From the NCBI GenBank assembly GCA_944392105.1, contig CALXVM010000006.1, positions 1 to 64,000 on the forward strand: DNA of 64,000 nt. Direction: 5' to 3'. Every line of letters begins with the position of its first letter. The first letter of the stretch is position 1. The notes beneath the pieces are model-generated. The model worked only from the letters and a program-made list of their open reading frames with translations, was not told where the DNA came from and searched no databases. Origin of the DNA: an uncultured Clostridia bacterium (GTDB lineage: Bacteria > Bacillota > Clostridia > TANB77 > CAG-508). Positions 1 through 64,000 of this stretch are shown piece after piece. A program made the position numbers and the translations under genes.

Positions 1-348
1 AAACAATATCATTTTTGGTACTCTCTTTCAATATTTTATTTTCAATGTATGTGTGACATATCTATTTTAAACCTATAAATTTTTAAATTTCTTTAATTTT
101 ATTATAAATCTTACAATATACATTAGTTTTACAAACTATATTTTACTTTTACAATTTTCCATTTTATTATAAAAACAAATTTATTATTTTTATATATAAC
201 TGTATAAATACCTTTTTATTATCCTACATAATAATTCCATATTATTTCTTATGCAATCATTTATGCAAAACTGATATAAAACAAAATAAGCAGGGATAAC
301 TCCCTACCTATTTCTATGAATTCATAGATTCTATTAAATAAATATAAA
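1..348. other. Intergenic, AT-rich, no gene seen
   Basis: No credible reading frame on either strand. The right-hand part holds the probable terminator of the HU gene and, at 313-328, a perfect 16-bp palindrome (TCTATGAATTCATAGA) between the HU stop codon and that terminator. The rest is low-complexity AT sequence. Confidence 0.6.
290..307 (-). terminator. Probable terminator of the HU gene
   Basis: On the minus strand GTAGGGA and TCCCTGC form a 7-bp stem (one G-T pair) around a GTTA loop. A T-rich stretch (TTATTTTGTTTT) follows, about 40 nt after the HU stop codon. Confidence 0.55.
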
Positions 349-627
349 TTATTTTTTGTTTACTAAATCTTTTAAAGCTTTTCCTGCTTTGAATACAGGT
401 GCTTTAGATGCAGGTATTTTTATTTCTTCCTTAGTTTGTGGATTTCTACCTTTTCTAGCAGCTCTTTTTCTTACTTCGAAAGAACCAAATCCAACTAATT
501 GAATTTTATCTCCCTTAACTAATGATTCTGTTACAACATCTGTAAAAGCATTTAGTGATGCTTCAGCATCTTTTTTTGTTGCTCCTGTTTTAGCTGCTAT
601 AGCTGCTACTAAATCTGATTTGTTCAT
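349..627 (-). CDS. hup: HU-family DNA-binding protein
   Basis: Histone-like nucleoid protein that bends DNA as a dimer in the cytoplasm. At 92 residues it has the usual HU length. It starts [15 protein letters not shown] and carries the HU signature [18 protein letters not shown] around residues 46-63, the beta-arm that enters the minor groove, then a lysine-rich C-terminus. The start follows a strong AGGAGG ribosome binding site. It is monocistronic in appearance, with its own downstream hairpin. The family assignment is secure; whether it is the only HU in the genome cannot be told. Confidence 0.97.
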
Positions 628-795
628 CTTTCATTACCTCCTATAAGATTTTATATGTAGAATACTTGAGCAATATCTACTAGTATCATTATTCGCCATT
701 CTTGTATAAAATCCTTCTTTTTTTTCATTTTATTTTTTATCAAACCTTTTATTTTCTAGGGTTTTGTTTTATTATTTCTCTAAAATTCACTATTC

Positions 796-2436
796 TCAAG
801 CATTTTGCGTTTTTTCTTTTTGAAATTTATTTAAAAATTTACTTCCATAAGGAATCATATAAATTTCATTTTTTGAAAAAGTTTTTAAAATAATAATCAT
901 AATAGTATATACTATTATAGAAAATAACATTGTAATAATTAAAGACATGTTTGCATTAATAATGTTTGTTAGTGTAGTATATAAGACTTTTGAACTAATA
1001 GCCATTACAAGCACAGCAATTAATGGTTTTATTATAAATTTGTTTTTTTCAAACTTTATTCCTAATTTTTTCTTTAATATGGTTAATTCTATTGTTAAAA
1101 CAACTATATGACATATAACAGAAGAAAATGCTGCTCCTGCTGTACCTCCAAGTATAAATGTTTCGTTATTAATTGGTACTAAAATTAAATTAAGTACAAG
1201 TTTAACTATGCCTCCTATAGCTAAAGCAATTGCTGGAACAAAAACATTTCCAATACCATGTAGAGTAGCCCCTACTGTTTGCTCCATTAAAATAAAAATT
1301 ATTCCTAAACAACTTATTTGATATATAAATTCTCCTGTTGCGGCATTTGGAAACAATAACAACAATATTTGTTTTGCATATAAAATCATTCCTACCATGC
1401 ATGGCATTCCTATTAAAATACTAACCAAAAGAGAAAATTTTATACGCTTTTCTACTGTTTTTTTATCATTTTTTGCCATTGCCTTTGATATAGATGGAAC
1501 TAGTGCTGTTGCAAAAGCCATATTAAATGACATAGGAATTGTTACTAATGTTTCAACCTTTCCACTAAGTATACCATACTGTATCTTAGCACTTTCTTCT
1601 GTCATAATTTTTTTTAATCCCCTTACTACCGTCATAGAATCTATATTTCTGTTTAAGGCACCAAATATTGCACTTAATGACATTGGTATAGATACAAACA
1701 ATATTTGCTTTATTGTTCTTCGTATTCTAGTGGGCTTATAATTGACTGTATTTTTTATTTCGTTGGCTATTATAGGTCTTATTGTCCTATAGTAATTTAC
1801 TAAATACATAAAGCATGTAAAAGCAGATAAACTTGTAGCTAAATTTGCTCCAGCTGCCATTACTACTGTATCCATTCCGGAAATTATACTTAAAGCATTT
1901 ACTATTAATATTGTAAATAAAGTTTTAAATACTTGTTCTAAACTTTGAGATTTCGCTGTAACCGTTATATTTTCCCTTCCATTAAAATATCCTTTTATTA
2001 CAGCAATTACTGACACGAAAAATATAGATGGTGAAAGAGCTACAAGTGCCATTTCTGCTTCTGGTATTTGCAAAAATGTATTTGATATTGTATGAGCACC
2101 TAAAAACAATATCATTGAGCAACAAAAACCAATAAAAGAAAATGTTAATAATGCAATTTTAAAAATTTTGTGTGCTCCTCTATGGTCTCCTATTGCAACT
2201 CTTTCTGATACTAACTTAGATAATGCATTTGGAACTCCCATTGCAGAAATTGTAAGTAACAATGCATATACTTGAAACCCACTACTATAAATAGCATTGC
2301 CTTTGTCTCCAAAACCTTCTTTATTTGTTAAATATAACTTATATACTAACCCTAGCACTTTAACAAATACTTGTGATACCATTAATACAACAACACTTTT
2401 CATAAAGCTTTCTTTTTTTAATTTTTTTCTTTTCAT
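796..2436 (-). CDS. MOP-superfamily flippase, MurJ/SpoVB-like
   Basis: A 546-residue integral membrane protein with about 14 hydrophobic segments, of the polysaccharide biosynthesis / SpoVB / MurJ type in the MATE-like MOP superfamily. Such proteins flip undecaprenyl-linked wall precursors across the membrane. Supporting stretches are the N-terminal VFVKVLGLVYKLYLTN, the early GVPNALSKLVSE and ATALVPSISKAMAKND in the second half. The basic N-terminal tail follows an AAAGGAGAAAA ribosome binding site. It is divergent from the coupling-protein gene. Whether it is the vegetative MurJ, a sporulation SpoVB or a capsule flippase cannot be decided from this window. Confidence 0.85.
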   Translation of the reverse strand: MKRKKLKKESFMKSVVVLMVSQVFVKVLGLVYKLYLTNKEGFGDKGNAIYSSGFQVYALLLTISAMGVPNALSKLVSERVAIGDHRGAHKIFKIALLTFSFIGFCCSMILFLGAHTISNTFLQIPEAEMALVALSPSIFFVSVIAVIKGYFNGRENITVTAKSQSLEQVFKTLFTILIVNALSIISGMDTVVMAAGANLATSLSAFTCFMYLVNYYRTIRPIIANEIKNTVNYKPTRIRRTIKQILFVSIPMSLSAIFGALNRNIDSMTVVRGLKKIMTEESAKIQYGILSGKVETLVTIPMSFNMAFATALVPSISKAMAKNDKKTVEKRIKFSLLVSILIGMPCMVGMILYAKQILLLLFPNAATGEFIYQISCLGIIFILMEQTVGATLHGIGNVFVPAIALAIGGIVKLVLNLILVPINNETFILGGTAGAAFSSVICHIVVLTIELTILKKKLGIKFEKNKFIIKPLIAVLVMAISSKVLYTTLTNIINANMSLIITMLFSIIVYTIMIIILKTFSKNEIYMIPYGSKFLNKFQKEKTQNA

Positions 2437-2737
2437 TTTTCTCCTTTTATATCTTTATTTAAGTTATTTAATACTATTAAAATTCCTACGCAATTATGCA
2501 AAATAGTTTAAATACAACTAATTTCAAAGATATAAAAGGATTAATATTCACAAGTATTTTTCTTTCATCCTATAATAAAATTATCTATGAGTATTATTTA
2601 TTGCTTATTCATAAACAAATATACATAATTAATAACTGTAAATAGTTACAAATATGCATAAATTCAATAACTTTTTTTATAAAATCTATTGTATTTTTTG
2701 TCATTTTATAAGATAATATATATGTATAATAATAACG
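2437..2737. other. Divergent intergenic region
   Basis: AT-rich spacer between the minus-strand flippase gene and the plus-strand coupling-protein gene. Apart from the promoter-like elements at 2689-2717, nothing structured was seen. Confidence 0.5.
2689..2717 (+). promoter_or_regulatory. Putative promoter of the coupling-protein gene
   Basis: TTGTAT at 2689-2694 and GATAAT at 2712-2717 are separated by 17 bp. The predicted start of transcription is only about 14-20 nt before the TTG codon at 2738, leaving no room for a normal ribosome binding site. That leaves the translation start uncertain. Confidence 0.45.
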
Positions 2738-5110
2738 TTGAAAGCGGTGAATTATTTGAAAGTAATAGACAAATTTTTAAAATTTCTCAAAACAGATAGA
2801 AATACATTTGTAGCTTATATATTAGCATTAATATCTGCTTACATAATGATAGATAGAATTGTAGAAATGCTATTTATAATTTTTACAGGAGTTTCTTATT
2901 CTTATTGGGGTCCAATAGAATATACTTTATCATTTGCATGTATTGCATTTGCATTTTTTATTTCTTTTGGCTCTAAATTTGCTAAGAACGATAGAGATAA
3001 AATTAGAATATTCCATATATTCTGTATATCACTTTATATAGTAGCAATTTCCGCATGTGTACAATGGTTAAATCAAGCACTATGGCTTGGACTACTATCA
3101 CTTCCAAACTTTCCAGGATTAGTAAGTGAATTTCATAATTTATTCTTCCCTGCTTTAACAGCACTTGGTATTTATTTTCCGCTTACTACATTCTATAAGT
3201 TGTTTAAATGGTTAACATTTACAGTTGATGATAGTAAGGACACTGTAGATTCTATATGCGATTATGGTGGAATTAGTTTAGCTACAACTAGCAAAGACCA
3301 CGGAGTATATTCATGTGATGTTAAAATCTGTACCGATTCAGAAACAGGCGACAATGTAAAAATTCCAGAAATCAAAAGATTTGAGTCTTTACTTGCTGTA
3401 GGTGTTTCTGGTTCCGGAAAAACTTCTATGATATATGAACCAATGCTTGCTATAGATATTAATAAAAAATTCTTCTTCAAAGAAGTATCTAAAGAATTAG
3501 GTTTTACAGCATTAAAAACGAGAATAGCTACTTTAAATTGTCCATATGATAATGAATATATTAACAAAAACTTTAGCTTATCAATGCTTATACCTAATCC
3601 AGATAAAATAGATGTATATAAAAAATATATGAGCAAAATGATATTAGCTTCTAATGGAGAAAATATTATATACAGAGATTTAGGACTTACATATGTTTCT
3701 GCTGAGCCAGAATCAACAAGTAAAATTATAAAAATTATACAAAACTACAACTTACCTGTTAATATTGTAGACCCTGGTAGTAACGACTCAATTGGTATTA
3801 ATCCATTTGTATATAAAGACCCTATTAAAACAGGTATTGCAATTTCAAGTGTATTAAAAGGATTATTTGCATATCACAGACCAGATTTACAAATGGCATT
3901 TAGAGAAAATGCTGCTATACAAATTATAGAAAACTTATCTATACTACTTAAAGAAATGTATCCTAGACAAAATAATGGAGCATTACCTACATTAGAAGAT
4001 ATGCTTAACTTATTAAATGACTTTTCTTTAGTACAACAAATGACTGAGGAAATGAAGCAAATTCCAGAACTTGCTGAAAAGTATAGAATATTAATAAAAT
4101 ACTTAGAAAGTAACTTCTATGAAAATGGTATAGATGTACAAAGTACAAAACAATCTGTATTTACAGCATCTACAGAATTAGATAACTTGTTAAGATACCC
4201 AGGTGTAAAAAATGTATTATGCAACAGAAATAATAATATAGATTTTGACAAAGCTTTATCAGAAGGGCAATTAACTATAGTTTGTACAAGAAGAGGAGAC
4301 TTAGGGGCAACAGCACATAAAGCATTTGGTTTATTCTTTTTACTATTAATGCAACAGTCTGTTTTAGCAAGACCAGGAAATGATAATACAAGAATACCTC
4401 ATTTCTTATATATAGACGACTTTCCAGACTTTGTATGTAAAGCTATTGAACCTGTATATACACTTTATAGAAAATACAAAGTTGCAACAGTATTAGACTC
4501 ACAAAACTTGTCTCAATTAGAAGGTTCTATGGGAGATTCTGGAGCTAAGAAAATGAAAGAAACAATTTTAGCTAACTGTGTTAATAAAGTTATATTTGGT
4601 AACGCACTTCCAGAAGACATTGACTGGTGGCAAAAAGAAATGCAAGACAAGAGAGAGTGGACTTGGAGTAGTACCATGGATGGAAGTAAAAATGAATATG
4701 ATCCAAAAATGAGTGGTATAAAATATGCTTGGATTCCAAACTATTCTGCTGGTAAAATTAAGTCATTAAAAGGAAAGCAAATTATATATAAAGTTAAAGC
4801 AACTAATGGAAAAAGCAACGTTGGTAAAGGTAACTTAGACTTTATAGACCCTAAATATAAAGCTCCAAAGAGCATTAAAAAATACGATTTCTTAAAATAT
4901 ACAACCGGTATTTCAGATGCAGAAAAGGCTAAACAATTATTTGAAAAAGCTAAAGGAAACTTTGAAGCAGTAACAAAATTAAATGATGTTTACACAACAG
5001 ATGATGAATTCGATCCAATTCAAACTAACACTAAAAATTCAAGTTTCTTATTTAATAATGATGATGCTATAATTGTTAACTTTAAAAAGAAAGATAAAAA
5101 GGAAGAATAG
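2738..5110 (+). CDS. VirD4/TraG-like type IV coupling ATPase, orphan
   Basis: A 790-residue membrane-anchored P-loop ATPase of the type IV secretion coupling-protein class, which feeds DNA or protein into a conjugation channel. Four hydrophobic segments lie within residues 1-155. Walker A is GVSGSGKTS at 222-230, and Walker B-like LYIDDF is at about 557-562, followed by TVLDSQNLSQLEG, which resembles the VirD4 sensor region. The acidic, lysine-rich C-terminus could be a substrate or partner contact. The start is uncertain: TTG at 2738 has no Shine-Dalgarno, and in-frame GTG 2747 and TTG 2756 are alternatives. No relaxase, VirB4 or integrase lies nearby. The specific system it serves is unknown. 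Confidence 0.8.
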   Translation: MKAVNYLKVIDKFLKFLKTDRNTFVAYILALISAYIMIDRIVEMLFIIFTGVSYSYWGPIEYTLSFACIAFAFFISFGSKFAKNDRDKIRIFHIFCISLYIVAISACVQWLNQALWLGLLSLPNFPGLVSEFHNLFFPALTALGIYFPLTTFYKLFKWLTFTVDDSKDTVDSICDYGGISLATTSKDHGVYSCDVKICTDSETGDNVKIPEIKRFESLLAVGVSGSGKTSMIYEPMLAIDINKKFFFKEVSKELGFTALKTRIATLNCPYDNEYINKNFSLSMLIPNPDKIDVYKKYMSKMILASNGENIIYRDLGLTYVSAEPESTSKIIKIIQNYNLPVNIVDPGSNDSIGINPFVYKDPIKTGIAISSVLKGLFAYHRPDLQMAFRENAAIQIIENLSILLKEMYPRQNNGALPTLEDMLNLLNDFSLVQQMTEEMKQIPELAEKYRILIKYLESNFYENGIDVQSTKQSVFTASTELDNLLRYPGVKNVLCNRNNNIDFDKALSEGQLTIVCTRRGDLGATAHKAFGLFFLLLMQQSVLARPGNDNTRIPHFLYIDDFPDFVCKAIEPVYTLYRKYKVATVLDSQNLSQLEGSMGDSGAKKMKETILANCVNKVIFGNALPEDIDWWQKEMQDKREWTWSSTMDGSKNEYDPKMSGIKYAWIPNYSAGKIKSLKGKQIIYKVKATNGKSNVGKGNLDFIDPKYKAPKSIKKYDFLKYTTGISDAEKAKQLFEKAKGNFEAVTKLNDVYTTDDEFDPIQTNTKNSSFLFNNDDAIIVNFKKKDKKEE

Positions 5111-5120
5111 TATAATAAAT

Positions 5121-5155
5121 AAAAATGGTGGCTATATATAGTAGTCACCATTTTT
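5121..5155 (+). terminator. Rho-independent terminator
   Basis: AAAAATGGTGGCT pairs with AGTCACCATTTTT (one G-T pair) around a short AT loop, 11 nt after the coupling-protein stop codon. The 3' arm ends in a T run. The A/T tails on both sides mean it could also act for the convergent gene. Confidence 0.8.
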
Positions 5156-5299
5156 CTATTATAATTAGAGTATATAGAATAATTTGTGTAAAATATAAAG
5201 TTTATACAAACTTTCCGATATGTTCATTAGCCAAATAAAAAAGAACCTTTATTATAACACCTAAAAATAGTGTTTAACAAAAGTCCTCCTCCTTTATTC

Positions 5300-6241
5300 T
5301 TATATTCCTAACAACTTAACTTCCACATCTTGCATTCTATATTTTCCGCTTGCTTCGTCTATTTTAAATTCAACCAAAGTTTTAGATAAAGTTTCCTCAT
5401 TTTGTCTTAAATCTGTAGTAAAATATAATTTTATATTTGATATTTCTACATGATTTAGTACGATTGTTTTAAAAGTTTCTGCCATGTGTCTTTCATCTTC
5501 ACAAACTATAATTAACTGAGGCAAGCTCATATATCCAGAATCACCAACTTGAAAGTTTTCGTAAAAGTCTTTATAAAGTTTCATCTTGTCTACAAGCTTC
5601 TTTTCCCATTCATCTTCTCTTCTTATAATTTCAAAAACAAATTCTATGGATTTATTATTTTTAGTTAATTTTACGCTTCCTCCTGTTGCCTTAAATTGCT
5701 TTCCATTTTGTTTTGCTGTAAAAGAAGGCTTTGGTGTATATGAGTCAAATGCAGATACTTTTCTTAAATAAGCAATAATTACTTGATTACCAGCCAATCT
5801 TTTCTTTACCATTGCAACTGGTTTAGTGTTATCTGTTGGTTGCCATTTACAATCTATTCCTCTAGAGTTAAGTAAATATTTGCCCATTTTTTCTAGAGAA
5901 TATATTCTATATACTCCCTTTCCATCTTTGCAATCAAAATAATATCTAGTTAAAATCTTAGATTTTGTCAATTGCTCTAATTTATTGTTTAGTTTATCTT
6001 GTGACTCAATTTCAACATGTTCCCATTCAAGCATTTGAAATATTTGTCTTGATGTCATAAATTCAAATTTGTTTACTAATTCCAATATTTTAAAATGTAA
6101 GTCATTTATATGTCCCACATTAATTTTATGGATAATTTGGTTCATAGAAACATATCCATCTTTTCCATCAAATACTTTTATTTCACCAGGTCTTATTGCA
6201 AATGGTGATACTGTAGCTTTTATTTCTTTATCTTCTACCAT
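5300..6241 (-). CDS. Replication-relaxation-like winged-helix protein
   Basis: A 313-residue cytoplasmic protein. Residues about 45-105 look like a winged helix (ILELVNKFEFMTSRQIFQML, then LEQLTKSKILTRYYFD). They are followed by a mixed alpha/beta domain with FVFEIIRREDEWEKKLVDKM and PQLIIVCEDERHM. This order resembles the Replic_Relax type families found in Gram-positive plasmids and conjugative elements. The gene converges on the orphan coupling ATPase, which fits a shared conjugation-related origin. No catalytic motif is recognised. The family call rests on memory of the fold pattern, and the function is unknown. Confidence 0.55.
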   Translation of the reverse strand: MVEDKEIKATVSPFAIRPGEIKVFDGKDGYVSMNQIIHKINVGHINDLHFKILELVNKFEFMTSRQIFQMLEWEHVEIESQDKLNNKLEQLTKSKILTRYYFDCKDGKGVYRIYSLEKMGKYLLNSRGIDCKWQPTDNTKPVAMVKKRLAGNQVIIAYLRKVSAFDSYTPKPSFTAKQNGKQFKATGGSVKLTKNNKSIEFVFEIIRREDEWEKKLVDKMKLYKDFYENFQVGDSGYMSLPQLIIVCEDERHMAETFKTIVLNHVEISNIKLYFTTDLRQNEETLSKTLVEFKIDEASGKYRMQDVEVKLLGI

Positions 6242-6286
6242 TTTGCCCTCCTTAACTTTTTCTTCTATATTTTAACACATTATTTA

Positions 6287-7021
6287 TTATATGTCCAATA
6301 ATGATTTTATTTCATTTGGTTTTAAATATCTCCATGTGCCTAATCTTAAATCTTTTACAGAAATATTACCTATTTTTGTTCTATGAAGTGCTAAGACTTT
6401 TCTTCCTATAGCCTCACACATTTTTCTTACTTCTCTATTTTTTCCTTCATGTATTATAATTTCTACTCGTGAAAGATCTTTTTCTTTATCTATTCTAAGA
6501 ATTTTTACCTTTGCCTTTCCTGTAACATAATTTTCTATTTGAACACCATTTTTTAATTGCTCTATTTCTTCGTCTGTTACTTGTCCTTTTAGAGTAACAT
6601 TATATGTTTTTTCTACTTCGTATTTTGGATGTGTTATTTTATAAATAAAATCCCCATCATTGCTTAATATTATAGCCCCTGATGTATACATATCAAGTCT
6701 ACCTACAGGCAATACTTTTTCTTTTACATTAACTAAATCTAAAACTGTATTTCTATTAAATTGGTCTCTTGTAGTAGTTACATATCCAATTGGTTTATTT
6801 AAAAGAATATACACTTTTTTACCAGCTATATTAGATATCTTTTTGCCATCTACTTCTACTATGTCTTTATTTGGATCTATTTTAGTTCCTAGCTCCATTA
6901 TAATATTTCCATTTACTTTTATTCTTCCAGATGTAATATACTCTTCTGCTTTTCTTCTTGAGCAAATTCCTTGGTTTGCAATAAATTTTTGTAATCTTTC
7001 TTCTTCCAAATTTTCCTCCAT
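6287..7021 (-). CDS. rluB: rRNA pseudouridine synthase, RsuA/RluB family
   Basis: A 244-residue RNA-modifying enzyme that converts uridine to pseudouridine in rRNA. It has an N-terminal S4 RNA-binding domain (LQKFIANQGICSRRKAEEYI, residues 9-28). The catalytic motif of the family follows: VLPVGRLDMYTSGAIILSND, with the active Asp in GRLD. NREVRKM near the C-terminus is also typical. In Clostridia and bacilli this family is usually the large-subunit RluB enzyme, but RsuA cannot be excluded by eye. It lies upstream of the winged-helix gene with a 45-nt gap and could be co-transcribed with it. Confidence 0.92.
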   Translation of the reverse strand: MEENLEEERLQKFIANQGICSRRKAEEYITSGRIKVNGNIIMELGTKIDPNKDIVEVDGKKISNIAGKKVYILLNKPIGYVTTTRDQFNRNTVLDLVNVKEKVLPVGRLDMYTSGAIILSNDGDFIYKITHPKYEVEKTYNVTLKGQVTDEEIEQLKNGVQIENYVTGKAKVKILRIDKEKDLSRVEIIIHEGKNREVRKMCEAIGRKVLALHRTKIGNISVKDLRLGTWRYLKPNEIKSLLDI

Positions 7022-7198
7022 TTATTTTATTTAATTTAATATAATTTAGTTTTTATTTGCACGTTTATAATTTTCTCTTTGCATCTAAATATAAGATTTT
7101 AATATATTACTTTGTATAATATTAAAATATATAACCCTAAGAATTCTGTTAAATTTAATAACTTTAACTTAATTTAATTATTTTAATAAAATTTATAA

Positions 7199-8170
7199 TT
7201 AATTTTCTTTACTGTTTAATTCTTCTAGCACTTTATTAAAATATTCTGGTAAAGGTGCTTCAAAATGCATCTTTTCGCCCGTAACTGGATGATTAAATTC
7301 CAATTCTTTTGCATGTAACATTTGCCCTTCTATTCCAAAATCGTTTTTTCCATTTGAGTATACAGTATCTCCAACAACAGGATATCCTATATGTGCCATA
7401 TGTACTCTTATTTGATGTGTTCTACCTGTATCTATTTTGACTTGTATGTACGTATATTTGTTGTATCTTTTTAATACTTTAAAATGTGTTACCGCTTCTT
7501 TTCCATTTTTATCTACAGCCATTTTTTTTCTATCTTTTGTGCTTCTTCCTATTGGCATATTTATTGTTGCCTCATTTTCTGAAATAACGCCTTTTACTAA
7601 TGCCACATATATTTTTCTAACTTCTCTATTTTTTATTTGCTCTGACAAATTTATATGTGACCTGTCGTTTTTGGCAATAACTAGTAATCCTGATGTGTCT
7701 TTATCTATTCTATGTACAATTCCTGGTCTTATTTCCCCTCCTATGCCAGAAAGACTATCTCCACAATGTGCCATTATAGCATTTACTAATGTTCCGTCTG
7801 GATTGCCATTTCCAGGGTGTACTACCATCCCTTTGGGTTTATTTACAACTAAAATGTCATTATCTTCGTATATAATATCTAATGGTATATTTTGTTTCTT
7901 TAATCCGCTTTCTTCTGGCTCTGGAATTTTTACTAATATTTTATCTCCTGCCTGAACTTTATAAGACTCTTTTTCTTCTTTATTATTTACTAATATGTTT
8001 CCACTTTTTATTAACTTTTGCACCATACTTCTAGATAGTTCTACCATATTATTAGCTACATATGCATCTAATCTTACTCCAGAATCTGCTACTATTAATT
8101 CTTTTGATAAAACATTTTTTATGTTAGTATTTACTTTTTCGTTACTGTTTTTAATATCACTATTTTTCAA
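7199..8170 (-). CDS. rluD: RluD-family 23S rRNA pseudouridine synthase
   Basis: A 323-residue pseudouridine synthase of the RluA/RluC/RluD family. An S4-like domain (RLDAYVANNMVELSRSMVQKLI, about residues 33-54) precedes the synthase domain. That domain has NKPKGMVVHPGNGN and the catalytic HRIDKDTSGLLVIAK (Asp of HRID, near residue 155). DTGRTHQIRVHMA is the further conserved block. The pairing of this enzyme with lspA immediately upstream is standard in Firmicutes and supports the call. The N-terminal 25 residues are poorly conserved, so the exact start could be slightly later. Confidence 0.93.
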   Translation of the reverse strand: MKNSDIKNSNEKVNTNIKNVLSKELIVADSGVRLDAYVANNMVELSRSMVQKLIKSGNILVNNKEEKESYKVQAGDKILVKIPEPEESGLKKQNIPLDIIYEDNDILVVNKPKGMVVHPGNGNPDGTLVNAIMAHCGDSLSGIGGEIRPGIVHRIDKDTSGLLVIAKNDRSHINLSEQIKNREVRKIYVALVKGVISENEATINMPIGRSTKDRKKMAVDKNGKEAVTHFKVLKRYNKYTYIQVKIDTGRTHQIRVHMAHIGYPVVGDTVYSNGKNDFGIEGQMLHAKELEFNHPVTGEKMHFEAPLPEYFNKVLEELNSKEN

Positions 8171-8293
8171 TTATTATTCTCTTCTTTCTATCTCGTTTTT
8201 ATATAGCTTTTTATTCGCTTAAAGTATATTTATATATTCTCGCTCTATATTCTTTCTTTATAGCTAGATTATCTTTTCTAGTCACATCTTTTT

Positions 8294-8929
8294 TTATTTT
8301 TTTCCATTGTCTGGACCTTTACTGTTATTTTCTATTCCATCATTTTTATTTAAATTACTATGCTTTTCTCTGTTTTTTCTTAAAGCATTTTGTTTTTTCT
8401 CTATTTTTTCTTTAAGTAATTTGTTTTTATTAATTTTCTCTTTTCTTTCCTTTAATTGCTCAGACGTAAGTATTGCTGCCGAAAATGCAAATAATATCCA
8501 TCCAACAACAATACATATATCTGCGAAATTAAATTTAGGAAAACTAACTAATGGCGATATATCTATAAAATTTACTACTTCTCCTCTAAATATTCTGTCA
8601 ATTAAATTGCTAATTCCCCCTGCTAATATAAAAGATAATGCCACGCTAGCTTTAACATCTACTTTTTCTCTATTTACTATTAAAAACCTTATTAATAAAA
8701 ATATAACAATAATGTTTATTAGTAGAAATGTACTTGCATCAGAGCCTATTTGCAAAGCCCCTCCGGTATTTTTTACATAAGTAAAGTTTAGAACACCTTT
8801 TATAATCTCTATACTCCCATTATTTGTAATAGATATTGCAAATATTTTTATAAGTTGGTCTATTATTATTATTAAAAGAATAAATATTATTGTTAATTTT
8901 GACCTTGTTATGAAATGTTTTTTATCCAT
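8294..8929 (-). CDS. lspA: Lipoprotein signal peptidase II with basic tail
   Basis: Membrane aspartyl protease that removes signal peptides from prolipoproteins. Four transmembrane segments are visible. The two catalytic-site blocks are present: NTGGALQIG and, later, GGISNLIDRIFRGEVVNFIDI, which carries the conserved Asp residues. At 211 residues it is about 50 longer than usual. The excess is a highly charged tail after residue 155 (KERKEKINKNKLLKEKIEKK), probably cytoplasmic. It precedes rluD, the usual order. The function is secure; the role of the tail is unknown. Confidence 0.95.
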   Translation of the reverse strand: MDKKHFITRSKLTIIFILLIIIIDQLIKIFAISITNNGSIEIIKGVLNFTYVKNTGGALQIGSDASTFLLINIIVIFLLIRFLIVNREKVDVKASVALSFILAGGISNLIDRIFRGEVVNFIDISPLVSFPKFNFADICIVVGWILFAFSAAILTSEQLKERKEKINKNKLLKEKIEKKQNALRKNREKHSNLNKNDGIENNSKGPDNGKK

Positions 8930-8946
8930 ATTTCCTCATTTCAAAT

Positions 8947-10785
8947 TTAATCTTCTGATAATCTTTGATAAAATACGAAGTTATTATCACTATACAATTC
9001 AACATAGTTATCATCTCTTGATATAAACATATTTAATTTTGAATTCTTTCTTATTAACACATGTGTTATATCATATTTTTCAAACTTATCCTCGTAATAT
9101 GTTCCTATATTTGACGTATTAATATAATCTGAGAAAATGTCTCTTCCTTTATATTCGCCATTTTCTTGTTTTTCTCCGTTAAATTGTGGTGTATATAAAT
9201 CTGCCCTTGAGTCTACAAACACAGGTATTCCTCTAAATAACAAATAGCTTCCATAATTGTACTCATTATAAATTCTCATAGAAGATAAATCAATATTGTT
9301 TATAATATAGTCTGAAGCTTGTACAGGGTATGTGTTTTCATCTACAAACTTATCATCTAACTTTGGCTTTAATATGTTAAAGCTAATTAATATTACTACT
9401 AAAATTGTTATTGCCTTACCATATATTGTATTTATAGACTTAAGGAGTTTTTCTTCTCCTCCAGCATCATATTTATCAAAGAAACTAGCTACAATTCTTG
9501 CAAAAACAATGCCCCCTATAATGTCAAACATTGAGACCTGTCTTCTTGACATAAATGATAAGTATAGAAGTCCACCTAGCATAAACAAGTCACTTAATTT
9601 AATTTTAGTGTCTGTAAAAGTTAATAATGCTAAGACTAAAATTATGCAAATCATCATTTCCATATTATTTATTAATGTAAGTGGCTGATGTTCACTAATA
9701 TTGTCCATTGTATTGCCTTGCATCGTCTTAGAAAGGTATGTATATGGTGTGTCTCCAAGAGGAGTTAAAAGCCCTGTAAAAGCGCAAATAATCATAATTA
9801 GTATAAGCCATTTAACGGCATCTTGTTTTTCTATTATTACTTTATATGGATTATTTCTTCTCTTTTCTGCGTTTTTTTCAGATTTTTCATGTGATTTTTC
9901 TACATCTATTAACTGTTGTTTTACATTTTCTATTTTTTTATCTAGATTTTTTATATTTTTGTTATTTTGTTTTGCTTTTTCTAATCTTTTTAATTTTAAT
10001 TCTTTGTATTTTTTATTAATTTTATATCCTAATTTTGACCTACTAATAAGAGCAATTATATATTGAGCTACATATGGTAAATATAGAACAAAGTAAAAAG
10101 GCCAAACTGCAACATGTAAGTTAGCAATTAATATAGAAATAATTATTAAACCAATAGCATATCGCTTTTTCTTTGAGGATAAAAACTCTTCTATAAATAA
10201 TACTGTTAATGCAAATAATATAAATGTAACAAGCTGAGCCCTTGCAGTAATAAAATTCTTTAACATATACATTATTCCCATTGTAATTAGGAAAGATGCT
10301 ATATTATGCTTGCTTATTTTTACACAAGCCATATATATGACCAAGCCAAGAGTTACGGATAATAACACTGTTAGTATATATACTGCTGTAAATCCACCTA
10401 TTCCAATATTTTCTCCTAATTGGTATACCAAATAAGTGCCTACATCATATAGCCAATGAGGATATGTATATGGTAAGTCCTCATGCCAAGAAAAGTGGTC
10501 TTTCATGTCTATTGTTCCAGTTTCCACAATTTCTTTTCCTATTGCAATTGTATAATATGTATCATTTTGAAAAGTTACTGGTGTTAATGCAATACTAAAT
10601 ATTATTATTGCAAAAATTGCCAATATATTAAACTTTATTTTATTAATCTTTACACTTTTTTCATCTGTTGTACTTTCGTTTTTTGAAATTATAACAGCTT
10701 CTTCTTTTTCTGTAACTTTTCCCTTATCTTGATTTATATTTTCTTTTTTACTTTCTTTTTCATTCTCTTTTCTATTTTCTTCCAT
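8947..10785 (-). CDS. Large polytopic membrane protein, unknown
   Basis: A 612-residue protein with a charged cytoplasmic N-terminus of about 48 residues, then roughly 10-12 transmembrane segments. A strongly charged, probably coiled-coil loop (about residues 250-315, rich in K and E) interrupts the membrane domain. A soluble C-terminal domain contains YNYGSYLLFRGIPVFVDSRA and FEKYDITHVLIRKNSKLN. The first luminal loop with DHFSWHEDLPYTYPHWLYDV is reminiscent of GT-C glycosyltransferase-like proteins, where a first-loop acidic residue is catalytic. I would not claim that activity. It sits just upstream of lspA with a 17-nt gap and is probably co-transcribed with it. Confidence 0.7.
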   Translation of the reverse strand: MEENRKENEKESKKENINQDKGKVTEKEEAVIISKNESTTDEKSVKINKIKFNILAIFAIIIFSIALTPVTFQNDTYYTIAIGKEIVETGTIDMKDHFSWHEDLPYTYPHWLYDVGTYLVYQLGENIGIGGFTAVYILTVLLSVTLGLVIYMACVKISKHNIASFLITMGIMYMLKNFITARAQLVTFILFALTVLFIEEFLSSKKKRYAIGLIIISILIANLHVAVWPFYFVLYLPYVAQYIIALISRSKLGYKINKKYKELKLKRLEKAKQNNKNIKNLDKKIENVKQQLIDVEKSHEKSEKNAEKRRNNPYKVIIEKQDAVKWLILIMIICAFTGLLTPLGDTPYTYLSKTMQGNTMDNISEHQPLTLINNMEMMICIILVLALLTFTDTKIKLSDLFMLGGLLYLSFMSRRQVSMFDIIGGIVFARIVASFFDKYDAGGEEKLLKSINTIYGKAITILVVILISFNILKPKLDDKFVDENTYPVQASDYIINNIDLSSMRIYNEYNYGSYLLFRGIPVFVDSRADLYTPQFNGEKQENGEYKGRDIFSDYINTSNIGTYYEDKFEKYDITHVLIRKNSKLNMFISRDDNYVELYSDNNFVFYQRLSED

Positions 10786-10825
10786 AAACTGCCTTTCCTT
10801 ATTTTTATTTTGCTATATTATATCA

Positions 10826-10855
10826 AAAAAGCACTTGCTAATACAAGTGCTTTTT
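10826..10855 (-). terminator. Terminator after tsf
   Basis: AAAAAGCACTTG and CAAGTGCTTTTT form a perfect 12-bp stem with a 6-nt loop. It is located between the end of tsf and the start of the membrane-protein gene, and a T run follows on the minus strand. Confidence 0.85.
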
Positions 10856-10943
10856 CTAATTTGAATATACTGTAATATCTTATATCCGTAAATATTATAT
10901 ATACTTTTAATATATATTTTTATGTTATTTTATAGTAGTTAAA

Positions 10944-11825
10944 CTATCCATTTATTTGTTTTGCAACTTCTTCTGCAAAGTTTTCTTCTTTTTTAGCTAG
11001 TCCTTCACCTTTTTCAAATCTAGCAAATCTATTTAACTTAGCGCCTTTTGAAGCAACTAATTTTCCTACTGTTGTATCTGGGTCTTTAACAAATTCTTGG
11101 TCTACTAAACAAATTTCTGAATAGAATTTTCCAATTCTTCCTTGAACTATTTTTTCTGCTATAGCTTCTGGTTTTCCTTCATTCATAGCTTGTGCTTTTA
11201 GTATTTCCATTTCTTTGTCTAATCTTTCAGCTGGTACTGATTCTCTATCTAAGAATTCTGGTTTTGCAGCTGCAATTTGCATACAAACGTCTTTAGCTAA
11301 AGTTTCATCTCCACCAGTGATATCTAATAAAACACCAATTTTTCCTTCTCCGTGGATATAGCTTTCTATCATTCCATCTGTTTCAAATCTTTCAAATCTT
11401 CTAATAGACATATTTTCGCCTATTGTAGCTATTTTATTTGTTAATACTTCTTGAACTGTTTTGTCTGGCTCAGCAATAGATGGTTGCGCTAATAATTCTT
11501 CTACGTTTGCTGGATTTTTTTCAGCAACTTGTTTTACAACATCTGCAACAAATTGTTTAAATTCATCGTTTTTAGCAACGAAATCTGTTTCTGCGTTAAC
11601 TTCTACTACTGCTCCTACTTTTTTATCAGCTGTTACATATGCAGCAACTAATCCTTCTGATGCTATTCTATCTGCCTTTTTAGCAGCTTTTGCAATTCCT
11701 CTTTCACGTAATAATTCAATTGCTTTTTCTTCATCTCCGTTTGTTTCTGTTAAAACTTTTTTGCAGTCCATCATACCTGCACCTGTTTTTTCTCTAAGCT
11801 CTTTAACTTGACTTGCTGTTATCAT
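10944..11825 (-). CDS. tsf: Elongation factor Ts
   Basis: Nucleotide exchange factor for EF-Tu. The 293-residue protein begins with the UBA-like module ITASQVKELREKTGAGMMDCKKVL and contains the signature EVNAETDFVAKNDEF at about residues 75-89. Full family length, with a typical lysine- and glutamate-rich C-terminus. It follows rpsB on the same strand, the conserved bacterial order. The 121-nt gap contains an imperfect hairpin that could set the S2 to EF-Ts ratio. The start follows a GGGAGG-type ribosome binding site. Confidence 0.98.
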   Translation of the reverse strand: MITASQVKELREKTGAGMMDCKKVLTETNGDEEKAIELLRERGIAKAAKKADRIASEGLVAAYVTADKKVGAVVEVNAETDFVAKNDEFKQFVADVVKQVAEKNPANVEELLAQPSIAEPDKTVQEVLTNKIATIGENMSIRRFERFETDGMIESYIHGEGKIGVLLDITGGDETLAKDVCMQIAAAKPEFLDRESVPAERLDKEMEILKAQAMNEGKPEAIAEKIVQGRIGKFYSEICLVDQEFVKDPDTTVGKLVASKGAKLNRFARFEKGEGLAKKEENFAEEVAKQING

Positions 11826-11851
11826 ACTTAAACCTCCCTATTATTCATTTT

Positions 11852-11929
11852 AAAAGGCACTCTTAACAAATTATACTCTTTGAAACTATTGTTCCTTAGT
11901 TAGAATTTGTTTTAAGAAATGCCTCCTTT
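11852..11929 (-). promoter_or_regulatory. Intercistronic hairpin between rpsB and tsf
   Basis: AAAAGGCACTCTTAACAAATT (11852-11872) is imperfectly complementary to the AATTTG...CCTCCTTT stretch near 11904-11929, giving a long stem with bulges that closes on about 30 nt. The tsf ribosome binding site lies just outside it. This looks like a partial attenuator or processing hairpin; it is inferred only. Confidence 0.4.
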
Positions 11930-11946
11930 ATTATTTATTTTATAAA

Positions 11947-12738
11947 TTATTTATTGTCTTCAGAATCTTCTTCTGCAACTACAACTTCTTCCATGCTCTC
12001 TGGTTTAGCTTCTTCTGCCATTTGTTCTTGTGCATCTACTTCTTGTTCCATAGATTCACCTTGTTTTCCTTCTATAACTGCATTTGCCATTACGTCCATA
12101 ATTAATTTTACTGCACGAATAGCATCGTCATTTCCTGGAATTGGGTAATCTACGTCTTCTGGATTGCAGTTTGTATCTACTAAACCTATAACAGGTATTC
12201 CTAATTTTCTAGCTTCTAATATAGCTATTCTTTCTTTATTAGGATCTACTACAAACATAACTCCTGGTAGTTCTGTCATTTCTTTAATTCCACCAAGGTT
12301 CTTTTCAAGTTTTTCTAATTCTTTCTTTAAAAGAATTACTTCTTTTTTAGGTAAAACTTCAAAAGTTCCATCTTCTTGCATTTTTTCGATGTCTGTTAAT
12401 CTTTTAACTCTGTTTCTAATAGTTTTGAAGTTTGTTAAAGTTCCTCCTAACCATCTTTGATTAACATAGTACATACTGCATTTTTCTGCAGCTTCTTTTG
12501 CACATTCTTGTGCTTGTTTTTTAGTTCCTACAAAAAGAACTGTTTTTCCTTCTTCTGCTTGATTTTTTAAGAAATCATAAGCTTCATCTAATTTTTTTGA
12601 TGACTTTTGTAAGTCAATAATATGGATACCGTTTCTAGCTTGGAATATATATTCAGCCATTTTAGGGTTCCATCTTCTTGTTTGATGTCCAAAATGAACA
12701 CCAGCTTCTAGTAATTGTTTCATTGCAACTACTGCCAT
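11947..12738 (-). CDS. rpsB: 30S ribosomal protein S2
   Basis: Small-subunit ribosomal protein. Conserved blocks are [44 protein letters not shown], and the near-C-terminal [25 protein letters not shown]. The 263 residues include an acidic tail after about residue 225, longer than in many homologues. The start follows AGGAGG. It is transcribed with tsf from a promoter overlapping the terminator of the giant surface-protein gene. Confidence 0.98.
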
Positions 12739-12854
12739 GTTTTATTCCTCCTTTTAGTTATTTCCTCCATATAGCTTTATGCGCATAAACCAACTTAAGA
12801 TTTCTTAAGCACTATTTTATGCTAACTATATGTGTGTATTTTTCAACGCTTATT

Positions 12855-12884
12855 ATTATAACACAAAAAGTGTTGCAATTGCAA
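12855..12884 (-). promoter_or_regulatory. Putative rpsB-tsf promoter
   Basis: On the minus strand TTGCAA (12884-12879) and a perfect TATAAT (12860-12855) are spaced by 18 bp. The -35 lies inside the terminator stem of the upstream surface-protein gene, so the two elements share sequence. The leader before rpsB is about 110 nt and includes a CTTAAG-ATTT-CTTAAG inverted repeat. Confidence 0.6.
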
Positions 12885-12893
12885 CACTTTTTT
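12865..12893 (-). terminator. Terminator of the giant surface-protein gene
   Basis: A continuous palindrome, AAAAAGTGTTGCAA followed by TTGCAACACTTTTT, lies two nucleotides after the stop codon of the 2300-residue gene, with a T-rich 3' arm. It overlaps the rpsB -35 element. Confidence 0.85.
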
Positions 12894-12895
12894 AA

Positions 12896-15800
12896 CTATT
12901 TCCTAATTTTTAAGTAGCGAATAGCAATAATTATTGCTGAAACTCCTAATATGCTAATTAATACTAATATTATATTAGATAAACCTGTTTGAGGTATTGG
13001 CTTTTTAGTTACAGTATTATCTACAGTATTATTTGTAATAACAGTTGCTGTTTCTTTCTTTATAGTAAATGTAAATGGCTCTGTTGTGTCACTTACTGTT
13101 CCTACTTCATTAACTGTTCTAAATATTATTGTAGTTGTTCCTTCTTCTGTTATTACAACTTTTCCATCTTCCACTTTATGCCATGTTTTTCCTCCGTCAG
13201 TACTATATTCATGCTCTATGTCACTTTCTGTTGGTTCTCCATCTACTTCTATAACTACATCTTCATCTGTAGTATCTCCATTGTCAACATTTGCATCAAT
13301 CGTTGGAGGCTCTGGTTTAGAATTGTCTAAATAAAATGCCTCACTTCTAATTATACTTTCATTTCCAATTTTGTCTTTTGCATAAATCCATAAATATAGT
13401 TTTCCTGTGTCTTTGTCATTTTTTATAGTATCCCCATTTTCAAATTTCTCTACAAATTCGTCTTTTTCTGGTGGTTCTGTTGAGTCTGTCCATATGTACA
13501 TTAAGCTATCTTCGTCTACTCCAGATGGGTCTTCTACTTTAACTTCTGTTTCTTGTTCCTTTTCATATTTTTTATTGCCATTTGGTGTAAATGTTGCTGT
13601 AGGTCCTGTTGTGTCCTTTTCTTTACTTTGAACAACGAAACTTATGCTGGCTGTGTTTCCGGCCTCGTCTTCTGCATTAATTTGATATACACCGCTTTGT
13701 TTAAATGTTATTTTTTCTTCAAATGCCATTTCTTCAGTTGTGCTAGTATCATCTTCAGTGCTATCTGATGTCTCGTCATTTACTGTACTATAAGCATATT
13801 TTCTTCCATCTTTTAATACTTCAATAGAAACTTTACTTGTTTTATCTTTAATTGTTGCTACTATTTCTTCGTATGTCTTGCCTTCTTCTACCCCTTCTAT
13901 AATTGGATTATCATTATCTAAATTAAATCCATTACTTCTTTCTATTTTTACTTCGTTATCCACATTTTTTGCAATTACCCACAAGTACCAAATTCCACTG
14001 TCTGTATCTTTTGTTAAAGTACTATTATTAGTTAATTTCTCTGTAATGTTTTCCTCTGTAATTCCTTCGCTTTCTGTGGTCCATAAGTAATATAAACTTT
14101 CTTCATTTATTCCTATACTACTTCTTACCCTTACTTTCGTAGATTGTTCGTTTTCATATTTTTCATTTCCATCTGGTATAAATTGAATTAATGGAATTCT
14201 TGTTACAACTTCTATTATTTCCATGTCTGTTGTTTTACCTTCTGTGCCAACATTGTTTACTGCTCTTGCTAAGAATTCATAATCTCCAATTTCATCTAAC
14301 ACTAATGTTTCGCCCTTTGCTAAGTCATTCCATGTTTCTCCGTTATCCAAACTATATTGATATTTTGCTATTCCACTTGGGCTTGAGCTTCCACTAATAT
14401 TAACATTTACTAAATCATTTTCTGTGTCTACTTCTTTTTCTACTATTGGAGCTTCTGGAATTTCATTATCTAAATAGAACGCTCCACTTCTTTGTAAAAC
14501 TTGTTTTCCTATATTATCTTCTACATATACCCATAAATACCAAGGTCCACTTTCTGTATTCTTTGTTATAGCATCTCCGCTTTCAAAGTCTTCTGTAATT
14601 TCGCCTTGTCCAACACTTTCTTCTTTTTGGCTCCACAAATATTTTGCTGTTTCTATTTCGTTACTTGTTTCTATCGTTACAGTTGTAGATTGCGATTTTG
14701 CATATGTAAGATTTTCATTAGGTGTAATTGTAACATTTAATGGTGATTTATCTATTGTTACTTCAAATGCTGTGTCTGATACTCTTCCTATTGTTCCCAC
14801 ATTGTTTACAGCTCTTGCTTTTATTTGATATTTACCTGATTTTTCTATTACAACCTTTCCATCTGAGCTAGCATCATTCCAGCTTATGCCATTATCTAAG
14901 CTATATTGATATTTTGCTATTCCACTAGGGCTTGTACTTCCACTTAAAGTAAATTCTAGTGATTCACTTATAACACTTCCTGTAGTTGTAGTAGAGCTTA
15001 TTGTTGGTGCATTTGGTATTTCATTATCTAGTTTAAATCCTTCACTTCTTGCTAATTTATTTGCGCCAGCAGTATCTGTTGCATATACCCATAAGTACCA
15101 TGTTCCGCTTCCTGTATTTTTAGTTATAGTTTGATTATTGCTAAAGCTTTGTGAAAACTCTCCTGTTGTAACTCCATCTTCCTTTTGGCTCCATAAATAC
15201 TTTAATCCATTATCTTCTATACCTACTACTGATTCAACTTTTACTGATGTGCTATGTACTTTAGCCCATGTATCACTTCCATTTGGATTAAATGTAACTG
15301 TAGGTCCTTCTTTGTCTACTGTTACAACATAAGCCTCTTTCGTTATTTCTCCTTCTGTTCCAACATTATTTACTGCTCTTGCTACAATAGAGTACACTCC
15401 AGTTGTATCTAATGTTACAGTCTCTCCTAAGTTTACATCTGTCCAGCTAGTTCCATTGTTTAAGCTATATTGATATTTTGCTATTCCACTTAAACTGCTA
15501 CTTCCACTAATATCAAATGTTACAGCTGTACTACTTTTTCCACCACTTTCTATACTTGCATCAATAGTTGGAGCTGTTGGAATACCATTATCTAAGCAGA
15601 AATTAGCCGTTTTTACTAATGCCATATTTCCTTGTAAGTCTTTAGCATATACCCATAAATACCAGTTATCTCCACTTACTCCATCTATAGATATATTACT
15701 TCCATTTGTAAATGTTTTTGAATCTGGTAAAAATGTTTCTTCTGTTAAAACTTGTACACTTTGAGTCCATTTATATCTTAATGTACTCTCATCTACTCCA

Positions 15801-18800
15801 CGCTCATCTGTTACTGTTACTTTAGTTGTCTGTTCTTTTGCCCATGTATCATTGCCATTTGGCTCAAAAGTTATTGTTGGTGGTGTTGAGTCTATTATAA
15901 AGTTAATAATTGTTGTGTGGTCAAACTCATCTGTTGCCTTAATTGTATATTCTCCATCTTCTGTTATTTCATCTCCTTTATCATATGGAACTGGTTCTCC
16001 ATCTTTTGTAAGCTCTACTTCTACCTCTGTTGCATCTTCGATTTCTGGAGTTGCTTTATCATAAGTTTTACCCTCTTCAACTCCCTTTATAATAGGTGCT
16101 GTTTTATCTATTTTAATTACATATGGTTCTGTCACTTCTCCAGTTCTACCAACATTGTTTACAGCAACTGCATATATTGTATAAATACCATCTTCGTCAA
16201 GTACAAATTCTTCATCTGCCTCCAAGTCTGTCCACGAAACTTGATTATTTAAACTATATTTGTATTTTCTTATTCCACTTGGACTGCTACTTCCTGTAAT
16301 AGTAACTGTAGCATCTTCTCCTATGTATTCACCATTAGGTGCATTACTGTTAATTGTTGGTGCAGGTGGTATAGTATTATCTAAATAGAAACCTTCACTT
16401 CTTGTTATTGACGTATTTCCAAGTTTATCCTTAGCTAAAGCCCATATGTACCAAACACCACTGTCCGTATCTTTTTCTACAGTCTCGCTTTGTCTAAATG
16501 TATCTGTAAATTCTGCTTCTTCTGGTGTTTCTGTCGACTGACTCCACATATATTTAAAGCTACTTTCATCTAATTCACCTGTATGTGTAACTGTAATTGT
16601 ACTTGATTGAGCTTTTTTATACAAAGTGTTACCATTTGGATTAAAGTTAATAACTGGTGCTGCTTTAGTAATTGTTATTACATATTCTCCTGTGCTATCT
16701 CCTTCTGTGTCTAAATTGTTTACTGCTCTTGCTATAATTCTATAAGTTTTTTCTTCTGTAAGTTTAACTTTTTCACCTTCATTTACATCTATCCAATGTG
16801 AACCGCCATCTAAACTATATTGATATTTCTTTATTCCACTTAGAGCTGTACTTCCTCCAATAGAAAATTCTACATCTTTATTTGTTGTACTTCCTGTTGT
16901 TACATCTGAAGTAATTGTTGGTATTGTTGGCTTTTCGTTATCCAAATAGAATGGATTACTCTTTTCTATTGTAATATTTCCTAATTCATCTTTTGCAAGG
17001 ACTACTAAATTATAATCATTTCCTGTTCCTTCATTTATAGTAATTGTTTCTCCACTTGTAAAAGCTGTTGAGCCTGAATTAAATATTCCTTCGTTCAAAT
17101 CCGTTGCATTACGTACCCAAATATATTTTAAAGAGCTTGCATCCACATCACTTGAAGCATCTGTAACAGTTACAACACTACTTTGAGATTTTCTATATGT
17201 TGTATCTCCATTTGGATTAAAGCTAATAACAGGGCCTGTATTATCTATTGTAAAGTGAATTATTGTTTCGTTTCCAAGTTCATCTTCAACTTTTAATGTA
17301 TAATCTCCGTCTTCATTTATTGGATCGCCTTTTCCATCTTTAATTGGATAATCTTCTTCTGGTTCATCGTCTTTTTGTATTGTGGCAACTACTTCTGTGT
17401 CATCTTCTACTGTTGGTGTTGCTTCTTTATATTTTTCTCCTTCTTCCACTCCTCCAACTTTTGGTGGATCTTTATCTATTTTTATAATATATGTTTCACT
17501 TTCTGCTCCTGTCAAACCGACATTACTTACTGCTCTTGCTTTTATTTGGTAAGTTCCACTCTTACTAATTTCTATAGTTCCACTAACATCATTCCATGTA
17601 GTTCCATTATTTAAACTATATTGATACTTAGATATTCCACTTAATGCTGTAGAACCATTAATTGTTATTTGTGCATTGTCCTTTGTATATACATTGTTTT
17701 GAGCATTACTTGTTATTGTTGGAGCTGTTGGTGGTGTGTTATCTAGGTAAAATGCATCTGTTCTTTTATATGTAGTATTTCCTTGTAAGTCTTTTGCTAC
17801 AACCCATAAGTACCAATTGTTTCCTGTATCTGTACTGTTAGATACAACTGAATTATTTGTATACATATTATTAAATTCGCTGTCTATAGGTTGAGATGTA
17901 CTTTGTGTCCATACATATCTTAATGTAGAATTATTTACACCACTTGGATCTGTAACTGTTACCTTTGTTCCTTGAGTTCTTTTATATGTAGTGTCTCCTG
18001 TTGGCTCAAATGTAATTGTAGGGCCAGCATTATCTGAGTCTTTTGTAAACGCCTTTATACAAAGGCTAGGGTTTTCTAAACCACCTATTCCTAGTGTTGT
18101 AATGTCTTGCCATGTACTGTCTGCACCTGTTGAAGAAATAAATCCTTCATTTGCATTAGCTGTTGCTGTATCCCATTGGTTTGATTGTGCAGTAGTTTTA
18201 GCTTCTAATGGTATTTGTGCTTGTGAACCATCTGTTGATTTATATTTTACAATAACTGCAAATTGGCTACTTGTAAGTGTAATTGGATTTGTAATTTTAA
18301 TTGTTCTATATTCTTCTTGTAAAACCAATCCTGTAGCAATTTGTGTTGCTCCTGTTAAACTTAAAGCTCCTGTTGGATTAACATATACATCTACTGTTGT
18401 ATTTCCTATACTGTGAACTCCGACTTCACTTAAGTACTCAGCGCTACTATCTTTTCTAGTAAATACATTTGCAGCATATACTTCTGTAAGTGGTACATCA
18501 TTTCCATTTAATCCAACATGTACATTAGATCCTAAGACATCATATTGATATGCATTTTTATAATCTCTATCAGATACTAAAACTGTACCTGTATTATCTC
18601 TTCCTACCATAACATCTTCATATGATATATAATAATAACCACCATTAAACCCTGTTCCATATGAGTTAAGTACAAGCCAAGCTCCGTCTTTACTTGGTCT
18701 ATGTGCTGCATTAAAATTTTCTTTTGAATAATTGTCGTCCCATCCTACTATTGTAATTAAGTGGTCTGGAGTAATTGATGGGTCATCACAGTAATATGCT

Positions 18801-19798
18801 GTTGCAAGTATAGGGGATACATTATTAAAGTATTGTGTTTGACTAGAGTTAGTATTAGCACTAACGCCACCGTATACAACAATGTGTTCTTTTATTTGAT
18901 TTCTTATATTAAGTACATCTTCATCTGAAAGTACATTTCCGTCTCCATCTTTATAAGTAGTTACCCCTCCTGATATTTCTTTTAAAACGGTTGGAAATCT
19001 TATATAGTTTTCTACGTGTTGACCTGCTTGCTTATTTATTTCAGCCAAATTTATTAAAGCTTCTGAGTTAACAAATGGCATGTCTGACTCTAAAACTGGT
19101 CCTCTACCACTTACTAGATAACTCATCCCTATATAACCGTTTCCTCCACTTCCTACTTCTCTATTATGACCATCTGGGTTAACTCCATCTAAGAAAGTTT
19201 TTGCTGTACCATATTCCATGTGTCTTATAGAAAATATAGGAGATGTATAGCTTCTTGTTAAACTAATGTTAGTTTCTACTTCACTAATTAAAGGGAATGT
19301 CCAACAAGTTTGTGTATCTAATTGATTTTTTACTGTTATATCTATATGATCTCTTAAATCGTATGTAGAATCTGCAGATAAAGCTACAGCATTAAATGCT
19401 CTTCTTGCTAATGAGAAAGATTCGTTTAACTTATTTTTCTCACTTGAAAGTGGGTAATATGATGTATAATATGGACTTGGTTGAACAGCATTTTCTTTTT
19501 CTTCATCTGACAGTTCAAGCCATTTTTTATATTCTTCCGAAAATTCTTGTACATCTGCAGTATATTTTACTGGCAAATTGTTAGCTTGATTATCCGAATT
19601 TTCTTGTCCTCCACCACTTAAATTTTCCTCATTTCCATTTGAATTATTTTCTTCACTTGACAATTTAGTTACTTCTGTTTTTATTTGCTTATCTTGACTG
19701 TTTAAAGCCAATGCTTGCATAGAATATGAGCAGCATGTAACTATTGCAAAAACTATTATGAAAATAATTTTGAAAATATAACTTTTGTTTTTCCCCAT
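12896..19798 (-). CDS. Sortase-anchored papain-like surface protein with eight repeats
   Basis: A 2300-residue secreted wall-anchored protein. Residues 1-31 are a signal peptide. A C1A peptidase domain follows, with Gln159 and Cys165 in NQLDTQTCWTF, His at about 345 in DHLITIVGWDD and Asn at about 378 in VLNSYGTGFNGGYY, giving a complete catalytic set. A beta-rich lectin-like domain lies at about 400-590. From about 600 to 2230 come eight Ig-like units starting F-x-P-x-G-x-x-x-Y, seven KYQYSLNNG-type modules and three GVEEG modules. The C-terminus has IPQTG (about 2268-2272), a hydrophobic stretch and a basic tail: a sortase signal with I in place of L. It probably acts as an adhesin with proteolytic activity; the substrate is unknown. 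Confidence 0.92.
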   Translation of the reverse strand: MGKNKSYIFKIIFIIVFAIVTCCSYSMQALALNSQDKQIKTEVTKLSSEENNSNGNEENLSGGGQENSDNQANNLPVKYTADVQEFSEEYKKWLELSDEEKENAVQPSPYYTSYYPLSSEKNKLNESFSLARRAFNAVALSADSTYDLRDHIDITVKNQLDTQTCWTFPLISEVETNISLTRSYTSPIFSIRHMEYGTAKTFLDGVNPDGHNREVGSGGNGYIGMSYLVSGRGPVLESDMPFVNSEALINLAEINKQAGQHVENYIRFPTVLKEISGGVTTYKDGDGNVLSDEDVLNIRNQIKEHIVVYGGVSANTNSSQTQYFNNVSPILATAYYCDDPSITPDHLITIVGWDDNYSKENFNAAHRPSKDGAWLVLNSYGTGFNGGYYYISYEDVMVGRDNTGTVLVSDRDYKNAYQYDVLGSNVHVGLNGNDVPLTEVYAANVFTRKDSSAEYLSEVGVHSIGNTTVDVYVNPTGALSLTGATQIATGLVLQEEYRTIKITNPITLTSSQFAVIVKYKSTDGSQAQIPLEAKTTAQSNQWDTATANANEGFISSTGADSTWQDITTLGIGGLENPSLCIKAFTKDSDNAGPTITFEPTGDTTYKRTQGTKVTVTDPSGVNNSTLRYVWTQSTSQPIDSEFNNMYTNNSVVSNSTDTGNNWYLWVVAKDLQGNTTYKRTDAFYLDNTPPTAPTITSNAQNNVYTKDNAQITINGSTALSGISKYQYSLNNGTTWNDVSGTIEISKSGTYQIKARAVSNVGLTGAESETYIIKIDKDPPKVGGVEEGEKYKEATPTVEDDTEVVATIQKDDEPEEDYPIKDGKGDPINEDGDYTLKVEDELGNETIIHFTIDNTGPVISFNPNGDTTYRKSQSSVVTVTDASSDVDASSLKYIWVRNATDLNEGIFNSGSTAFTSGETITINEGTGNDYNLVVLAKDELGNITIEKSNPFYLDNEKPTIPTITSDVTTGSTTNKDVEFSIGGSTALSGIKKYQYSLDGGSHWIDVNEGEKVKLTEEKTYRIIARAVNNLDTEGDSTGEYVITITKAAPVINFNPNGNTLYKKAQSSTITVTHTGELDESSFKYMWSQSTETPEEAEFTDTFRQSETVEKDTDSGVWYIWALAKDKLGNTSITRSEGFYLDNTIPPAPTINSNAPNGEYIGEDATVTITGSSSPSGIRKYKYSLNNQVSWTDLEADEEFVLDEDGIYTIYAVAVNNVGRTGEVTEPYVIKIDKTAPIIKGVEEGKTYDKATPEIEDATEVEVELTKDGEPVPYDKGDEITEDGEYTIKATDEFDHTTIINFIIDSTPPTITFEPNGNDTWAKEQTTKVTVTDERGVDESTLRYKWTQSVQVLTEETFLPDSKTFTNGSNISIDGVSGDNWYLWVYAKDLQGNMALVKTANFCLDNGIPTAPTIDASIESGGKSSTAVTFDISGSSSLSGIAKYQYSLNNGTSWTDVNLGETVTLDTTGVYSIVARAVNNVGTEGEITKEAYVVTVDKEGPTVTFNPNGSDTWAKVHSTSVKVESVVGIEDNGLKYLWSQKEDGVTTGEFSQSFSNNQTITKNTGSGTWYLWVYATDTAGANKLARSEGFKLDNEIPNAPTISSTTTTGSVISESLEFTLSGSTSPSGIAKYQYSLDNGISWNDASSDGKVVIEKSGKYQIKARAVNNVGTIGRVSDTAFEVTIDKSPLNVTITPNENLTYAKSQSTTVTIETSNEIETAKYLWSQKEESVGQGEITEDFESGDAITKNTESGPWYLWVYVEDNIGKQVLQRSGAFYLDNEIPEAPIVEKEVDTENDLVNVNISGSSSPSGIAKYQYSLDNGETWNDLAKGETLVLDEIGDYEFLARAVNNVGTEGKTTDMEIIEVVTRIPLIQFIPDGNEKYENEQSTKVRVRSSIGINEESLYYLWTTESEGITEENITEKLTNNSTLTKDTDSGIWYLWVIAKNVDNEVKIERSNGFNLDNDNPIIEGVEEGKTYEEIVATIKDKTSKVSIEVLKDGRKYAYSTVNDETSDSTEDDTSTTEEMAFEEKITFKQSGVYQINAEDEAGNTASISFVVQSKEKDTTGPTATFTPNGNKKYEKEQETEVKVEDPSGVDEDSLMYIWTDSTEPPEKDEFVEKFENGDTIKNDKDTGKLYLWIYAKDKIGNESIIRSEAFYLDNSKPEPPTIDANVDNGDTTDEDVVIEVDGEPTESDIEHEYSTDGGKTWHKVEDGKVVITEEGTTTIIFRTVNEVGTVSDTTEPFTFTIKKETATVITNNTVDNTVTKKPIPQTGLSNIILVLISILGVSAIIIAIRYLKIRK
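13075..18030 (-). repeat. Internal tandem repeats of the surface protein
   Basis: About 5 kb of modular repeats. Module A (P-x-G-x-x-x-Y...S-x-x-Y-x-W...Y-L-W-V-x-A-K-D) occurs eight times. Module B (SGIxKYQYSLNNGxxWxD...ARAVNNVG) occurs seven times, with the seventh degenerate (EHEYSTDGGKTWHK). Module C (GVEEGxxYxxATP) occurs three times, after the first, third and seventh A units. Copies differ at many positions, so they are old duplications rather than a young array, but recombination between them is plausible. Confidence 0.85.
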
Positions 19799-20379
19799 AA
19801 TTTCTACACCTTTTTCCTTCTTTGGTCTAAATATTATTATATAATTTTATATTAGCTCATTTTTTTAAGGTTTTCAATGTATATTCTTTCCATGAATTCT
19901 ATATGTTTGGCGCCAATTATTACGGGAATTCTTTATATAAACAAAATATTTCATATTTTACTTTTTTTTTACATTTTTTATACAATTTTAATTTTTAATA
20001 ATATAATCTTCTAAATAGCTACGGAAATAAGGAAATATACGTATTTTTCAATTTTTAAATTATAAGGGTTATTGCACAAAACCAGAATTTCCTATATAGA
20101 AACCAGTCCTAGGTATCTTTTACAATTTTTAAGCCTTACGTGGGGACCATTGTGACAGCTGTTCGAGGCATTTATGCCGAGTTACAGATGTCCAAAAGGG
20201 GAAAGGTTTAAAAATTGTAAAAGATACCTAGGACTGGTTTTTGCTATTACTCTTTCTTATTCATTATATTTTCAGAAAAGAAAGATAGTATTTTTGTTTA
20301 TTTTTGTATATTTTCTATATTTTCTATATTTTTCTATATTTAAAATTATTATACACTTTTATTTTATGAAGTATGATAT
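19799..20379. other. Intergenic, holds a long structured palindrome
   Basis: A 581-bp AT-rich spacer. Its only distinctive content is the 139-bp inverted-repeat element at 20101-20239, far richer in G+C than its flanks. The plus-strand frame running through the element is not credible as a gene. Confidence 0.6.
20101..20239 (+). repeat. Long inverted repeat with structured loop, possible ncRNA or MITE
   Basis: The arms 20101-20132 and 20208-20239 are perfectly complementary over 32 bp. With one G-U pair the stem extends to 37 bp (20101-20137 with 20203-20239). The 65-nt centre folds further: GGACCATTGTGAC pairs with GTTACAGATGTCC at 11 of 13 positions, and GGCA-TTTA-TGCC makes a small hairpin. 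The wobble pairs are G-U only in the plus-strand RNA, and TTTTT follows the 3' arm. No ORF or known RNA family is recognised. Confidence 0.7.
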
Positions 20380-20958
20380 TTATGCTCCGAAATATCTTTT
20401 TAATAATCCGTCAAATCCTCTTCCATGTCTTGCTTCGTCTTTACACATTTCATGTACTGTATCATGAATTGCGTCATAGTTTAATTCTTTCGCTCTTGTA
20501 GCAAGCATTTTCTTTCCTTCGCATGCACCTTGTTCAGCAGCTGCTCTTAACATTAGGTTTTTCTTTGTGTCTGGATATACTAATTCTCCTAATAATTCTG
20601 CAAATTTAGCTGCATGTTCTGCTTCTTCAAATGCATATCTTTTGAATGCTTCTGCTATTTCTGGATATCCGTCTCTATCTGCTTGACGGCTCATAGCTAA
20701 GTACATTCCTACTTCTGTAGATTCTCCCATAAAGTTGTCTCTTAATCCTTTAACAACTTCTTCGTCTAATCCTTGAGCTACACCAATTCTATGCTCATCT
20801 GCATAAGTTTTTATATCTCCTGGAACTTTTTCTGTTTCAGATACATCTACTTCTTTTAATTCAAATTGCTCTTTTGGAGCTCCACATTGTGGGCACTTTT
20901 CTGGTGCTTCCTCTCCAAAATGAATATAACCACATACTTTACAAACATAAGCTTTCAT
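20380..20958 (-). CDS. rbr: Reverse rubrerythrin (NADH peroxidase type)
   Basis: A 192-residue non-haem iron protein that reduces hydrogen peroxide in anaerobes. The rubredoxin-like iron site is at the N-terminus (CKVCGY at 6-11 and CPQCG at about 22-26), the reversed order compared with classical rubrerythrin. The ferritin-like di-iron domain follows, with [23 protein letters not shown] and [13 protein letters not shown] supplying Glu and His ligands. It is a neighbour of a rubredoxin-like protein and a Fur-family regulator, together a peroxide or iron stress group. The start follows AGGAGG. Confidence 0.95.
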
Positions 20959-21109
20959 TATTAATTCCTCCTTATTTTATATTTATTATTTTTTTAATTT
21001 TTTAACATTTTTTATTTTATAATATATTTAATATAATACTACAGTAGATTAAATTAACTAAATAATTAACTATGTTTCATATTATATTGTCTAATACCAT
21101 AGTTTTAAA

Positions 21110-21229
21110 CTATTCGTCCATTGGTACTTCTTCAAATTCATCTGCTGGAACGCCACATACAGGGCAAATTGCAGGTGGTTCATCTGCTATTACTTCATAT
21201 CCGCATACTTTACATCTCCATTTTTTCAT
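21110..21229 (-). CDS. Rubredoxin-like small iron/zinc protein
   Basis: A 39-residue protein too short for most gene finders. It starts MKKWRCKVCGYEVIADE, with CKVCGY and, 16 residues on, CPVCG, the two CxxCG knuckles of a rubredoxin-type site, and ends EEVPMDE. The start codon follows AAGGAGG with good spacing. The sequence closely resembles the N-terminal domain of the adjacent reverse rubrerythrin, so it probably arose as, or works as, a stand-alone electron carrier for it. Iron rather than zinc binding is inferred from context. Confidence 0.85.
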   Translation of the reverse strand: MKKWRCKVCGYEVIADEPPAICPVCGVPADEFEEVPMDE

Positions 21230-21301
21230 CTTACTTTCCTCCTTCCGTTTTATGTTTTGACAATGCTTATTATATCATACTTTTATATTAATATTACTGC
21301 A

Positions 21302-21703
21302 CTATCTTAATTTTTTCTTACATTTTTTACATAACCCTGTTATTGTTATATCAGAGCCATCTACTTCTGCACTTATTTGTTTTGCAAATTTTTTTAAATC
21401 ATTATCTAATTGCTTTACTTCATTTTCAAATAAAACTATATCCACTATATCTCCACATTTCTTACATTCAAAATGTATGTGTGGCATCGTATTTCCGTCA
21501 AATCTATCAGGTCCTGACGAAGTTTTTATTCTTATAACTTGTCCTTCTTCACAAAGATCTGATAAATTCCTGTACACAGTTGCAATTCCAAGTTCCGGCA
21601 TTTCATTTTTTAAATCTAAGTAAAGTCTTTCTGCCGTAGGATGATCTTTCCTTTTTCTCAATGAATTTAATATTAATTCTCTTTGTTTACTATATTTTTT
21701 CAT
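21302..21703 (-). CDS. Fur-family metal-dependent repressor (Fur/PerR)
   Basis: A 133-residue winged-helix regulator. The DNA-binding half has ILNSLRKRKDHPTAERLYLDLK and IATVYRNLSDLCEEGQV. The metal-binding half has HIHFECKKCGDIVDI and a C-terminal CKKCKKK, giving two CxxC pairs for structural zinc as in PerR and Fur. Adjacency to reverse rubrerythrin suggests a peroxide-sensing PerR. The operator upstream, however, matches the Fur consensus rather than the PerR one. Autoregulation is likely because that box lies about 53 bp before the start codon. Confidence 0.93.
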   Translation of the reverse strand: MKKYSKQRELILNSLRKRKDHPTAERLYLDLKNEMPELGIATVYRNLSDLCEEGQVIRIKTSSGPDRFDGNTMPHIHFECKKCGDIVDIVLFENEVKQLDNDLKKFAKQISAEVDGSDITITGLCKKCKKKLR

Positions 21704-21755
21704 ACCCCACCTATATTATAATTACTTCTTTTAATAAAATAAATTTTATAGTATT

Positions 21756-21770
21756 TGATAATGATTATCA
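21756..21770 (-). promoter_or_regulatory. Perfect 7-1-7 Fur box
   Basis: TGATAATGATTATCA is an exact 7-1-7 inverted repeat identical to the Fur-box core TGATAATnATTATCA. The PerR consensus TTATAATnATTATAA differs at two symmetric positions. It is located upstream of the Fur-family gene. Confidence 0.85.
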
Positions 21771-21788
21771 TTATAATATATCAACGTA

Positions 21789-21822
21789 AAAAAAATTTCA
21801 ATAGTTTTATTGAAATTTTTTT
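21789..21822 (-). terminator. Terminator upstream of the regulator gene
   Basis: AAAAATTTCAATA and TATTGAAATTTTT form a perfect 13-bp stem with a GTTT loop. It separates the regulator from the nuclease and prepilin remnants further upstream. Because its tails are symmetrical it could work in both directions. Confidence 0.7.
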
Positions 21823-21862
21823 ATGTTTTGGTTTTTTATTATTCATGTATCGTAATTAAATT

Positions 21863-21936
21863 TTATTCAAGTTTTATTTTCATAATTTCATCTTCTGTTA
21901 AACCTGTTAATTCTATTATATCTTTTATAGGCATGT
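21863..21936 (-). pseudogene. 3' remnant of an Rpn-family nuclease gene
   Basis: The minus strand encodes MPIKDIIELTGLTEDEIMKIKLE and a stop. This matches the C-terminal tail of the complete Rpn-type protein at 56021-56866 (DIIIKATGLTKEELEKIKKE). Only the tail is left, joined directly to the broken prepilin copy, so a deletion has fused the two genes. Confidence 0.7.
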
Positions 21937-22558
21937 TCCTTTTTCACTATTTCCATATAAACTACTACATGCATCATTTAATAATTTTACTCCATTATTA
22001 TATCCTTGTGCTTCTCCTAAATATACTGTTCCTGTAGTTGGAGCACTTGGTACTAATTCCACAGTACCTGTTTCGTTGTCTATACTTAGCACTTTCCAGC
22101 TTGATATATTAAAATCTTCTCCTGTGCTACTGTTTAATGTCACATCGTCTGTTGTTTCTGTTTTCGTTGACGAGCAATATTTTGCTTGCCAATTGTATGT
22201 TCCACTTGGGTTATAGATTACTGTCGAACCTACTTCAAGTCCTACTGGAACTGTTGGCTCTTCTGGTGTTGTACTTTCTCCTATTCCATTTAGCATATTT
22301 TCCATATAGCCTGCTAGTTCGTTCATTTGGGCTTGCTCATTTATTACTGCTTGGTTTGTTTTTTCTGCTGCCTCTCTTGCTTTTGCTATTATTCCATTTT
22401 CACTAAATACTAAACTTATTGTTATTCCTGCTAATATCAATAATACTACAATCGTAACAACCAACGCTATTAATGTTATTCCGCTTGTTGTTCCTATGGT
22501 ATTTCTGTAAAGGTTTAGCACTTATTAAGTTTGCTCTCTTTCTTGTTTCTGCTTTCAC
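21925..22558 (-). pseudogene. Truncated, frameshifted prepilin-like gene (copy 1)
   Basis: Copy of the prepilin-like gene at 58305-59583. A GTG at 22558 with AGGAGG six bases upstream opens a basic leader (MKAETRKRANL...HRNNK). A +1 shift is then needed to enter the prepilin frame GITLIALVVTIVVLLILAG. The next 150 residues match copy 2 closely, including NWQAKYCSSTK and DFNISSWKVLSID. Homology stops abruptly after GNSEKG, where the sequence runs into the Rpn tail. The lectin-like C-terminus and variable segment are missing. The alternative GTG at 22521 is in the prepilin frame but has no ribosome binding site. Confidence 0.8.
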
Positions 22559-22600
22559 CTCTTTCCTCCTACATTTTCTTTCTTTTGTTATTATTCCCAA

Positions 22601-23184
22601 TTTCTTATTTTTTAATCATTTTTTTAATATTATGTTTCTTATCATAAACATAATTAGCAATTATAAGTTTTATACATAAATTGAGCTATCATTTAAAATG
22701 CCTTTCTCTAATTTCATTTAATCTATTATAATTCTTAATAAAATAATAATTACTAAATTCAAAATAGGAACAATCTTTTCTCTTTTATCTCGTTTTGTGA
22801 TATTATTATATCATCTCATATCGCGATTGTGTATTTCTTTTATATTACATTTGCATTACATTTCGATTTCATTTTTGGGTGCATTTTAATATGTATTTGA
22901 TACAGTAGGATATTGCAATTATTATTTGACTCACTTTTTAATTCTATTCCATATAAAAAAGATAGCACTTTTATTACACAAGACCTTAAATTTTGTTTTT
23001 ACAAAACTTTAAGTAATCTTCCATAATAAAAGTACTATCTTTATTAATTTTTTGTATGCAATTAATAATATTTAATCATATTTTCACATTATATTGTTTT
23101 ATCACATTTTTACAATTCAGCCTCATATTGATTGTTTGTATCATGTTTTTATATTTGCATCTCTGCAATGTTTTTTTCTTTCAG
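22601..23184. other. Intergenic, one long hairpin
   Basis: AT-rich, no credible gene. At 22958-23042 a 19-bp inverted repeat (AAAGATAGCACTTTTATTA and its near-complement) encloses a second stem (CTTAAA/TTTAAG plus TTTTGT/ACAAAA). The one imperfect pair is a G-U only in minus-strand RNA, so the structure probably belongs to the 3' end of the fabI transcript, about 200 nt after its stop. Confidence 0.55.
22958..23042 (-). terminator. Two-stage hairpin downstream of fabI
   Basis: The outer 19-bp stem has one G-U pair in the minus-strand RNA, and the inner stem is 6+6 bp with a bulged G. The 3' arm ends CTATCTTTTTT-like on the minus strand. It is probably the terminator of the long fab/acc transcript; a MITE-like palindrome is the alternative. 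Confidence 0.5.
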
Positions 23185-23243
23185 GTTGTCAAAATCTCCG
23201 TCCCTAATGACCAAGTTGTCAAAAATCTCCGTCCCCATGACAA
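23185..23243. repeat. Tandem pair of a dispersed TGTCA...CTCCGTCCC repeat
   Basis: Two copies of TTGTCAAAA(A)TCTCCGTCCC followed by TGAC, with a 30-bp period, end exactly at the fabI stop codon. A third copy is at 59888-59914. Each unit starts with TGTCA and ends with TGAC, so it is itself a short imperfect inverted repeat. Confidence 0.8.
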
Positions 23244-24014
23244 CTACACGCCAACTGTTGAAAATCCGTTGTCTACATGTATTACTTCTCCAGTAATTGC
23301 TGATGACATGTCGCTAAATAGGAAAGATGCTGTATCTCCTACTTGTCTTGTTGTTACGTTTTGGTGTAGTGGTGCTCTTTGTTCTACTACATCAAGTATA
23401 GTTCCAAAGTCTTTTATTCCTTTTGCTGATAATGTTTTTATTGGTCCTGCGGAAATAGCATTTATACGCATTTTATCTTTTCCTAAGTCTTTTGCTAAAT
23501 AACGGATGCTTGCTTCTAATGCAGCTTTAGCAACTCCCATAACATTGTATCCTTCTACAGATTTTTCTGAGCCCCAGTATGTTAAAGCTACTATGCTTGC
23601 ACCTTCTCCTAATAAGTCTAATTCTTTTGCTATTCTAGAAATTGCTACTATAGAGTATGCACTTATATCTCCAGCATGATTAAATCCTTCTCTTGATGTT
23701 TTTATAAAGTCATTTCTTAAGTCTTCTGTATTAGCATGTGCTATACTATGTAAAATTCCATCTACATGTCCAACATCTTTTTTTATTTCTTCAAAGCATT
23801 TTCTTATATCCTCATCTGTTGCTACATCACATGGATATGATTTTGCTCCTGGTATTTCAGATACTAAATCTAATATTTTGTCTTCTTTTTCTGTTGGATG
23901 GTGTGTAAATATTACTTTTGCACCGTTTTCATAAGCTGACATTGCAGCTCCCCAAGCTATACTCCACTTGTTTCTAATTCCCATAATTAATATTGTTTTT
24001 CCTTCTAATAACAT
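23244..24014 (-). CDS. fabI: Enoyl-[acyl-carrier-protein] reductase
   Basis: NAD(P)H-dependent enzyme for the last step of each fatty-acid elongation cycle. A 256-residue SDR protein of the FabI type: GIRNKWSIAWGAAMS is the characteristic cofactor loop in place of GxxxGxG. LLGEGASIVALTYWGSEKSVEGYNVMGVAKAALE contains the Tyr-x6-Lys catalytic pair. ISAGPIKTLSAKGI is the substrate loop. It is the last gene of the acc/fab cluster, 30 bp after accA. The stop codon abuts a dispersed repeat. FabI-type enzymes are the known targets of triclosan. Confidence 0.96.
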   Translation of the reverse strand: MLLEGKTILIMGIRNKWSIAWGAAMSAYENGAKVIFTHHPTEKEDKILDLVSEIPGAKSYPCDVATDEDIRKCFEEIKKDVGHVDGILHSIAHANTEDLRNDFIKTSREGFNHAGDISAYSIVAISRIAKELDLLGEGASIVALTYWGSEKSVEGYNVMGVAKAALEASIRYLAKDLGKDKMRINAISAGPIKTLSAKGIKDFGTILDVVEQRAPLHQNVTTRQVGDTASFLFSDMSSAITGEVIHVDNGFSTVGV

Positions 24015-24043
24015 TTTTATCCACCTTTCTTATTTTTATTTTT

Positions 24044-24847
24044 TTACAAATCTCTACCTATTTTTCTATATTTTTCGTATCTTTCTTCTATTAAGTTATC
24101 TGGATTTTCTTTTAATAATTTTTTCAAGTCTTTTATTATAGACTTTTTCAAATCTTCTGCAACTTTTTCAAAATCCTCTTGTGCTCCGTTATCCGGTTCT
24201 TTTACTATTTCGTCTATTATATTTAATTTTTTTAAATCATATGACGTAATTTTCATGTGTTCTGCTGCTTCTTTGCTTTTGCTAGAGTCTTTATATAAAA
24301 TGCTAGCAAAACCTTCTGGAGAAAGTATGCTATATACTGCATTTTCTAGCATTATTATTTTATCTGCTACACATATAGCTAAGGCACCTCCACTAGAACC
24401 TTCTCCTATAACAACTGCTATAATTGGAACTTTTAGTCTAGACATTTCCATCATACTTCTTGCAATTGCTTCTCCTTGACCTCTTTCTTCTGCTCCCATA
24501 CCAGGATATGCTCCAGGTGTATCTATAAAAGTTATTATTGGTCTACCAAATTTAGCGGCTTGTTTCATTAGCCTTAAAGCTTTTCTATAACCTTCTGGTT
24601 CTGGCATACCGAAGTTTCTTTCCATATTTTCTTTTGTTGTTTTTCCTTTTTGTTCTCCTATAACTGTTACAGGCATATCTTCTAAGTATGCTATTCCTCC
24701 TACAATGGATTTATCATCTCCATATAGCCTATCTCCATGTAGTTCCATAAAGTCATTAAATATATATTCTATGTAATCTAAAGCTTTAGGTCTATCTGCT
24801 TTTCTTGCAAGTAAAACTCTATCCCATGCACTTAAATTATTAGACAT
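24044..24847 (-). CDS. accA: Acetyl-CoA carboxylase carboxyltransferase, alpha subunit
   Basis: Transfers the carboxyl group from biotin to acetyl-CoA together with AccD, giving malonyl-CoA. The 267 residues show the crotonase-like carboxyltransferase fold: [66 protein letters not shown] and [17 protein letters not shown]. It overlaps accD by 8 bp, indicating translational coupling for the 2:2 complex. Slightly shorter at the N-terminus than proteobacterial AccA, as is usual in Firmicutes. Confidence 0.97.
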
Positions 24848-25718
24848 TTTTTGTTTCCCCCTTTTTATGGAGTTTTAGTATTTTGTATAAAGTTTCTTTC
24901 ATATCTTTTCTTTCTACTATTTTATCTATAAATCCATGCTCTAACAAAAACTCTGCTCTTTGGAACCCTTCTGGAAGTTTTTGCTTAACAGTTTGCTCAA
25001 TTACTCTTGGTCCGGCAAATCCAATTAAAGCATTTGGCTCTGCTAAAATTATATCTCCTAAACTTGCAAAACTTGCTGTAACTCCGCCTGTTGTTGGGTC
25101 TGTTAATACAGAGACATAAAGAAGTCCTGCCTCATTTAATTTTGCTAAAGCTTCTGATGTTTTTGCCATTTGCATAAGAGAAATAAGTCCTTCTTGCATT
25201 CTAGCACCACCAGATACACAAAATATAATAATAGGTAGCTTTTTTTCTATGGCATCTTCTATGGCACATGTTATCTTTTCTCCAACAACACTTCCCATAC
25301 TTCCCATCATAAAGTTTCCATCCATAACTGCTATAACAACATCTTCTCCATTTATTTTTCCAAATCCTGTTTTTACAGCTTCGTTTATTTGTGTTTTTTC
25401 TTTTAAAGCTTCTATTTTCTTTTCATATCCCTCAAAATTCAAAGGATTTTTTGTTGTCATATTCTCATTTGTTTCTATAAAAGTTCCTTCGTCTATTATT
25501 TGATGTATTCTTCTTCTAGCAGATATTCTAAAATGTTTTCCACAGTTTGGGCATACACTAAAATTGTTATGTACTTCTTCTTTATATAATATCTCTTTAC
25601 AGTTATCACATTTTACCCATTTTCCAACTAGCATATCAGATGCTTTTACATTTTTTTCTGTGCTTTCATCCGATTTATTTATCTTTCTTATTTTATCTAT
25701 AACCACAATTAATTTCAT
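24840..25718 (-). CDS. accD: Acetyl-CoA carboxylase carboxyltransferase, beta subunit
   Basis: Partner of AccA. The four-cysteine zinc finger is intact: CDNCKEILY (about residues 38-46) and CPNCGKHF (about 57-64). The carboxyltransferase core follows, with [10 protein letters not shown]-like [42 protein letters not shown] and [21 protein letters not shown]. The 292 residues include an extra 25 before the usual MLVGKWVKC-type beginning, so a later start is possible. The visible start follows AAAGGA. Confidence 0.97.
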
Positions 25719-25794
25719 TCCTTTCTTTAGGCACGAATACAGTATTCTATTTTTATTAAAACATTGACTAATGTTTTAACTATTCACTACATAA

Positions 25795-27141
25795 CTACAG
25801 ATTTTCCAAATTTTTCTCTATAAATGATGTATCATAATTGTTATTTATAAAATCTGCATTTTCTAAAATTTTATATAAAAAATCTATATTAGTAGTTATT
25901 CCATCTACTATAAATTCTCCTAATGCACTTTTCATTTTTGCTATACACTCATTTCTGTCTTTTCCATGAACTATAACTTTTGCAATCATAGAGTCATAAC
26001 AAGCTGGAATTGCATAATCTGCATAAATTGCTGTATCTACTCTTATACCATTTCCTCCTGGCAAATGTAAGCCTGTAATTTTTCCAGGACATGGCATAAA
26101 GTTTTTAGCAGGATTTTCTGCATTTACTCTACATTCCATAGCGTGTCCTGTAAAGGTAATATCTTTTTGATTGTAACTTAGCTTTTCTCCACTTGCAATT
26201 CTTATTTGCTCTTTTACAATATCTATACCTGTTACAAACTCAGTTACTGGATGTTCTACCTGTAGTCTTGTATTCATTTCCATAAAATAAAAGTTCTTAT
26301 TTTTATCAACTAAAAATTCTATTGTTCCTGCATTACTATATCCAACTTCTTTTACAGCTTTTACAACTGTTTCACCCATTTTTTTCCTTATTTTATCATC
26401 AATTGCCATAGATGGGCTTTCTTCTAATACTTTTTGATGTCTTCTTTGTATAGAGCAGTCTCTCTCTCCTAAATATACTGCATTTCCGTGTTCATCTGCT
26501 AAAATTTGAATTTCAACATGTCTTGGATTTTCTACAAATTTTTCTATGTAAATGCTGTCATCATTAAAGGAATTTTTAGCTTCTTGTTTTACTAAGTCAT
26601 ATTCCTTAACAAGTTCTTTTTCTGAATAAGCCACCCTTATTCCTTTGCCTCCACCACCTGCTGAGGCTTTTAAAATAACTGGATATTCTATTTTTTCTGC
26701 AATCTTTATTGCTTCTGAAATGCTATTTATAACGCCGTCTGAACCAGGAACTACAGGCACTCCAGCTTTTTTCATAGTTTCTTTAGCTTTAGATTTATTT
26801 CCCATAAGATCTATCATCTTATAATTTGGTCCTATAAACTTTATTCCTATTTCATCACAAATTTTAGCAAAGTGAGCATTTTCTGATAAAAATCCGAAAC
26901 CTGGATGTATACTATCACACCCGGTTAAGCAAGCTGTTTCTATAATATTTTTAATATTTAGGTAACTTTTGCTTGATTTAGCAGGTCCAATACATACTGC
27001 TTCATCTGCAAGTTTTACATGTAAAGCATCTTTATCTGCTTCTGAATATACAGCAACAGATTGTATGCCCATTTCTCTACATGCTCTTATTATTCTTACT
27101 GCTACTTCTCCTCTATTTGCAACTAAAACTTTTTTTAACAT
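25795..27141 (-). CDS. accC: Acetyl-CoA carboxylase, biotin carboxylase subunit
   Basis: ATP-dependent carboxylation of the biotin on AccB. A 448-residue ATP-grasp enzyme: KVLVANRGEVAVRIIRACREMG at the N-terminus, the glycine-rich KASAGGGGKGIRVAYSEKEL, EKFVENPRHVEIQILADEHGNAVYLGERDCSIQRRHQK, and FLVDKNKNFYFMEMNTRLQVEHPVTE with the metal ligands and catalytic Arg. Full length. The adjacent upstream gene on the same strand would normally be fabZ, but a foreign opposite-strand gene lies between. Confidence 0.98.
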   Translation of the reverse strand: MLKKVLVANRGEVAVRIIRACREMGIQSVAVYSEADKDALHVKLADEAVCIGPAKSSKSYLNIKNIIETACLTGCDSIHPGFGFLSENAHFAKICDEIGIKFIGPNYKMIDLMGNKSKAKETMKKAGVPVVPGSDGVINSISEAIKIAEKIEYPVILKASAGGGGKGIRVAYSEKELVKEYDLVKQEAKNSFNDDSIYIEKFVENPRHVEIQILADEHGNAVYLGERDCSIQRRHQKVLEESPSMAIDDKIRKKMGETVVKAVKEVGYSNAGTIEFLVDKNKNFYFMEMNTRLQVEHPVTEFVTGIDIVKEQIRIASGEKLSYNQKDITFTGHAMECRVNAENPAKNFMPCPGKITGLHLPGGNGIRVDTAIYADYAIPACYDSMIAKVIVHGKDRNECIAKMKSALGEFIVDGITTNIDFLYKILENADFINNNYDTSFIEKNLENL

Positions 27142-27153
27142 ATATTTTTCTCC

Positions 27154-27182
27154 TTGTTATTATTAAATATTTGTGTTAGAAT
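27154..27182 (+). promoter_or_regulatory. Promoter of the foreign 116-residue gene
   Basis: TTGTTA (27154-27159) and TAGAAT (27177-27182) are spaced by 17 bp, directly upstream of an AGGGAG ribosome binding site and the ATG at 27197. It faces away from accC, whose start codon lies 13 bp to the left. Confidence 0.6.
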
Positions 27183-27196
27183 AGTCATACAAACTC

Positions 27197-27547
27197 TTGA
27201 AGGGAGTGTTTATAATGAATGAAGTTGCCACTTATTTCTATGAACTTGGTCAGCAAGACTCTCTCAAGTTCAAGCGTCATGTTAAGGCAACTGTTGAGGC
27301 AGACAATTCTTGCTTCTACCGGCTCGGCGTGCTGAGCGTACGGTACGAGAATTGCCCCACCCGTTTAGCCCTTGTGAAGGAACTTTGTCGGGAGTTTTCG
27401 TTCTATAGCGAACTTCCAAACCTTGCAGTCATTACTTTAAAAAATGACTACAGTCATCGTCTCCTTAAGCGAGTCATGGATAATCTTGGATATCATATTC
27501 CAGCACGTCCAGACTTAATTGGTTTTAACGCATGGAGATTTTTCTAA
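27197..27547 (+). CDS. Unknown 116-residue protein of foreign composition
   Basis: Not recognised. A soluble, slightly basic protein beginning MNEVATYFYELGQQDSLKF, with RYENCPTRLALVKELCREFSFYSELPNLAVITLKNDYSHRLLKRVMDN in the middle. There is no signal, membrane segment or catalytic motif. Codon and base use differ sharply from all neighbours: 34 of 60 bases are G or C at 27301-27360, with CGG, CTC and GCG-rich codons against about 30% G+C around. It has its own promoter, ribosome binding site and strong terminator and is inserted against the direction of the acc/fab cluster. Horizontal acquisition is likely; the donor is unknown. Confidence 0.75.
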   Translation: MKGVFIMNEVATYFYELGQQDSLKFKRHVKATVEADNSCFYRLGVLSVRYENCPTRLALVKELCREFSFYSELPNLAVITLKNDYSHRLLKRVMDNLGYHIPARPDLIGFNAWRFF

Positions 27548-27567
27548 TTCAACATTCTATTCACTTT

Positions 27568-27600
27568 CTGGATGGCTCTGCCATCCAGATTTATTTTTTT
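27568..27600 (+). terminator. Terminator of the foreign gene
   Basis: CTGGATGG and CCATCCAG form a perfect 8-bp G+C-rich stem with a CTCTG loop, followed by ATTTATTTTTTT, 20 nt after the stop codon. Confidence 0.9.
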
Positions 27601-27736
27601 AACAAATTTTTTAACTTTTAATCTCGTATATTCATATTAATTAATTTGCTACAATCAAAGCTTCTTTTTTTATCTCATGTAATTAATCTTAATTAATTCA
27701 TCTTACATTATTTTAAATATTATACTTAATTAAAAT

Positions 27737-28159
27737 TTATACTATTGCAAAAGTTAATTCTCCTTTTGCTGCTACTTTTCCATCTACTGTAGCTATAGCT
27801 TCTCCCACTCCTATAGGTCCTTTTTGTTTTATAATTTTTACTTCCAATTTTAGTACATCTCCCGGTAGAACTGGCTTTTTAAAACGTAATTTATCAATTC
27901 CTCCAAATAAAGCATTTTTACCTTTATTTTCTTCCATAGAAAGAATTGCTACAGCTCCTGTTTGAGCTAATGACTCTACTATAAGTACTCCTGGCATAAT
28001 TGGATTTCCAGGAAAATGTCCTTGAAAGTATGGTTCATTTATGCAAACATTTTTATATGCAATACAGCTTTCTCCTGGCACTAGTTCTTCGACCTTGTCT
28101 ATCATTAAAATTGGTGGTCTTTGTGGAATTATCTTCATTATTTCATTAATATCTAACAT
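27737..28159 (-). CDS. fabZ: 3-hydroxyacyl-ACP dehydratase
   Basis: Hot-dog-fold dehydratase of the fatty-acid elongation cycle, 140 residues, full length. [19 protein letters not shown] is the typical start region. The active-site block [26 protein letters not shown] carries the catalytic His (GHFPG) and Glu (VESLAQ). The central [13 protein letters not shown] is also conserved. It sits after accB in the cluster, the order seen in many Clostridia. Confidence 0.97.
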
Positions 28160-28316
28160 TTAAACTTCTCCTCTTAATAAGTTTTTACTTATATTTTTAT
28201 TTACTATAAATGTTTTTTATAGAGTTTGTGTAATTCATAAACTTGGCATAATTTAATATTTTCTAACTTTAATATGTAGCTTTTATATAATTTCAATATG
28301 TATTACGTTTTTAATA

Positions 28317-28811
28317 TTATTTTATTTTGAATAACACACTTCCATACTCTACTAAATCTTCATCATTGTAGCATACTTCTACAATTTCTCCATCTACATC
28401 GCTTTCTATTTCGTTCATTAACTTCATAGCTTCTATAATACAAAGTACATCACCTTTTTTTACTCTGTCTCCCACTTTAACAAAAGGTTCTGCAGTAGGA
28501 GATGCTTTTGTGTAAAAAGTTCCTACCATTGGAGATTTAACTGTTTTGTAGTTTTCATTTGCATTATTTTTAGTAGTTTCAGGTTGTACTTCTTCATTAC
28601 TATTTTCTGCACTATTATTTAATACTGTGCTTTTATCTGTACGACTTCCTTGCATAGCATTATTTTCAACCATATCATAATTTAGTCCGGCATAAACAAT
28701 TGGACTTTTTCTCATTTTTACTTTTGTTCCTTCTGGAAGCTCTATTTCTATTGAATCTAAGTTAGAACTTTCCATATCTTTCATTAAATTTTTTATCTCT
28801 GCATAATCCAT
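28317..28811 (-). CDS. accB: Biotin carboxyl carrier protein of acetyl-CoA carboxylase
   Basis: Carries biotin between AccC and the AccA/AccD carboxyltransferase. A 164-residue protein with an N-terminal helical part (MDYAEIKNLMKDMESSNLDSIEIELPEG), an Asn-rich flexible linker (about residues 45-88) and a biotinyl domain starting KSPMVGTFYTKASP. The biotin acceptor is the Lys in EAMKLMNEIES, near residue 130. The biotin ligase at 33010-33588 is its likely modifier. Confidence 0.97.
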   Translation of the reverse strand: MDYAEIKNLMKDMESSNLDSIEIELPEGTKVKMRKSPIVYAGLNYDMVENNAMQGSRTDKSTVLNNSAENSNEEVQPETTKNNANENYKTVKSPMVGTFYTKASPTAEPFVKVGDRVKKGDVLCIIEAMKLMNEIESDVDGEIVEVCYNDEDLVEYGSVLFKIK

Positions 28812-28990
28812 TTAAAAATTTCCTCCTAAATTTTAATTAGATTAATTTTAATACTAATTCTTTTCATTATTTTTACTTCTTTTTAATCATTTTTTCTATT
28901 TCTTAGAAATTTTAAATTTCCATGTACGTCTAAATTTTGTTTTTACATTTTAAGTAATTCATTTTGCTTTTTATACACTTTTAGTTATTA

Positions 28991-30229
28991 TTAATCTTCA
29001 TATTTTTTAAATATAATAGAACTATTGTGTCCACCAAATCCTAGTGAGTTTGACATTGCAATTTTAACATCTACTTTTCTTCCTACATTTGGAACTATAT
29101 CTAAGTCGCATTCCTCGTCTGGAACTTTGTATCCTATTGTAGCAGGAACAAATCCGTCTTGAATTGCTTTTATAGAAGCTATTGCTTCTACTCCTCCAGC
29201 AGCTCCTAATAAATGTCCTGTATTTCCTTTTGTAGAGCTTACCATAACAGTATTTGCCACATCTCCTAAAGCTGTTTTTATTGCCATTGTTTCGCTTTTA
29301 TCGTTAAGAGGTGTTGATGTTCCGTGTGCATTTATGTATGTAACATCTTCTGGCTTAATTTTTGCATCTTGAATTGCTGAAACCATAGCTCTTGCTCCAC
29401 CTTCTCCACCTGGTGCTGGAGATGTTATGTGATATGCATCAGAGCTTGCTCCATATCCTATCATTTCTGCATATATTTTAGCACCTCTTTTTTTGGCATG
29501 TTCTAATTCTTCTAATATAATAACTCCTGCTCCTTCTCCCATAACAAATCCGCTTCTTTCTTTGTCAAAAGGAATACTTGCTCTTGTTGGATCTGTCTCT
29601 TGAGTAAGAGCTTTTATATTAGCAAAACCTGCTATTCCTGTTGGAGTTATAGAGCCTTCTGTTCCTCCTGCTAAAACAACATCTTGATATCCATGTCTTA
29701 TCATCCTAAATGCTTCTCCTATTGAGTGTGTACCACTAGCACATGCTGTAACCGCACAATAAGACTCACCTTTTATTCCTAAGTCTATTGCTACATTTCC
29801 TGCAGCCATATTACAAATAGCCATTGGTATATACATTGGAGAAACTCTATCTGGGCCTTTTTCTACTAAGGCTCTATTTTCTTCTTCTATTGTTCCAAGG
29901 CCTCCTATTCCAGAACCTAAAACAATTCCCATTCTTGTTAAATCTGTATTTTCCTCATTAATTCCGCTATCTTTAAAAGCTTCTCTTGAAGCTACTATTG
30001 CTAGTTGTGAAAATCTATCTAATCTTTTACAACTTCTTCTGTCAAAGTGATCCTCTGGATTAAAATTTTTCACTTCTGCTGCTAAATGTACTTTTTGGTC
30101 TGATGTATCAAATGCTGTAATTTCAGCAATTCCACATTTTCCTTCTTGTAATCCTTTCCAAAACTCTTCTGCAGTATTTCCTATAGGTGTAATAGCACCT
30201 ATTCCTGTAACAACAACTCTTCTTTCCAT
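28991..30229 (-). CDS. fabF: Beta-ketoacyl-ACP synthase II
   Basis: Condensing enzyme that extends acyl-ACP with malonyl-ACP. The 412-residue thiolase-fold protein shows the catalytic triad: Cys in TACASGTHSIGEAF (about residue 163), His in NAHGTSTPLND (about 302) and His in KGNTGHLLGAAGG (about 338). It starts RRVVVTGIGAITPIGN and ends NSLGFGGHNSSIIF, both typical of FabF. It lies between fabG and accB with a 160-bp spacer to accB. Confidence 0.98.
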   Translation of the reverse strand: MERRVVVTGIGAITPIGNTAEEFWKGLQEGKCGIAEITAFDTSDQKVHLAAEVKNFNPEDHFDRRSCKRLDRFSQLAIVASREAFKDSGINEENTDLTRMGIVLGSGIGGLGTIEEENRALVEKGPDRVSPMYIPMAICNMAAGNVAIDLGIKGESYCAVTACASGTHSIGEAFRMIRHGYQDVVLAGGTEGSITPTGIAGFANIKALTQETDPTRASIPFDKERSGFVMGEGAGVIILEELEHAKKRGAKIYAEMIGYGASSDAYHITSPAPGGEGGARAMVSAIQDAKIKPEDVTYINAHGTSTPLNDKSETMAIKTALGDVANTVMVSSTKGNTGHLLGAAGGVEAIASIKAIQDGFVPATIGYKVPDEECDLDIVPNVGRKVDVKIAMSNSLGFGGHNSSIIFKKYED

Positions 30230-30249
30230 AATTACTCCTTCTTTCTCAC

Positions 30250-30993
30250 TTACATAAGCATTCCGCCATCTACATTTAAAACTTGACCTGTTATATATGT
30301 ATTTTCTTCATTTCCTAAGAAATAAACTGCTTTTGCTACTTCCTCTGCAGTTCCCATTTTCTTAAGAGGAATTTGAGCATTTATGCTTTCTTTTACACTA
30401 TCTGAAAGCACATCTGTCATATCTGTTTTTATAAAACCTGGTGCTACGCAATTTGCTAAAATATTTCTACTTGCAAGCTCTTTAGCAACAGATTTAGTAA
30501 AGCCTATAATGCCTGCTTTAGAAGCTGCATAATTTGCTTGCCCTGCATTTCCGCTAACTCCAACAACAGAAGAAATATTTACTATTCTTCCATATTTTTG
30601 TTTCATCATATGTGGTATAGCATTTTTTGTAACATTATAAGTTCCCTTTAAATTAACATTAATTACTTTGTCAAAGTCTTCTTCTTTCATTCTCATTAGA
30701 AGTCCATCTTTTGTTATTCCTGCATTATTTACCACAACATCTATATGTCCGAACTTCTCAATTGCTTTATTTATCATATTTTCACAAGACTCAAAACTTG
30801 TAACATCAGCTTGAACAAATAATATTTCTATATTAGAATTTCCTTTTATTCTTGCCTCAAGTTCTTCTACATTTTCTATATTAGAAACATAATTTATAAC
30901 TAGGTTATATCCCTCAGTCGCAAACTTTTCTGCTATTTTTTCTCCTATACCTCTAGAGCCACCTGTTATTAATGCCACTTTATTATCACTCAT
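30250..30993 (-). CDS. fabG: 3-oxoacyl-ACP reductase
   Basis: NADPH-dependent short-chain dehydrogenase of 247 residues. The cofactor motif TGGSRGIGEKIAEKFA is at the N-terminus and NNAGITKDGLLMRM is in the middle. The catalytic Ser is in VNISSVVGVSG and the Tyr-x3-Lys in NYAASKAGIIGFTKS. VAPGFIKTDMTD and ITGQVLNVDGGM complete the FabG pattern. It follows fabD and precedes fabF by 20 bp in one transcription unit. Confidence 0.97.
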   Translation of the reverse strand: MSDNKVALITGGSRGIGEKIAEKFATEGYNLVINYVSNIENVEELEARIKGNSNIEILFVQADVTSFESCENMINKAIEKFGHIDVVVNNAGITKDGLLMRMKEEDFDKVINVNLKGTYNVTKNAIPHMMKQKYGRIVNISSVVGVSGNAGQANYAASKAGIIGFTKSVAKELASRNILANCVAPGFIKTDMTDVLSDSVKESINAQIPLKKMGTAEEVAKAVYFLGNEENTYITGQVLNVDGGMLM

Positions 30994-31021
30994 TTTTATC
31001 TCTCCTTATTTCTTTGTTTTT

Positions 31022-31078
31022 ATGATCTGTCCCTTTTTTCCTAAATCAGGAAATTGGGACCTGGTCCTAATTTCCCAA
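31022..31078 (-). repeat. Dispersed GGAAATT-GGGACAGGTC repeat, overlaps the fabD end
   Basis: On the minus strand this element reads GGGAAATTAGGACCAGGTCC, then a GATTT spacer, then AGGAAAAAAGGGACAGATC. It aligns over about 55 bp with the element at 63102-63160. Its first part encodes the last residues of FabD (LGPGPNFLI) and supplies the stop codon. Confidence 0.8.
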
Positions 31079-31964
31079 GTGTATATACATTTGCATCTGG
31101 TAATTCTCTTTTCACAAATCCTGATAAAGCTTTTCCTGGCCCTATTTCCATATATGTATCAATGCCTCTGTCATTCATTAATTTTATTGCTTTATCAAAT
31201 CTTACTGGACTTATTATATGTTTTGCTAGTATTTCTTTTATGTTGTCTTCTTTTGAATATATGCTTCCGTCTATATTTTTTATAACATCAACTTTTGGTT
31301 CGTTGAATTTAACATTTTCTAAACATTTTGCAAATTCTTCGCTTGCTTTCTGTAATTTTATTGTGTGGAAAGGTCCACTTGTATTTAATTTTATTACTTT
31401 TTTAGCACCTTTTTCTTTAAATATACTCATACATTCTTCTACTGCGTCTTCATTTCCTGATACAACTATTTGTCCAGAGTAATTATAATTTGCAGGTACT
31501 AAAAATTTGCCTTTTTCCATTTCTTGCTTGCATATTTCTTCTACTATACTTGCTTCTAAGCCTATTACAGCTGCCATAGCATATTTTTCATCTGGCACTA
31601 AGTTTCCCATTAAGTATCCTCTTTGTTTTAAAAGTTTCATTCCGTCTTCTATACTTAAAATTCCAGAATACATTAGTGCTACATATTCACCTAAACTTAG
31701 TCCTGTTGCTATATCTGCTTTTATTCCTTTTTTTTCTAATACTGCTAATATTGATAAGCTCATTGTTGCAATTGCTATTTGTGTATTTTCTGTTTTGCTT
31801 AGTTCCTCCATTGTTGACTCAAAACACAATTTACACATATCTATATTTAAAATATCGCTTACTTTTTTATATACTTCTCTTGCTTCTTCATATTTATCAT
31901 AAATATCTTTTCCCATTCCAACTACTTGTGAACCTTGCCCTGGGAACATAAATGCTATTTTCAT
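31041..31964 (-). CDS. fabD: Malonyl-CoA:ACP transacylase
   Basis: Loads malonyl groups from CoA onto acyl carrier protein. It is 307 residues long, with MKIAFMFPGQGSQVVGMG at the N-terminus, the nucleophile Ser in ATGLSLGEYVAL (GLSLGE in place of the textbook GHSLGE, a common clostridial variant) and the catalytic His in TSGPFHTIKL. YMEIGPGKALSGFVKR is the conserved C-terminal block. The last nine residues (LGPGPNFLI) are encoded by a dispersed repeat that has replaced the original end of the gene. Confidence 0.96.
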   Translation of the reverse strand: MKIAFMFPGQGSQVVGMGKDIYDKYEEAREVYKKVSDILNIDMCKLCFESTMEELSKTENTQIAIATMSLSILAVLEKKGIKADIATGLSLGEYVALMYSGILSIEDGMKLLKQRGYLMGNLVPDEKYAMAAVIGLEASIVEEICKQEMEKGKFLVPANYNYSGQIVVSGNEDAVEECMSIFKEKGAKKVIKLNTSGPFHTIKLQKASEEFAKCLENVKFNEPKVDVIKNIDGSIYSKEDNIKEILAKHIISPVRFDKAIKLMNDRGIDTYMEIGPGKALSGFVKRELPDANVYTLGKLGPGPNFLI

Positions 31965-31988
31965 AATAGTTTTACTCCTCCTAAAGTT

Positions 31989-32918
31989 TTATATTTCTAA
32001 CAAAATACTTGCCGTATTTAGTCCTCCACCATATCCTATTAAAATAATTTTGTCTCCGTCTTTCAATAGCTTTTTCTCATACATTTGTGTTAAAGCAATT
32101 GGTATACTTGCACAAAAAGTATTTCCCACTTCACTTATGTTTGTATACATTTTATCAATTGATATATTTAATTTTGTTGCAATTGATTTCATTATTTTAA
32201 TATTTGATTGATGTGGAATTACATATTTTATATCTTCTATTTTTACATTTGCTTGTTCTAGTAATTCTTCAATATTTTTTACAGTTTCTGTTACTGCATA
32301 TTTATATATAGCCTTTCCATCCATTTTTATTTTTTCATTAGTTCTATATGTTAATATTTCTCCATTTTTGCCATCACTTTGTATATTAGAAAAATATAGC
32401 TTATCTTTTTCCGTTCTACTAATTATTGTTGCACCAGCACCATCTGATAATATAATTTTTGTATTTATGTCATTGTCATCTGTACATTCTGATAATACGT
32501 CAACTCCTACAATTAAAGCTTTTTCTACTTTTTTTGCATCTATATATAACTTTGCTATGTCAAATGCATTAACAAATCCAGCACAACCCGCCAAGATATC
32601 TAAACAAATACATTTTTCTATGTTAAGTTTTTCTTGTATATAGTAAGAAATTCCCGGCATTAACGTATTTGTAGATGTAGTTGCAACAATAATTAAGCCA
32701 ATATCTTTAACATCTATTTTAGAAGTTTCTATTGCATTTTTAGAGGCTTTATATGCCATTTCACATATGCTTTCTTCTTTTTTATAATATCTTGTATTTA
32801 TTCCCGTTCTTTTTAATATATAGCCTTCTTCTACATTAAACTTTTTTTCTAGTTCTGAGCTTTCAACTTTTAATGTTGGTAGATATAGCCCATTTCCTAT
32901 TATTTGTATATTTTCCAT
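31989..32918 (-). CDS. fabH: Beta-ketoacyl-ACP synthase III
   Basis: Starts fatty-acid synthesis by condensing acetyl-CoA with malonyl-ACP. The 309-residue protein carries the catalytic Cys in ILAGCAGFVNAFDIA (about residue 110), His in VIPHQSNIKIMKS and Asn in SEVGNTFCASIPIAL, plus GYGGGLNTASILLEI at the end. It is the first fab gene after birA. A TetR-type palindrome lies about 57 bp upstream of its start. No acpP gene accompanies it in this window. Confidence 0.96.
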   Translation of the reverse strand: MENIQIIGNGLYLPTLKVESSELEKKFNVEEGYILKRTGINTRYYKKEESICEMAYKASKNAIETSKIDVKDIGLIIVATTSTNTLMPGISYYIQEKLNIEKCICLDILAGCAGFVNAFDIAKLYIDAKKVEKALIVGVDVLSECTDDNDINTKIILSDGAGATIISRTEKDKLYFSNIQSDGKNGEILTYRTNEKIKMDGKAIYKYAVTETVKNIEELLEQANVKIEDIKYVIPHQSNIKIMKSIATKLNISIDKMYTNISEVGNTFCASIPIALTQMYEKKLLKDGDKIILIGYGGGLNTASILLEI

Positions 32919-32974
32919 TTTTACCTCATAACCTTTTGTATTTTACATTATTTATAGCGAAAAATCTATTAGAC

Positions 32975-32984
32975 TGACCGGTCA
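32975..32984. promoter_or_regulatory. Palindromic operator upstream of fabH
   Basis: TGACCGGTCA is a perfect 10-bp palindrome, strikingly G+C-rich for this spacer, in the context CTGACCGGTCAAAA. TetR-family repressors often bind such TGACCGGTCA cores. Its position between birA and fabH suggests control of the fatty-acid operon. The regulator itself is not in the window. Confidence 0.5.
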
Positions 32985-33009
32985 AAAAAATAAAGTTACT
33001 AATTTATTT

Positions 33010-33588
33010 TTAAATGATATTAGTAATTCTATTTTCTAACTTTTCTAAAATTTTAGCTACAATTTCTTCTCTTTCAAATTCCATATTAAATTCCTTTTTT
33101 AAAGATGTAGCTATATTTAAAAGTTCACCTTCAAATTCAGCTTGATTAACATTAAAACCTATGCCTATTAACACATAATCCACTTTTTCCGCTAATGTAA
33201 CACTTTGTGTTAAAATTCCGCAAATCTTTTTACCATTTATCATTAAATCATTAGGTTCTTTTATATCTAATTTATATCCATATAATTCTTTTATTGCCTC
33301 TTTAATTGCCTCTGCTATATTTACTGTAAGCCCTTCTAATTCTTCTACTTTGCAATTTGGATATATAACAAGAGACATTGTAATGTTTTTTCCGCTTTCT
33401 GTAGTCCACACTCTTCCCTTAGTGCCTTTGCCTGAAAATTGATTATCAGCAATTACTAAAGTACCATTTGCTGTATGCTTTTCAGCCATTTTTCTAATTT
33501 CATCTTGAGTAGAGTCAATTTCTTTATAAAACACTATATTTTTACCTAAAACTTTCGTGTTTGCATTTTTTATTTTTTCTATATTCAT
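33010..33588 (-). CDS. birA: Biotin-[acetyl-CoA carboxylase] ligase, no HTH
   Basis: Activates biotin with ATP and attaches it to the AccB lysine. The 192-residue catalytic domain has FSGKGTKGRVWTTESGKNITMSLV (biotin and adenylate loop), VNIAEAIKEAI and KEPNDLMINGKKICGILTQ. The N-terminal winged helix and C-terminal SH3-like domain of E. coli BirA are absent, so this is a monofunctional ligase that cannot be the repressor of the operon. It lies immediately upstream of the fab/acc cluster, which contains its substrate. Confidence 0.94.
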   Translation of the reverse strand: MNIEKIKNANTKVLGKNIVFYKEIDSTQDEIRKMAEKHTANGTLVIADNQFSGKGTKGRVWTTESGKNITMSLVIYPNCKVEELEGLTVNIAEAIKEAIKELYGYKLDIKEPNDLMINGKKICGILTQSVTLAEKVDYVLIGIGFNVNQAEFEGELLNIATSLKKEFNMEFEREEIVAKILEKLENRITNII

Positions 33589-33721
33589 TGTTTCAACCTC
33601 TCAAATACCGTAATATAATATCAAAATACATAAATAAAATCAAACTATTATAACACTCGGTCAATTTTTTAGAATTATTAAATTATTTCAAAAAATGAGC
33701 TTCAAAAAATAAAAAAATTGT

Positions 33722-33749
33722 TTGAGTTTGTCTAATTTTGTGTTATAAT
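33722..33749 (+). promoter_or_regulatory. Promoter of the zinc-ribbon gene
   Basis: TTGAGT (33722-33727) and a perfect TATAAT (33744-33749) are spaced by 16 bp, about 50 bp before the ATG at 33800, which has GAAAGGAATGAAG as its ribosome binding site region. Confidence 0.65.
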
Positions 33750-33799
33750 ATTTATGAATTTTAACTAACTTATGAAAAATTGAAAGGAATGAAGATAAT

Positions 33800-34045
33800 A
33801 TGAATTTTAACAAATGTTGTCGTTGTGGCTGTTTTTATCTTAGCAATTCTCATGTTTGTCCAAATTGTGAGCAAAAAGATTTAAACGATATTTCTACTTT
33901 AAAAAATTATTTTAACGAAAATGGATTACCTAATTCAATAGAAAGTCTTTCTAGTTTTACAGGTATTTCACAAAGAAATGTAAATAGATTAATTAACGAA
34001 AATAAAGAGTTGTCTAACTTATATGGCAAGGATTTTAAATTATAA
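33800..34045 (+). CDS. Zinc-ribbon and HTH small protein, YvyF-like
   Basis: An 81-residue protein: CCRCGCFYLSNSHVCPNC forms a four-cysteine zinc ribbon at residues 6-23. It is followed by a helical region LKNYFNENGLPNSIESLSSFTGISQRNVNRLINE that looks like a helix-turn-helix. This order resembles the flagellar-operon proteins of the YvyF type, but no flagellar genes are nearby, so the resemblance may be only structural. The unit is self-contained, with its own promoter and terminator. Confidence 0.65.
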   Translation: MNFNKCCRCGCFYLSNSHVCPNCEQKDLNDISTLKNYFNENGLPNSIESLSSFTGISQRNVNRLINENKELSNLYGKDFKL

Positions 34046-34050
34046 AAAAT

Positions 34051-34078
34051 AAAAACCACGTATTTGTACGTGGTTTTT
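34051..34078 (+). terminator. Terminator of the zinc-ribbon gene
   Basis: AAAAACCACGTA and TACGTGGTTTTT form a perfect 12-bp stem with a TTTG loop, six bases after the stop codon, followed by more T. Confidence 0.9.
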
Positions 34079-34179
34079 ATTTTTTTGATAAACATATAAT
34101 TTAATTAGATGACATAATAATTATCTCTTCGTTTGCTCAACAGTAATCCAAAAACTTATTTTTATAAATCTTAAAATTT

Positions 34180-35493
34180 CTATACAGCTTGTTTACAATT
34201 GTATTTAAGTTTATCAGCTTCATAAAAATTTTTTTGTCCATAAATAGATAGTATCAAGGCAATTGATATCATATAAATAATTATATTAGCACTGTCATGT
34301 GTTATAAAAGGCATGTTTGTTATTCCTATGTTTATTATTCCAAGTATAGTAAACAAATTTAAGATAGACTGTATAAATATAAAAGACCCCAATCCAATAA
34401 TTAACAGCTTGCCATATCCATCTTTTACTGCCTTATAGCTAAATATAATTTTTATAGCCAACAAAGTAAATACAATAACTATAAAAATACCCAAAATTTT
34501 ACCATATTGTTCTATTAAGTATACAAAAGAATAATTAGAAAAATTCATATAATAATAATTTGTATCTATATTCTTTTCCATATCAGAAGTTCCTATTATT
34601 TTTGAATTATTTAATCTATCTTGCATGTAGGAAAGTTCCAAGTCTGGATTTAACATTCTCAATAGTAAGTGTGGTTTAGCAAATGCTACATTTAAAATAG
34701 TTATAGTAAGTATTACTAGTATTATGGGAATCACAAACTTCTTATATTTTTTTATATCTAATGTAGAAATTTTAATTATTGATAATATCATATATATAAT
34801 TAACGTTGTAATCAAAAGCATGCTATCATTAGAAAGATATATTAAAAGTATAGATAATGCTGTAAAAGTTGTACATATTACTAAATTTTTCTTATCATTT
34901 ATGTTTAAATTATTCATAAATGAAGAGAAAGATATAATATATAAAAATGTAGATATAAGGTTTAAATTTATATGTAAATTATTCAATACGTCGAATTTAT
35001 CATTATTATACAAATAAATATTAGAAATATTTATCAATACTCCCAAAATCCATATTCCAATATAAATCTTTTGCATTTTTTTATAATTAGAAAAATATAA
35101 TAATATAGAAATAATAAAACCAATTATGATATATGCAATATTTCTATAAATATATTGTTTACTCCCTACTTCGCTTGCCACAGATGTAACTAATAAAATA
35201 TTTATTAATGTTAATAATATAAAAATAATTAACATTTTCCAGTCCAATTTTCTTTTATAAACTTTGTTAAAACTCTTACTTATTTCATTAGGTGCTCCTA
35301 GGTCTTCCAAAGCTAGCTTTTCTGCTTCTTCATTGTTTACTCCCATATCGATATAATTTTTCTTTCCCTCTAATATATGCTCATATAATTCATTTTTTAC
35401 AGATTCTCTTATTGGAGAATACTTTATATTATCACATATATTCTCAAGAAACTCTTGGGAATCCTTACTTATGTTCAAACGAAACACCTCCAA
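34180..35493 (-). CDS. HAAS-SEDS fusion membrane protein (FtsW/RodA-like)
   Basis: The 437-residue protein starts with an HAAS-type domain (about residues 1-80, ELYEHILEGKKNYIDMGVNNEEAEKLALEDLG). About ten transmembrane segments follow, and their last part aligns with FtsW/RodA: YLIEQYGKILGI, then LGIINIGITNMPFITHDSANIIIYM against RodA GLLPITGIPLPFVSYGGSSMVTNL. In SEDS polymerases the loop TDFIYSVIGEE carries the catalytic Asp; here the matching stretch is NYSFVYLIEQY, with no Asp. It may be a non-catalytic SEDS relative. It overlaps the padR gene by 29 bp. Confidence 0.7.
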   Translation of the reverse strand: MEVFRLNISKDSQEFLENICDNIKYSPIRESVKNELYEHILEGKKNYIDMGVNNEEAEKLALEDLGAPNEISKSFNKVYKRKLDWKMLIIFILLTLINILLVTSVASEVGSKQYIYRNIAYIIIGFIISILLYFSNYKKMQKIYIGIWILGVLINISNIYLYNNDKFDVLNNLHINLNLISTFLYIISFSSFMNNLNINDKKNLVICTTFTALSILLIYLSNDSMLLITTLIIYMILSIIKISTLDIKKYKKFVIPIILVILTITILNVAFAKPHLLLRMLNPDLELSYMQDRLNNSKIIGTSDMEKNIDTNYYYMNFSNYSFVYLIEQYGKILGIFIVIVFTLLAIKIIFSYKAVKDGYGKLLIIGLGSFIFIQSILNLFTILGIINIGITNMPFITHDSANIIIYMISIALILSIYGQKNFYEADKLKYNCKQAV

Positions 35494-35809
35494 TTATGTT
35501 ATTAATGCAATTAGAGTATTTTTTCCATTCTTGTTTTTCTTTTTTTAAAAGTAATTTACCATTTTCAGTTATATAATAATACTTTTTCTTTCTTTTGCTT
35601 TCACTTTCTTCCCAATAAGAACTTATAAGTTCATCTTTTTCTAAAGAATGTAATATAGGGTATAGACATCCCTCCTTTAGTGAAAAATAATTTTGAGATA
35701 ATTCTTTTAATTCTTGAATCAGTTGATATCCATACATATCTTTTTTTCCAAGTAAGCTTAATAGTATCATCTTAATATCGCTCCTATTAAAATTGTAGGT
35801 CTTGCTCAT
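35465..35809 (-). CDS. PadR-family transcriptional regulator
   Basis: A 114-residue winged-helix repressor: IKMILLSLLGKKDMYGYQLIQELKELS, then EGCLYPILHSLEKDELISSYWEESESKRKKKYYYITENGKLLL, the standard PadR wing, and a short C-terminal dimerisation helix. It is translationally coupled to the HAAS-SEDS gene (29-bp overlap), the common PadR-HAAS pairing. The AT-rich inverted repeats directly upstream probably are its own operator. The effector is unknown. Confidence 0.92.
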   Translation of the reverse strand: MSKTYNFNRSDIKMILLSLLGKKDMYGYQLIQELKELSQNYFSLKEGCLYPILHSLEKDELISSYWEESESKRKKKYYYITENGKLLLKKEKQEWKKYSNCINNIIGGVSFEHK

Positions 35810-35825
35810 TTAATCCCTCCTTTAT

Positions 35826-35880
35826 ATACATAGAATATATATACATATAATATCTATGTATAGAATATATATTATTTATA
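35826..35880 (-). promoter_or_regulatory. Repeated operator upstream of padR
   Basis: Two similar stretches, ATACATAGAATATATATAC and ATGTATAGAATATATATTA, flank a TATAATATCTATG core, giving both direct and inverted ATAC/GTAT symmetry over about 50 bp. This is consistent with a PadR autoregulatory operator overlapping the promoter. Confidence 0.45.
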
Positions 35881-35914
35881 CATTAAAGTCAATACAAAAG
35901 TAAAAAATATCTAA

Positions 35915-35942
35915 TAGAGGGATACCTTATTGGTATCCCTCT
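35915..35942 (-). terminator. Terminator of the phosphorylase operon
   Basis: AGAGGGATACC and GGTATCCCTCT form a perfect 11-bp stem with a TTATT loop. The stem overlaps the stop codon region of the phosphorylase gene, and ATATTTTTTAC follows on the minus strand. Confidence 0.85.
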
Positions 35943-37197
35943 ACTCTATTTCATATACATTTCTTAAATCTATAACTGCCTTTTCTGTAAGTTCTTCGTT
36001 ATTTCCATGTATGTATGCTAGTATATCTCCTATTTCTACATTATTTCCTACTTTTTTGTTTAGCTCAATTCCTACTTCTTTTATTATTTCATCTTCTTTG
36101 CGTAATCTTCCTGCACCTAGCTTCATAGCTATTTTTCCTACTTCTTCTGCATTAAGTTTATTTACTATACCGCTTTTAGTAGCTATAACAGGTAATTTAT
36201 ATTTAGCTTTTGGGAATTTTTCTAAATCTTCAATATAAGAAGCATCTCCACCTTGTTTTACAACTAATTCTTTAAATTTACTTAAAGCCTCTCCGTTTTC
36301 TATTTGCTCTAACATTTTTACTTTATTTTCTTCTAAATCGTCACCTTTTCCTGCTAGTTTTATCATATTAGCACCTAATAGTAGCACAACTTCCTTTACA
36401 TCTTCTTGCCAGTGTCCATTTAACGCTTCTATTGCCTCTATTACTTCCAAAGTATTGCCTACATATTTTCCAAGTGGTTGATCCATATTTGTTATAACTG
36501 CTACTGTTTCTCTTTCTGCTAGCTTACCCATTTTCTCCATAGTTTCTGCTAGTTTTTTAGCGTTTTCTTTAGTTTTCATAAAGGCTCCGCTTCCACAAGT
36601 TACGTCTAATACTATTTTATTTGCTCCTGAAGCAATTTTCTTACTCATTATGCTAGATGCAATTAAAGGTATACTTTCTACACAGTTAATACTATCTCTT
36701 AATGCATATATTTTCTTATCTGCAGGTGCTAAGTTTGCAGTTTGTGTAATTAAACTAATTCCTATTTCTTTTACATTTTCTATAAATTGCTTTTCGTCTA
36801 AAACTACATTATATCCTGGTATAGCTTCTAACTTATCCGCGGTTCCTCCAGTATATCCTAAGCCTCTTCCAGACATCTTCGCAACAGGTATTCCTAAAGA
36901 AGCTATAATTGGAGCTAATATTAAAGTAACCTTGTCTCCAATTCCACCTGTACTATGTTTATCTACAACAATGCCAAGTTCTGATAAATCTAAAATGTCT
37001 CCAGAGTTTGCCATTGCTAAAGTTAAATTAGTTATTTCTTCTTCATCCATCCCATTCATATAAATTGCCATAACCAATGCAGCAGCTTGGTAATCTGTTA
37101 TGTTTCCATTTGTGTAATTATTAACAAAATATTCAATTTGTTCCTTAGATAATTTGTGTCCATCTCTTTTAATTTCAATTATATCTTGAATATTCAC
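35941..37197 (-). CDS. Pyrimidine-nucleoside/thymidine phosphorylase
   Basis: Reversible phosphorolysis of pyrimidine nucleosides in nucleoside salvage. The 418 residues have the phosphorylase signature MSGRGLGYTGGTADKLEAIPGYN and the phosphate-binding KHSTGGIGDKVTLILAPI. RDSINCVESIPLIASSIMSKKIASGA and the C-terminal ILAYIHGNNEEL are also conserved. Length and the N-terminal DIIEIKRDGHKLSKEQI match the Firmicutes Pdp type. The stop codon is inside the terminator. It overlaps the HAD gene by 4 bp, so the two are coupled. Confidence 0.95.
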   Translation of the reverse strand: MNIQDIIEIKRDGHKLSKEQIEYFVNNYTNGNITDYQAAALVMAIYMNGMDEEEITNLTLAMANSGDILDLSELGIVVDKHSTGGIGDKVTLILAPIIASLGIPVAKMSGRGLGYTGGTADKLEAIPGYNVVLDEKQFIENVKEIGISLITQTANLAPADKKIYALRDSINCVESIPLIASSIMSKKIASGANKIVLDVTCGSGAFMKTKENAKKLAETMEKMGKLAERETVAVITNMDQPLGKYVGNTLEVIEAIEALNGHWQEDVKEVVLLLGANMIKLAGKGDDLEENKVKMLEQIENGEALSKFKELVVKQGGDASYIEDLEKFPKAKYKLPVIATKSGIVNKLNAEEVGKIAMKLGAGRLRKEDEIIKEVGIELNKKVGNNVEIGDILAYIHGNNEELTEKAVIDLRNVYEIE

Positions 37198-37796
37198 TTT
37201 AGTTTTCCTCCTAGTTCATTTATAAGATTTTCATAGTTTGTGTACTGGATTCCTATCATTCCTAGCTCATTAGCTTTCTCTATATTGTGTAATTTATCAT
37301 CTATAAAAATACATTCATTAGGTTTCAAGTTATATTTAGAAAACAACAAATCATATATTTCTTTATGTGGTTTTCCTATATGAGCTTCATAAGAATACAC
37401 GGCTCCCTTAGTTTTCTTTTCGAAGTCATATATTTCTTTAAAACTATCCATTGTTTCTTTTGTAATGTTCGAAAGTAGATATATATTATACGTATTTGCT
37501 AGTTTCTTTAATAAATCTGTATTTTCTTTAATTTCATATGTAATATGTTTAGTATTCTCTTTAAGAATTAATAACTCAAATTCTTCCATATATTCTGGAT
37601 TTTGATTAATTAGTCTTTCTAATATTTCTGCATTTTCTATATTTCCATCTAAATAATCTCTCCATTCTTTTGTATGTACTAATATTTCATGAGCTTTGTC
37701 AAGATTTTCTATTGAAATATTAACTTTTTCTGCATAATTATTTGGATTATAACCTACTAAAACAGCACCTATATCAAATACAATATTTTTAATCAT
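37194..37796 (-). CDS. HAD-superfamily hydrolase, YihX-like
   Basis: A 200-residue phosphatase-type protein. Motif I is VFDIGAVLVGYNP; the usual DxDxT/V is DIGAV, as in the glucose-1-phosphatase/epoxide-hydrolase-like HAD group. Motif II is YLLSN, and motifs III/IV are KPHKEIYDLL and CIFIDDKLHNIEKANELGM. The helical cap lies between residues about 18 and 80. Coupling to the nucleoside phosphorylase suggests a role with sugar phosphates, but the substrate cannot be read from sequence. Confidence 0.88.
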   Translation of the reverse strand: MIKNIVFDIGAVLVGYNPNNYAEKVNISIENLDKAHEILVHTKEWRDYLDGNIENAEILERLINQNPEYMEEFELLILKENTKHITYEIKENTDLLKKLANTYNIYLLSNITKETMDSFKEIYDFEKKTKGAVYSYEAHIGKPHKEIYDLLFSKYNLKPNECIFIDDKLHNIEKANELGMIGIQYTNYENLINELGGKLK

Positions 37797-37885
37797 AACA
37801 TCTCTCGTATTAGTTATACGAAACTCCTTTCTAAATTATATATATTTAATTATTTTATATATTGTTCATCTAAATTTATAATGTA

Positions 37886-38569
37886 TTATTCATTTATAAA
37901 ATTCTTTACAAAGCTTAACCTATGAAGTGGGCATATTCCATATTCTTTAATAGCTTGAATATGTGATGCTGTACCATAGCCTTTATGTTTTGCAAATCCA
38001 TATTGTGGATATACCTCATCCCATTGTCTCATTATTCTATCCCTTGTTACTTTTGCTATAATTGAGGCTGCTGCTATTGAGTAGCTAAGTGCATCTCCAT
38101 GTATAATTGATTTATATGGAATGCTGTCTGTATCTATTTTTGTTAGTGCATCTACAAAAATAACATCTGGCTTTTCATATCCGCTTCCATTTTCTTTTAA
38201 ATTTTTTTCTAATTCTTTTATACTGCGTGTAAGCCCTTCTTTAGTTGCATTTAGTATATTAATTTCATCAATTTCTTTTTGGTCTATTATGCCTACACCA
38301 TAGCCAATTGCTTCTTCTAAAATTAAACCATATAACTTTTCTCTCTTCTTTTCTGAAACCTTTTTAGAGTCATTAATTCCTTCTATAAAAGAGTTTTCTG
38401 GCATAATAACAGACGCAACAACCACTGGTCCTGCTAATGGTCCGCGTCCTGCTTCGTCAATTCCTGCAATTAGTTTTAGCCCTTTTGCATAAAATTCTCT
38501 ATCTATTTTTTTTAATTCATTTAATCTTGCTTCTTCTTTTTCTTTCATTATTAATCTCTTTCCTTGCAT
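37886..38569 (-). CDS. rnhB: Ribonuclease HII
   Basis: Removes RNA from RNA-DNA hybrids and single ribonucleotides. It is 227 residues, with the first catalytic Asp-Glu in LIAGIDEAGRGPLAGPVVVA (about residues 33-52), a later Asp in DVIFVDALTKID, and the Asp of SIIAKVTRDRIM. YPQYGFAKHKGYGTASHI is the conserved substrate-contact block. The N-terminal 25 residues are charged and could be partly untranslated. It follows a pilin-like gene with a two-base gap. Confidence 0.96.
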   Translation of the reverse strand: MQGKRLIMKEKEEARLNELKKIDREFYAKGLKLIAGIDEAGRGPLAGPVVVASVIMPENSFIEGINDSKKVSEKKREKLYGLILEEAIGYGVGIIDQKEIDEINILNATKEGLTRSIKELEKNLKENGSGYEKPDVIFVDALTKIDTDSIPYKSIIHGDALSYSIAAASIIAKVTRDRIMRQWDEVYPQYGFAKHKGYGTASHIQAIKEYGICPLHRLSFVKNFINE

Positions 38570-38571
38570 AA

Positions 38572-39054
38572 TTAATTTTCTAACTTCTCTATATCGGTTA
38601 ATTTGTAATAAGTTTGCCCATCTGTCGCGGTATATCCTTTTGTAGTAATTATGTCATTAGTTTTATAGTCCACTATATAGTACATTCCATTTTCCATTTG
38701 TATATTACTTAATTCCAAATCTTTTAAATCTTGCTCTTTTAATACATAAAAATCGCTATCTTTAGACTCTGAATCTATAATTTGCTTTTCTAAAAATGCT
38801 TTTATAACTTCATCTTCTTTCATATCAGCAAGTTTTGTTCCTGTTAATTTTGCATCTTTTTCCTTCATATCTACATGCTGAGAAACTAATTCTACTTTTC
38901 CTTGTATTAATAATAAATTTGTTTTTAAAGTTTCCAAATTTTCTTTAGATATTTGCATCCTTGCAAAATAAATAACAGCAAAAACTATAAGTGCTATTAA
39001 TACTATTATAAAAATCATTGCTATATATGTTAGTCCATCTTCTTTTTTTAACAT
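38572..39054 (-). CDS. Prepilin-like single-span protein, unknown
   Basis: A 160-residue protein with a short charged leader ending KKEDG followed by LTYIAMIFIIVLIALIVFAVIYFA, which fits a class III (prepilin peptidase) signal with a cleavage after Gly. The mature part has an amphipathic helix and a small C-terminal domain (MYYIVDYKTNDIITTKGYTATDGQTYYKL). It lacks the Glu at mature position 5 seen in true type IV pilins. It is probably a pseudopilin-like surface or secretion component; the function is unknown. Co-transcribed with rnhB. Confidence 0.6.
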   Translation of the reverse strand: MLKKEDGLTYIAMIFIIVLIALIVFAVIYFARMQISKENLETLKTNLLLIQGKVELVSQHVDMKEKDAKLTGTKLADMKEDEVIKAFLEKQIIDSESKDSDFYVLKEQDLKDLELSNIQMENGMYYIVDYKTNDIITTKGYTATDGQTYYKLTDIEKLEN

Positions 39055-39175
39055 TGCTATTCCTCTCTTTGAATAATTTTATACTATACTTTTTATATAT
39101 TGTCTAATGCTACTAAAAAATTAACTTCTTTATATTATACATATATCTTGAACTTTTTTCAATATTGTCACATTT

Positions 39176-39203
39176 TTTTCACAAAACTCTTGTATGATAT
39201 AAT
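39176..39203 (+). promoter_or_regulatory. Putative htrA promoter
   Basis: A perfect TATAAT at 39198-39203 is preceded at 16 bp by TTTTCA, a weak -35. The leader to the ATG at 39265 is about 55 nt and contains GAAAGGAGAA. Confidence 0.45.
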
Positions 39204-39264
39204 TGTTTTAGGTTAATATATATTTATTATAAATACTTGAGTAACATCAAGAAAGGAGAATTTT

Positions 39265-40830
39265 ATGGAACAAAATAATACAAACGAAAATCAAAATAAG
39301 ACTGAAAATTTGAATACAAATTCAAACACAAATGAAAATAAGAATTTATTAAATAATAATTCAAACGTAAATTCTAACTCAAATTCAAGTCAAAATCAGT
39401 TTGGAAATTCCACAACTAACTCACAAAATGTGAATTATCAATCTAATTATAATATAGGCGGAGTTCAGAATTCAAATAATGGAAATTATCATAATAATTT
39501 CCAAAACTATAATAATTTTAATTCTGCAAACAATAATGTAAATTCGGCAAATACTAACTATAATAATACAAATAATAATTTTAACAATGCAAATAACAAT
39601 TTTAAAAATGGAAATTTTAACAGTAATTCTACATATCAGTCTATTAAACAACCTAAAGTAAAAAATAAAAATGGATCTGGATTTGGAAAAACTGTATTAG
39701 TACCATTTGTTTCTGGTCTTTTAGGTGCTGTAATTGTTGTTGGTACATGTGTTGGAGTTCCAGCTATAAGAAATGGTATTGCTAAACAAATTATAGGTAC
39801 TTCTAGTAGTAGTTCTTCTAATAGTTCATCTAGTACACCTATATTAAATACTCAACAAATTTCTTTGGAAGCTTATTCAGACACAGCAATAGCTGCAGCA
39901 AATAAAGTACTTCCTTCTATAGTAGGTATAAAAATAGAATTTGCTGTTAACTCTATTTTTAACCGTGGAACAAGCGTATCTTCTGCAGAAGGCTCTGGAA
40001 TTATTATTAGTGAAGATGGTTATATTTTAACAAATAACCATGTTGTAAATTCTTCTTCAAGTTCATCTTTCTATGAGGTAGAAGAAGCAAGCAAAGTTAC
40101 AGTAAAATTATATAATGACGACACAGAATATGAAGCTAAAATAATTGGTACAGATGAGCAGACCGATTTAGCTGTTATAAAAATAGACAAAACAGGTCTA
40201 ACAGCAGCTGAACTTGGAGACTCAGACGGAGTTCAAGTTGGTGAATTTGCAATGGCAATAGGTAATCCTCTAGGATTAAGTAGTAGTGTTACATCTGGTA
40301 TAATAAGTGCTGTAAACAGAGAAGTTACAGACGAAGATGGAAATACTTATGTAGCAATTCAAACAGATGCATCAATTAATGCTGGTAATAGTGGTGGAGC
40401 TTTAGTAAATAGTCAAGGTCAAGTAATAGGCGTTAACACATTAAAACTATCTGGAACTGGTGTAGAAGGTGTTGGATTTGCAATCCCAATTAATTCAACT
40501 AAAGATATTACAGACCAATTAATTAAATACAATAAAGTTAAAAGACCTTACATTGGAATTGGTGGAATCGAATTAGACGAAGAAACAGCAAGAGTAAATA
40601 ACTTAGTAGTTGGTATATATGTAAAACAACTTGAAGACTTCTCGGCTGCCGAAAAAGGCGGAGTTAAAGTAGGTGACGTAATTACAGAAGTAGATGGACA
40701 AAAAGTTACAACAATGGACGAAGTAAATGAAATAAAAAACAAGAAAGAAATTGGAGACGAACTTAAATTAAAAGTATACCGTAATGGAAAATATATAGAC
40801 TTAACAATTACACTTCAAGAACAACCTTAA
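39265..40830 (+). CDS. HtrA/DegP-like membrane-anchored serine protease
   Basis: Cell-surface quality-control protease of 521 residues. Residues 1-125 are an exceptionally Asn-rich cytoplasmic segment; one transmembrane helix lies at about 143-165. The trypsin-like domain has His259 (TNNHVV), Asp301 (TDLAVIK) and Ser376 (GNSGGALV), a complete triad. A C-terminal PDZ domain (about 425-515) contains GVKVGDVITEVDGQKV. The Asn-rich tail is unusual; HtrA proteins normally have a short N-terminus. Start after GAAAGGAGAA. Confidence 0.96.
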   Translation: MEQNNTNENQNKTENLNTNSNTNENKNLLNNNSNVNSNSNSSQNQFGNSTTNSQNVNYQSNYNIGGVQNSNNGNYHNNFQNYNNFNSANNNVNSANTNYNNTNNNFNNANNNFKNGNFNSNSTYQSIKQPKVKNKNGSGFGKTVLVPFVSGLLGAVIVVGTCVGVPAIRNGIAKQIIGTSSSSSSNSSSSTPILNTQQISLEAYSDTAIAAANKVLPSIVGIKIEFAVNSIFNRGTSVSSAEGSGIIISEDGYILTNNHVVNSSSSSSFYEVEEASKVTVKLYNDDTEYEAKIIGTDEQTDLAVIKIDKTGLTAAELGDSDGVQVGEFAMAIGNPLGLSSSVTSGIISAVNREVTDEDGNTYVAIQTDASINAGNSGGALVNSQGQVIGVNTLKLSGTGVEGVGFAIPINSTKDITDQLIKYNKVKRPYIGIGGIELDEETARVNNLVVGIYVKQLEDFSAAEKGGVKVGDVITEVDGQKVTTMDEVNEIKNKKEIGDELKLKVYRNGKYIDLTITLQEQP

Positions 40831-40871
40831 GCTTAAACATTTAATTTAGATATATTGTTCGTATTGTTAAC

Positions 40872-40898
40872 AAACCCCAGAAAAAATTTCTGGGGTTT
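40872..40898 (+). terminator. htrA terminator
   Basis: AAACCCCAGAAA and TTTCTGGGGTTT form a perfect 12-bp stem with an AAA loop, about 40 nt after the stop codon. Confidence 0.9.
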
Positions 40899-41031
40899 AA
40901 ATAAAAATGTAATATTTATTATACAAATTATATATGATATTATTTTTAATTAATAAAATCTTTAATATTTCTTTTCATACAAATCACATACAGTTCACAA
41001 AATGGACAAATTTATTAGTTATAATACAATT

Positions 41032-41130
41032 ATAGTTGATAAATAAGTTACTCCGTTATCAACTAAAAAAGAAAAACATCCCCTTTTATTTTCGAAAGAG
41101 ATTCTCGTACGGCTGAGAATCTCTTTTTAC
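41032..41130 (+). ncRNA. Candidate small RNA with terminator
   Basis: TATAAT at 41020-41025 is followed by a GTTGATAA...TTATCAAC hairpin (41035-41063). After an unstructured A/C-rich stretch comes AAAGAGATTCTC-GTACGGCT-GAGAATCTCTTT (41095-41126) ending in T. The -35 region is poor and no family is recognised, so this is only a candidate about 95 nt long. Confidence 0.3.
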
Positions 41131-41160
41131 GCTTTAATATAAACAATTAAATACAGAAAG

Positions 41161-41324
41161 AGAGAAATGATAAACAAATTCGATAGCGCCGCGCAGCGAC
41201 CAAACGTAGCGTAAGCGAAGTGCGATTGGAGCAACTTTCTTTCCAATAAAATAAAAATGCAATTTTTATTTTATTGATTAGTTGTTGCGACCAGCAAGGC
41301 GCAAGAATTGTTTATCATTTCTCT
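41161..41324. repeat. MITE-like palindromic element
   Basis: Ends AGAGAAATGATAAACAA (41161-41177) and its exact reverse complement (41308-41324). Inside, GCGCC/GGCGC and GCAAC/GTTGC continue the pairing, and the centre is a perfect 15-bp stem (41244-41258 with 41262-41276) with a GCA loop. A G+C-rich tract (about 41185-41225, with GCGCCGCGCAGCG) differs strongly from the surroundings. No coding capacity. Confidence 0.75.
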
Positions 41325-41352
41325 TTATTTACGTTTAATAATTTATCTTAAT

Positions 41353-42339
41353 CTACTTGTATAAATAATTTTGTGGGTTTACACATTGCCCATTTAATTG
41401 TATCTCAAAGTGTAAATGGTTACCTGTTGAGTTACCTGTTGAACCAACTGCTGCAATTACATCTCCTGCTTCTACTTTTTCTCCAACATTAACATATAAT
41501 TTACTACAGTGACCGTAATATACAACTACACCATTACCACTATCTATTTTAACTAAGTTACCATAGCTTCCTTGATATCCAGAAAATATAACTTTTCCAG
41601 AAGCTGCTGCCTTAATTGGAGTTCCTCCAGGTGCAGCTATGTCTAGTCCTCTATGTGCATAACTTCTTATTAACTCTCTGTTACCAAATCTTGATGTTAT
41701 TACACCAGATACTGGTTTAACAGCTAAATAGATACCGTTAATAGTTTGTTCTTTTCTTCTTTGTTCTTCCTCTTCTTTTTCTATTTGAGCTTCTATGGCA
41801 TCTGTAACTTCATTTCTTGCTGTTTTTATACTTACAGGTTGATATTCCTCATTGTTTATAGAATATACCTTTTGTATACCAACATTTCTTTTTTCGCCAT
41901 ATTTTTCTTCTATTTCATCTACTAAATTTTCTGCATCTTCTAATTTTTCTAAAACTGCTTCTTGCTTGTTATCTAAAGTAACAGCAAATCTTACATAAGT
42001 TCTTGTCGCATCATTTTCTAATTTTGCTATTATTTCATCTTCATTCGTGCTTTCTGATTTACTTAAGAAAGTTAATTTATATTGAGGTTCTTCTGCAAGC
42101 TCTACACTTTCTAAAGTAGCGTTTTCTGTTGTTAAAACTTCATTTTGTATTTTTTCTTCAAATGCTTTTCTATCTTTTACATATCCTATTTCTTCACCAG
42201 AAATAGAAACTTCTACTGCTATATTAAATTTTAATAAAATAATTGTAACTATTATAAACAAAGCTATTCCTACTATGCTCATAAGTTTTAAACCTTCTTT
42301 TGTGTAGTATTTTATTTGCTTGTTTAAAATACAATTCAC
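41353..42339 (-). CDS. Membrane-anchored M23 peptidase
   Basis: Cell-wall endopeptidase-like protein, 328 residues. A single transmembrane helix (about residues 20-40) precedes an extracytoplasmic stalk with coiled-coil character (about 60-205). A LytM domain follows: GVITSRFGNRE, YAHRGLDIAAPGGTPIKAAASGKVIF with the first His and Asp zinc ligands, YGHCSKLYV, and GNHLHFEIQLNG with the last His pair. All ligands are present, so it should be active rather than a divisome activator of the degenerate type. The GTG start has AGGAG unusually close to it. Confidence 0.93.
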   Translation of the reverse strand: MNCILNKQIKYYTKEGLKLMSIVGIALFIIVTIILLKFNIAVEVSISGEEIGYVKDRKAFEEKIQNEVLTTENATLESVELAEEPQYKLTFLSKSESTNEDEIIAKLENDATRTYVRFAVTLDNKQEAVLEKLEDAENLVDEIEEKYGEKRNVGIQKVYSINNEEYQPVSIKTARNEVTDAIEAQIEKEEEEQRRKEQTINGIYLAVKPVSGVITSRFGNRELIRSYAHRGLDIAAPGGTPIKAAASGKVIFSGYQGSYGNLVKIDSGNGVVVYYGHCSKLYVNVGEKVEAGDVIAAVGSTGNSTGNHLHFEIQLNGQCVNPQNYLYK

Positions 42340-42652
42340 ACTCCTTTTTTATGAACGCGACAATAACTATTATACCATATATTCTAAACAATTTCAAATA
42401 TACTATACTCTTGATTTTACATTTTGAGCAAATATTAGCTTTTTTGCCATTTCTCGATTTTAATTTATCCTATGAATTGCTCCGTTTTTCTTCGTTTTTC
42501 TCCGTTTTTCTCGTTTTTTCTTCACTTGACTTTTCCTTAAATTGCATCAATTACCGTAAAATACAATTTTATAAGAATATTGTGTTTATATAAATAAAAA
42601 ATACTTCGAAGAAAAATATCCCTAAAGTATTTTTTATTCTATCTTTTATGTT
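42340..42652. other. Spacer between smc and the M23 gene, with tandem 10-mers
   Basis: No gene. At 42481-42520 a 10-bp unit (TCCGTTTTTC, TTCGTTTTTC, TCCGTTTTTC, TCGTTTTTTC) is repeated four times. The smc terminator is at its right end. Confidence 0.6.
42596..42635 (-). terminator. Probable smc terminator
   Basis: AAAAATACTT and AAGTATTTTT form a 10-bp AT-rich stem around an 18-nt loop, just after the smc stop on the minus strand, with a T-rich 3' side. Confidence 0.5.
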
Positions 42653-45600
42653 TTATTGTAACTTCATTGAAAGTAACTTACTTATTCCGTTTTCTTCCAT
42701 TGTAACACCATATACACTATCTGCTGCTTCCATTGTACCTTTTCTATGTGTTATTACCAAAAATTGTGTTGTTTTACTAAATTTCTTTAAATATTCTGCA
42801 AATCTATATACGTTTACATCATCTAAAGCTGCTTCTATTTCGTCTAATATGCAAAATGGCGCTGGATTTATTTTAAGTATTGCAAATAGAAGTGCAATTG
42901 CAGTAAATGCTCTTTCTCCTCCTGATAGCAATAACATATTTTGAAGTTTCTTTCCTGTTGGTTGTACTTGTATGTCTATTCCACATTCTAATATGTTGTT
43001 TTCATCCTCTAAAATAAGTTCTGCCTTTCCTCCTCCAAATAACTCAATAAACACTTCGTTAAAGTTTTTATTAATAATTTCAAACTTTTCTTTAAATTGC
43101 TTTTTCATAGTCTCTGTCATTTCTGAAATTACTTTTCTTAACTTTGTCATTGTATCTTCCAAATCTAGCCTTTGTTCATTCATAAAGTCATATCTGTCTT
43201 TTAACTTCTTATACTCTTCAATTGAGTCTATATTTATGCTACCTAAGTCTTTTATTCTACTTCTTAATTCATTTACCTGTTTTTGAGTCTGAGACACATT
43301 TTCCGGAATCTTATAGTCCTTAGCAGTATTTGGTGTTATTTCGTACTCATTCCAAAGTTCATCAACATAACTTTGAATTTCTTCCTCTACTTTAGTTTTC
43401 TTTATGTCTATTTTTACAAGTTGCTCTTTTAGTCCATCAATAACACTAAATTGATTCTCTATATCTTGCTCTACCGCATTTAACTTACTATTCTTCTCCG
43501 CTCTCTCATTTTTTAACTTTTCAATATCTCCAGAACTATTTTCTATACTTCTCTTAATTTCTTCTATTTGATTTTCCAAATTTTCTATTTGCTTTTCTAA
43601 ATCTTCTGTCTCCTTTAAAGTAGTTTCGATAGTTTCTTGTTTATTTGTAATACTTGCCTTACTATTTTCTATATCATTTTCTATTCTTTCTACCAATTCA
43701 TCTATTGAATTCTTACTTTCATCAAAAGATGAAACAGAAATTTTTAAGTTTGTAATATCAAAGTTTAAGTCATCTATATATTTCTGGTTATCCTTATTAA
43801 GCTCTGCAAATTCTTTTATTACTACATTTAATTCATCTATTTCTTTACTTAAAGTATCTATTTGCTTTTTCTTTTCTTCTCTAACATTAACACTGTTTTC
43901 TTTTTGAGTTTCTATAGCAGTTTTTTCTTCTTTTAATTTATTTAGTCTATCTTGCAACCTAGTTATTTCATTTTCTATAGATAACATTTTTTGCTTTTCT
44001 GTAGCATATAGTACCTCTATATCTTGAAGTTCTTTATCTAATTTTGCTGTTTCTTCTATAACATCCGCAATAGAAGAAGAATACTTTTCTTTTTCTGCTG
44101 TTTTATTTTTAATTTGTTTTTGTAAATTTTCTACTTCTTTTGCTAGCTCTTCTATTTCTCTGCTTCTTCCTAGTATATTTACTGTTTTTTGAGCAATAGA
44201 ACCACCAGTTATGGCACCAGAAGAATTGATTATATCTCCTTTTACAGTAACAACTCTAAAAGTATAATTATTAAGCTTTGATAATGCAATTCCTGTATCC
44301 ATACTGTCTACTATAACAGTTCTCCCTAAAAGGCTATATACAATTTGCTCATATTTTTTATCATATTTTACTAAATCTGATGCAATGCCGATAACTCCAT
44401 CTATTCCATTTGTTACTAGTTTATCAAGTTTTTTACCTCTTACAGAAGTTATTGGCAAAAATGAGGCTCTTCCTAAGTTATGTTCTCTTAAATGTGCAAC
44501 AAGTTTTTTAGCATCATCTTCTGTTTGAGTAACTATATTTTGTAAAGCCTGCCCTAGTGCCATTTCTATAGCTATTTCATAATCTTTTGGAACATTAATT
44601 AAATTTGCTAAAATACCATGCATACCTTTTTTTAATTCTGCATTTTTCTCACAATCTAGTAAAAGAGATCTTACACTTTTTATATATCCTTCTTTTTCTC
44701 TTTCTGTTTCTACTAAAAACTTATGTCTAGAGTCTTTCATCCTTACTTCATATGTTAATTTATTTATCTCATCGTCAAAATCTTTTACTTTTTGCATAGC
44801 ATTTTCTTTTTGCTCTACAAAATTTTTTAACTTATCACTAGTTTTATTTCTTTTGTCTTCTATTTCATAAAATCCTTGTGATAGTTGTTGTTTTTCGTCT
44901 CTTTTTGAGTCAAGTTCCGAAATTGTATCTTGAATCTCTAGGCTTACATTTCTTTCTCTTTTTTCTAAATTTTCGTAATTCTGCTTTTCTACATTAATGT
45001 CTGATGTTAATTCATATCTTTTATCTGTATTATTTTCTACAATTTGCTTTTTATCTTCTATTTCTTTTTCTTTCTCTGTTAATTTACTACTTAGCTCGCT
45101 AAGTTCCTTTTCTTTCTCCTCTAGTTCTTTAACATATTTTTCTTTACTTGTATTTAAACTCTCTTTCTTATCTAGTTTTTGTCTTTTTTCTTGCTCTAAC
45201 TCATTAATTTTCTCATTTGTTGTTTCTATTTCTTTTTCTAATCTCTCTTTATTTGCTTGATTATTTTGTATTCTTTCTTTATCAATTCCTATTTCTGAAT
45301 TTATTTTTTCTATTTTATTAGTACTCTCAAACCCTAAATTTTGCTTTTCCTCTATTTCTTGTATTATTTCATCAATTCTTTGTTTTATTGAGGCTTTTTC
45401 GCTTTGGAACTTCTCCATTTTTAAACTTTCATTGTTATTTTGCTCATTTAAAATCTCAACATCTTTAATTATTTGCTCTAATTTCTCTTTATCCACATTT
45501 ATATTGTGAATAAATAAACCAACTTCAATTAACTTTAGCTCTTCTCTTAGGTCTAAATATTTTCTTGCTTTTTCAGCTTGTTCTTTTAATGGTTCTATAC

Positions 45601-46201
45601 TACTCTCAATTTCTGAAAGTATGTCATTTATTCTTAATAAATTTAACTTAGTTTGTTCTAGTTTTTTCTCTGAATCTTGTTTTCTTACTCTATACTTAAC
45701 AATTCCTGCTGCTTCTTCAAAGATGTGACGTCTGTCCTCAGATTTGTTACTTAATATTTCATCAATTTTACCTTGTCCAATTATACTATAGCCATCTTTA
45801 CCAATCCCTGTGTCCATAAATAATTCTACAATGTCTTTTAATCTGCAAGGTGTTTTATTTATAAAATATCCTGTCTCTCCGCTTCTATATATTTTTCTTG
45901 TAACTGTAACTTCTGTATATTCTATTGGAAGCTTGCCATCTGAATTATCTATAACAATTGAGACCTCTGCAAATCCCAATGATTTTCTAGCTTGAGTTCC
46001 AGCAAAAATAACATCTTCTGACTTAGCACCCCTTAAAGACTTCATACTTTGCTCACCAAGTACCCATCTTATAGCATCTGAAATATTACTTTTTCCAGAG
46101 CCATTTGGCCCTATAACTGATGTTATCCCTGGTTTAAATTCTAATACTGTTCTATCTGCAAAAGACTTAAATCCTTGCAATTCCATTCTTTTTAAATACA
46201 T
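42653..46201 (-). CDS. smc: Chromosome segregation protein SMC
   Basis: Condensin ATPase, 1182 residues. The N-terminal head has Walker A GPNGSGKSNI at 31-40. Two long coiled coils flank a hinge at about 505-680 (GILANLINVPKDYEIAIEMALG...ASFLPI). The C-terminal head has the signature LLSGGERAFTAIALLFAIL (about 1090) and Walker B FCILDEIEAALDDVNV (about 1117). It works with ScpA and ScpB, which are not in this window. The usual neighbours rnc and ftsY are also missing; an amidohydrolase lies upstream instead. Confidence 0.98.
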   Translation of the reverse strand: MYLKRMELQGFKSFADRTVLEFKPGITSVIGPNGSGKSNISDAIRWVLGEQSMKSLRGAKSEDVIFAGTQARKSLGFAEVSIVIDNSDGKLPIEYTEVTVTRKIYRSGETGYFINKTPCRLKDIVELFMDTGIGKDGYSIIGQGKIDEILSNKSEDRRHIFEEAAGIVKYRVRKQDSEKKLEQTKLNLLRINDILSEIESSIEPLKEQAEKARKYLDLREELKLIEVGLFIHNINVDKEKLEQIIKDVEILNEQNNNESLKMEKFQSEKASIKQRIDEIIQEIEEKQNLGFESTNKIEKINSEIGIDKERIQNNQANKERLEKEIETTNEKINELEQEKRQKLDKKESLNTSKEKYVKELEEKEKELSELSSKLTEKEKEIEDKKQIVENNTDKRYELTSDINVEKQNYENLEKRERNVSLEIQDTISELDSKRDEKQQLSQGFYEIEDKRNKTSDKLKNFVEQKENAMQKVKDFDDEINKLTYEVRMKDSRHKFLVETEREKEGYIKSVRSLLLDCEKNAELKKGMHGILANLINVPKDYEIAIEMALGQALQNIVTQTEDDAKKLVAHLREHNLGRASFLPITSVRGKKLDKLVTNGIDGVIGIASDLVKYDKKYEQIVYSLLGRTVIVDSMDTGIALSKLNNYTFRVVTVKGDIINSSGAITGGSIAQKTVNILGRSREIEELAKEVENLQKQIKNKTAEKEKYSSSIADVIEETAKLDKELQDIEVLYATEKQKMLSIENEITRLQDRLNKLKEEKTAIETQKENSVNVREEKKKQIDTLSKEIDELNVVIKEFAELNKDNQKYIDDLNFDITNLKISVSSFDESKNSIDELVERIENDIENSKASITNKQETIETTLKETEDLEKQIENLENQIEEIKRSIENSSGDIEKLKNERAEKNSKLNAVEQDIENQFSVIDGLKEQLVKIDIKKTKVEEEIQSYVDELWNEYEITPNTAKDYKIPENVSQTQKQVNELRSRIKDLGSINIDSIEEYKKLKDRYDFMNEQRLDLEDTMTKLRKVISEMTETMKKQFKEKFEIINKNFNEVFIELFGGGKAELILEDENNILECGIDIQVQPTGKKLQNMLLLSGGERAFTAIALLFAILKINPAPFCILDEIEAALDDVNVYRFAEYLKKFSKTTQFLVITHRKGTMEAADSVYGVTMEENGISKLLSMKLQ

Positions 46202-46264
46202 CTATTTCACCTATTCTTTCGATTATTGTCTCTTTCAATTTGCTATACCACACTATTTTAACAA

Positions 46265-47620
46265 TTAAAACAATCTCTTTATAATTTTATTGTATTTATT
46301 AATAACTTCTTGTACATTAATATTTTTTATTATTCTATTTTCCATTAAAACATTGCCATTTACTATAGTTGTATCCACATTTCTTCCACTTGTGTTATAA
46401 ACTAAATTAGCTAATTTGTTTAAATTTGGCACCATAGTAATATTGTCTAACTTTTCAGATATATCAACTAAAATTATATCTGCAACTTTTCCCTCTTCTA
46501 TAGAACCTATCTCATTTTCTTTTTGCAATGCCTTAGCCCCATTTATGGTAGCCATTTTAATTACATCTTTAGCATTTAATCTTTCTTCATTTTCATGAAT
46601 TCCACCTTGAATTAAACAAGCTACCCTCATTGCCTCAAACATATCTAAATTACTACCTGAACCTTGTCCATCTGTTCCTAGACATACATTTACACCATTT
46701 TGTAAATACTTAGTTGTATCTGCTATTTTACAACCTAATCTCATATTAGAAACAGGATTATGAACAATAGCTACGTCCATGTTTTTTAGCACTTCTAAAT
46801 CGCTATCGCTTATTTTAACACCATGTGCTAATATTGTGTGAATATCACTAAAATACTTTTGCAGAACATCTATAGCTGGAATTCCATGTTTATTTTTTAT
46901 ATCTTCTATTTCATCTATACTTTCTAAGAAATGAATATGTACTGGAAGATTATATCTTTTGGCTAATTCTCGACTTTTTTCTAATGCTTTGTCTGAACAT
47001 GTATACATGCTATGCGGAGAAACCGTATATGTAATTAAACTATTTTCTTTGTCTCTAGTTTCATATAATTTTTCGAATTCTTCTACCCTTTGTTTTAACC
47101 CATCTTCTCCATCTGAGTCCATAAGCACTCTAGTAAGTACAGTTCTTACCTTTGCATCTTCTGCTGCCTTACGTATTGCATTTGAAATAAAGTAATGGTC
47201 GTTTACACAAGTAGTACCTGTTGAAATCATTTCTATATAAGAAAGCATACTTGCATAATACACATCTTCTTCTGTTAGCTTGTCCTCAACTGGCCATATC
47301 TTCTTGCTAAGCCAATCGTATAACTTGCATCCTTCTGTTGTCTCTCTAAATATACTCATTGGTATATGTGCATGCACATTAATAAGCCCTGGCATTACAA
47401 CTTTATCTGTTGCATCTATAATATGTATGTTTTTTAAAGTATCACTATTTCCTACTTTTGAAGCATTAATGTTATACTCTTCATATACTTTATTCTTTTC
47501 ATTATCTGAGAAAAGTTTTTCTATTTTACCATTTTTTATTAAAATATTTAATTTTTTAATTATAATATCATTGTTTTTAAATAATAAAACATTTCCATTT
47601 TCAATTAAGACTTCTTCCAT
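46265..47620 (-). CDS. Amidohydrolase, MTA/SAH deaminase type
   Basis: A 451-residue metal-dependent deaminase of the ATZ/TRZ amidohydrolase group, probably acting on S-adenosylhomocysteine, 5'-methylthioadenosine or a related nucleoside. Metal ligands lie in VMPGLINVHAHIPM, PVHIHFLES and ILAHGVKISD. The catalytic Asp is in CLGTDGQGSGSNLDMFEAMR. INGAKALQKENEIGSIEEGKVADIILVD closes the barrel. Full length. The specificity is inferred from family resemblance. Confidence 0.85.
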   Translation of the reverse strand: MEEVLIENGNVLLFKNNDIIIKKLNILIKNGKIEKLFSDNEKNKVYEEYNINASKVGNSDTLKNIHIIDATDKVVMPGLINVHAHIPMSIFRETTEGCKLYDWLSKKIWPVEDKLTEEDVYYASMLSYIEMISTGTTCVNDHYFISNAIRKAAEDAKVRTVLTRVLMDSDGEDGLKQRVEEFEKLYETRDKENSLITYTVSPHSMYTCSDKALEKSRELAKRYNLPVHIHFLESIDEIEDIKNKHGIPAIDVLQKYFSDIHTILAHGVKISDSDLEVLKNMDVAIVHNPVSNMRLGCKIADTTKYLQNGVNVCLGTDGQGSGSNLDMFEAMRVACLIQGGIHENEERLNAKDVIKMATINGAKALQKENEIGSIEEGKVADIILVDISEKLDNITMVPNLNKLANLVYNTSGRNVDTTIVNGNVLMENRIIKNINVQEVINKYNKIIKRLF

Positions 47621-47684
47621 CTAAAGCCTCCTTTTCTTATCAAATCATACTATAAAAATATAAAAAAAGCAATGTAAAAATCTC

Positions 47685-47713
47685 TTGTAAAAAACTTTCT
47701 TTTATAGTATTAT
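47685..47713 (+). promoter_or_regulatory. Promoter of the HD-GYP-like gene
   Basis: TTGTAA (47685-47690) and TATTAT (47708-47713) are spaced by exactly 17 bp, about 30 bp before the ATG at 47744, which has AAAGGAGAA. Confidence 0.6.
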
Positions 47714-47743
47714 AAATTTAGTATTATTTACAAAGGAGAAATT

Positions 47744-48682
47744 ATGAAAGACGAACAATTTGACTTTTATAGTCCAACTAATTTAAAATCATATAATTTA
47801 GAGCAAACAATGAAGTATCAAATAGAAGTATTAGGGCAATTAGATATGTTTACTCGTAGACATAGTGAAAACGTTGCAAACCTTTGCTGTAGAATTTGTG
47901 AATATTTACACATGGGCACAAAGTTCACTGTATTTTGCACTATATGTGGATTTGTACATGACTTAGGGAAGCTATTTATTCCAGCAGAAATTCTTAATAA
48001 ACCTGGAAAATTAACTGATGAAGAATTTGAGATAATGAAAACACATACAACACACGGATACAATATGTGTATGAAAGATTTAAAGTTAAGACCTTATGCA
48101 CTAGCAGCATTAGACCATCACGAAATGCTTAACGGCTCTGGTTATCCAAACGGTATTACTAAAAAAGATATTCCTTATTATGTGCAAATAGTAACCATTG
48201 CAGATGAATATGATGCTATAGTTACTAAAAGGCAATATAAAACCCACGTAAATATTTCTGCTACTTTAAAAGACCTTATAAAAGATACTCAACCAGACCC
48301 TAAATTTATGGCTTTAGATTTTCTTACCGAAAAAGAAAAAGTAGGCAAAATTAATGGTAAAATTTTAAAGCAATTATTCAAAGTTGTTATAGATGATACA
48401 AATTACGAAATTAGCTGTGTTCTACAATATGTTGATTATTTAAGAGATCAAATTAAAAGGCTTGAATTAATAAAAAAATATTATACTAAAATGAATGAGG
48501 CTACAAAAGAAAAAACAAAAGTCTATTATAAAGAAGGTATTAGATTACTTTTGCAAAGTGGTGAAAGCATAGAAAATTTTGAACAAGTATTAGAAGAATA
48601 TAAAAGTGCTTTAATATTGCGTAATAAACGTATTGATGATTTATACAATGAAATTAGAATTATAAAGAAACTAAAAGTTTAA
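47744..48682 (+). CDS. HD-domain phosphohydrolase, HD-GYP-like
   Basis: A 312-residue cytoplasmic protein. The HD domain spans about residues 35-180: RRHSENVANLC, FVHDLGKLFIPAEILNKPGKLTDEEFEIMKTHT, then LDHHEMLNGSGYPNGI and TIADEYDAIVTKRQYK. The NGSGYPNG block corresponds to the GYP motif of cyclic-di-GMP phosphodiesterases. There is no receiver or sensor domain. The C-terminal 120 residues are helical and charged and may dimerise. Cyclic-di-GMP hydrolysis is likely but not certain. Confidence 0.82.
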   Translation: MKDEQFDFYSPTNLKSYNLEQTMKYQIEVLGQLDMFTRRHSENVANLCCRICEYLHMGTKFTVFCTICGFVHDLGKLFIPAEILNKPGKLTDEEFEIMKTHTTHGYNMCMKDLKLRPYALAALDHHEMLNGSGYPNGITKKDIPYYVQIVTIADEYDAIVTKRQYKTHVNISATLKDLIKDTQPDPKFMALDFLTEKEKVGKINGKILKQLFKVVIDDTNYEISCVLQYVDYLRDQIKRLELIKKYYTKMNEATKEKTKVYYKEGIRLLLQSGESIENFEQVLEEYKSALILRNKRIDDLYNEIRIIKKLKV

Positions 48683-48699
48683 ATTTAAACTTTTAGTTT
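48668..48699. terminator. Bidirectional terminator between convergent genes
   Basis: A perfect 32-bp palindrome: AAACTAAAAGTTTAAA followed by its exact reverse complement. It contains the stop codon of the HD-GYP gene and ends 5 bp before the end of mazF on the other strand. Confidence 0.75.
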
Positions 48700-48703
48700 T
48701 CTT

Positions 48704-49057
48704 TTATAATCCAAAGCTTACACCTAAAGCATTATTTATTTTAGATATAATCTCTTCATCTTCTATGTGACCAATTTTCTCTTTCAGCCTACTCTTGTCT
48801 ATTGTTCTAATTTGCTCTGTTAATACTATGGATTCCTCTTTTAGTCCACATTCTTGTGGACCAATTTCTATATGTGTAGGCAATTTATTCTTTGTAATTT
48901 GAGAGGTAATTGCTGCTGCAATTACTGTAGGACTGTGCTTGTTACCAACATCATTCTGTATAATTAATACCGGTCTTATTCCACCTTGTTCAGAACCAAC
49001 AACTGGACTTAAATCTGCATAAAACATATCTCCTCTTTTAACTACCATCTTCTTCAC
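48704..49057 (-). CDS. ndoA: MazF/EndoA-type mRNA interferase
   Basis: Sequence-specific single-strand endoribonuclease toxin, 117 residues. VKRGDMFYADLSPVVGSEQGGIRPVLIIQND is the conserved N-terminal block with the catalytic Arg and the substrate loop. PTVIAAAITSQITKNKLPTHIE and VLTEQIRTIDKSRL follow, as in B. subtilis EndoA. Normally a small antitoxin gene lies directly upstream. Here only an 88-bp gap separates it from the GerS-like gene, and no antitoxin frame is seen. Confidence 0.95.
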   Translation of the reverse strand: MKKMVVKRGDMFYADLSPVVGSEQGGIRPVLIIQNDVGNKHSPTVIAAAITSQITKNKLPTHIEIGPQECGLKEESIVLTEQIRTIDKSRLKEKIGHIEDEEIISKINNALGVSFGL

Positions 49058-49145
49058 TCCTAATATTTGTAGATTTAAAGTTTCTTTATTGATATATTTT
49101 AAATATTAGATAGAGATAAAAATAGTTAAAAAGCTTTTGTTAATC

Positions 49146-49817
49146 TTACTTACTTAAATTATTTATTCTTATCTCATTATATAATATGTAAACCATGTTT
49201 TTTTGGTTCTTGTCTTGTATTATCATTTTTTCAGGATTTCCAGTGTTTTTATCTATATATAATGTTTCTACTTTTTCATAATTATTTGTGGTATTTACAG
49301 TCATTATCACGTAATTGCTATCTTCACTAATACTTCTATTATTATTGTTTTTATATTCTTCTATAAATGAATTAAGCCATAAATTGTTTTGTGTAATTTC
49401 TTCATAATTGTCATATACAGTTTGTAAATTTAGTTTTGTGTTGTTTACAGTAAGCTTTCCATTTTCGTATAAAATAGTTAACCCCTCTATATTTGATGGC
49501 TCTACTACCACTTGCTCTTCTAATTTTGAATTAATGTATTTTTGCTTTAATATATATTTATTTGTATTTTTATTACTTTGAACGGTTACTTCAAGCTTTG
49601 CCTCATAAGAACTAATATTTAAAATATATTCTTCAATTTCTTGAATACTTTTGTTAGTTATATTATTTCCAATATTAAAATTTTTATTAAATAATTTGTT
49701 ATTTTTATTTATAAAAAAATAAAGCATTAAGACTATTAAAAATAAAATTAAAACAATAATTATTGGCTTCTTAATAAGCTTTTTCATTTGAAAAATCATT
49801 CCTTTCAAACTATTCAC
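49146..49817 (-). CDS. GerS-like / LolA-fold membrane protein
   Basis: A 223-residue protein with a basic start, one transmembrane helix (about residues 17-34) and an extracytoplasmic domain of LolA/GerS character: YILNISSYEAKLEVTVQSNKNTNKYILKQKYI, VEPSNIEGLTILYENGKLTVNNTKLNLQTVYDNY and ETLYIDKNTGNPEKMIIQDKN. GerS-type lipoproteins function in spore cortex germination in Clostridioides difficile. This one lacks a lipobox, and sporulation in this organism is unproven, so the role remains open. Confidence 0.6.
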   Translation of the reverse strand: MNSLKGMIFQMKKLIKKPIIIVLILFLIVLMLYFFINKNNKLFNKNFNIGNNITNKSIQEIEEYILNISSYEAKLEVTVQSNKNTNKYILKQKYINSKLEEQVVVEPSNIEGLTILYENGKLTVNNTKLNLQTVYDNYEEITQNNLWLNSFIEEYKNNNNRSISEDSNYVIMTVNTTNNYEKVETLYIDKNTGNPEKMIIQDKNQKNMVYILYNEIRINNLSK

Positions 49818-49882
49818 TCCTGTTTTATTATACTTTTTGCAAAAAAATAAACTAAAATTAATTTATTTTAGTTTATCTTTAT

Positions 49883-50854
49883 TCACAATTTATTAAAATA
49901 TTCTGTTAGGCAAGCTACCAATTCATCCTGCTTTTCTATTTTATTAACTTCGTTTCTTATTGTCGTTGCATTTGGTAAATTCTTAATATAATAACTAATA
50001 TGTTTTCTCATTTCTTTTATCGCAACATTTTCGCCTTTTTCTTTTACTTCTAAATCTATATGTTTTAACATTATTTCAAGTTTTTCTTTATTAGTAACAT
50101 CTGTAACTTTCTCGCCTTTTAAATACTGTATTATTTCTCTAAAAATCCATGGATTTCCTAAAGCTCCTCTTCCTATCATAATTCCGTCGACACCTGTTTG
50201 TTTAAACATTTCTAAAGCATCTTCTTTAGTTTTAATGTCTCCATTACCTATTACAGGAATTTTTACTGCATCTTTTACTTTTTTTATCATGTTCCAGTCT
50301 GCATGCCCTGTATAAAATTCTTCTCTGGTTCTTCCATGAACTGTAATTGCAGATGCTCCTGCCTCTTCTATTATTTTGGCTGCTTCTACTGCAACTACAT
50401 GCTCACTATCCCAACCTAATCTAATTTTTACTGTTACAGGGACTTTAGATGATTTTACTACTCCTTTTACTATTTCTTCTACTAATTCTAAATTTAATAA
50501 TAACTTGCTTCCATCACCATTTTTTACAACTTTTGGAGCAGGACAACCCATATTTATATCTATTATGTCTGCTACTTCGCTTACCTTTTCTGCTGCACAT
50601 TTCATAGCTTCTACATCACTTCCAAATATTTGTACAGCAACTGGTCTTTCATCTGGAACTGAATGTAATAATAACTTTGTTTTTTCATCATTGTACATTA
50701 GCCCTTTACTACTAACCATCTCAGTACATACAAGTCCGGGTCCATATTTTTTACATATTAATCTAAATGGCAGGTCTGTAATACCTGCCGTTGGAGCTAA
50801 AAATATGTTATTTTCTAATTCTACATTTCCTATTTTTATTTTATTAATAAACAC
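49883..50854 (-). CDS. dusB: tRNA-dihydrouridine synthase B
   Basis: FMN enzyme that reduces uridines in tRNA D-loops. The 323-residue TIM barrel has NIFLAPTAGITDLPFR, the active Cys in DINMGCPAPKVVKNGDGSKLL (about residue 101), KIRLGWDSEH, the His-containing ITVHGRTREEFYTGHADW, and VIGNGDIKTKEDA / GIMIGRGALGNPWIF for the phosphate site. Length and motif spacing fit the DusB/NifR3 group usual in Firmicutes. Confidence 0.96.
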   Translation of the reverse strand: MFINKIKIGNVELENNIFLAPTAGITDLPFRLICKKYGPGLVCTEMVSSKGLMYNDEKTKLLLHSVPDERPVAVQIFGSDVEAMKCAAEKVSEVADIIDINMGCPAPKVVKNGDGSKLLLNLELVEEIVKGVVKSSKVPVTVKIRLGWDSEHVVAVEAAKIIEEAGASAITVHGRTREEFYTGHADWNMIKKVKDAVKIPVIGNGDIKTKEDALEMFKQTGVDGIMIGRGALGNPWIFREIIQYLKGEKVTDVTNKEKLEIMLKHIDLEVKEKGENVAIKEMRKHISYYIKNLPNATTIRNEVNKIEKQDELVACLTEYFNKL

Positions 50855-51062
50855 TTTTTCTCCTTTTATTTACATTAAGCAATTTTTACAAATTAACTTT
50901 AACACTTTTATTAGTAACACAATTTGTATAAACATTAAAGTTGTTTTGTATTTATAAGTATAACATTATATATATTTTTTACAAATACTAGAATATTTTA
51001 ACTGCCAAATCACAAATATTTATTTTTTGTTGTTTACCTTTACATATAAATAACTTAACAAT

Positions 51063-52169
51063 TTAACTTATAAACAATGCCCTCTTTCTCCTTGAACTAA
51101 TATTAAGAAGTATTGCAATCATAATTAAATTTGTTACCATAGAGCTTCCACCATAACTTACAAAAGGTAGCGGTATACCTGTAATTGGAAGCAATCCCAT
51201 AGTCATTCCTATATTTTCTAACATGTGGAAGAAAAATATTCCTGCTATTCCTGCTGCTATATATGCTCCTGCATCATCTTTAGCAGTTTTTGCAACATAT
51301 ATAGCTTTTGTAATGAGAACAACATACAGTATTATTACTCCTGCAGCGACTATAAATCCCATTTCTTCGCCTATAACAGAATAAATAAAGTCCGTAGTTT
51401 TAGGATATAAAAAACCAAGCTGAGTCTGATTTCCTTTTAAAAGACCCATTCCAAGAAGTTCTCCTGCACCAATTGCAAGTTTAGATTGGATTATATTATA
51501 TCCCGCACCTCTTGGATCCATATCTGGATTTAAGTAAACATCTATTCTTTGTTTTGCATGCTCTGGAAGTATAAAAAAGTATGCTACTGGCACTAGTATT
51601 ACAACTGTTGTAATAGCTGTTATAATATATCTTTTCTTTATTCCAGAAACAAAAAGCATAAATATAAGTGACATAACAAATGCTAACGCTGTACCATAGT
51701 CTGGTTGTTTTATAATTAATAAAATAGGTACCATTGCAACAAGTAGTATTAGCCCTAATTTTAAAGGTCTACTTGTTTCTTCTTTTCCTCTTGTCTGTAA
51801 CTTTGTTATAACAAATGTTATAAATAATACAAACGCAATTTTAGCAAATTCTGCGGGTTGAACTGTAAATTGTCCTATACTAAACCAACTTGATGCACCA
51901 TTTATAGGCTCTGTAAATAACACTCCTATTAATAAAACTATTGCCACACCGTATAAAACAGGAGATATTTTAACAAATATCTCATAGTCTATTAGCAAAA
52001 TAACTACCATTACAGGAATACTAATTAGCACCCACATTATTTGCTTTTTAAATTCGTCATAATCTGCATTTTGTGTTGCAGAAAATAATGCTACAAGCCC
52101 TATTACAATTAATAAAATGGTGCAAATTAATATGCCCCACTCTATATTTTTTAATAACCTTTTATTCAT
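51063..52169 (-). CDS. rodA: SEDS peptidoglycan polymerase RodA
   Basis: Glycan polymerase of the elongation machinery, 368 residues with ten transmembrane segments. The catalytic-loop block is TTDFIYSVIGEEMGF, with the conserved Asp at about residue 260. GLLPITGIPLPFVSYGGSSMVTNL is the C-terminal signature. QPDYGTALAFVMSLIFML is also typical of RodA. It is immediately downstream of minD-minE with a 24-bp gap, the clostridial min-rodA order, so it belongs to a shape and division operon. Its usual PBP2 partner is not in the window. Confidence 0.95.
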   Translation of the reverse strand: MNKRLLKNIEWGILICTILLIVIGLVALFSATQNADYDEFKKQIMWVLISIPVMVVILLIDYEIFVKISPVLYGVAIVLLIGVLFTEPINGASSWFSIGQFTVQPAEFAKIAFVLFITFVITKLQTRGKEETSRPLKLGLILLVAMVPILLIIKQPDYGTALAFVMSLIFMLFVSGIKKRYIITAITTVVILVPVAYFFILPEHAKQRIDVYLNPDMDPRGAGYNIIQSKLAIGAGELLGMGLLKGNQTQLGFLYPKTTDFIYSVIGEEMGFIVAAGVIILYVVLITKAIYVAKTAKDDAGAYIAAGIAGIFFFHMLENIGMTMGLLPITGIPLPFVSYGGSSMVTNLIMIAILLNISSRRKRALFIS

Positions 52170-52193
52170 TTATTAACCTCGCACGAAAATATA

Positions 52194-52787
52194 CTATTTA
52201 TTAGCATTTTCCTTTTTTTCATCCTCTTCTGGAAGTTCTATTTTTGGTTCTCCTTCAACTTCTGCTAAACTTTCCTTTTGGTTATTATCTAAATTTTCTT
52301 TTTCTGTATCACTTTCATTTTCTGCATTATTATTATTTTTTTCTGTGTCTGGCTCTTCTATTTTTATCTCTGCTGTTTCTTCATTTGTATCTACATTTTC
52401 TTCTACATTGTTATCTTCTGTTTTAACTTCTTCTGATGCATTTTCTGTAGTATTATCTGTTTCATCTTCTTTGCTTACTTTTCTTGCATCATTTTTAATT
52501 GTAACAATAGGAATATTAGCATACAAAGCAGGTGCTCCTACTGTTCCATCTTCATTCATTTTATTAGTTAATTTGACATCAATTGCTTTTTCGTCTATAT
52601 CAATGTACTTTTTAATTACTTCTATAATTTCTTGTTTCATCATATCTAAGAAATCTGCTGATACATTTGCCCTATCTTGCATTAATACTAGATGTAGCCT
52701 TTCTTTAGCTGTTTCCTTTGACTTTGAATCAGTACTTTTGTCTGTTTTTTTAAGTTTTTTAAAGAAATTTACAATGTTCTCAAACAT
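52194..52787 (-). CDS. minE: MinE with long acidic tail
   Basis: Topological specificity factor that drives MinD oscillation. The conserved part is residues about 20-100: TAKERLHLVLMQDRANVSADFLDMMKQEIIEVIKKYIDID, then IDVKLTNKMNEDGTVGAPALYANIPI. MinE proteins are normally about 85-90 residues; this one has 197. The excess is a low-complexity acidic tail (E, D, N and T-rich, about 105-197) predicted to be disordered. It lies 21 bp after minD. The core call is secure; the tail has no known role. Confidence 0.93.
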   Translation of the reverse strand: MFENIVNFFKKLKKTDKSTDSKSKETAKERLHLVLMQDRANVSADFLDMMKQEIIEVIKKYIDIDEKAIDVKLTNKMNEDGTVGAPALYANIPIVTIKNDARKVSKEDETDNTTENASEEVKTEDNNVEENVDTNEETAEIKIEEPDTEKNNNNAENESDTEKENLDNNQKESLAEVEGEPKIELPEEDEKKENANK

Positions 52788-52808
52788 TTACTTTCCTCCT
52801 ATTGCAAT

Positions 52809-53603
52809 CTATTTTCGTTTAAATACTTTCTTTAATTTGCTAAAGAATCCTCTCTCATCTCTAGGAATTGTTACATCAATATTTTCTCCTAAAATTCTTC
52901 TTGCTGTTTCTATATATGCTCTTCCAGATGGAGCTTTTTTATTAGTAACAACTGGTTCTCCTTTATTTGTTTGAGTTATAATAAATTCATCATCAGGAAC
53001 TACTCCAATTAAATCTATCGACAATAGGTCTACAATATCGTCTACATCCATCATTTCGCCTTTTTTAACCATATTTGGTCTTAACCTGTTTATAATCAAT
53101 TCTGGATTTTTAATTTCTGATGCTTCTAATAAACCTATAATTCTGTCCGCATCTCTGATTGAAGAGATTTCTGCTGTTGTAACTACTATAGCTCTATCTG
53201 CTCCAGCTATTGCGTTTTTAAAACCTTGCTCTATTCCTGCTGGGCAATCTATTAATATGTAATCAAACTCTTCTCTAAGTTTGTCTGTTAATTCTTTCAT
53301 TTGTTCTTCATTTACTGCACTTTTATCTCTTGTTTGGGCTGCTGGTAATAAGTATAATTCGTTAAAACGCTTGTCCTTTATTAAAGCTTGTTTTAATTTA
53401 CATTTTTCTTCTACAACGTCTACTATGTCATAAACTATTCTGTTTTCTAGTCCCATAACAACGTCAAGGTTTCTTAACCCTATGTCGGTGTCTACTAAAG
53501 CTACTTTTTTGCCTTTTAGTGCTAATGCAGAGCCGAGATTTGCTGTAGTTGTTGTTTTACCTACTCCACCTTTACCAGATGTAATAACAATAACTTCTCC
53601 CAT
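52809..53603 (-). CDS. minD: Septum site-determining ATPase MinD
   Basis: Membrane-associated ATPase that positions the division site. It is 264 residues, with the deviant Walker A GKGGVGKTTTTANLG at 10-24, DTDIGLRNLDVVMGLENR, DYILIDCPAGIEQGF with the switch II Asp, and the C-terminal amphipathic membrane-targeting helix GFFSKLKKVFKRK. The partner minC is expected upstream but is absent: the region before minD holds a terminator and a pilin-like gene. Confidence 0.97.
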   Translation of the reverse strand: MGEVIVITSGKGGVGKTTTTANLGSALALKGKKVALVDTDIGLRNLDVVMGLENRIVYDIVDVVEEKCKLKQALIKDKRFNELYLLPAAQTRDKSAVNEEQMKELTDKLREEFDYILIDCPAGIEQGFKNAIAGADRAIVVTTAEISSIRDADRIIGLLEASEIKNPELIINRLRPNMVKKGEMMDVDDIVDLLSIDLIGVVPDDEFIITQTNKGEPVVTNKKAPSGRAYIETARRILGENIDVTIPRDERGFFSKLKKVFKRK

Positions 53604-53754
53604 CTTTTTTCCTCCTTAATTGGGTCATATTATATTGTTCCTTCTTTTGTATAAGACTTTTTTGTTTATAATCAATAAAAATGCATACTTTCAATGGCTA
53701 TATTATATACGAAATTTACTAAAAAATCAATGTTTATAGAAAAATATGTAAAAA

Positions 53755-53783
53755 AAATTCAAGCCTTAAACTCGCTTGAATTT
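53755..53783 (-). terminator. Terminator after the LamG pilin-like gene
   Basis: AAATTCAAGC and GCTTGAATTT form a perfect 10-bp stem with a 9-nt loop. It is located between the LamG gene and minD and is followed by TTTTTTTACAT on the minus strand. Confidence 0.75.
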
Positions 53784-53801
53784 ATATTTTAATTTTTTTA
53801 T

Positions 53802-54653
53802 TTATAGATTTTCTGTAAGTACATTATAATTTTGTTTAACTTCATCTGCTGTAAGCACTCTGTCATAAGCCATAAAATTGTACATCTTTAAGTTTGTTGC
53901 GTTTTGGTCTGTATAATAGTCTGCTAGCAATCTTAAGTTATTTGCTGTGGCTAAACCTATGCTATTTGACATTGTATTTACTAGGATTCCGTTTTCATAA
54001 AACTTCATTTCACTTGAAGATAATGTTATTGTATAATTGTAAATACCACCTTTATTAAATGTATAATCATATCTTATTTGTGAACTTTTTGAAGAACCCC
54101 TGTTGGCTATAAAGTTTTGGTAACAAAGTATACCTTTTGTATTTTCTGTATCTGTATCAGCTAAAATAGCTCCTGTTAAATTTGTAGCATCTACTGTAAA
54201 TGATATTGTTCTTTCTTTTCCATTAAAATTAATTGGAGTTGTTACATAAGTCTGCAATGTTGAACCAACATTTGATAATACAATGTAGTTATCTCCCCAG
54301 TAAAACCTATTTGTTTCTAATGCTCTTGATAATGTTCCATCATTATTATTTCCAGTTAAATCTTTCCATGTCGTAGCTGTTGTGCTATGACCATTTCCTG
54401 TATTATTTGTTCCGTCGTAATATGCAAGCAATCCATTTGTTACATATTCTGGCCCTTGTGGTTCTTCCTATGTGCCACTTGAAGTTAGTCCTTGCTCATA
54501 TACTTCTTTTATTTTAAGTTCTGTCTGTAATTGATTTTTTCTAACACTAGAAGTAAGTGTAAAAATTGCCATTAAAATTATAATAAATGTTAGTGTAAGT
54601 CCTGTAGCATACACTGCCATTGAACCTCGCTCACTTTTAAACCATTTTTTCAT
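53802..54653 (-). pseudogene. LamG-domain pilin-like gene split by an in-frame TAG
   Basis: ATG at 54653 with AGGAGG seven bases upstream gives MKKWFKSERG, a class III signal, then SMAVYATGLTLTFIIILMAIF and a helix. After LTSSGT an in-frame TAG (54468-54470) intervenes. The same frame then continues EEPQGPEYVTNGLLAYYDG without any shift into a 210-residue concanavalin/LamG-like domain (WKDLTGNNNDGTL, RTISFTVDATN, MKFYENGILVNTM, NFMAYDRVLTADEV). Joined, the product would be about 283 residues. Either this is a recent nonsense mutation or the stop is read through. Four genes end in TAG in this window, so general recoding is unlikely. Confidence 0.75.
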
Positions 54654-54690
54654 TTGCTTTCCTCCTACTAATAAAGTATATTTTACTTTA

Positions 54691-55965
54691 TTATTCATTA
54701 CTATTATTCATTATTAAATTTGTTGAATTTATCAAATTTTTTAAATATTTTATTCTTTCTTCTCTAAGCCTATTTTTTATTTGTATTCCATCCTCTATTT
54801 TATATTTTTCTTTTATATAATCCCCTGTAATATTATTTAACACTTCTTTACCAATTTTGTCAAAATTTACTTTCGGAAATATTCCATTTCTTGCCTTATC
54901 ACACATTACTACAATTTTTAAGCCATCTAATCCTAAAATAGATTTACTTGCCATTTCTATTAACTCAACTTGTTTTGATGGCGTCATTTTCTCAAATATT
55001 CCCGCTTTCATATGTAATTTACAAGCTGTTTTTCCACATTTTATCCAATTATTGGGGATACCTAATCTTTTTCCTAACTCGTTAACTAAAACAACTCCTC
55101 TTTCTTCGTGCCCATAATGATGTGGCAAAATATTTTCTGGAGTGTTTCCTTTTCCTAAGTCATGTACTAAGCATGCAAATTTTATTTGTAAATCATCTGT
55201 TAATTGGCTACTATTATCTACTACTATCATGGTATGATTATAACTGTCGCCTTCAGGATGATATTTTTCAGGTTGTATTTTTCCTATTAAATTATATATT
55301 TCTTTAAAATGCACATCTAAAACATTTGCTTGTCTTAGTACATTAAAAAATATTGAAGGCTCGTTACTCCCTAAAGCTTTTTTTAATTCTATAAAGACTC
55401 TTTCTTTTGATAATGTAGTTAATTCATGTTTTAGACTCTCCATTGCTTCTAATGTTTCTTTTTCTACATTAAATTCAAGTGTACTTGCAAACCTTGCAAC
55501 TCTGTACACTCTAAGTGGGTCTTCACTAAAAGCATCTGTAGTTTTTCTTATTATTTTATTTTTTATATCAGCTATCCCGTTAAATGGGTCTATTATTTTT
55601 CCTGTTAGCACTTCTTCTGCAATAGAATTAATTGTTATATCTCTTCTAGCTAAATCTTCTTCTATTGTAATTTCTTTATTTGCATTTATCTCAAATCCTT
55701 TATGCCCTTCTTTTAATTTTCGTTCTTTTCTAGCTAACGCAAACTCGCAATTTTCCATGTCATAAACAGGAAAACTTTTTCCTCTTATATGTGCATTTGG
55801 AAATAACTTTTCAAACTCATAACTTGAAAGTCCTGTTACACAATAGTCACAATCAACTACTTTCTTTTCTAGTATTTTATCTCTAATAGCCCCTCCAACT
55901 AAATATAAATTTCCTCCTGCATTTTTTATTTTATTTGCAATTTCTTTTATTTTATTATCTTTCAT
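54691..55965 (-). CDS. cca: CCA-adding tRNA nucleotidyltransferase with HD domain
   Basis: Adds or repairs the 3' CCA of tRNAs. The 424-residue class II enzyme shows the nucleotidyltransferase motif LYLVGGAIRDKILEKKVVDCDYCVTG (DCDYC holds the catalytic Asp pair), RRDITINSIA and DPLRVYRVARFAS, then an HD-type domain (FACLVHDLGKG, HHYGHEERG). The HD addition is typical of Gram-positive and some proteobacterial enzymes with phosphohydrolase activity. It overlaps the nominal upstream extension of the pilin-like gene but not its real start. Confidence 0.94.
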   Translation of the reverse strand: MKDNKIKEIANKIKNAGGNLYLVGGAIRDKILEKKVVDCDYCVTGLSSYEFEKLFPNAHIRGKSFPVYDMENCEFALARKERKLKEGHKGFEINANKEITIEEDLARRDITINSIAEEVLTGKIIDPFNGIADIKNKIIRKTTDAFSEDPLRVYRVARFASTLEFNVEKETLEAMESLKHELTTLSKERVFIELKKALGSNEPSIFFNVLRQANVLDVHFKEIYNLIGKIQPEKYHPEGDSYNHTMIVVDNSSQLTDDLQIKFACLVHDLGKGNTPENILPHHYGHEERGVVLVNELGKRLGIPNNWIKCGKTACKLHMKAGIFEKMTPSKQVELIEMASKSILGLDGLKIVVMCDKARNGIFPKVNFDKIGKEVLNNITGDYIKEKYKIEDGIQIKNRLREERIKYLKNLINSTNLIMNNSNE

Positions 55966-56020
55966 ATTGGTTTTATTATACTTTTATTTTATTTGATTGT
56001 CCACATAAAATAAAAATATT

Positions 56021-56866
56021 TTATGTATTTTCTTTTTTTATTTTTTCTAGCTCCTCTTTAGTTAAGCCTGTTGCTTTTATTATTATGTCCATAGCCACAT
56101 TCATTTTTAACATTCTTTTGGCAGTTTCTTTTATTCCCTGCTTTCTTCCATAACTCATTGCAAACCATTTATCTATTCTGCTGCTTTCTCTTAATTCTGC
56201 TAATCTTTTTATTTCCGCATCTCCTGTTAAATATTCCATATCGTCTAATGCACTTTTTATTGTTTTATTCTTTTCCTCTGCCATTTCTATTTTCCCCCAA
56301 TCCGTGTCATCTATCAGCGCCAACCATTGGTCTAATTTATTATTCATATCTGCTTTTGCTTTCCTATATTTCGGTAATTCTATGTAATAATATTTTACTA
56401 TGTCACTTATTTCATGTTCTCTATGTTCTTTTAATACAAGCATACTTTCTGACACATATTCTTTATATTCAAATATATTAAAATTTAATATATTTACCAT
56501 TATTACCTTTGGCATCTCTGCATAGTCATTTCCTACGTTTAATTCTTGACTTACTACTTTTGATGCATATACTGTACTTCTTTCTATTATATTATGCTCA
56601 TCTCTCATCTGCATTTCTATATTTATTATATTTCCATTATCTAGTCTTGCTTGTAAGTCTAATCTACCACCTTTTTCATCATTTGTTAGTTTTAATAGAT
56701 TTACTTCTTCTTTTATTTCTATTTCTTTTATATTTATTTTTAATAATCCCGTTAAGAAATCTATTAAGTATTTCTCATTTCCTTTTTTACCAAAAAATGC
56801 TTTAAATATTACATCATTTTTTAGATTTAGTTTTCTATTTTCTTTGTTTTCTTGTTTATTATTCAA
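56021..56866 (-). CDS. Rpn-family PD-(D/E)XK nuclease
   Basis: A 281-residue member of the recombination-promoting nuclease / putative transposase family. NDVIFKAFFGKKGNEKYLIDFLTGLL is the conserved N-terminus. The catalytic core is GGRLDLQARLDNGNIINIEMQMRDEHN, with the Asp and Glu-x-Gln pattern of the PD-(D/E)XK fold. A helical region and a short tail (IIIKATGLTKEELEKIKKE) follow. The same tail survives alone at 21863-21936. Such proteins promote RecA-independent recombination and accompany mobile or variable regions; here it lies 2.7 kb from the hypervariable pilin gene. Confidence 0.85.
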   Translation of the reverse strand: MNNKQENKENRKLNLKNDVIFKAFFGKKGNEKYLIDFLTGLLKINIKEIEIKEEVNLLKLTNDEKGGRLDLQARLDNGNIINIEMQMRDEHNIIERSTVYASKVVSQELNVGNDYAEMPKVIMVNILNFNIFEYKEYVSESMLVLKEHREHEISDIVKYYYIELPKYRKAKADMNNKLDQWLALIDDTDWGKIEMAEEKNKTIKSALDDMEYLTGDAEIKRLAELRESSRIDKWFAMSYGRKQGIKETAKRMLKMNVAMDIIIKATGLTKEELEKIKKENT

Positions 56867-57435
56867 TATGCTTTTCTCCTTTCATTGTACCACAATTAAT
56901 AAAACTTATGCAATTTTATTTTTAGCTGTTTTCTTTGCTGTTTATTACATTTTCTTACTGTTACTCTTGTTTTCTCTAAATACCTGCATAAATTGTTTAT
57001 TTAAATATTCTTTATCCGCAGATTATTATTAATTGTTTATTCTTCATTTTTCTTACAAATTTGGATTTTATTTTAGATTAAATTAATTTTGAAAATTTTT
57101 ACATGAATTTAACTTACATAAACTTAAATTAAATATAAATATAAAAATTACTATTAATGTTGGTATAAACATCAACACAAATATAAATTAAATTATTAAT
57201 TAAATATTTTTTAATTTTACTAATCGGGAATTCTCAAGACTTTTCCAAGACTTTTATAAAAACTTATGATTTCTAAAATTACTTTGAACCAAATTTTAAG
57301 ATTTAAAATTTTCTTATCTAGATAAAATTTATTTATATTATACATACCTTTTATTTATTTCGCAACTTGTTTCGTACGACCTTTTTCGACAAAAATTTTT
57401 ACAAATAAACATATTATAAAATTAATTTGAAAAAT

Positions 57436-57464
57436 TTGACAATAATTTTAAGGTATGCTATATT
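57436..57464 (+). promoter_or_regulatory. Strong orphan promoter
   Basis: TTGACA (57436-57441) and TATATT (57459-57464) are spaced by exactly 17 bp. It points toward a hairpin 20 nt downstream and then antisense into the methyltransferase gene. No plus-strand gene follows. Confidence 0.55.
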
Positions 57465-57483
57465 CAAAATAAAATTACAAAAG

Positions 57484-57513
57484 AAACGGAAACCTAATCG
57501 TAGGTTCCCGTTT
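57484..57513. terminator. Hairpin after the methyltransferase gene
   Basis: AAACGGAAACCTA and TAGGTTCCCGTTT form a 13-bp stem (one mismatch) with an ATCG loop. It lies 40 nt past the methyltransferase stop on the minus strand and also just after the orphan plus-strand promoter, so it may stop both. Confidence 0.65.
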
Positions 57514-57552
57514 GTGTTTTGGTTCACTTCACTGTTATATTTCTCTTTTATT

Positions 57553-58134
57553 TTAATTTTTAGATTTATACGCAATTAATTCATAAATATGCAAATACTT
57601 CAAATTGCCATTTACTGCCTTTTTGTTTTCAATTATTTCGTTAAAATATATTATCTTAAAATTTTTAAACGTTTCTTTAATTTGCTGTTCTGTAAAAAAA
57701 GTCATATTTTTATTCATATTCCAATCGTCTAATATTCCCAAGAAATTTCCCACAAAAAATCCTTCTATGTTTATTGAAGATTTTATATTCTTTAGCAGAT
57801 TATCAATTTTATTTGGATTGCAAAATGAAATACTAAGATTAGCATTTATCAAATCTACTTTTGGAAATTCTATTTCTCCAAAGTCTTTAATGATGTATTC
57901 TAGCCTCATTTTCTCTTCTTTGTCTATTTTATCATCTATGTATTTTTTTATTATCTCTTCTTTATCAATTGCATATACTTTATAACCATTTTTTAATAAA
58001 AATATGGTATCTTTACCTGAGCCACACCCTAAATCTATTGCAGTTCTTCTCATCACATTCATTTCAGAAAATCGTCTTAATAAATTACTTGGTTTTGAGT
58101 TATTAATTTTAGTATAATATTCATTCCAATTCAT
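57553..58134 (-). CDS. Class I SAM-dependent methyltransferase
   Basis: A 193-residue protein beginning MNWNEYYTKINNSKPSNLL. Motif I is AIDLGCGSGKDTIFLLKNGYKVYAIDKE at about residues 32-59, motif II INANLSISFCN and a later IEGFFVGNFLG strand. The pattern resembles the TehB/thiopurine-type small-molecule methyltransferases more than RNA or DNA enzymes. The substrate is unknown. Monocistronic, between an AT-rich spacer and the pilin-like gene. Confidence 0.85.
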   Translation of the reverse strand: MNWNEYYTKINNSKPSNLLRRFSEMNVMRRTAIDLGCGSGKDTIFLLKNGYKVYAIDKEEIIKKYIDDKIDKEEKMRLEYIIKDFGEIEFPKVDLINANLSISFCNPNKIDNLLKNIKSSINIEGFFVGNFLGILDDWNMNKNMTFFTEQQIKETFKNFKIIYFNEIIENKKAVNGNLKYLHIYELIAYKSKN

Positions 58135-58188
58135 AAATGCCTCCTTTAATAGAATAACTATATCATATAATCATTATTAATAGAAGAA

Positions 58189-58210
58189 GAACCTACTTAA
58201 TAGTAGGTTC
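58189..58210 (-). terminator. Hairpin downstream of the variable pilin gene
   Basis: GAACCTACT and AGTAGGTTC form a perfect 9-bp stem with a TAAT loop, about 95 bp after the pilin-like stop codon on the minus strand. Confidence 0.65.
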
Positions 58211-58232
58211 AAAAGTATTTATTTTTATATAT

Positions 58233-58266
58233 AGCCCTGCCCGTCCGTAAGGGACCGTGCTGTCCC
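58233..58266 (-). repeat. G+C-rich hairpin element just after the variable repeat
   Basis: The minus strand reads GGGACAGCACGGTCCC, then TTACGGACGGGCAGGGC. GGGAC/GTCCC and GTCC/GGAC offer alternative small hairpins. It is located about 40 bp after the stop codon and 120 bp after the variable segment. It could be an IMH-like structure of a diversity-generating retroelement or a REP-like GGGAC repeat. Confidence 0.5.
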
Positions 58267-58304
58267 ATATTTTATTCTCATCTATTTAATTTTCTACATT
58301 AAAT

Positions 58305-59583
58305 TCATTTCACACTAAATCCAGTTGATGCGTCTCCTTCTATGAGGCTAGAGTTTAGAGTTATTACAGGGAAAAGTGCACGCCAGTCGTCGTTGATGAT
58401 GTCGCCAGAGGTAGACATGCTGGTAGCGCCCACGGCGCCAGAGCGTATATGGCGCACATAGAAACCACAAACGCTAGAAAGAGGACCGATGCAGCGCGAA
58501 GCCACCCAATATGTTGTACTTGTTCCACTTGGCATAATTAAGTTATAATAATTTGCTGTGCTACTATCTTGTTTGGTATAATCTTTAAATGCTGTAGCCA
58601 TAAATGTTTCATCCTTATACCAATATGTTTGGTATGGTTGTATACTTGTTGCTGTTGTTATAGTTCCATTTGTTCCTTCTGTTCTTTCTACAAATGCATC
58701 TTGCTTACTTAAGTCTAATCCTGCATCTCCATTTGAAGTTCCATTTATTACTGCTAATTTTTCTTGTGCATATATTGCTGGATAATTTTTACTACTTGTA
58801 TATGCACGACTTACTTGATTACCATATTTTGTATTACTATTTGAGTTAACATAATTATGAGCCTCTGTAAGTGCTATATCTGTCATGTATTTTTCTATAT
58901 CTTCTATATTTATACTTCTTGCTGTTATTCCTTTTTCGCTATTTCCATATAAACTACTACATGCATCATTTAATAATTTTACTGCATTATTATATCCTTG
59001 TGCTTGCCCTAAATATACTTCGCCTGTCGTTGGAGCACTTGGCACTAATTCTACTGTTCCAGCTTGTTCATCTATACTTAGCACTTTCCAGCTTGATATA
59101 TTAAAATCTTCTCCTGTGCTACTATTTAATGTCACATCATCTGTTGTTTCTGCTTTTGTTGACGAGCAATATTTTGCTTGCCAATTATATGTTCCACTTG
59201 GATTATATGTTACAGTTGAACCTACTTCTAATACTCCTGGAGTATCTGGTTCCTCTGGTGCTGTACTTCCTCCTACACCATTTAACATATTTTCCATTGC
59301 AGCTGTTACGTCATTCATCTGAGTTTGTTCATTAATAATAGCTTCATTAGTCTTATTAGCTGCCTCTCTTGCTTTTGCTATTATTCCATTTTCACTAAAC
59401 ACTAAACTTATTGTTATTCCTGCTAGTATTAAAAGTACTACAATTGTTACAACTAATGCTATTAGTGTTATTCCGTCTATTTTCCTCTACAGTACTTTTT
59501 ACTAAGCCCTTCACTTTTTTTTCTTTTGCTCTTTCTCTCCCACTTATCAACTGCCTTATTCTAAACTCTCTTTTTTCTCTCAT
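58305..59583 (-). CDS. Prepilin-like protein with hypervariable C-terminus (copy 2), frameshifted
   Basis: ATG at 59583 (AGGAGG ten bases upstream) opens a basic leader MREKREFRIRQL...VEENR. A +1 shift, skipping one C, then gives GITLIALVVTIVVLLILAGIT, a class III prepilin signal and helix, and the rest of the gene. The mature protein has a coiled stretch, the NWQAKYCSSTK-SSWKVLSID beta domain and a C-terminal lectin-like domain from about YWVASRC to the end. The last part is the putative DGR variable repeat. Without the shift the frame stops after KFSV, and the prepilin frame has no start codon after its TAG. It is either a programmed frameshift, phase variation or a pseudogene. Confidence 0.75.
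58386..58496 (-). other. Putative DGR variable repeat (VR)
   Basis: 37 codons between GCT-TCG and TGG-CGT. 33 end in C or T (20 in C), although this genome prefers A or T at third positions. Only 17 of 111 bases are A on the coding strand. The pattern is what results when AAY codons of a template repeat are mutated at their adenines during reverse transcription. G+C is 38 of 60 at 58381-58440 against about 30% overall. No template repeat was found in the window. Confidence 0.65.
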
Positions 59584-59610
59584 TTAGTTTCATCCTCCTT
59601 CTCTTTTTTT

Positions 59611-59766
59611 GCACGCAAAAATGACAGGCTATTTTTAATAGTCTGTCATATATCTTATTTTTATATCACTAATAAAGGCTTTCTCGCCTTTTCTTATTTC
59701 TATAGAACTATTCGTGTGTGTGTGTCTACTCCCACAAGGGTTTCAGCCTTTGTCATTTTCGCATGC
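59611..59766 (-). promoter_or_regulatory. Attenuator-like RNA leader of the pilin gene
   Basis: In minus-strand RNA, ATGACAGACTATT and AATAGCCTGTCAT (59649-59621) form a hairpin followed by T5, a terminator 30-odd bases before the pilin start. The 3' arm plus following bases can instead pair with the far 5' segment GCATGCGAAAATGACA (59766-59751) over 16 consecutive pairs, two of them G-U only on this strand, then GGCT/AGCC. An AAAGGC/GCCTTT hairpin and CCC-TTGT-GGG lie between. This is the layout of a terminator/antiterminator switch; the class is not recognised. Confidence 0.5.
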
Positions 59767-59887
59767 TCCTTTGTTTTATTTTTTTACTAAGTACATTACT
59801 TATTCTACTATACTGTTCTTATTTTTTCAACTATTTAGTTAAAAATTCTATAAGCTTTCTTTGATTGACCTCTTTCTTTACTTCTTA

Positions 59888-59914
59888 TGTCAAAAATCTC
59901 CGTCCCCACTGACC
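59888..59914. repeat. Third copy of the TGTCA...CTCCGTCCC repeat
   Basis: TGTCAAAAATCTCCGTCCCC followed by ACTGACC, matching the two tandem units at 23185-23243 almost exactly. Here it lies upstream of the por promoter instead of at a gene end. Confidence 0.8.
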
Positions 59915-59945
59915 ATAAATTTATACCAAACCGTCAGTATTATTC

Positions 59946-59974
59946 TTGACATTAAAGCTATTTAATAATATACT
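59946..59974 (+). promoter_or_regulatory. por operon promoter
   Basis: A perfect TTGACA (59946-59951) and TATACT (59969-59974) spaced by 17 bp: the strongest promoter match in the window. An ACTGAC...GTCAGT inverted repeat lies directly upstream. The ATG at 60033 has AAGGAGGT. Confidence 0.8.
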
Positions 59975-60032
59975 TTTCTTGGAAAAGCATTAATAAAATA
60001 GCTTTTTACAATAAGGAGGTAGAAAATAATAA

Positions 60033-60614
60033 ATGAACGATATGATTGAAATAAGATGGCATGGTAGAGGTGGCCAAGGTGCAAAAACAGCTTCTTTACT
60101 TTTAGCTGACGCTGCATTTAATACTGGCAAATACATTCAAGGTTTCCCTGAGTATGGTCCAGAAAGAATGGGCGCACCTATAACAGCATACAATCGAATT
60201 AGTAATACCCCAATTAGAATACATAGCAATATATATGATCCTGACTATGTTGTTGTAGTTGATGATACTTTATTAGGTGTTGTTGATGTTACAGCTGGTT
60301 TAAAACCTGACGGTGCAATAGTAATTAATACAACTAAAGATATTGATTACTTAAGAAAAGTTCTAAAGGGTTACACAGGTGGAATTTATACAATTGATGC
60401 TAGAAAAGTATCTATGGAAACTTTAGGAAAATATTTTCCTAATACACCAATGTTAGCCGCTATAGTTAAGGTTGCTAATATAATGGAGGAAGACGATTTT
60501 CTAAAAGATATGGAAGGTTCTTTTAAACATAAATTTGCTAAAAAACCTGAGGTAATTGATGGTAATATGCAAGCATTAAAAGTTGCTTTAAAAGAAGTAA
60601 AGAAATTAGCTTAA
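60033..60614 (+). CDS. porC: 2-oxoacid:ferredoxin oxidoreductase, gamma subunit
   Basis: The 193-residue gamma subunit of a four-subunit pyruvate/2-oxoacid:ferredoxin oxidoreductase. MIEIRWHGRGGQGAKTASLLLADAAFNTGKYIQGFPEYGPERMGAPITAYNRIS is the family signature; HGRGGQG binds the CoA-related region. DYVVVVDDTLL and TPMLAAIVKVANIM follow. It is first of the operon gamma-delta-alpha-beta, the archaeal-type POR order, instead of the single-chain PFOR common in clostridia. Confidence 0.94.
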   Translation: MNDMIEIRWHGRGGQGAKTASLLLADAAFNTGKYIQGFPEYGPERMGAPITAYNRISNTPIRIHSNIYDPDYVVVVDDTLLGVVDVTAGLKPDGAIVINTTKDIDYLRKVLKGYTGGIYTIDARKVSMETLGKYFPNTPMLAAIVKVANIMEEDDFLKDMEGSFKHKFAKKPEVIDGNMQALKVALKEVKKLA

Positions 60615-60699
60615 TTTATAGGTTTAATTAACAATTAAATTTTGAATTGTTTTAATAACTTTTAAGATTTTCAAAAAAATAATCACAAGGAGGTTAAAA

Positions 60700-60963
60700 A
60701 TGTCTATAGGCGGAAATATATATAAAGCTGGCAATGCCAGAGAATTTAAGACAGGTGACTGGAGAAGTATTTGCCCAAAATATATTCCAGAAAAATGTAA
60801 GCAATGTGGACTATGTTTTCCAGTATGTCCAGAAGATGCTATACCTGTAAATAAAGAAGTAAAAAGAGAAGATTTTAATTTTGACTATTGCAAAGGATGT
60901 GGAATATGTGCAAAAGTATGCCCATTTGGAGCAATTGTTATGGAAGAGGAGGGAGAAGAATAA
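60700..60963 (+). CDS. porD: 2-oxoacid:ferredoxin oxidoreductase, delta (ferredoxin) subunit
   Basis: An 87-residue subunit with two [4Fe-4S] clusters: CKQCGLCFPVCPEDAI (about residues 35-50) and CKGCGICAKVCPFGAI (about 64-79), each CxxCxxCxxxCP. It passes electrons from the TPP site to soluble ferredoxin. YIPEKCKQC and the preceding GDWRSICPKY are typical of PorD/VorD. Its TAA stop overlaps the ATG of porA by one base (TAATG), so translation is coupled. Confidence 0.95.
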   Translation: MSIGGNIYKAGNAREFKTGDWRSICPKYIPEKCKQCGLCFPVCPEDAIPVNKEVKREDFNFDYCKGCGICAKVCPFGAIVMEEEGEE

Positions 60964-62150
60964 TGGGAATAAGAGAACGTTTAAGTGGAAATGAAGCTGC
61001 TGCAACAGCTATGAAACAAATAAATCCAGATGTTGTCGCTGCATTTCCTATAACACCATCAACAGAAATACCACAATATTTTTCTACATTTGTTGCTAAT
61101 GGAACTGTAGATACAGAATTCGTTGCTGTAGAAAGTGAACATAGTGCAATGAGTGCATGTGTTGGTGCAGAAGCTGCTGGAGCAAGAGCTATGACAGCTA
61201 CATCTGCAAATGGTCTTTCTTTCATGTGGGAAATGATTTATATAGCTTCTAGTTTAAGACTTCCAATTGTTATGTCATTAGTTAACCGTGCTGTATCTGG
61301 TCCTTTAAATATTCACTGTGACCATTCAGATGCAATGGGTGTACGTGATAGTGGTTGGATTATGTTATTTTCTGAAACAAACCAAGAAGCATACGATAAC
61401 TTAATTATGGCTCATAGAATTGCAGAAAATAAGGACGTTTTACTACCACTTATGGTATGTCAAGACGGATTTATTACTTCACATTCTATAGAAAACATTG
61501 AGTTAATTGAAGATGATAAAGTAAAAGAATTTGTTGGAACATACAAACCAGAACATTACTTATTAAATGATAAAGAACCAATTTCAATTGGACCTATGGA
61601 TGTTCAAGCTTACTTATTCGAGCATAAACATGAACAAGCAGAAGCTATGAGAAATACTAAAAAAGTTATTTTAGAAGTTGCAAAAGACTTTGAAAAAATG
61701 ACTGGTAGAAAATACGAATTATTTGAAAAATATAAAACAGAAGATGCAGACATTGTTGTTGTTTGTATGAACTCTACAGCAGGAACTTCTAAAGTTGTTG
61801 TAGATAAATTAAGAGAACAAGGAATTAAAGCAGGGCTATTAAAAGTTCGTGTATTTAGACCATTCCCTGTAGACGAAATTGCAGAAGCTTTAGGAAACGC
61901 AAAAGCAATAGCTGTTTTAGACAAAGCAGATTCTTTAAACGGTGCTGGAGGAGCTTTATTTACAGATGTAACTTCTGCTATGTATGTAAATAAAAAACAA
62001 GTTCCAACTGTAAGCTATATTTACGGTATTGGTGGTAGAGATACTACAGAAAAAGAAATTGACTCTGTTTATGCTGACTTACAAGAAATTGTAAAAGACG
62101 GAAGAGTAGAGAATCCTTACCGTTATCTTGGATTAAAGGAGGAAAAATAA
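60963..62150 (+). CDS. porA: 2-oxoacid:ferredoxin oxidoreductase, alpha subunit
   Basis: A 395-residue alpha subunit starting MGIRERLSGNEAAATAMKQINPDVVAAFPITPSTEIPQYF, with the PITPST substrate-binding motif. ESEHSAMSACVGAEAAGARAMTATSANGLSFMWEMIYIASSLRLPIV and RVFRPFPVDEIAEAL are also conserved. The frame is open 25 codons upstream, but that part overlaps porD, and the ATG at 60963 has a GAGGAGGGAG ribosome binding site, so the shorter form is chosen. Substrate is pyruvate or a branched-chain 2-oxoacid. Confidence 0.95.
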   Translation: MGIRERLSGNEAAATAMKQINPDVVAAFPITPSTEIPQYFSTFVANGTVDTEFVAVESEHSAMSACVGAEAAGARAMTATSANGLSFMWEMIYIASSLRLPIVMSLVNRAVSGPLNIHCDHSDAMGVRDSGWIMLFSETNQEAYDNLIMAHRIAENKDVLLPLMVCQDGFITSHSIENIELIEDDKVKEFVGTYKPEHYLLNDKEPISIGPMDVQAYLFEHKHEQAEAMRNTKKVILEVAKDFEKMTGRKYELFEKYKTEDADIVVVCMNSTAGTSKVVVDKLREQGIKAGLLKVRVFRPFPVDEIAEALGNAKAIAVLDKADSLNGAGGALFTDVTSAMYVNKKQVPTVSYIYGIGGRDTTEKEIDSVYADLQEIVKDGRVENPYRYLGLKEEK

Positions 62151-63101
62151 ATGGCATATAATTTAAAAGATGTAATTGTAAATACAGAATCTAGATTTAC
62201 ACCAGGTCATAGAATGTGTGCTGGTTGTGGAGCTCCACCAGTTGCAAGAATGGTATTAAGAGCTGTAAATCCAGAAGATCATGTTGTAGTAGCTAATGCT
62301 ACAGGATGTATGGAAGTTTCTACATGTATATATCCATATACAGCTTGGACAGACTCATATATTCATACAGCATTTGAAAATGCTGCTGCTACTTGCTCAG
62401 GTGCAGAAGCTGCATATAAATCTATGAAAAGACAAGGAAAATTACCAAAAAATAAAACTACTAAATTCATCACATTTGGTGGAGACGGTGGAACTTATGA
62501 TATAGGTATTCAAAGCTTATCAGGAGCTATGGAAAGAGGTCATGACATGACATATGTATGCTATGATAATGGTGCATATATGAACACTGGTATTCAACGT
62601 TCATCTGCTACACCACACTTTGCAGACACAACAACATCTCCTGCTGGAAAAGTAATACCAGGAAAAATGCAAAGAAGAAAAGACTTAACAGAAATTATGG
62701 CATCACACCACTTACCATATGTTGCTCAAACTCTAGCAATGCTTAACTTCTCTGACTTATATGAAAAAGCTAGAAAAGCAATTTATACAGAAGGACCAAC
62801 ATTTTTAAATGTTTTAGCTCCATGTCCAAGAGGTTGGGGATATCCAACAGAAGACTTAATGACAATAAACAAATTAGCTGCAGACACATGTTATTGGCCT
62901 TTATACGAAGTTGTAGACGGTAAATACAAAATAACATATAAACCAGCTAAAAAACTTCCTGTTGAAGAATTCTTAAGACCACAAAAACGTTTTAAACACA
63001 TGTTTAAACCTGGAAACGAATGGATGATTGAAGAATTCCAAAAAGAAGTAGATGAAAGATGGAACCAACTTTTAGAATTAGAAGCAATGAGCAATAAATA
63101 G
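62151..63101 (+). CDS. porB: 2-oxoacid:ferredoxin oxidoreductase, beta (TPP) subunit
   Basis: The 316-residue thiamine-diphosphate subunit. Cluster ligands are in HRMCAGCGAPPVARM. The TPP and Mg motif is FGGDGGTYDIGIQSLSGAMERGHDMTYVCYDNGAYMNTGIQRSSATP, and APCPRGWGYPTEDLMTI supplies a further Cys. The ATG directly follows the porA TAA without a gap. The AAxCSGAEAA block and the 316-residue length fit pyruvate oxidoreductase. The stop codon is followed at once by a dispersed repeat. Confidence 0.95.
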   Translation: MAYNLKDVIVNTESRFTPGHRMCAGCGAPPVARMVLRAVNPEDHVVVANATGCMEVSTCIYPYTAWTDSYIHTAFENAAATCSGAEAAYKSMKRQGKLPKNKTTKFITFGGDGGTYDIGIQSLSGAMERGHDMTYVCYDNGAYMNTGIQRSSATPHFADTTTSPAGKVIPGKMQRRKDLTEIMASHHLPYVAQTLAMLNFSDLYEKARKAIYTEGPTFLNVLAPCPRGWGYPTEDLMTINKLAADTCYWPLYEVVDGKYKITYKPAKKLPVEEFLRPQKRFKHMFKPGNEWMIEEFQKEVDERWNQLLELEAMSNK

Positions 63102-63160
63102 TTGGAAATTGGGGACAGGTCCAAACTTCCCGATTTGGGAAATTAGGGACAGGTCTCGAT
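63102..63160 (+). repeat. Dispersed GGAAATT-GGGACAGGTC repeat after porB
   Basis: Two direct half-units, GGAAATTGGGGACAGGTCC and GGGAAATTAGGGACAGGTC, separated by AAACTTCCCGATTT. It begins at the first base after the porB stop and aligns over about 55 bp with the element inside the fabD end (31022-31078). Confidence 0.8.
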
Positions 63161-63168
63161 TAAAAAAG

Positions 63169-63225
63169 AAAAAAGGACCAGATCTAAATTTTCTAAATGA
63201 AGAAATTTAGATCTGGTCCTTTTTT
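63169..63225. terminator. Long bidirectional terminator
   Basis: AAAAAAGGACCAGATCTAAA and its complement form a 23-bp stem (63169-63191 with 63203-63225) around an 11-nt loop, with A and T tails. It ends two bases before the ferredoxin stop codon on the minus strand and closes the por operon on the plus strand. The GGACCAGATC core resembles the adjacent repeat family. Confidence 0.9.
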
Positions 63226-63227
63226 CT

Positions 63228-63398
63228 TTATTCTTCCTCAGGTGCTCCTACTGGACAAACTCCTGCACATGTTCCACAACTAATGCATTGGCTGGCATCT
63301 ATTTCGTATTTTCCATCTCCTTGTGAAATGCAACTTACAGGGCAAGATGCTGCGCATGCTCCACAACTAATACATTTATCTGTTATTTTATATGCCAT
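63228..63398 (-). CDS. Small 2[4Fe-4S] ferredoxin
   Basis: A 56-residue electron carrier, MAYKITDKCISCGACAASCP... Two cluster motifs: CISCGACAASCPVSCI and CISCGTCAGVCPVGAP, the classical clostridial ferredoxin pattern with the exchanged fourth Cys. The start codon lies 10 bases after GAGGTGG. It is convergent to the oxidoreductase operon and is the probable acceptor of its electrons. Confidence 0.95.
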   Translation of the reverse strand: MAYKITDKCISCGACAASCPVSCISQGDGKYEIDASQCISCGTCAGVCPVGAPEEE

Positions 63399-63577
63399 TT
63401 TATTTTCACCACCTCTTTTTTATTTAGGTTTTTTTACGGGATACCTATAAACCCAATTTATATTATAAAATATTTTCTCTTTTTTATATTTCTCCTTTTA
63501 TTATATATATTTACATCGCAAAGCTTTGTAAAAATATATTTGTTTAATAAGGGTTAGTTAACCTTCACACTTTAACA

Positions 63578-64000
63578 TTACATATCATCATCACTAACAG
63601 CGTTGTCCATTTGATCTAATTTTTCCAGTTCTTCTAACTCTTTTAAGTTTTCTCTTTCTTCTTGATTCATCTCTTTTGATTCTATATTCTTTATTATTTT
63701 TATTTCTGATGCTAGATATTTTTTATAAAATGTATCTTCGCCATCTTTAATTTTTACTCTAACAATTCCTTTTAATATTTCTATACTATCAACTGTTCCT
63801 TCTCCGTCTGCTGTCTTTACTATTGCACCTACTTTTGGAAGTTTTTTTAGCTTTTCTTCGTATGCTTCTTGCTCATATCTTAAGCAACACATAAGTCTTC
63901 CACAGTTTCCGGAAATTTTAGCAGGATTTAATGCTATGTTTTGTTCTTTTGCCATTTTTATTGATACTGTATCAAAGTTATTTAAAAACGTACAGCAACA
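63578..64000 (-). CDS. ricT: RicT/YaaT PSP1-domain protein, 5' end outside window
   Basis: The C-terminal 140 residues of a PSP1-family protein; the frame remains open to the window edge. Codons at 63956-64000 encode CCCTFLNNFDTVSIKM, so the apparent Met at 63955 is internal. LNPAKISGNCGRLMCCLRYEQEAYEE is the strongly conserved Cys-containing block of YaaT, which in the Ric complex binds [4Fe-4S] clusters and affects RNase Y function. VGAIVKTADGEGTVDSIEILKGIVRVKI is a small beta domain, followed by an acidic tail. Confidence 0.93.
   Translation of the reverse strand, partial: CCCTFLNNFDTVSIKMAKEQNIALNPAKISGNCGRLMCCLRYEQEAYEEKLKKLPKVGAIVKTADGEGTVDSIEILKGIVRVKIKDGEDTFYKKYLASEIKIIKNIESKEMNQEERENLKELEELEKLDQMDNAVSDDDM

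What the first reader, a model, noticed from the sequence alone, without database searches (positions are those of the whole stretch)
27154..27600. Foreign self-contained gene cassette inside the acc/fab cluster
The 116-residue gene has its own promoter, ribosome binding site and strong terminator, lies opposite to the operon and splits fabZ from accC. Its base composition (34 of 60 G or C at 27301-27360) and codon use are unlike any neighbour. No transposase or repeats are visible at the edges. It is a recent gain of unknown origin with an unrecognised protein.
Basis: partly seen in the sequence, partly recalled or inferred. Interest (0 to 1): 0.6.

Follow-up and report, generated by a model that had tools for sequence, protein, structure and literature searches.

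The report
Old antisense gene inside fatty-acid operon
A small, fast-changing gene of unknown family sits backwards inside the fatty-acid synthesis operon of a group of uncultured Clostridia; it is an old resident that many relatives have lost, not a recent arrival, and its unusual codons go with an unusually folded messenger RNA.

Summary
Its codon use is an extreme outlier (GC3 0.43; genome sample 0.17 +/- 0.04). The interpretation 'recent foreign gain' fails: the same gene, with an alignable promoter and leader, is antisense at fabZ-accC in 18 genomes of three genera, and some emptier junctions look like deletion scars. I infer one old gain and repeated losses. The odd codon use is shared by 24 of 25 family members although synonymous sites are saturated, so it is maintained, not a mark of recent arrival. 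New here: the coding RNAs fold far more stably than codon- and dinucleotide-preserving shuffles (mean z about -3 against -0.7 in controls), with the start region kept open. The product is a basic alpha/beta protein of about 13 kDa under purifying selection, modelled confidently, with no clear Pfam, NCBIfam, PHROG or PDB match. The layout is that of a noncontiguous operon. Regulation of accCDA, high expression and nucleic-acid binding are inferred, not shown.

The parts
27154..27182 (+). sigma-A-type promoter TTGTTA-N17-TAGAAT; the -35 overlaps the complement of the accC ribosome binding site
   Evidence: 9 of 12, TG before -10; conserved in relatives
27200..27206 (+). Shine-Dalgarno AAGGGAG
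   Evidence: conserved in all relatives aligned
27215..27547 (+). CDS, 110 aa, uncharacterised basic alpha/beta protein (pI 8.8)
   Evidence: omega about 0.1-0.2 among close relatives; AlphaFold2 mean pLDDT 89, pTM 0.81; homologs in the taxonomic family
27567..27599 (+). intrinsic terminator TCTGGATGGC-TCT-GCCATCCAGA plus T tail; no T run on the operon strand, so one-way
   Evidence: sequence
25795..27141 (-). accC, biotin carboxylase; head to head with the gene, 73 bp between the two start codons
27737..28159 (-). fabZ; upstream operon gene, convergent with the insert
27142..27736 (.). interrupted fabZ-accC junction; 18-39 bp in relatives with a clean junction

Best explanation
This is a lineage-restricted small-protein gene that settled in the fab/acc operon before the genera carrying it split, and has since been lost many times. 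SHOWN by sequence: own conserved sigma-A promoter and Shine-Dalgarno, one-way terminator, opposite orientation between co-directional operon genes, a protein under purifying selection but diverging several times faster than its neighbours, and (family-wide) coding RNAs more folded than codon- and dinucleotide-preserving shuffles, with the start region kept open. INFERRED: (1) it is well expressed, and the folded, GC-rich mRNA is selected for stability, which would explain the maintained odd codons (about 0.5); (2) because the ancestral 18-39 bp junction had no room for an accC promoter, operon transcription must run through the insert, so the two transcripts are complementary over the whole gene and the layout acts as a noncontiguous operon, in which opposing transcription, polymerase collision and RNase III cutting set accCDA output relative to the upstream fab genes (about 0.4); (3) the product is a small nucleic-acid-binding protein, from its basic charge and an R3H-like order of helices and strands (about 0.3).
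For: Conserved place and leader. Tree of AccB+FabZ+AccC: presence needs 9 changes (shuffled mean 15), compatible with one old gain in the G000/g2 clade and repeated losses. Scars with decayed promoter and leader at L088, L096, L100 (judged by eye). Purifying selection, omega 0.10-0.19 in close pairs; gene distance 0.56 where acc/fab distance is 0.06. GC3 above the flanking genes in 24 of 25 members and CGN arginine use far above the hosts'. RNA folding: mean z -3.05 and -3.01 with dinucleotide control against -0.67 in controls, Mann-Whitney p 2.7e-6; against 90 host segments at -0.65 and 46 E. coli segments at -0.71, p about 1e-10 and 1e-8. Open start, paired body. Noncontiguous-operon precedent menE-menC-MW1733-ytkD (PMC7154746).
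Against: No expression data, so read-through from fabZ to accC and any effect on accCDA are untested, and a weak accC promoter inside the insert is not excluded (one search finds only poor sites). The window's own copy has one of the weaker folding signals (z -1.3 to -1.9). No conserved RNA helix. Gene distances track acc/fab distances only weakly (Mantel r 0.29, p 0.065) and dS is about twice that of neighbours in most pairs, so some exchange between species is likely. Members outside the operon (G030, G033, G088, G851, G188) show that the operon position is not essential. R3H resemblance is only Z about 3, with no profile match.
Confidence: 0.45

Rival explanations
1. A mobile 'moron'-like cassette family from a GC-richer pool (phage, plasmid or other bacteria) that keeps re-entering or being replaced at this junction by recombination in the conserved fabZ and accC flanks; the foreign codons reflect repeated renewal from the donor pool.
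For: Codon use unlike every host; dS higher than in the flanks and distances only weakly congruent; patchy presence; several different sites across genera; tandem second copy in G111; other unrelated inserts at the same junction in G004, G006, G020.
Against: No homolog in 50,697 phage or 72,556 plasmid records, nor in a pattern scan of viral contigs that reaches close relatives only; no member outside the taxonomic family in samples of 391 class and 398 phylum genomes apart from one weak hit broken by stops; no recombinase or terminal repeats; promoter and leader conserved better than the CDS.
Confidence: 0.25
2. A free-standing small-protein gene whose place is incidental: antisense orientation is simply the only one tolerated, because a strong one-way terminator in the sense direction would cut off accCDA. 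No regulatory coupling.
For: The terminator is one-way and members elsewhere keep the same self-contained layout; where neighbours are co-directional the gene is antisense at all four kinds of site, as this predicts.
Against: Its promoter -35 overlaps the accC ribosome binding site in all 10 leaders aligned from the fabZ-accC site, and the antisense overlap with the operon RNA is complete if the operon is read through, which makes zero effect unlikely.
Confidence: 0.25
3. Recent single acquisition from a foreign donor.
For: Codon and base composition of the window copy.
Against: Same gene and place in G007, G024, 14 genomes of genus g2 and G861; saturated synonymous divergence between G000 and G007.
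Confidence: 0.04
4. Assembly chimera or spurious ORF.
For: None found.
Against: Same arrangement in independent assemblies; strong purifying selection.
Confidence: 0.01

Closest known systems
Noncontiguous operon menE-menC-MW1733-ytkD-MW1731 of Staphylococcus aureus (Saenz-Lahoya et al. 2019, read through the review PMC7154746)
   Same: A protein-coding gene on the opposite strand inside a co-directional metabolic operon, so that its mRNA would be complementary to an untranslated stretch of the operon mRNA.
   Different: Fatty-acid rather than menaquinone operon; a fast-diverging gene lost in many relatives; coding RNA unusually folded; overlap and mutual regulation not measured here. Protein relatedness to MW1733 was not tested.
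R3H domain (Pfam PF01424), single-stranded nucleic-acid-binding fold
   Same: Order of helix-strand-helix-strand-strand and basic charge; two R3H chains among the best structural matches of the short member (1whr Z 3.4, 4.8 A over 76 residues; 1ug8 Z 3.1, 4.0 A over 69).
   Different: No Arg-x3-His motif (His-x3-Lys at the matching place by my reading), no profile match to local R3H domains, Z low enough to be chance.
Phage morons and other self-contained cargo genes (general knowledge)
   Same: Own promoter and terminator, opposite orientation, composition unlike neighbours.
   Different: Not found on any element here; old and place-conserved.

Membership tests
Noncontiguous operon | Protein-coding gene on the opposite strand between genes of one operon | tested here: met
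   relatives without the gene have fabZ-accC junctions as short as 18-39 bp, as expected of one operon
Noncontiguous operon | Flanking operon genes co-transcribed through the opposite gene | not testable with these tools
   needs RNA data; the terminator is one-way, which would allow it
Noncontiguous operon | Mutual regulation by transcriptional interference and RNase III processing | not testable with these tools
   needs experiments
R3H domain | R3H fold | tested here: inconclusive
   best R3H chains Z 3.1-3.4 for the short member; Z 2.5 for the window model
R3H domain | Arg-x3-His motif and profile similarity | tested here: not met
   no R3H hit in Pfam scans; hhalign against 20 local R3H domains aligns 1 column
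Transposable element or integrated mobile cassette | Recombinase gene or flanking repeats | tested here: not met
Known anti-phage defence protein | Match to a PADLOC model | tested here: not met
   0 of 20 members match; an undescribed defence gene is not excluded
Known structured RNA | Match to an Rfam family | tested here: not met
   no match in the window region; only T-box leaders next to the L009 and L010 copies

The most novel reading that the evidence does not exclude
The coding sequence is selected both as a protein gene and as a folded RNA: a bifunctional messenger whose structure (not one fixed fold) is maintained across the family and keeps GC-rich, rare codons in AT-rich hosts, acting as a durable antisense RNA against the fab/acc operon message and possibly bound by its own basic protein product.
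Probability: 0.2. Interest if true: 0.75.

Novelty: new variant of a known kind. Interest (0 to 1): 0.5.

Why it matters
If the layout works as inferred, a fast-evolving small gene tunes membrane-lipid synthesis in a family of uncultured Clostridia by lying backwards inside the operon. Close relatives with and without the insert make it a natural comparative test of noncontiguous operons. The family also warns against reading odd codon use as recent transfer: here it persists at saturated synonymous divergence and goes with excess mRNA structure, a pattern that invites a search for other genes of this kind.

Tried and rejected
Profile scans: Pfam (best Herpes_gI E 0.044, far under cut-off), PHROGs, NCBIfam and PADLOC gave nothing shared by several members. 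The PDB sequence search gave only weak unrelated hits. Foldseek: no match at E 0.001 in PDB or BFVD for the window model, nor in PDB for the short member. Sporulation sigma-E promoter: a CATACA box at 27186 fits by eye in the window but is not kept in G007, whereas the sigma-A site is. Weak hits inside ORFs of 662-1177 aa (one, L030, looked like Mfd by eye) were judged chance: E about 1e-4 in what seems one conserved protein, and none among solved structures. Short metal-binding HMA-like ORFs (L026, L027, L125) were rejected as a shared generic strand-helix-strand pattern. Ribosomal-protein-like codon selection was rejected: ribosomal genes have low GC3, although their messages tend to be more folded than other genes, not significantly (p 0.07). 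Net amelioration could not be tested: too few polarised changes. A conserved RNA fold was not found.

Full report
OBSERVATION. The gene is real. The best start is ATG 27215 (110 aa), not the TTG at 27197: AAGGGAG at 27200-27206 is spaced for it and the whole leader is conserved in relatives. A sigma-A-type promoter (27154-27182) and a one-way terminator (27567-27589 plus T tail) frame it. By consensus scan alone the promoter is no better than chance in this AT-rich stretch; its weight comes from conservation. It lies opposite to fabF-accB-fabZ-accC-accD-accA. The composition claim is exact: 34 of 60 G+C. GC3 is 0.427 against 0.168 +/- 0.043 in 106 ORFs from about 120 kb of the same genome; the only ORF with a higher value is a 101-codon ORF that I take, unchecked, to be antisense to rRNA. 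Codon choice is about six standard deviations from the mean and no closer to ribosomal proteins.

NOT A RECENT GAIN. A relative of 66-67% identity sits at the same place in G007, known also as record JAGHJM010000070.1. Profile searches of the taxonomic family found members in many genomes, most in a second genus, g2. In g1, g2 and one genome of g19 the gene lies between fabZ and accC, opposite to both. In G035 it lies between accB and fabZ, again opposite. One further g1 genome, G024, has a very divergent copy at the junction, found by place and supported by profile comparison (hhalign probability 75%, E 2.6e-5, a single-pair comparison). Of the 26 readable junctions in g2, 14 hold the gene; the others are 18-54 bp or 90-177 bp, and three of the latter (L088, L096, L100) look by eye like deletion scars with a decayed promoter and leader. 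On a tree of AccB+FabZ+AccC, presence needs 9 changes against a shuffled mean of 15; I read this as one old gain and repeated losses, but gains and losses cannot be told apart by counting. Promoter and leader align across g1 and g2 with 74% mean column identity, while the proteins of those genera differ by 46-66% from the window's.

EVOLUTION OF THE PROTEIN. Close pairs give omega 0.10-0.19, so the protein is under purifying selection. It nevertheless diverges much faster than its neighbours: 0.56 against 0.06 for G087-G297. Synonymous divergence is about twice that of the flanking genes in most pairs and saturated between G000 and G007 (pS 0.84 against 0.51-0.54). Part of this could follow from the higher GC3; exchange between species is also possible, since gene distance follows acc/fab distance only weakly (Mantel r 0.29, p 0.065).

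CODONS AND RNA STRUCTURE. Of 25 members, 24 have GC3 above their flanking genes (0.23-0.51 against 0.11-0.22; G851 is equal at 0.13 and 0.12), and arginine CGN codons, rare in the hosts, make up about half or more of arginine codons in nearly all. At saturated synonymous divergence a merely foreign signature should have faded, so either selection keeps it or transfer renews it. I then asked whether RNA structure could be the reason. With synonymous codons shuffled within each gene (same protein, same codon counts), all 25 coding RNAs fold more stably than the mean of their shuffles, mean z -3.05. With dinucleotide counts also held nearly constant the mean is -3.01, against -0.67 for 15 window control segments (p 2.7e-6). 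Wider controls give -0.65 (90 host segments) and -0.71 (46 E. coli segments). The window's own copy is weak (-1.3 to -1.9). The leader and first ten codons are, if anything, more open than in shuffles (p 0.04 and 0.08) and the body more paired, strongest in its second half. No helix is conserved across the family and no Rfam family matches: structuredness, not a fold, is shared. Long hairpins are only modestly in excess (79 against 62 expected), so the structure is spread out. These tests were chosen after looking at the data, and members are not fully independent, though most pairs are saturated at synonymous sites.

THE PRODUCT. Two AlphaFold2 models, of the window protein (pLDDT 89, pTM 0.81) and of the short G030 member (pLDDT 93, pTM 0.81), agree on an N-terminal helical part followed by helix-strand-helix-strand-strand. 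Most members are basic, pI 8-10. The most conserved stretch is around YSHRLLK...GY. No curated family or solved fold matches clearly. R3H domains appear among the best of a poor list (Z 3.1-3.4), without motif or profile support. Nucleic-acid binding is therefore only a lead.

MECHANISM. Clean relatives leave no room for an accC promoter, so the ancestral arrangement was most likely one operon. With the insert, fabZ-accC read-through RNA would be complementary to the entire + strand mRNA, and the insert's promoter points away from accC from within its ribosome binding site. This is the layout called a noncontiguous operon, where transcriptional interference and RNase III processing were reported in S. 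aureus (PMC7154746). Whether that happens here is untested. Where neighbours are co-directional the gene is antisense at all four kinds of site found, which is equally explained by terminator polarity. Elsewhere it lies next to spoIIID facing rimO (G030) or divergent from a T-box valS beside a cation-efflux gene (G033, G088).

VERDICT. A new, taxonomically restricted small-protein family in a known kind of arrangement, with a maintained codon and RNA-structure signature that I could not match to anything described. Gene names of neighbours (accC, fabZ, rimO, valS, spoIIID and so on) are my readings of the translations and of similarity to the window's proteins.

Noticed in passing
window 22403-22600 and 21925-22521 (-): A pilin-like N-terminal segment (GITLIALVVTIVVLLILAG) is in a different frame from the ORF that has the strong Shine-Dalgarno; possibly a frameshifted pilin-like gene.
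   Followed up: partly
L051 (G020) and L056 (G006), fabZ-accC junction: A 187-190 bp hairpin-rich insert with inverted repeats at the same junction, in two close genomes; looks like a small non-coding repeat element.
   Followed up: partly
L053 (G004), fabZ-accC junction: An unrelated gene, HD-hydrolase-like by eye, inserted in operon sense at the same junction.
   Followed up: no
L016 (G111) 973-1308 and 1456-1785 (-): Tandem second copy of the gene, much diverged and acidic (pI 5.6), with its own promoter and leader.
   Followed up: partly
L017 (G220) 1513-1827 (-): A TAG cuts the gene before its conserved C-terminal strand; the downstream frame still reads FHAWR, so probably a recent truncation.
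   Followed up: no
L108 8795-10160 (-), same genome as the window: An ORF that reads like adenylosuccinate synthetase has GC3 0.33, second highest of the sampled ORFs.
   Followed up: no
L106: Ribosomal-protein messages tend to fold more stably than codon shuffles in this genome (contig mean -1.29 against -0.57; p 0.07).
   Followed up: partly
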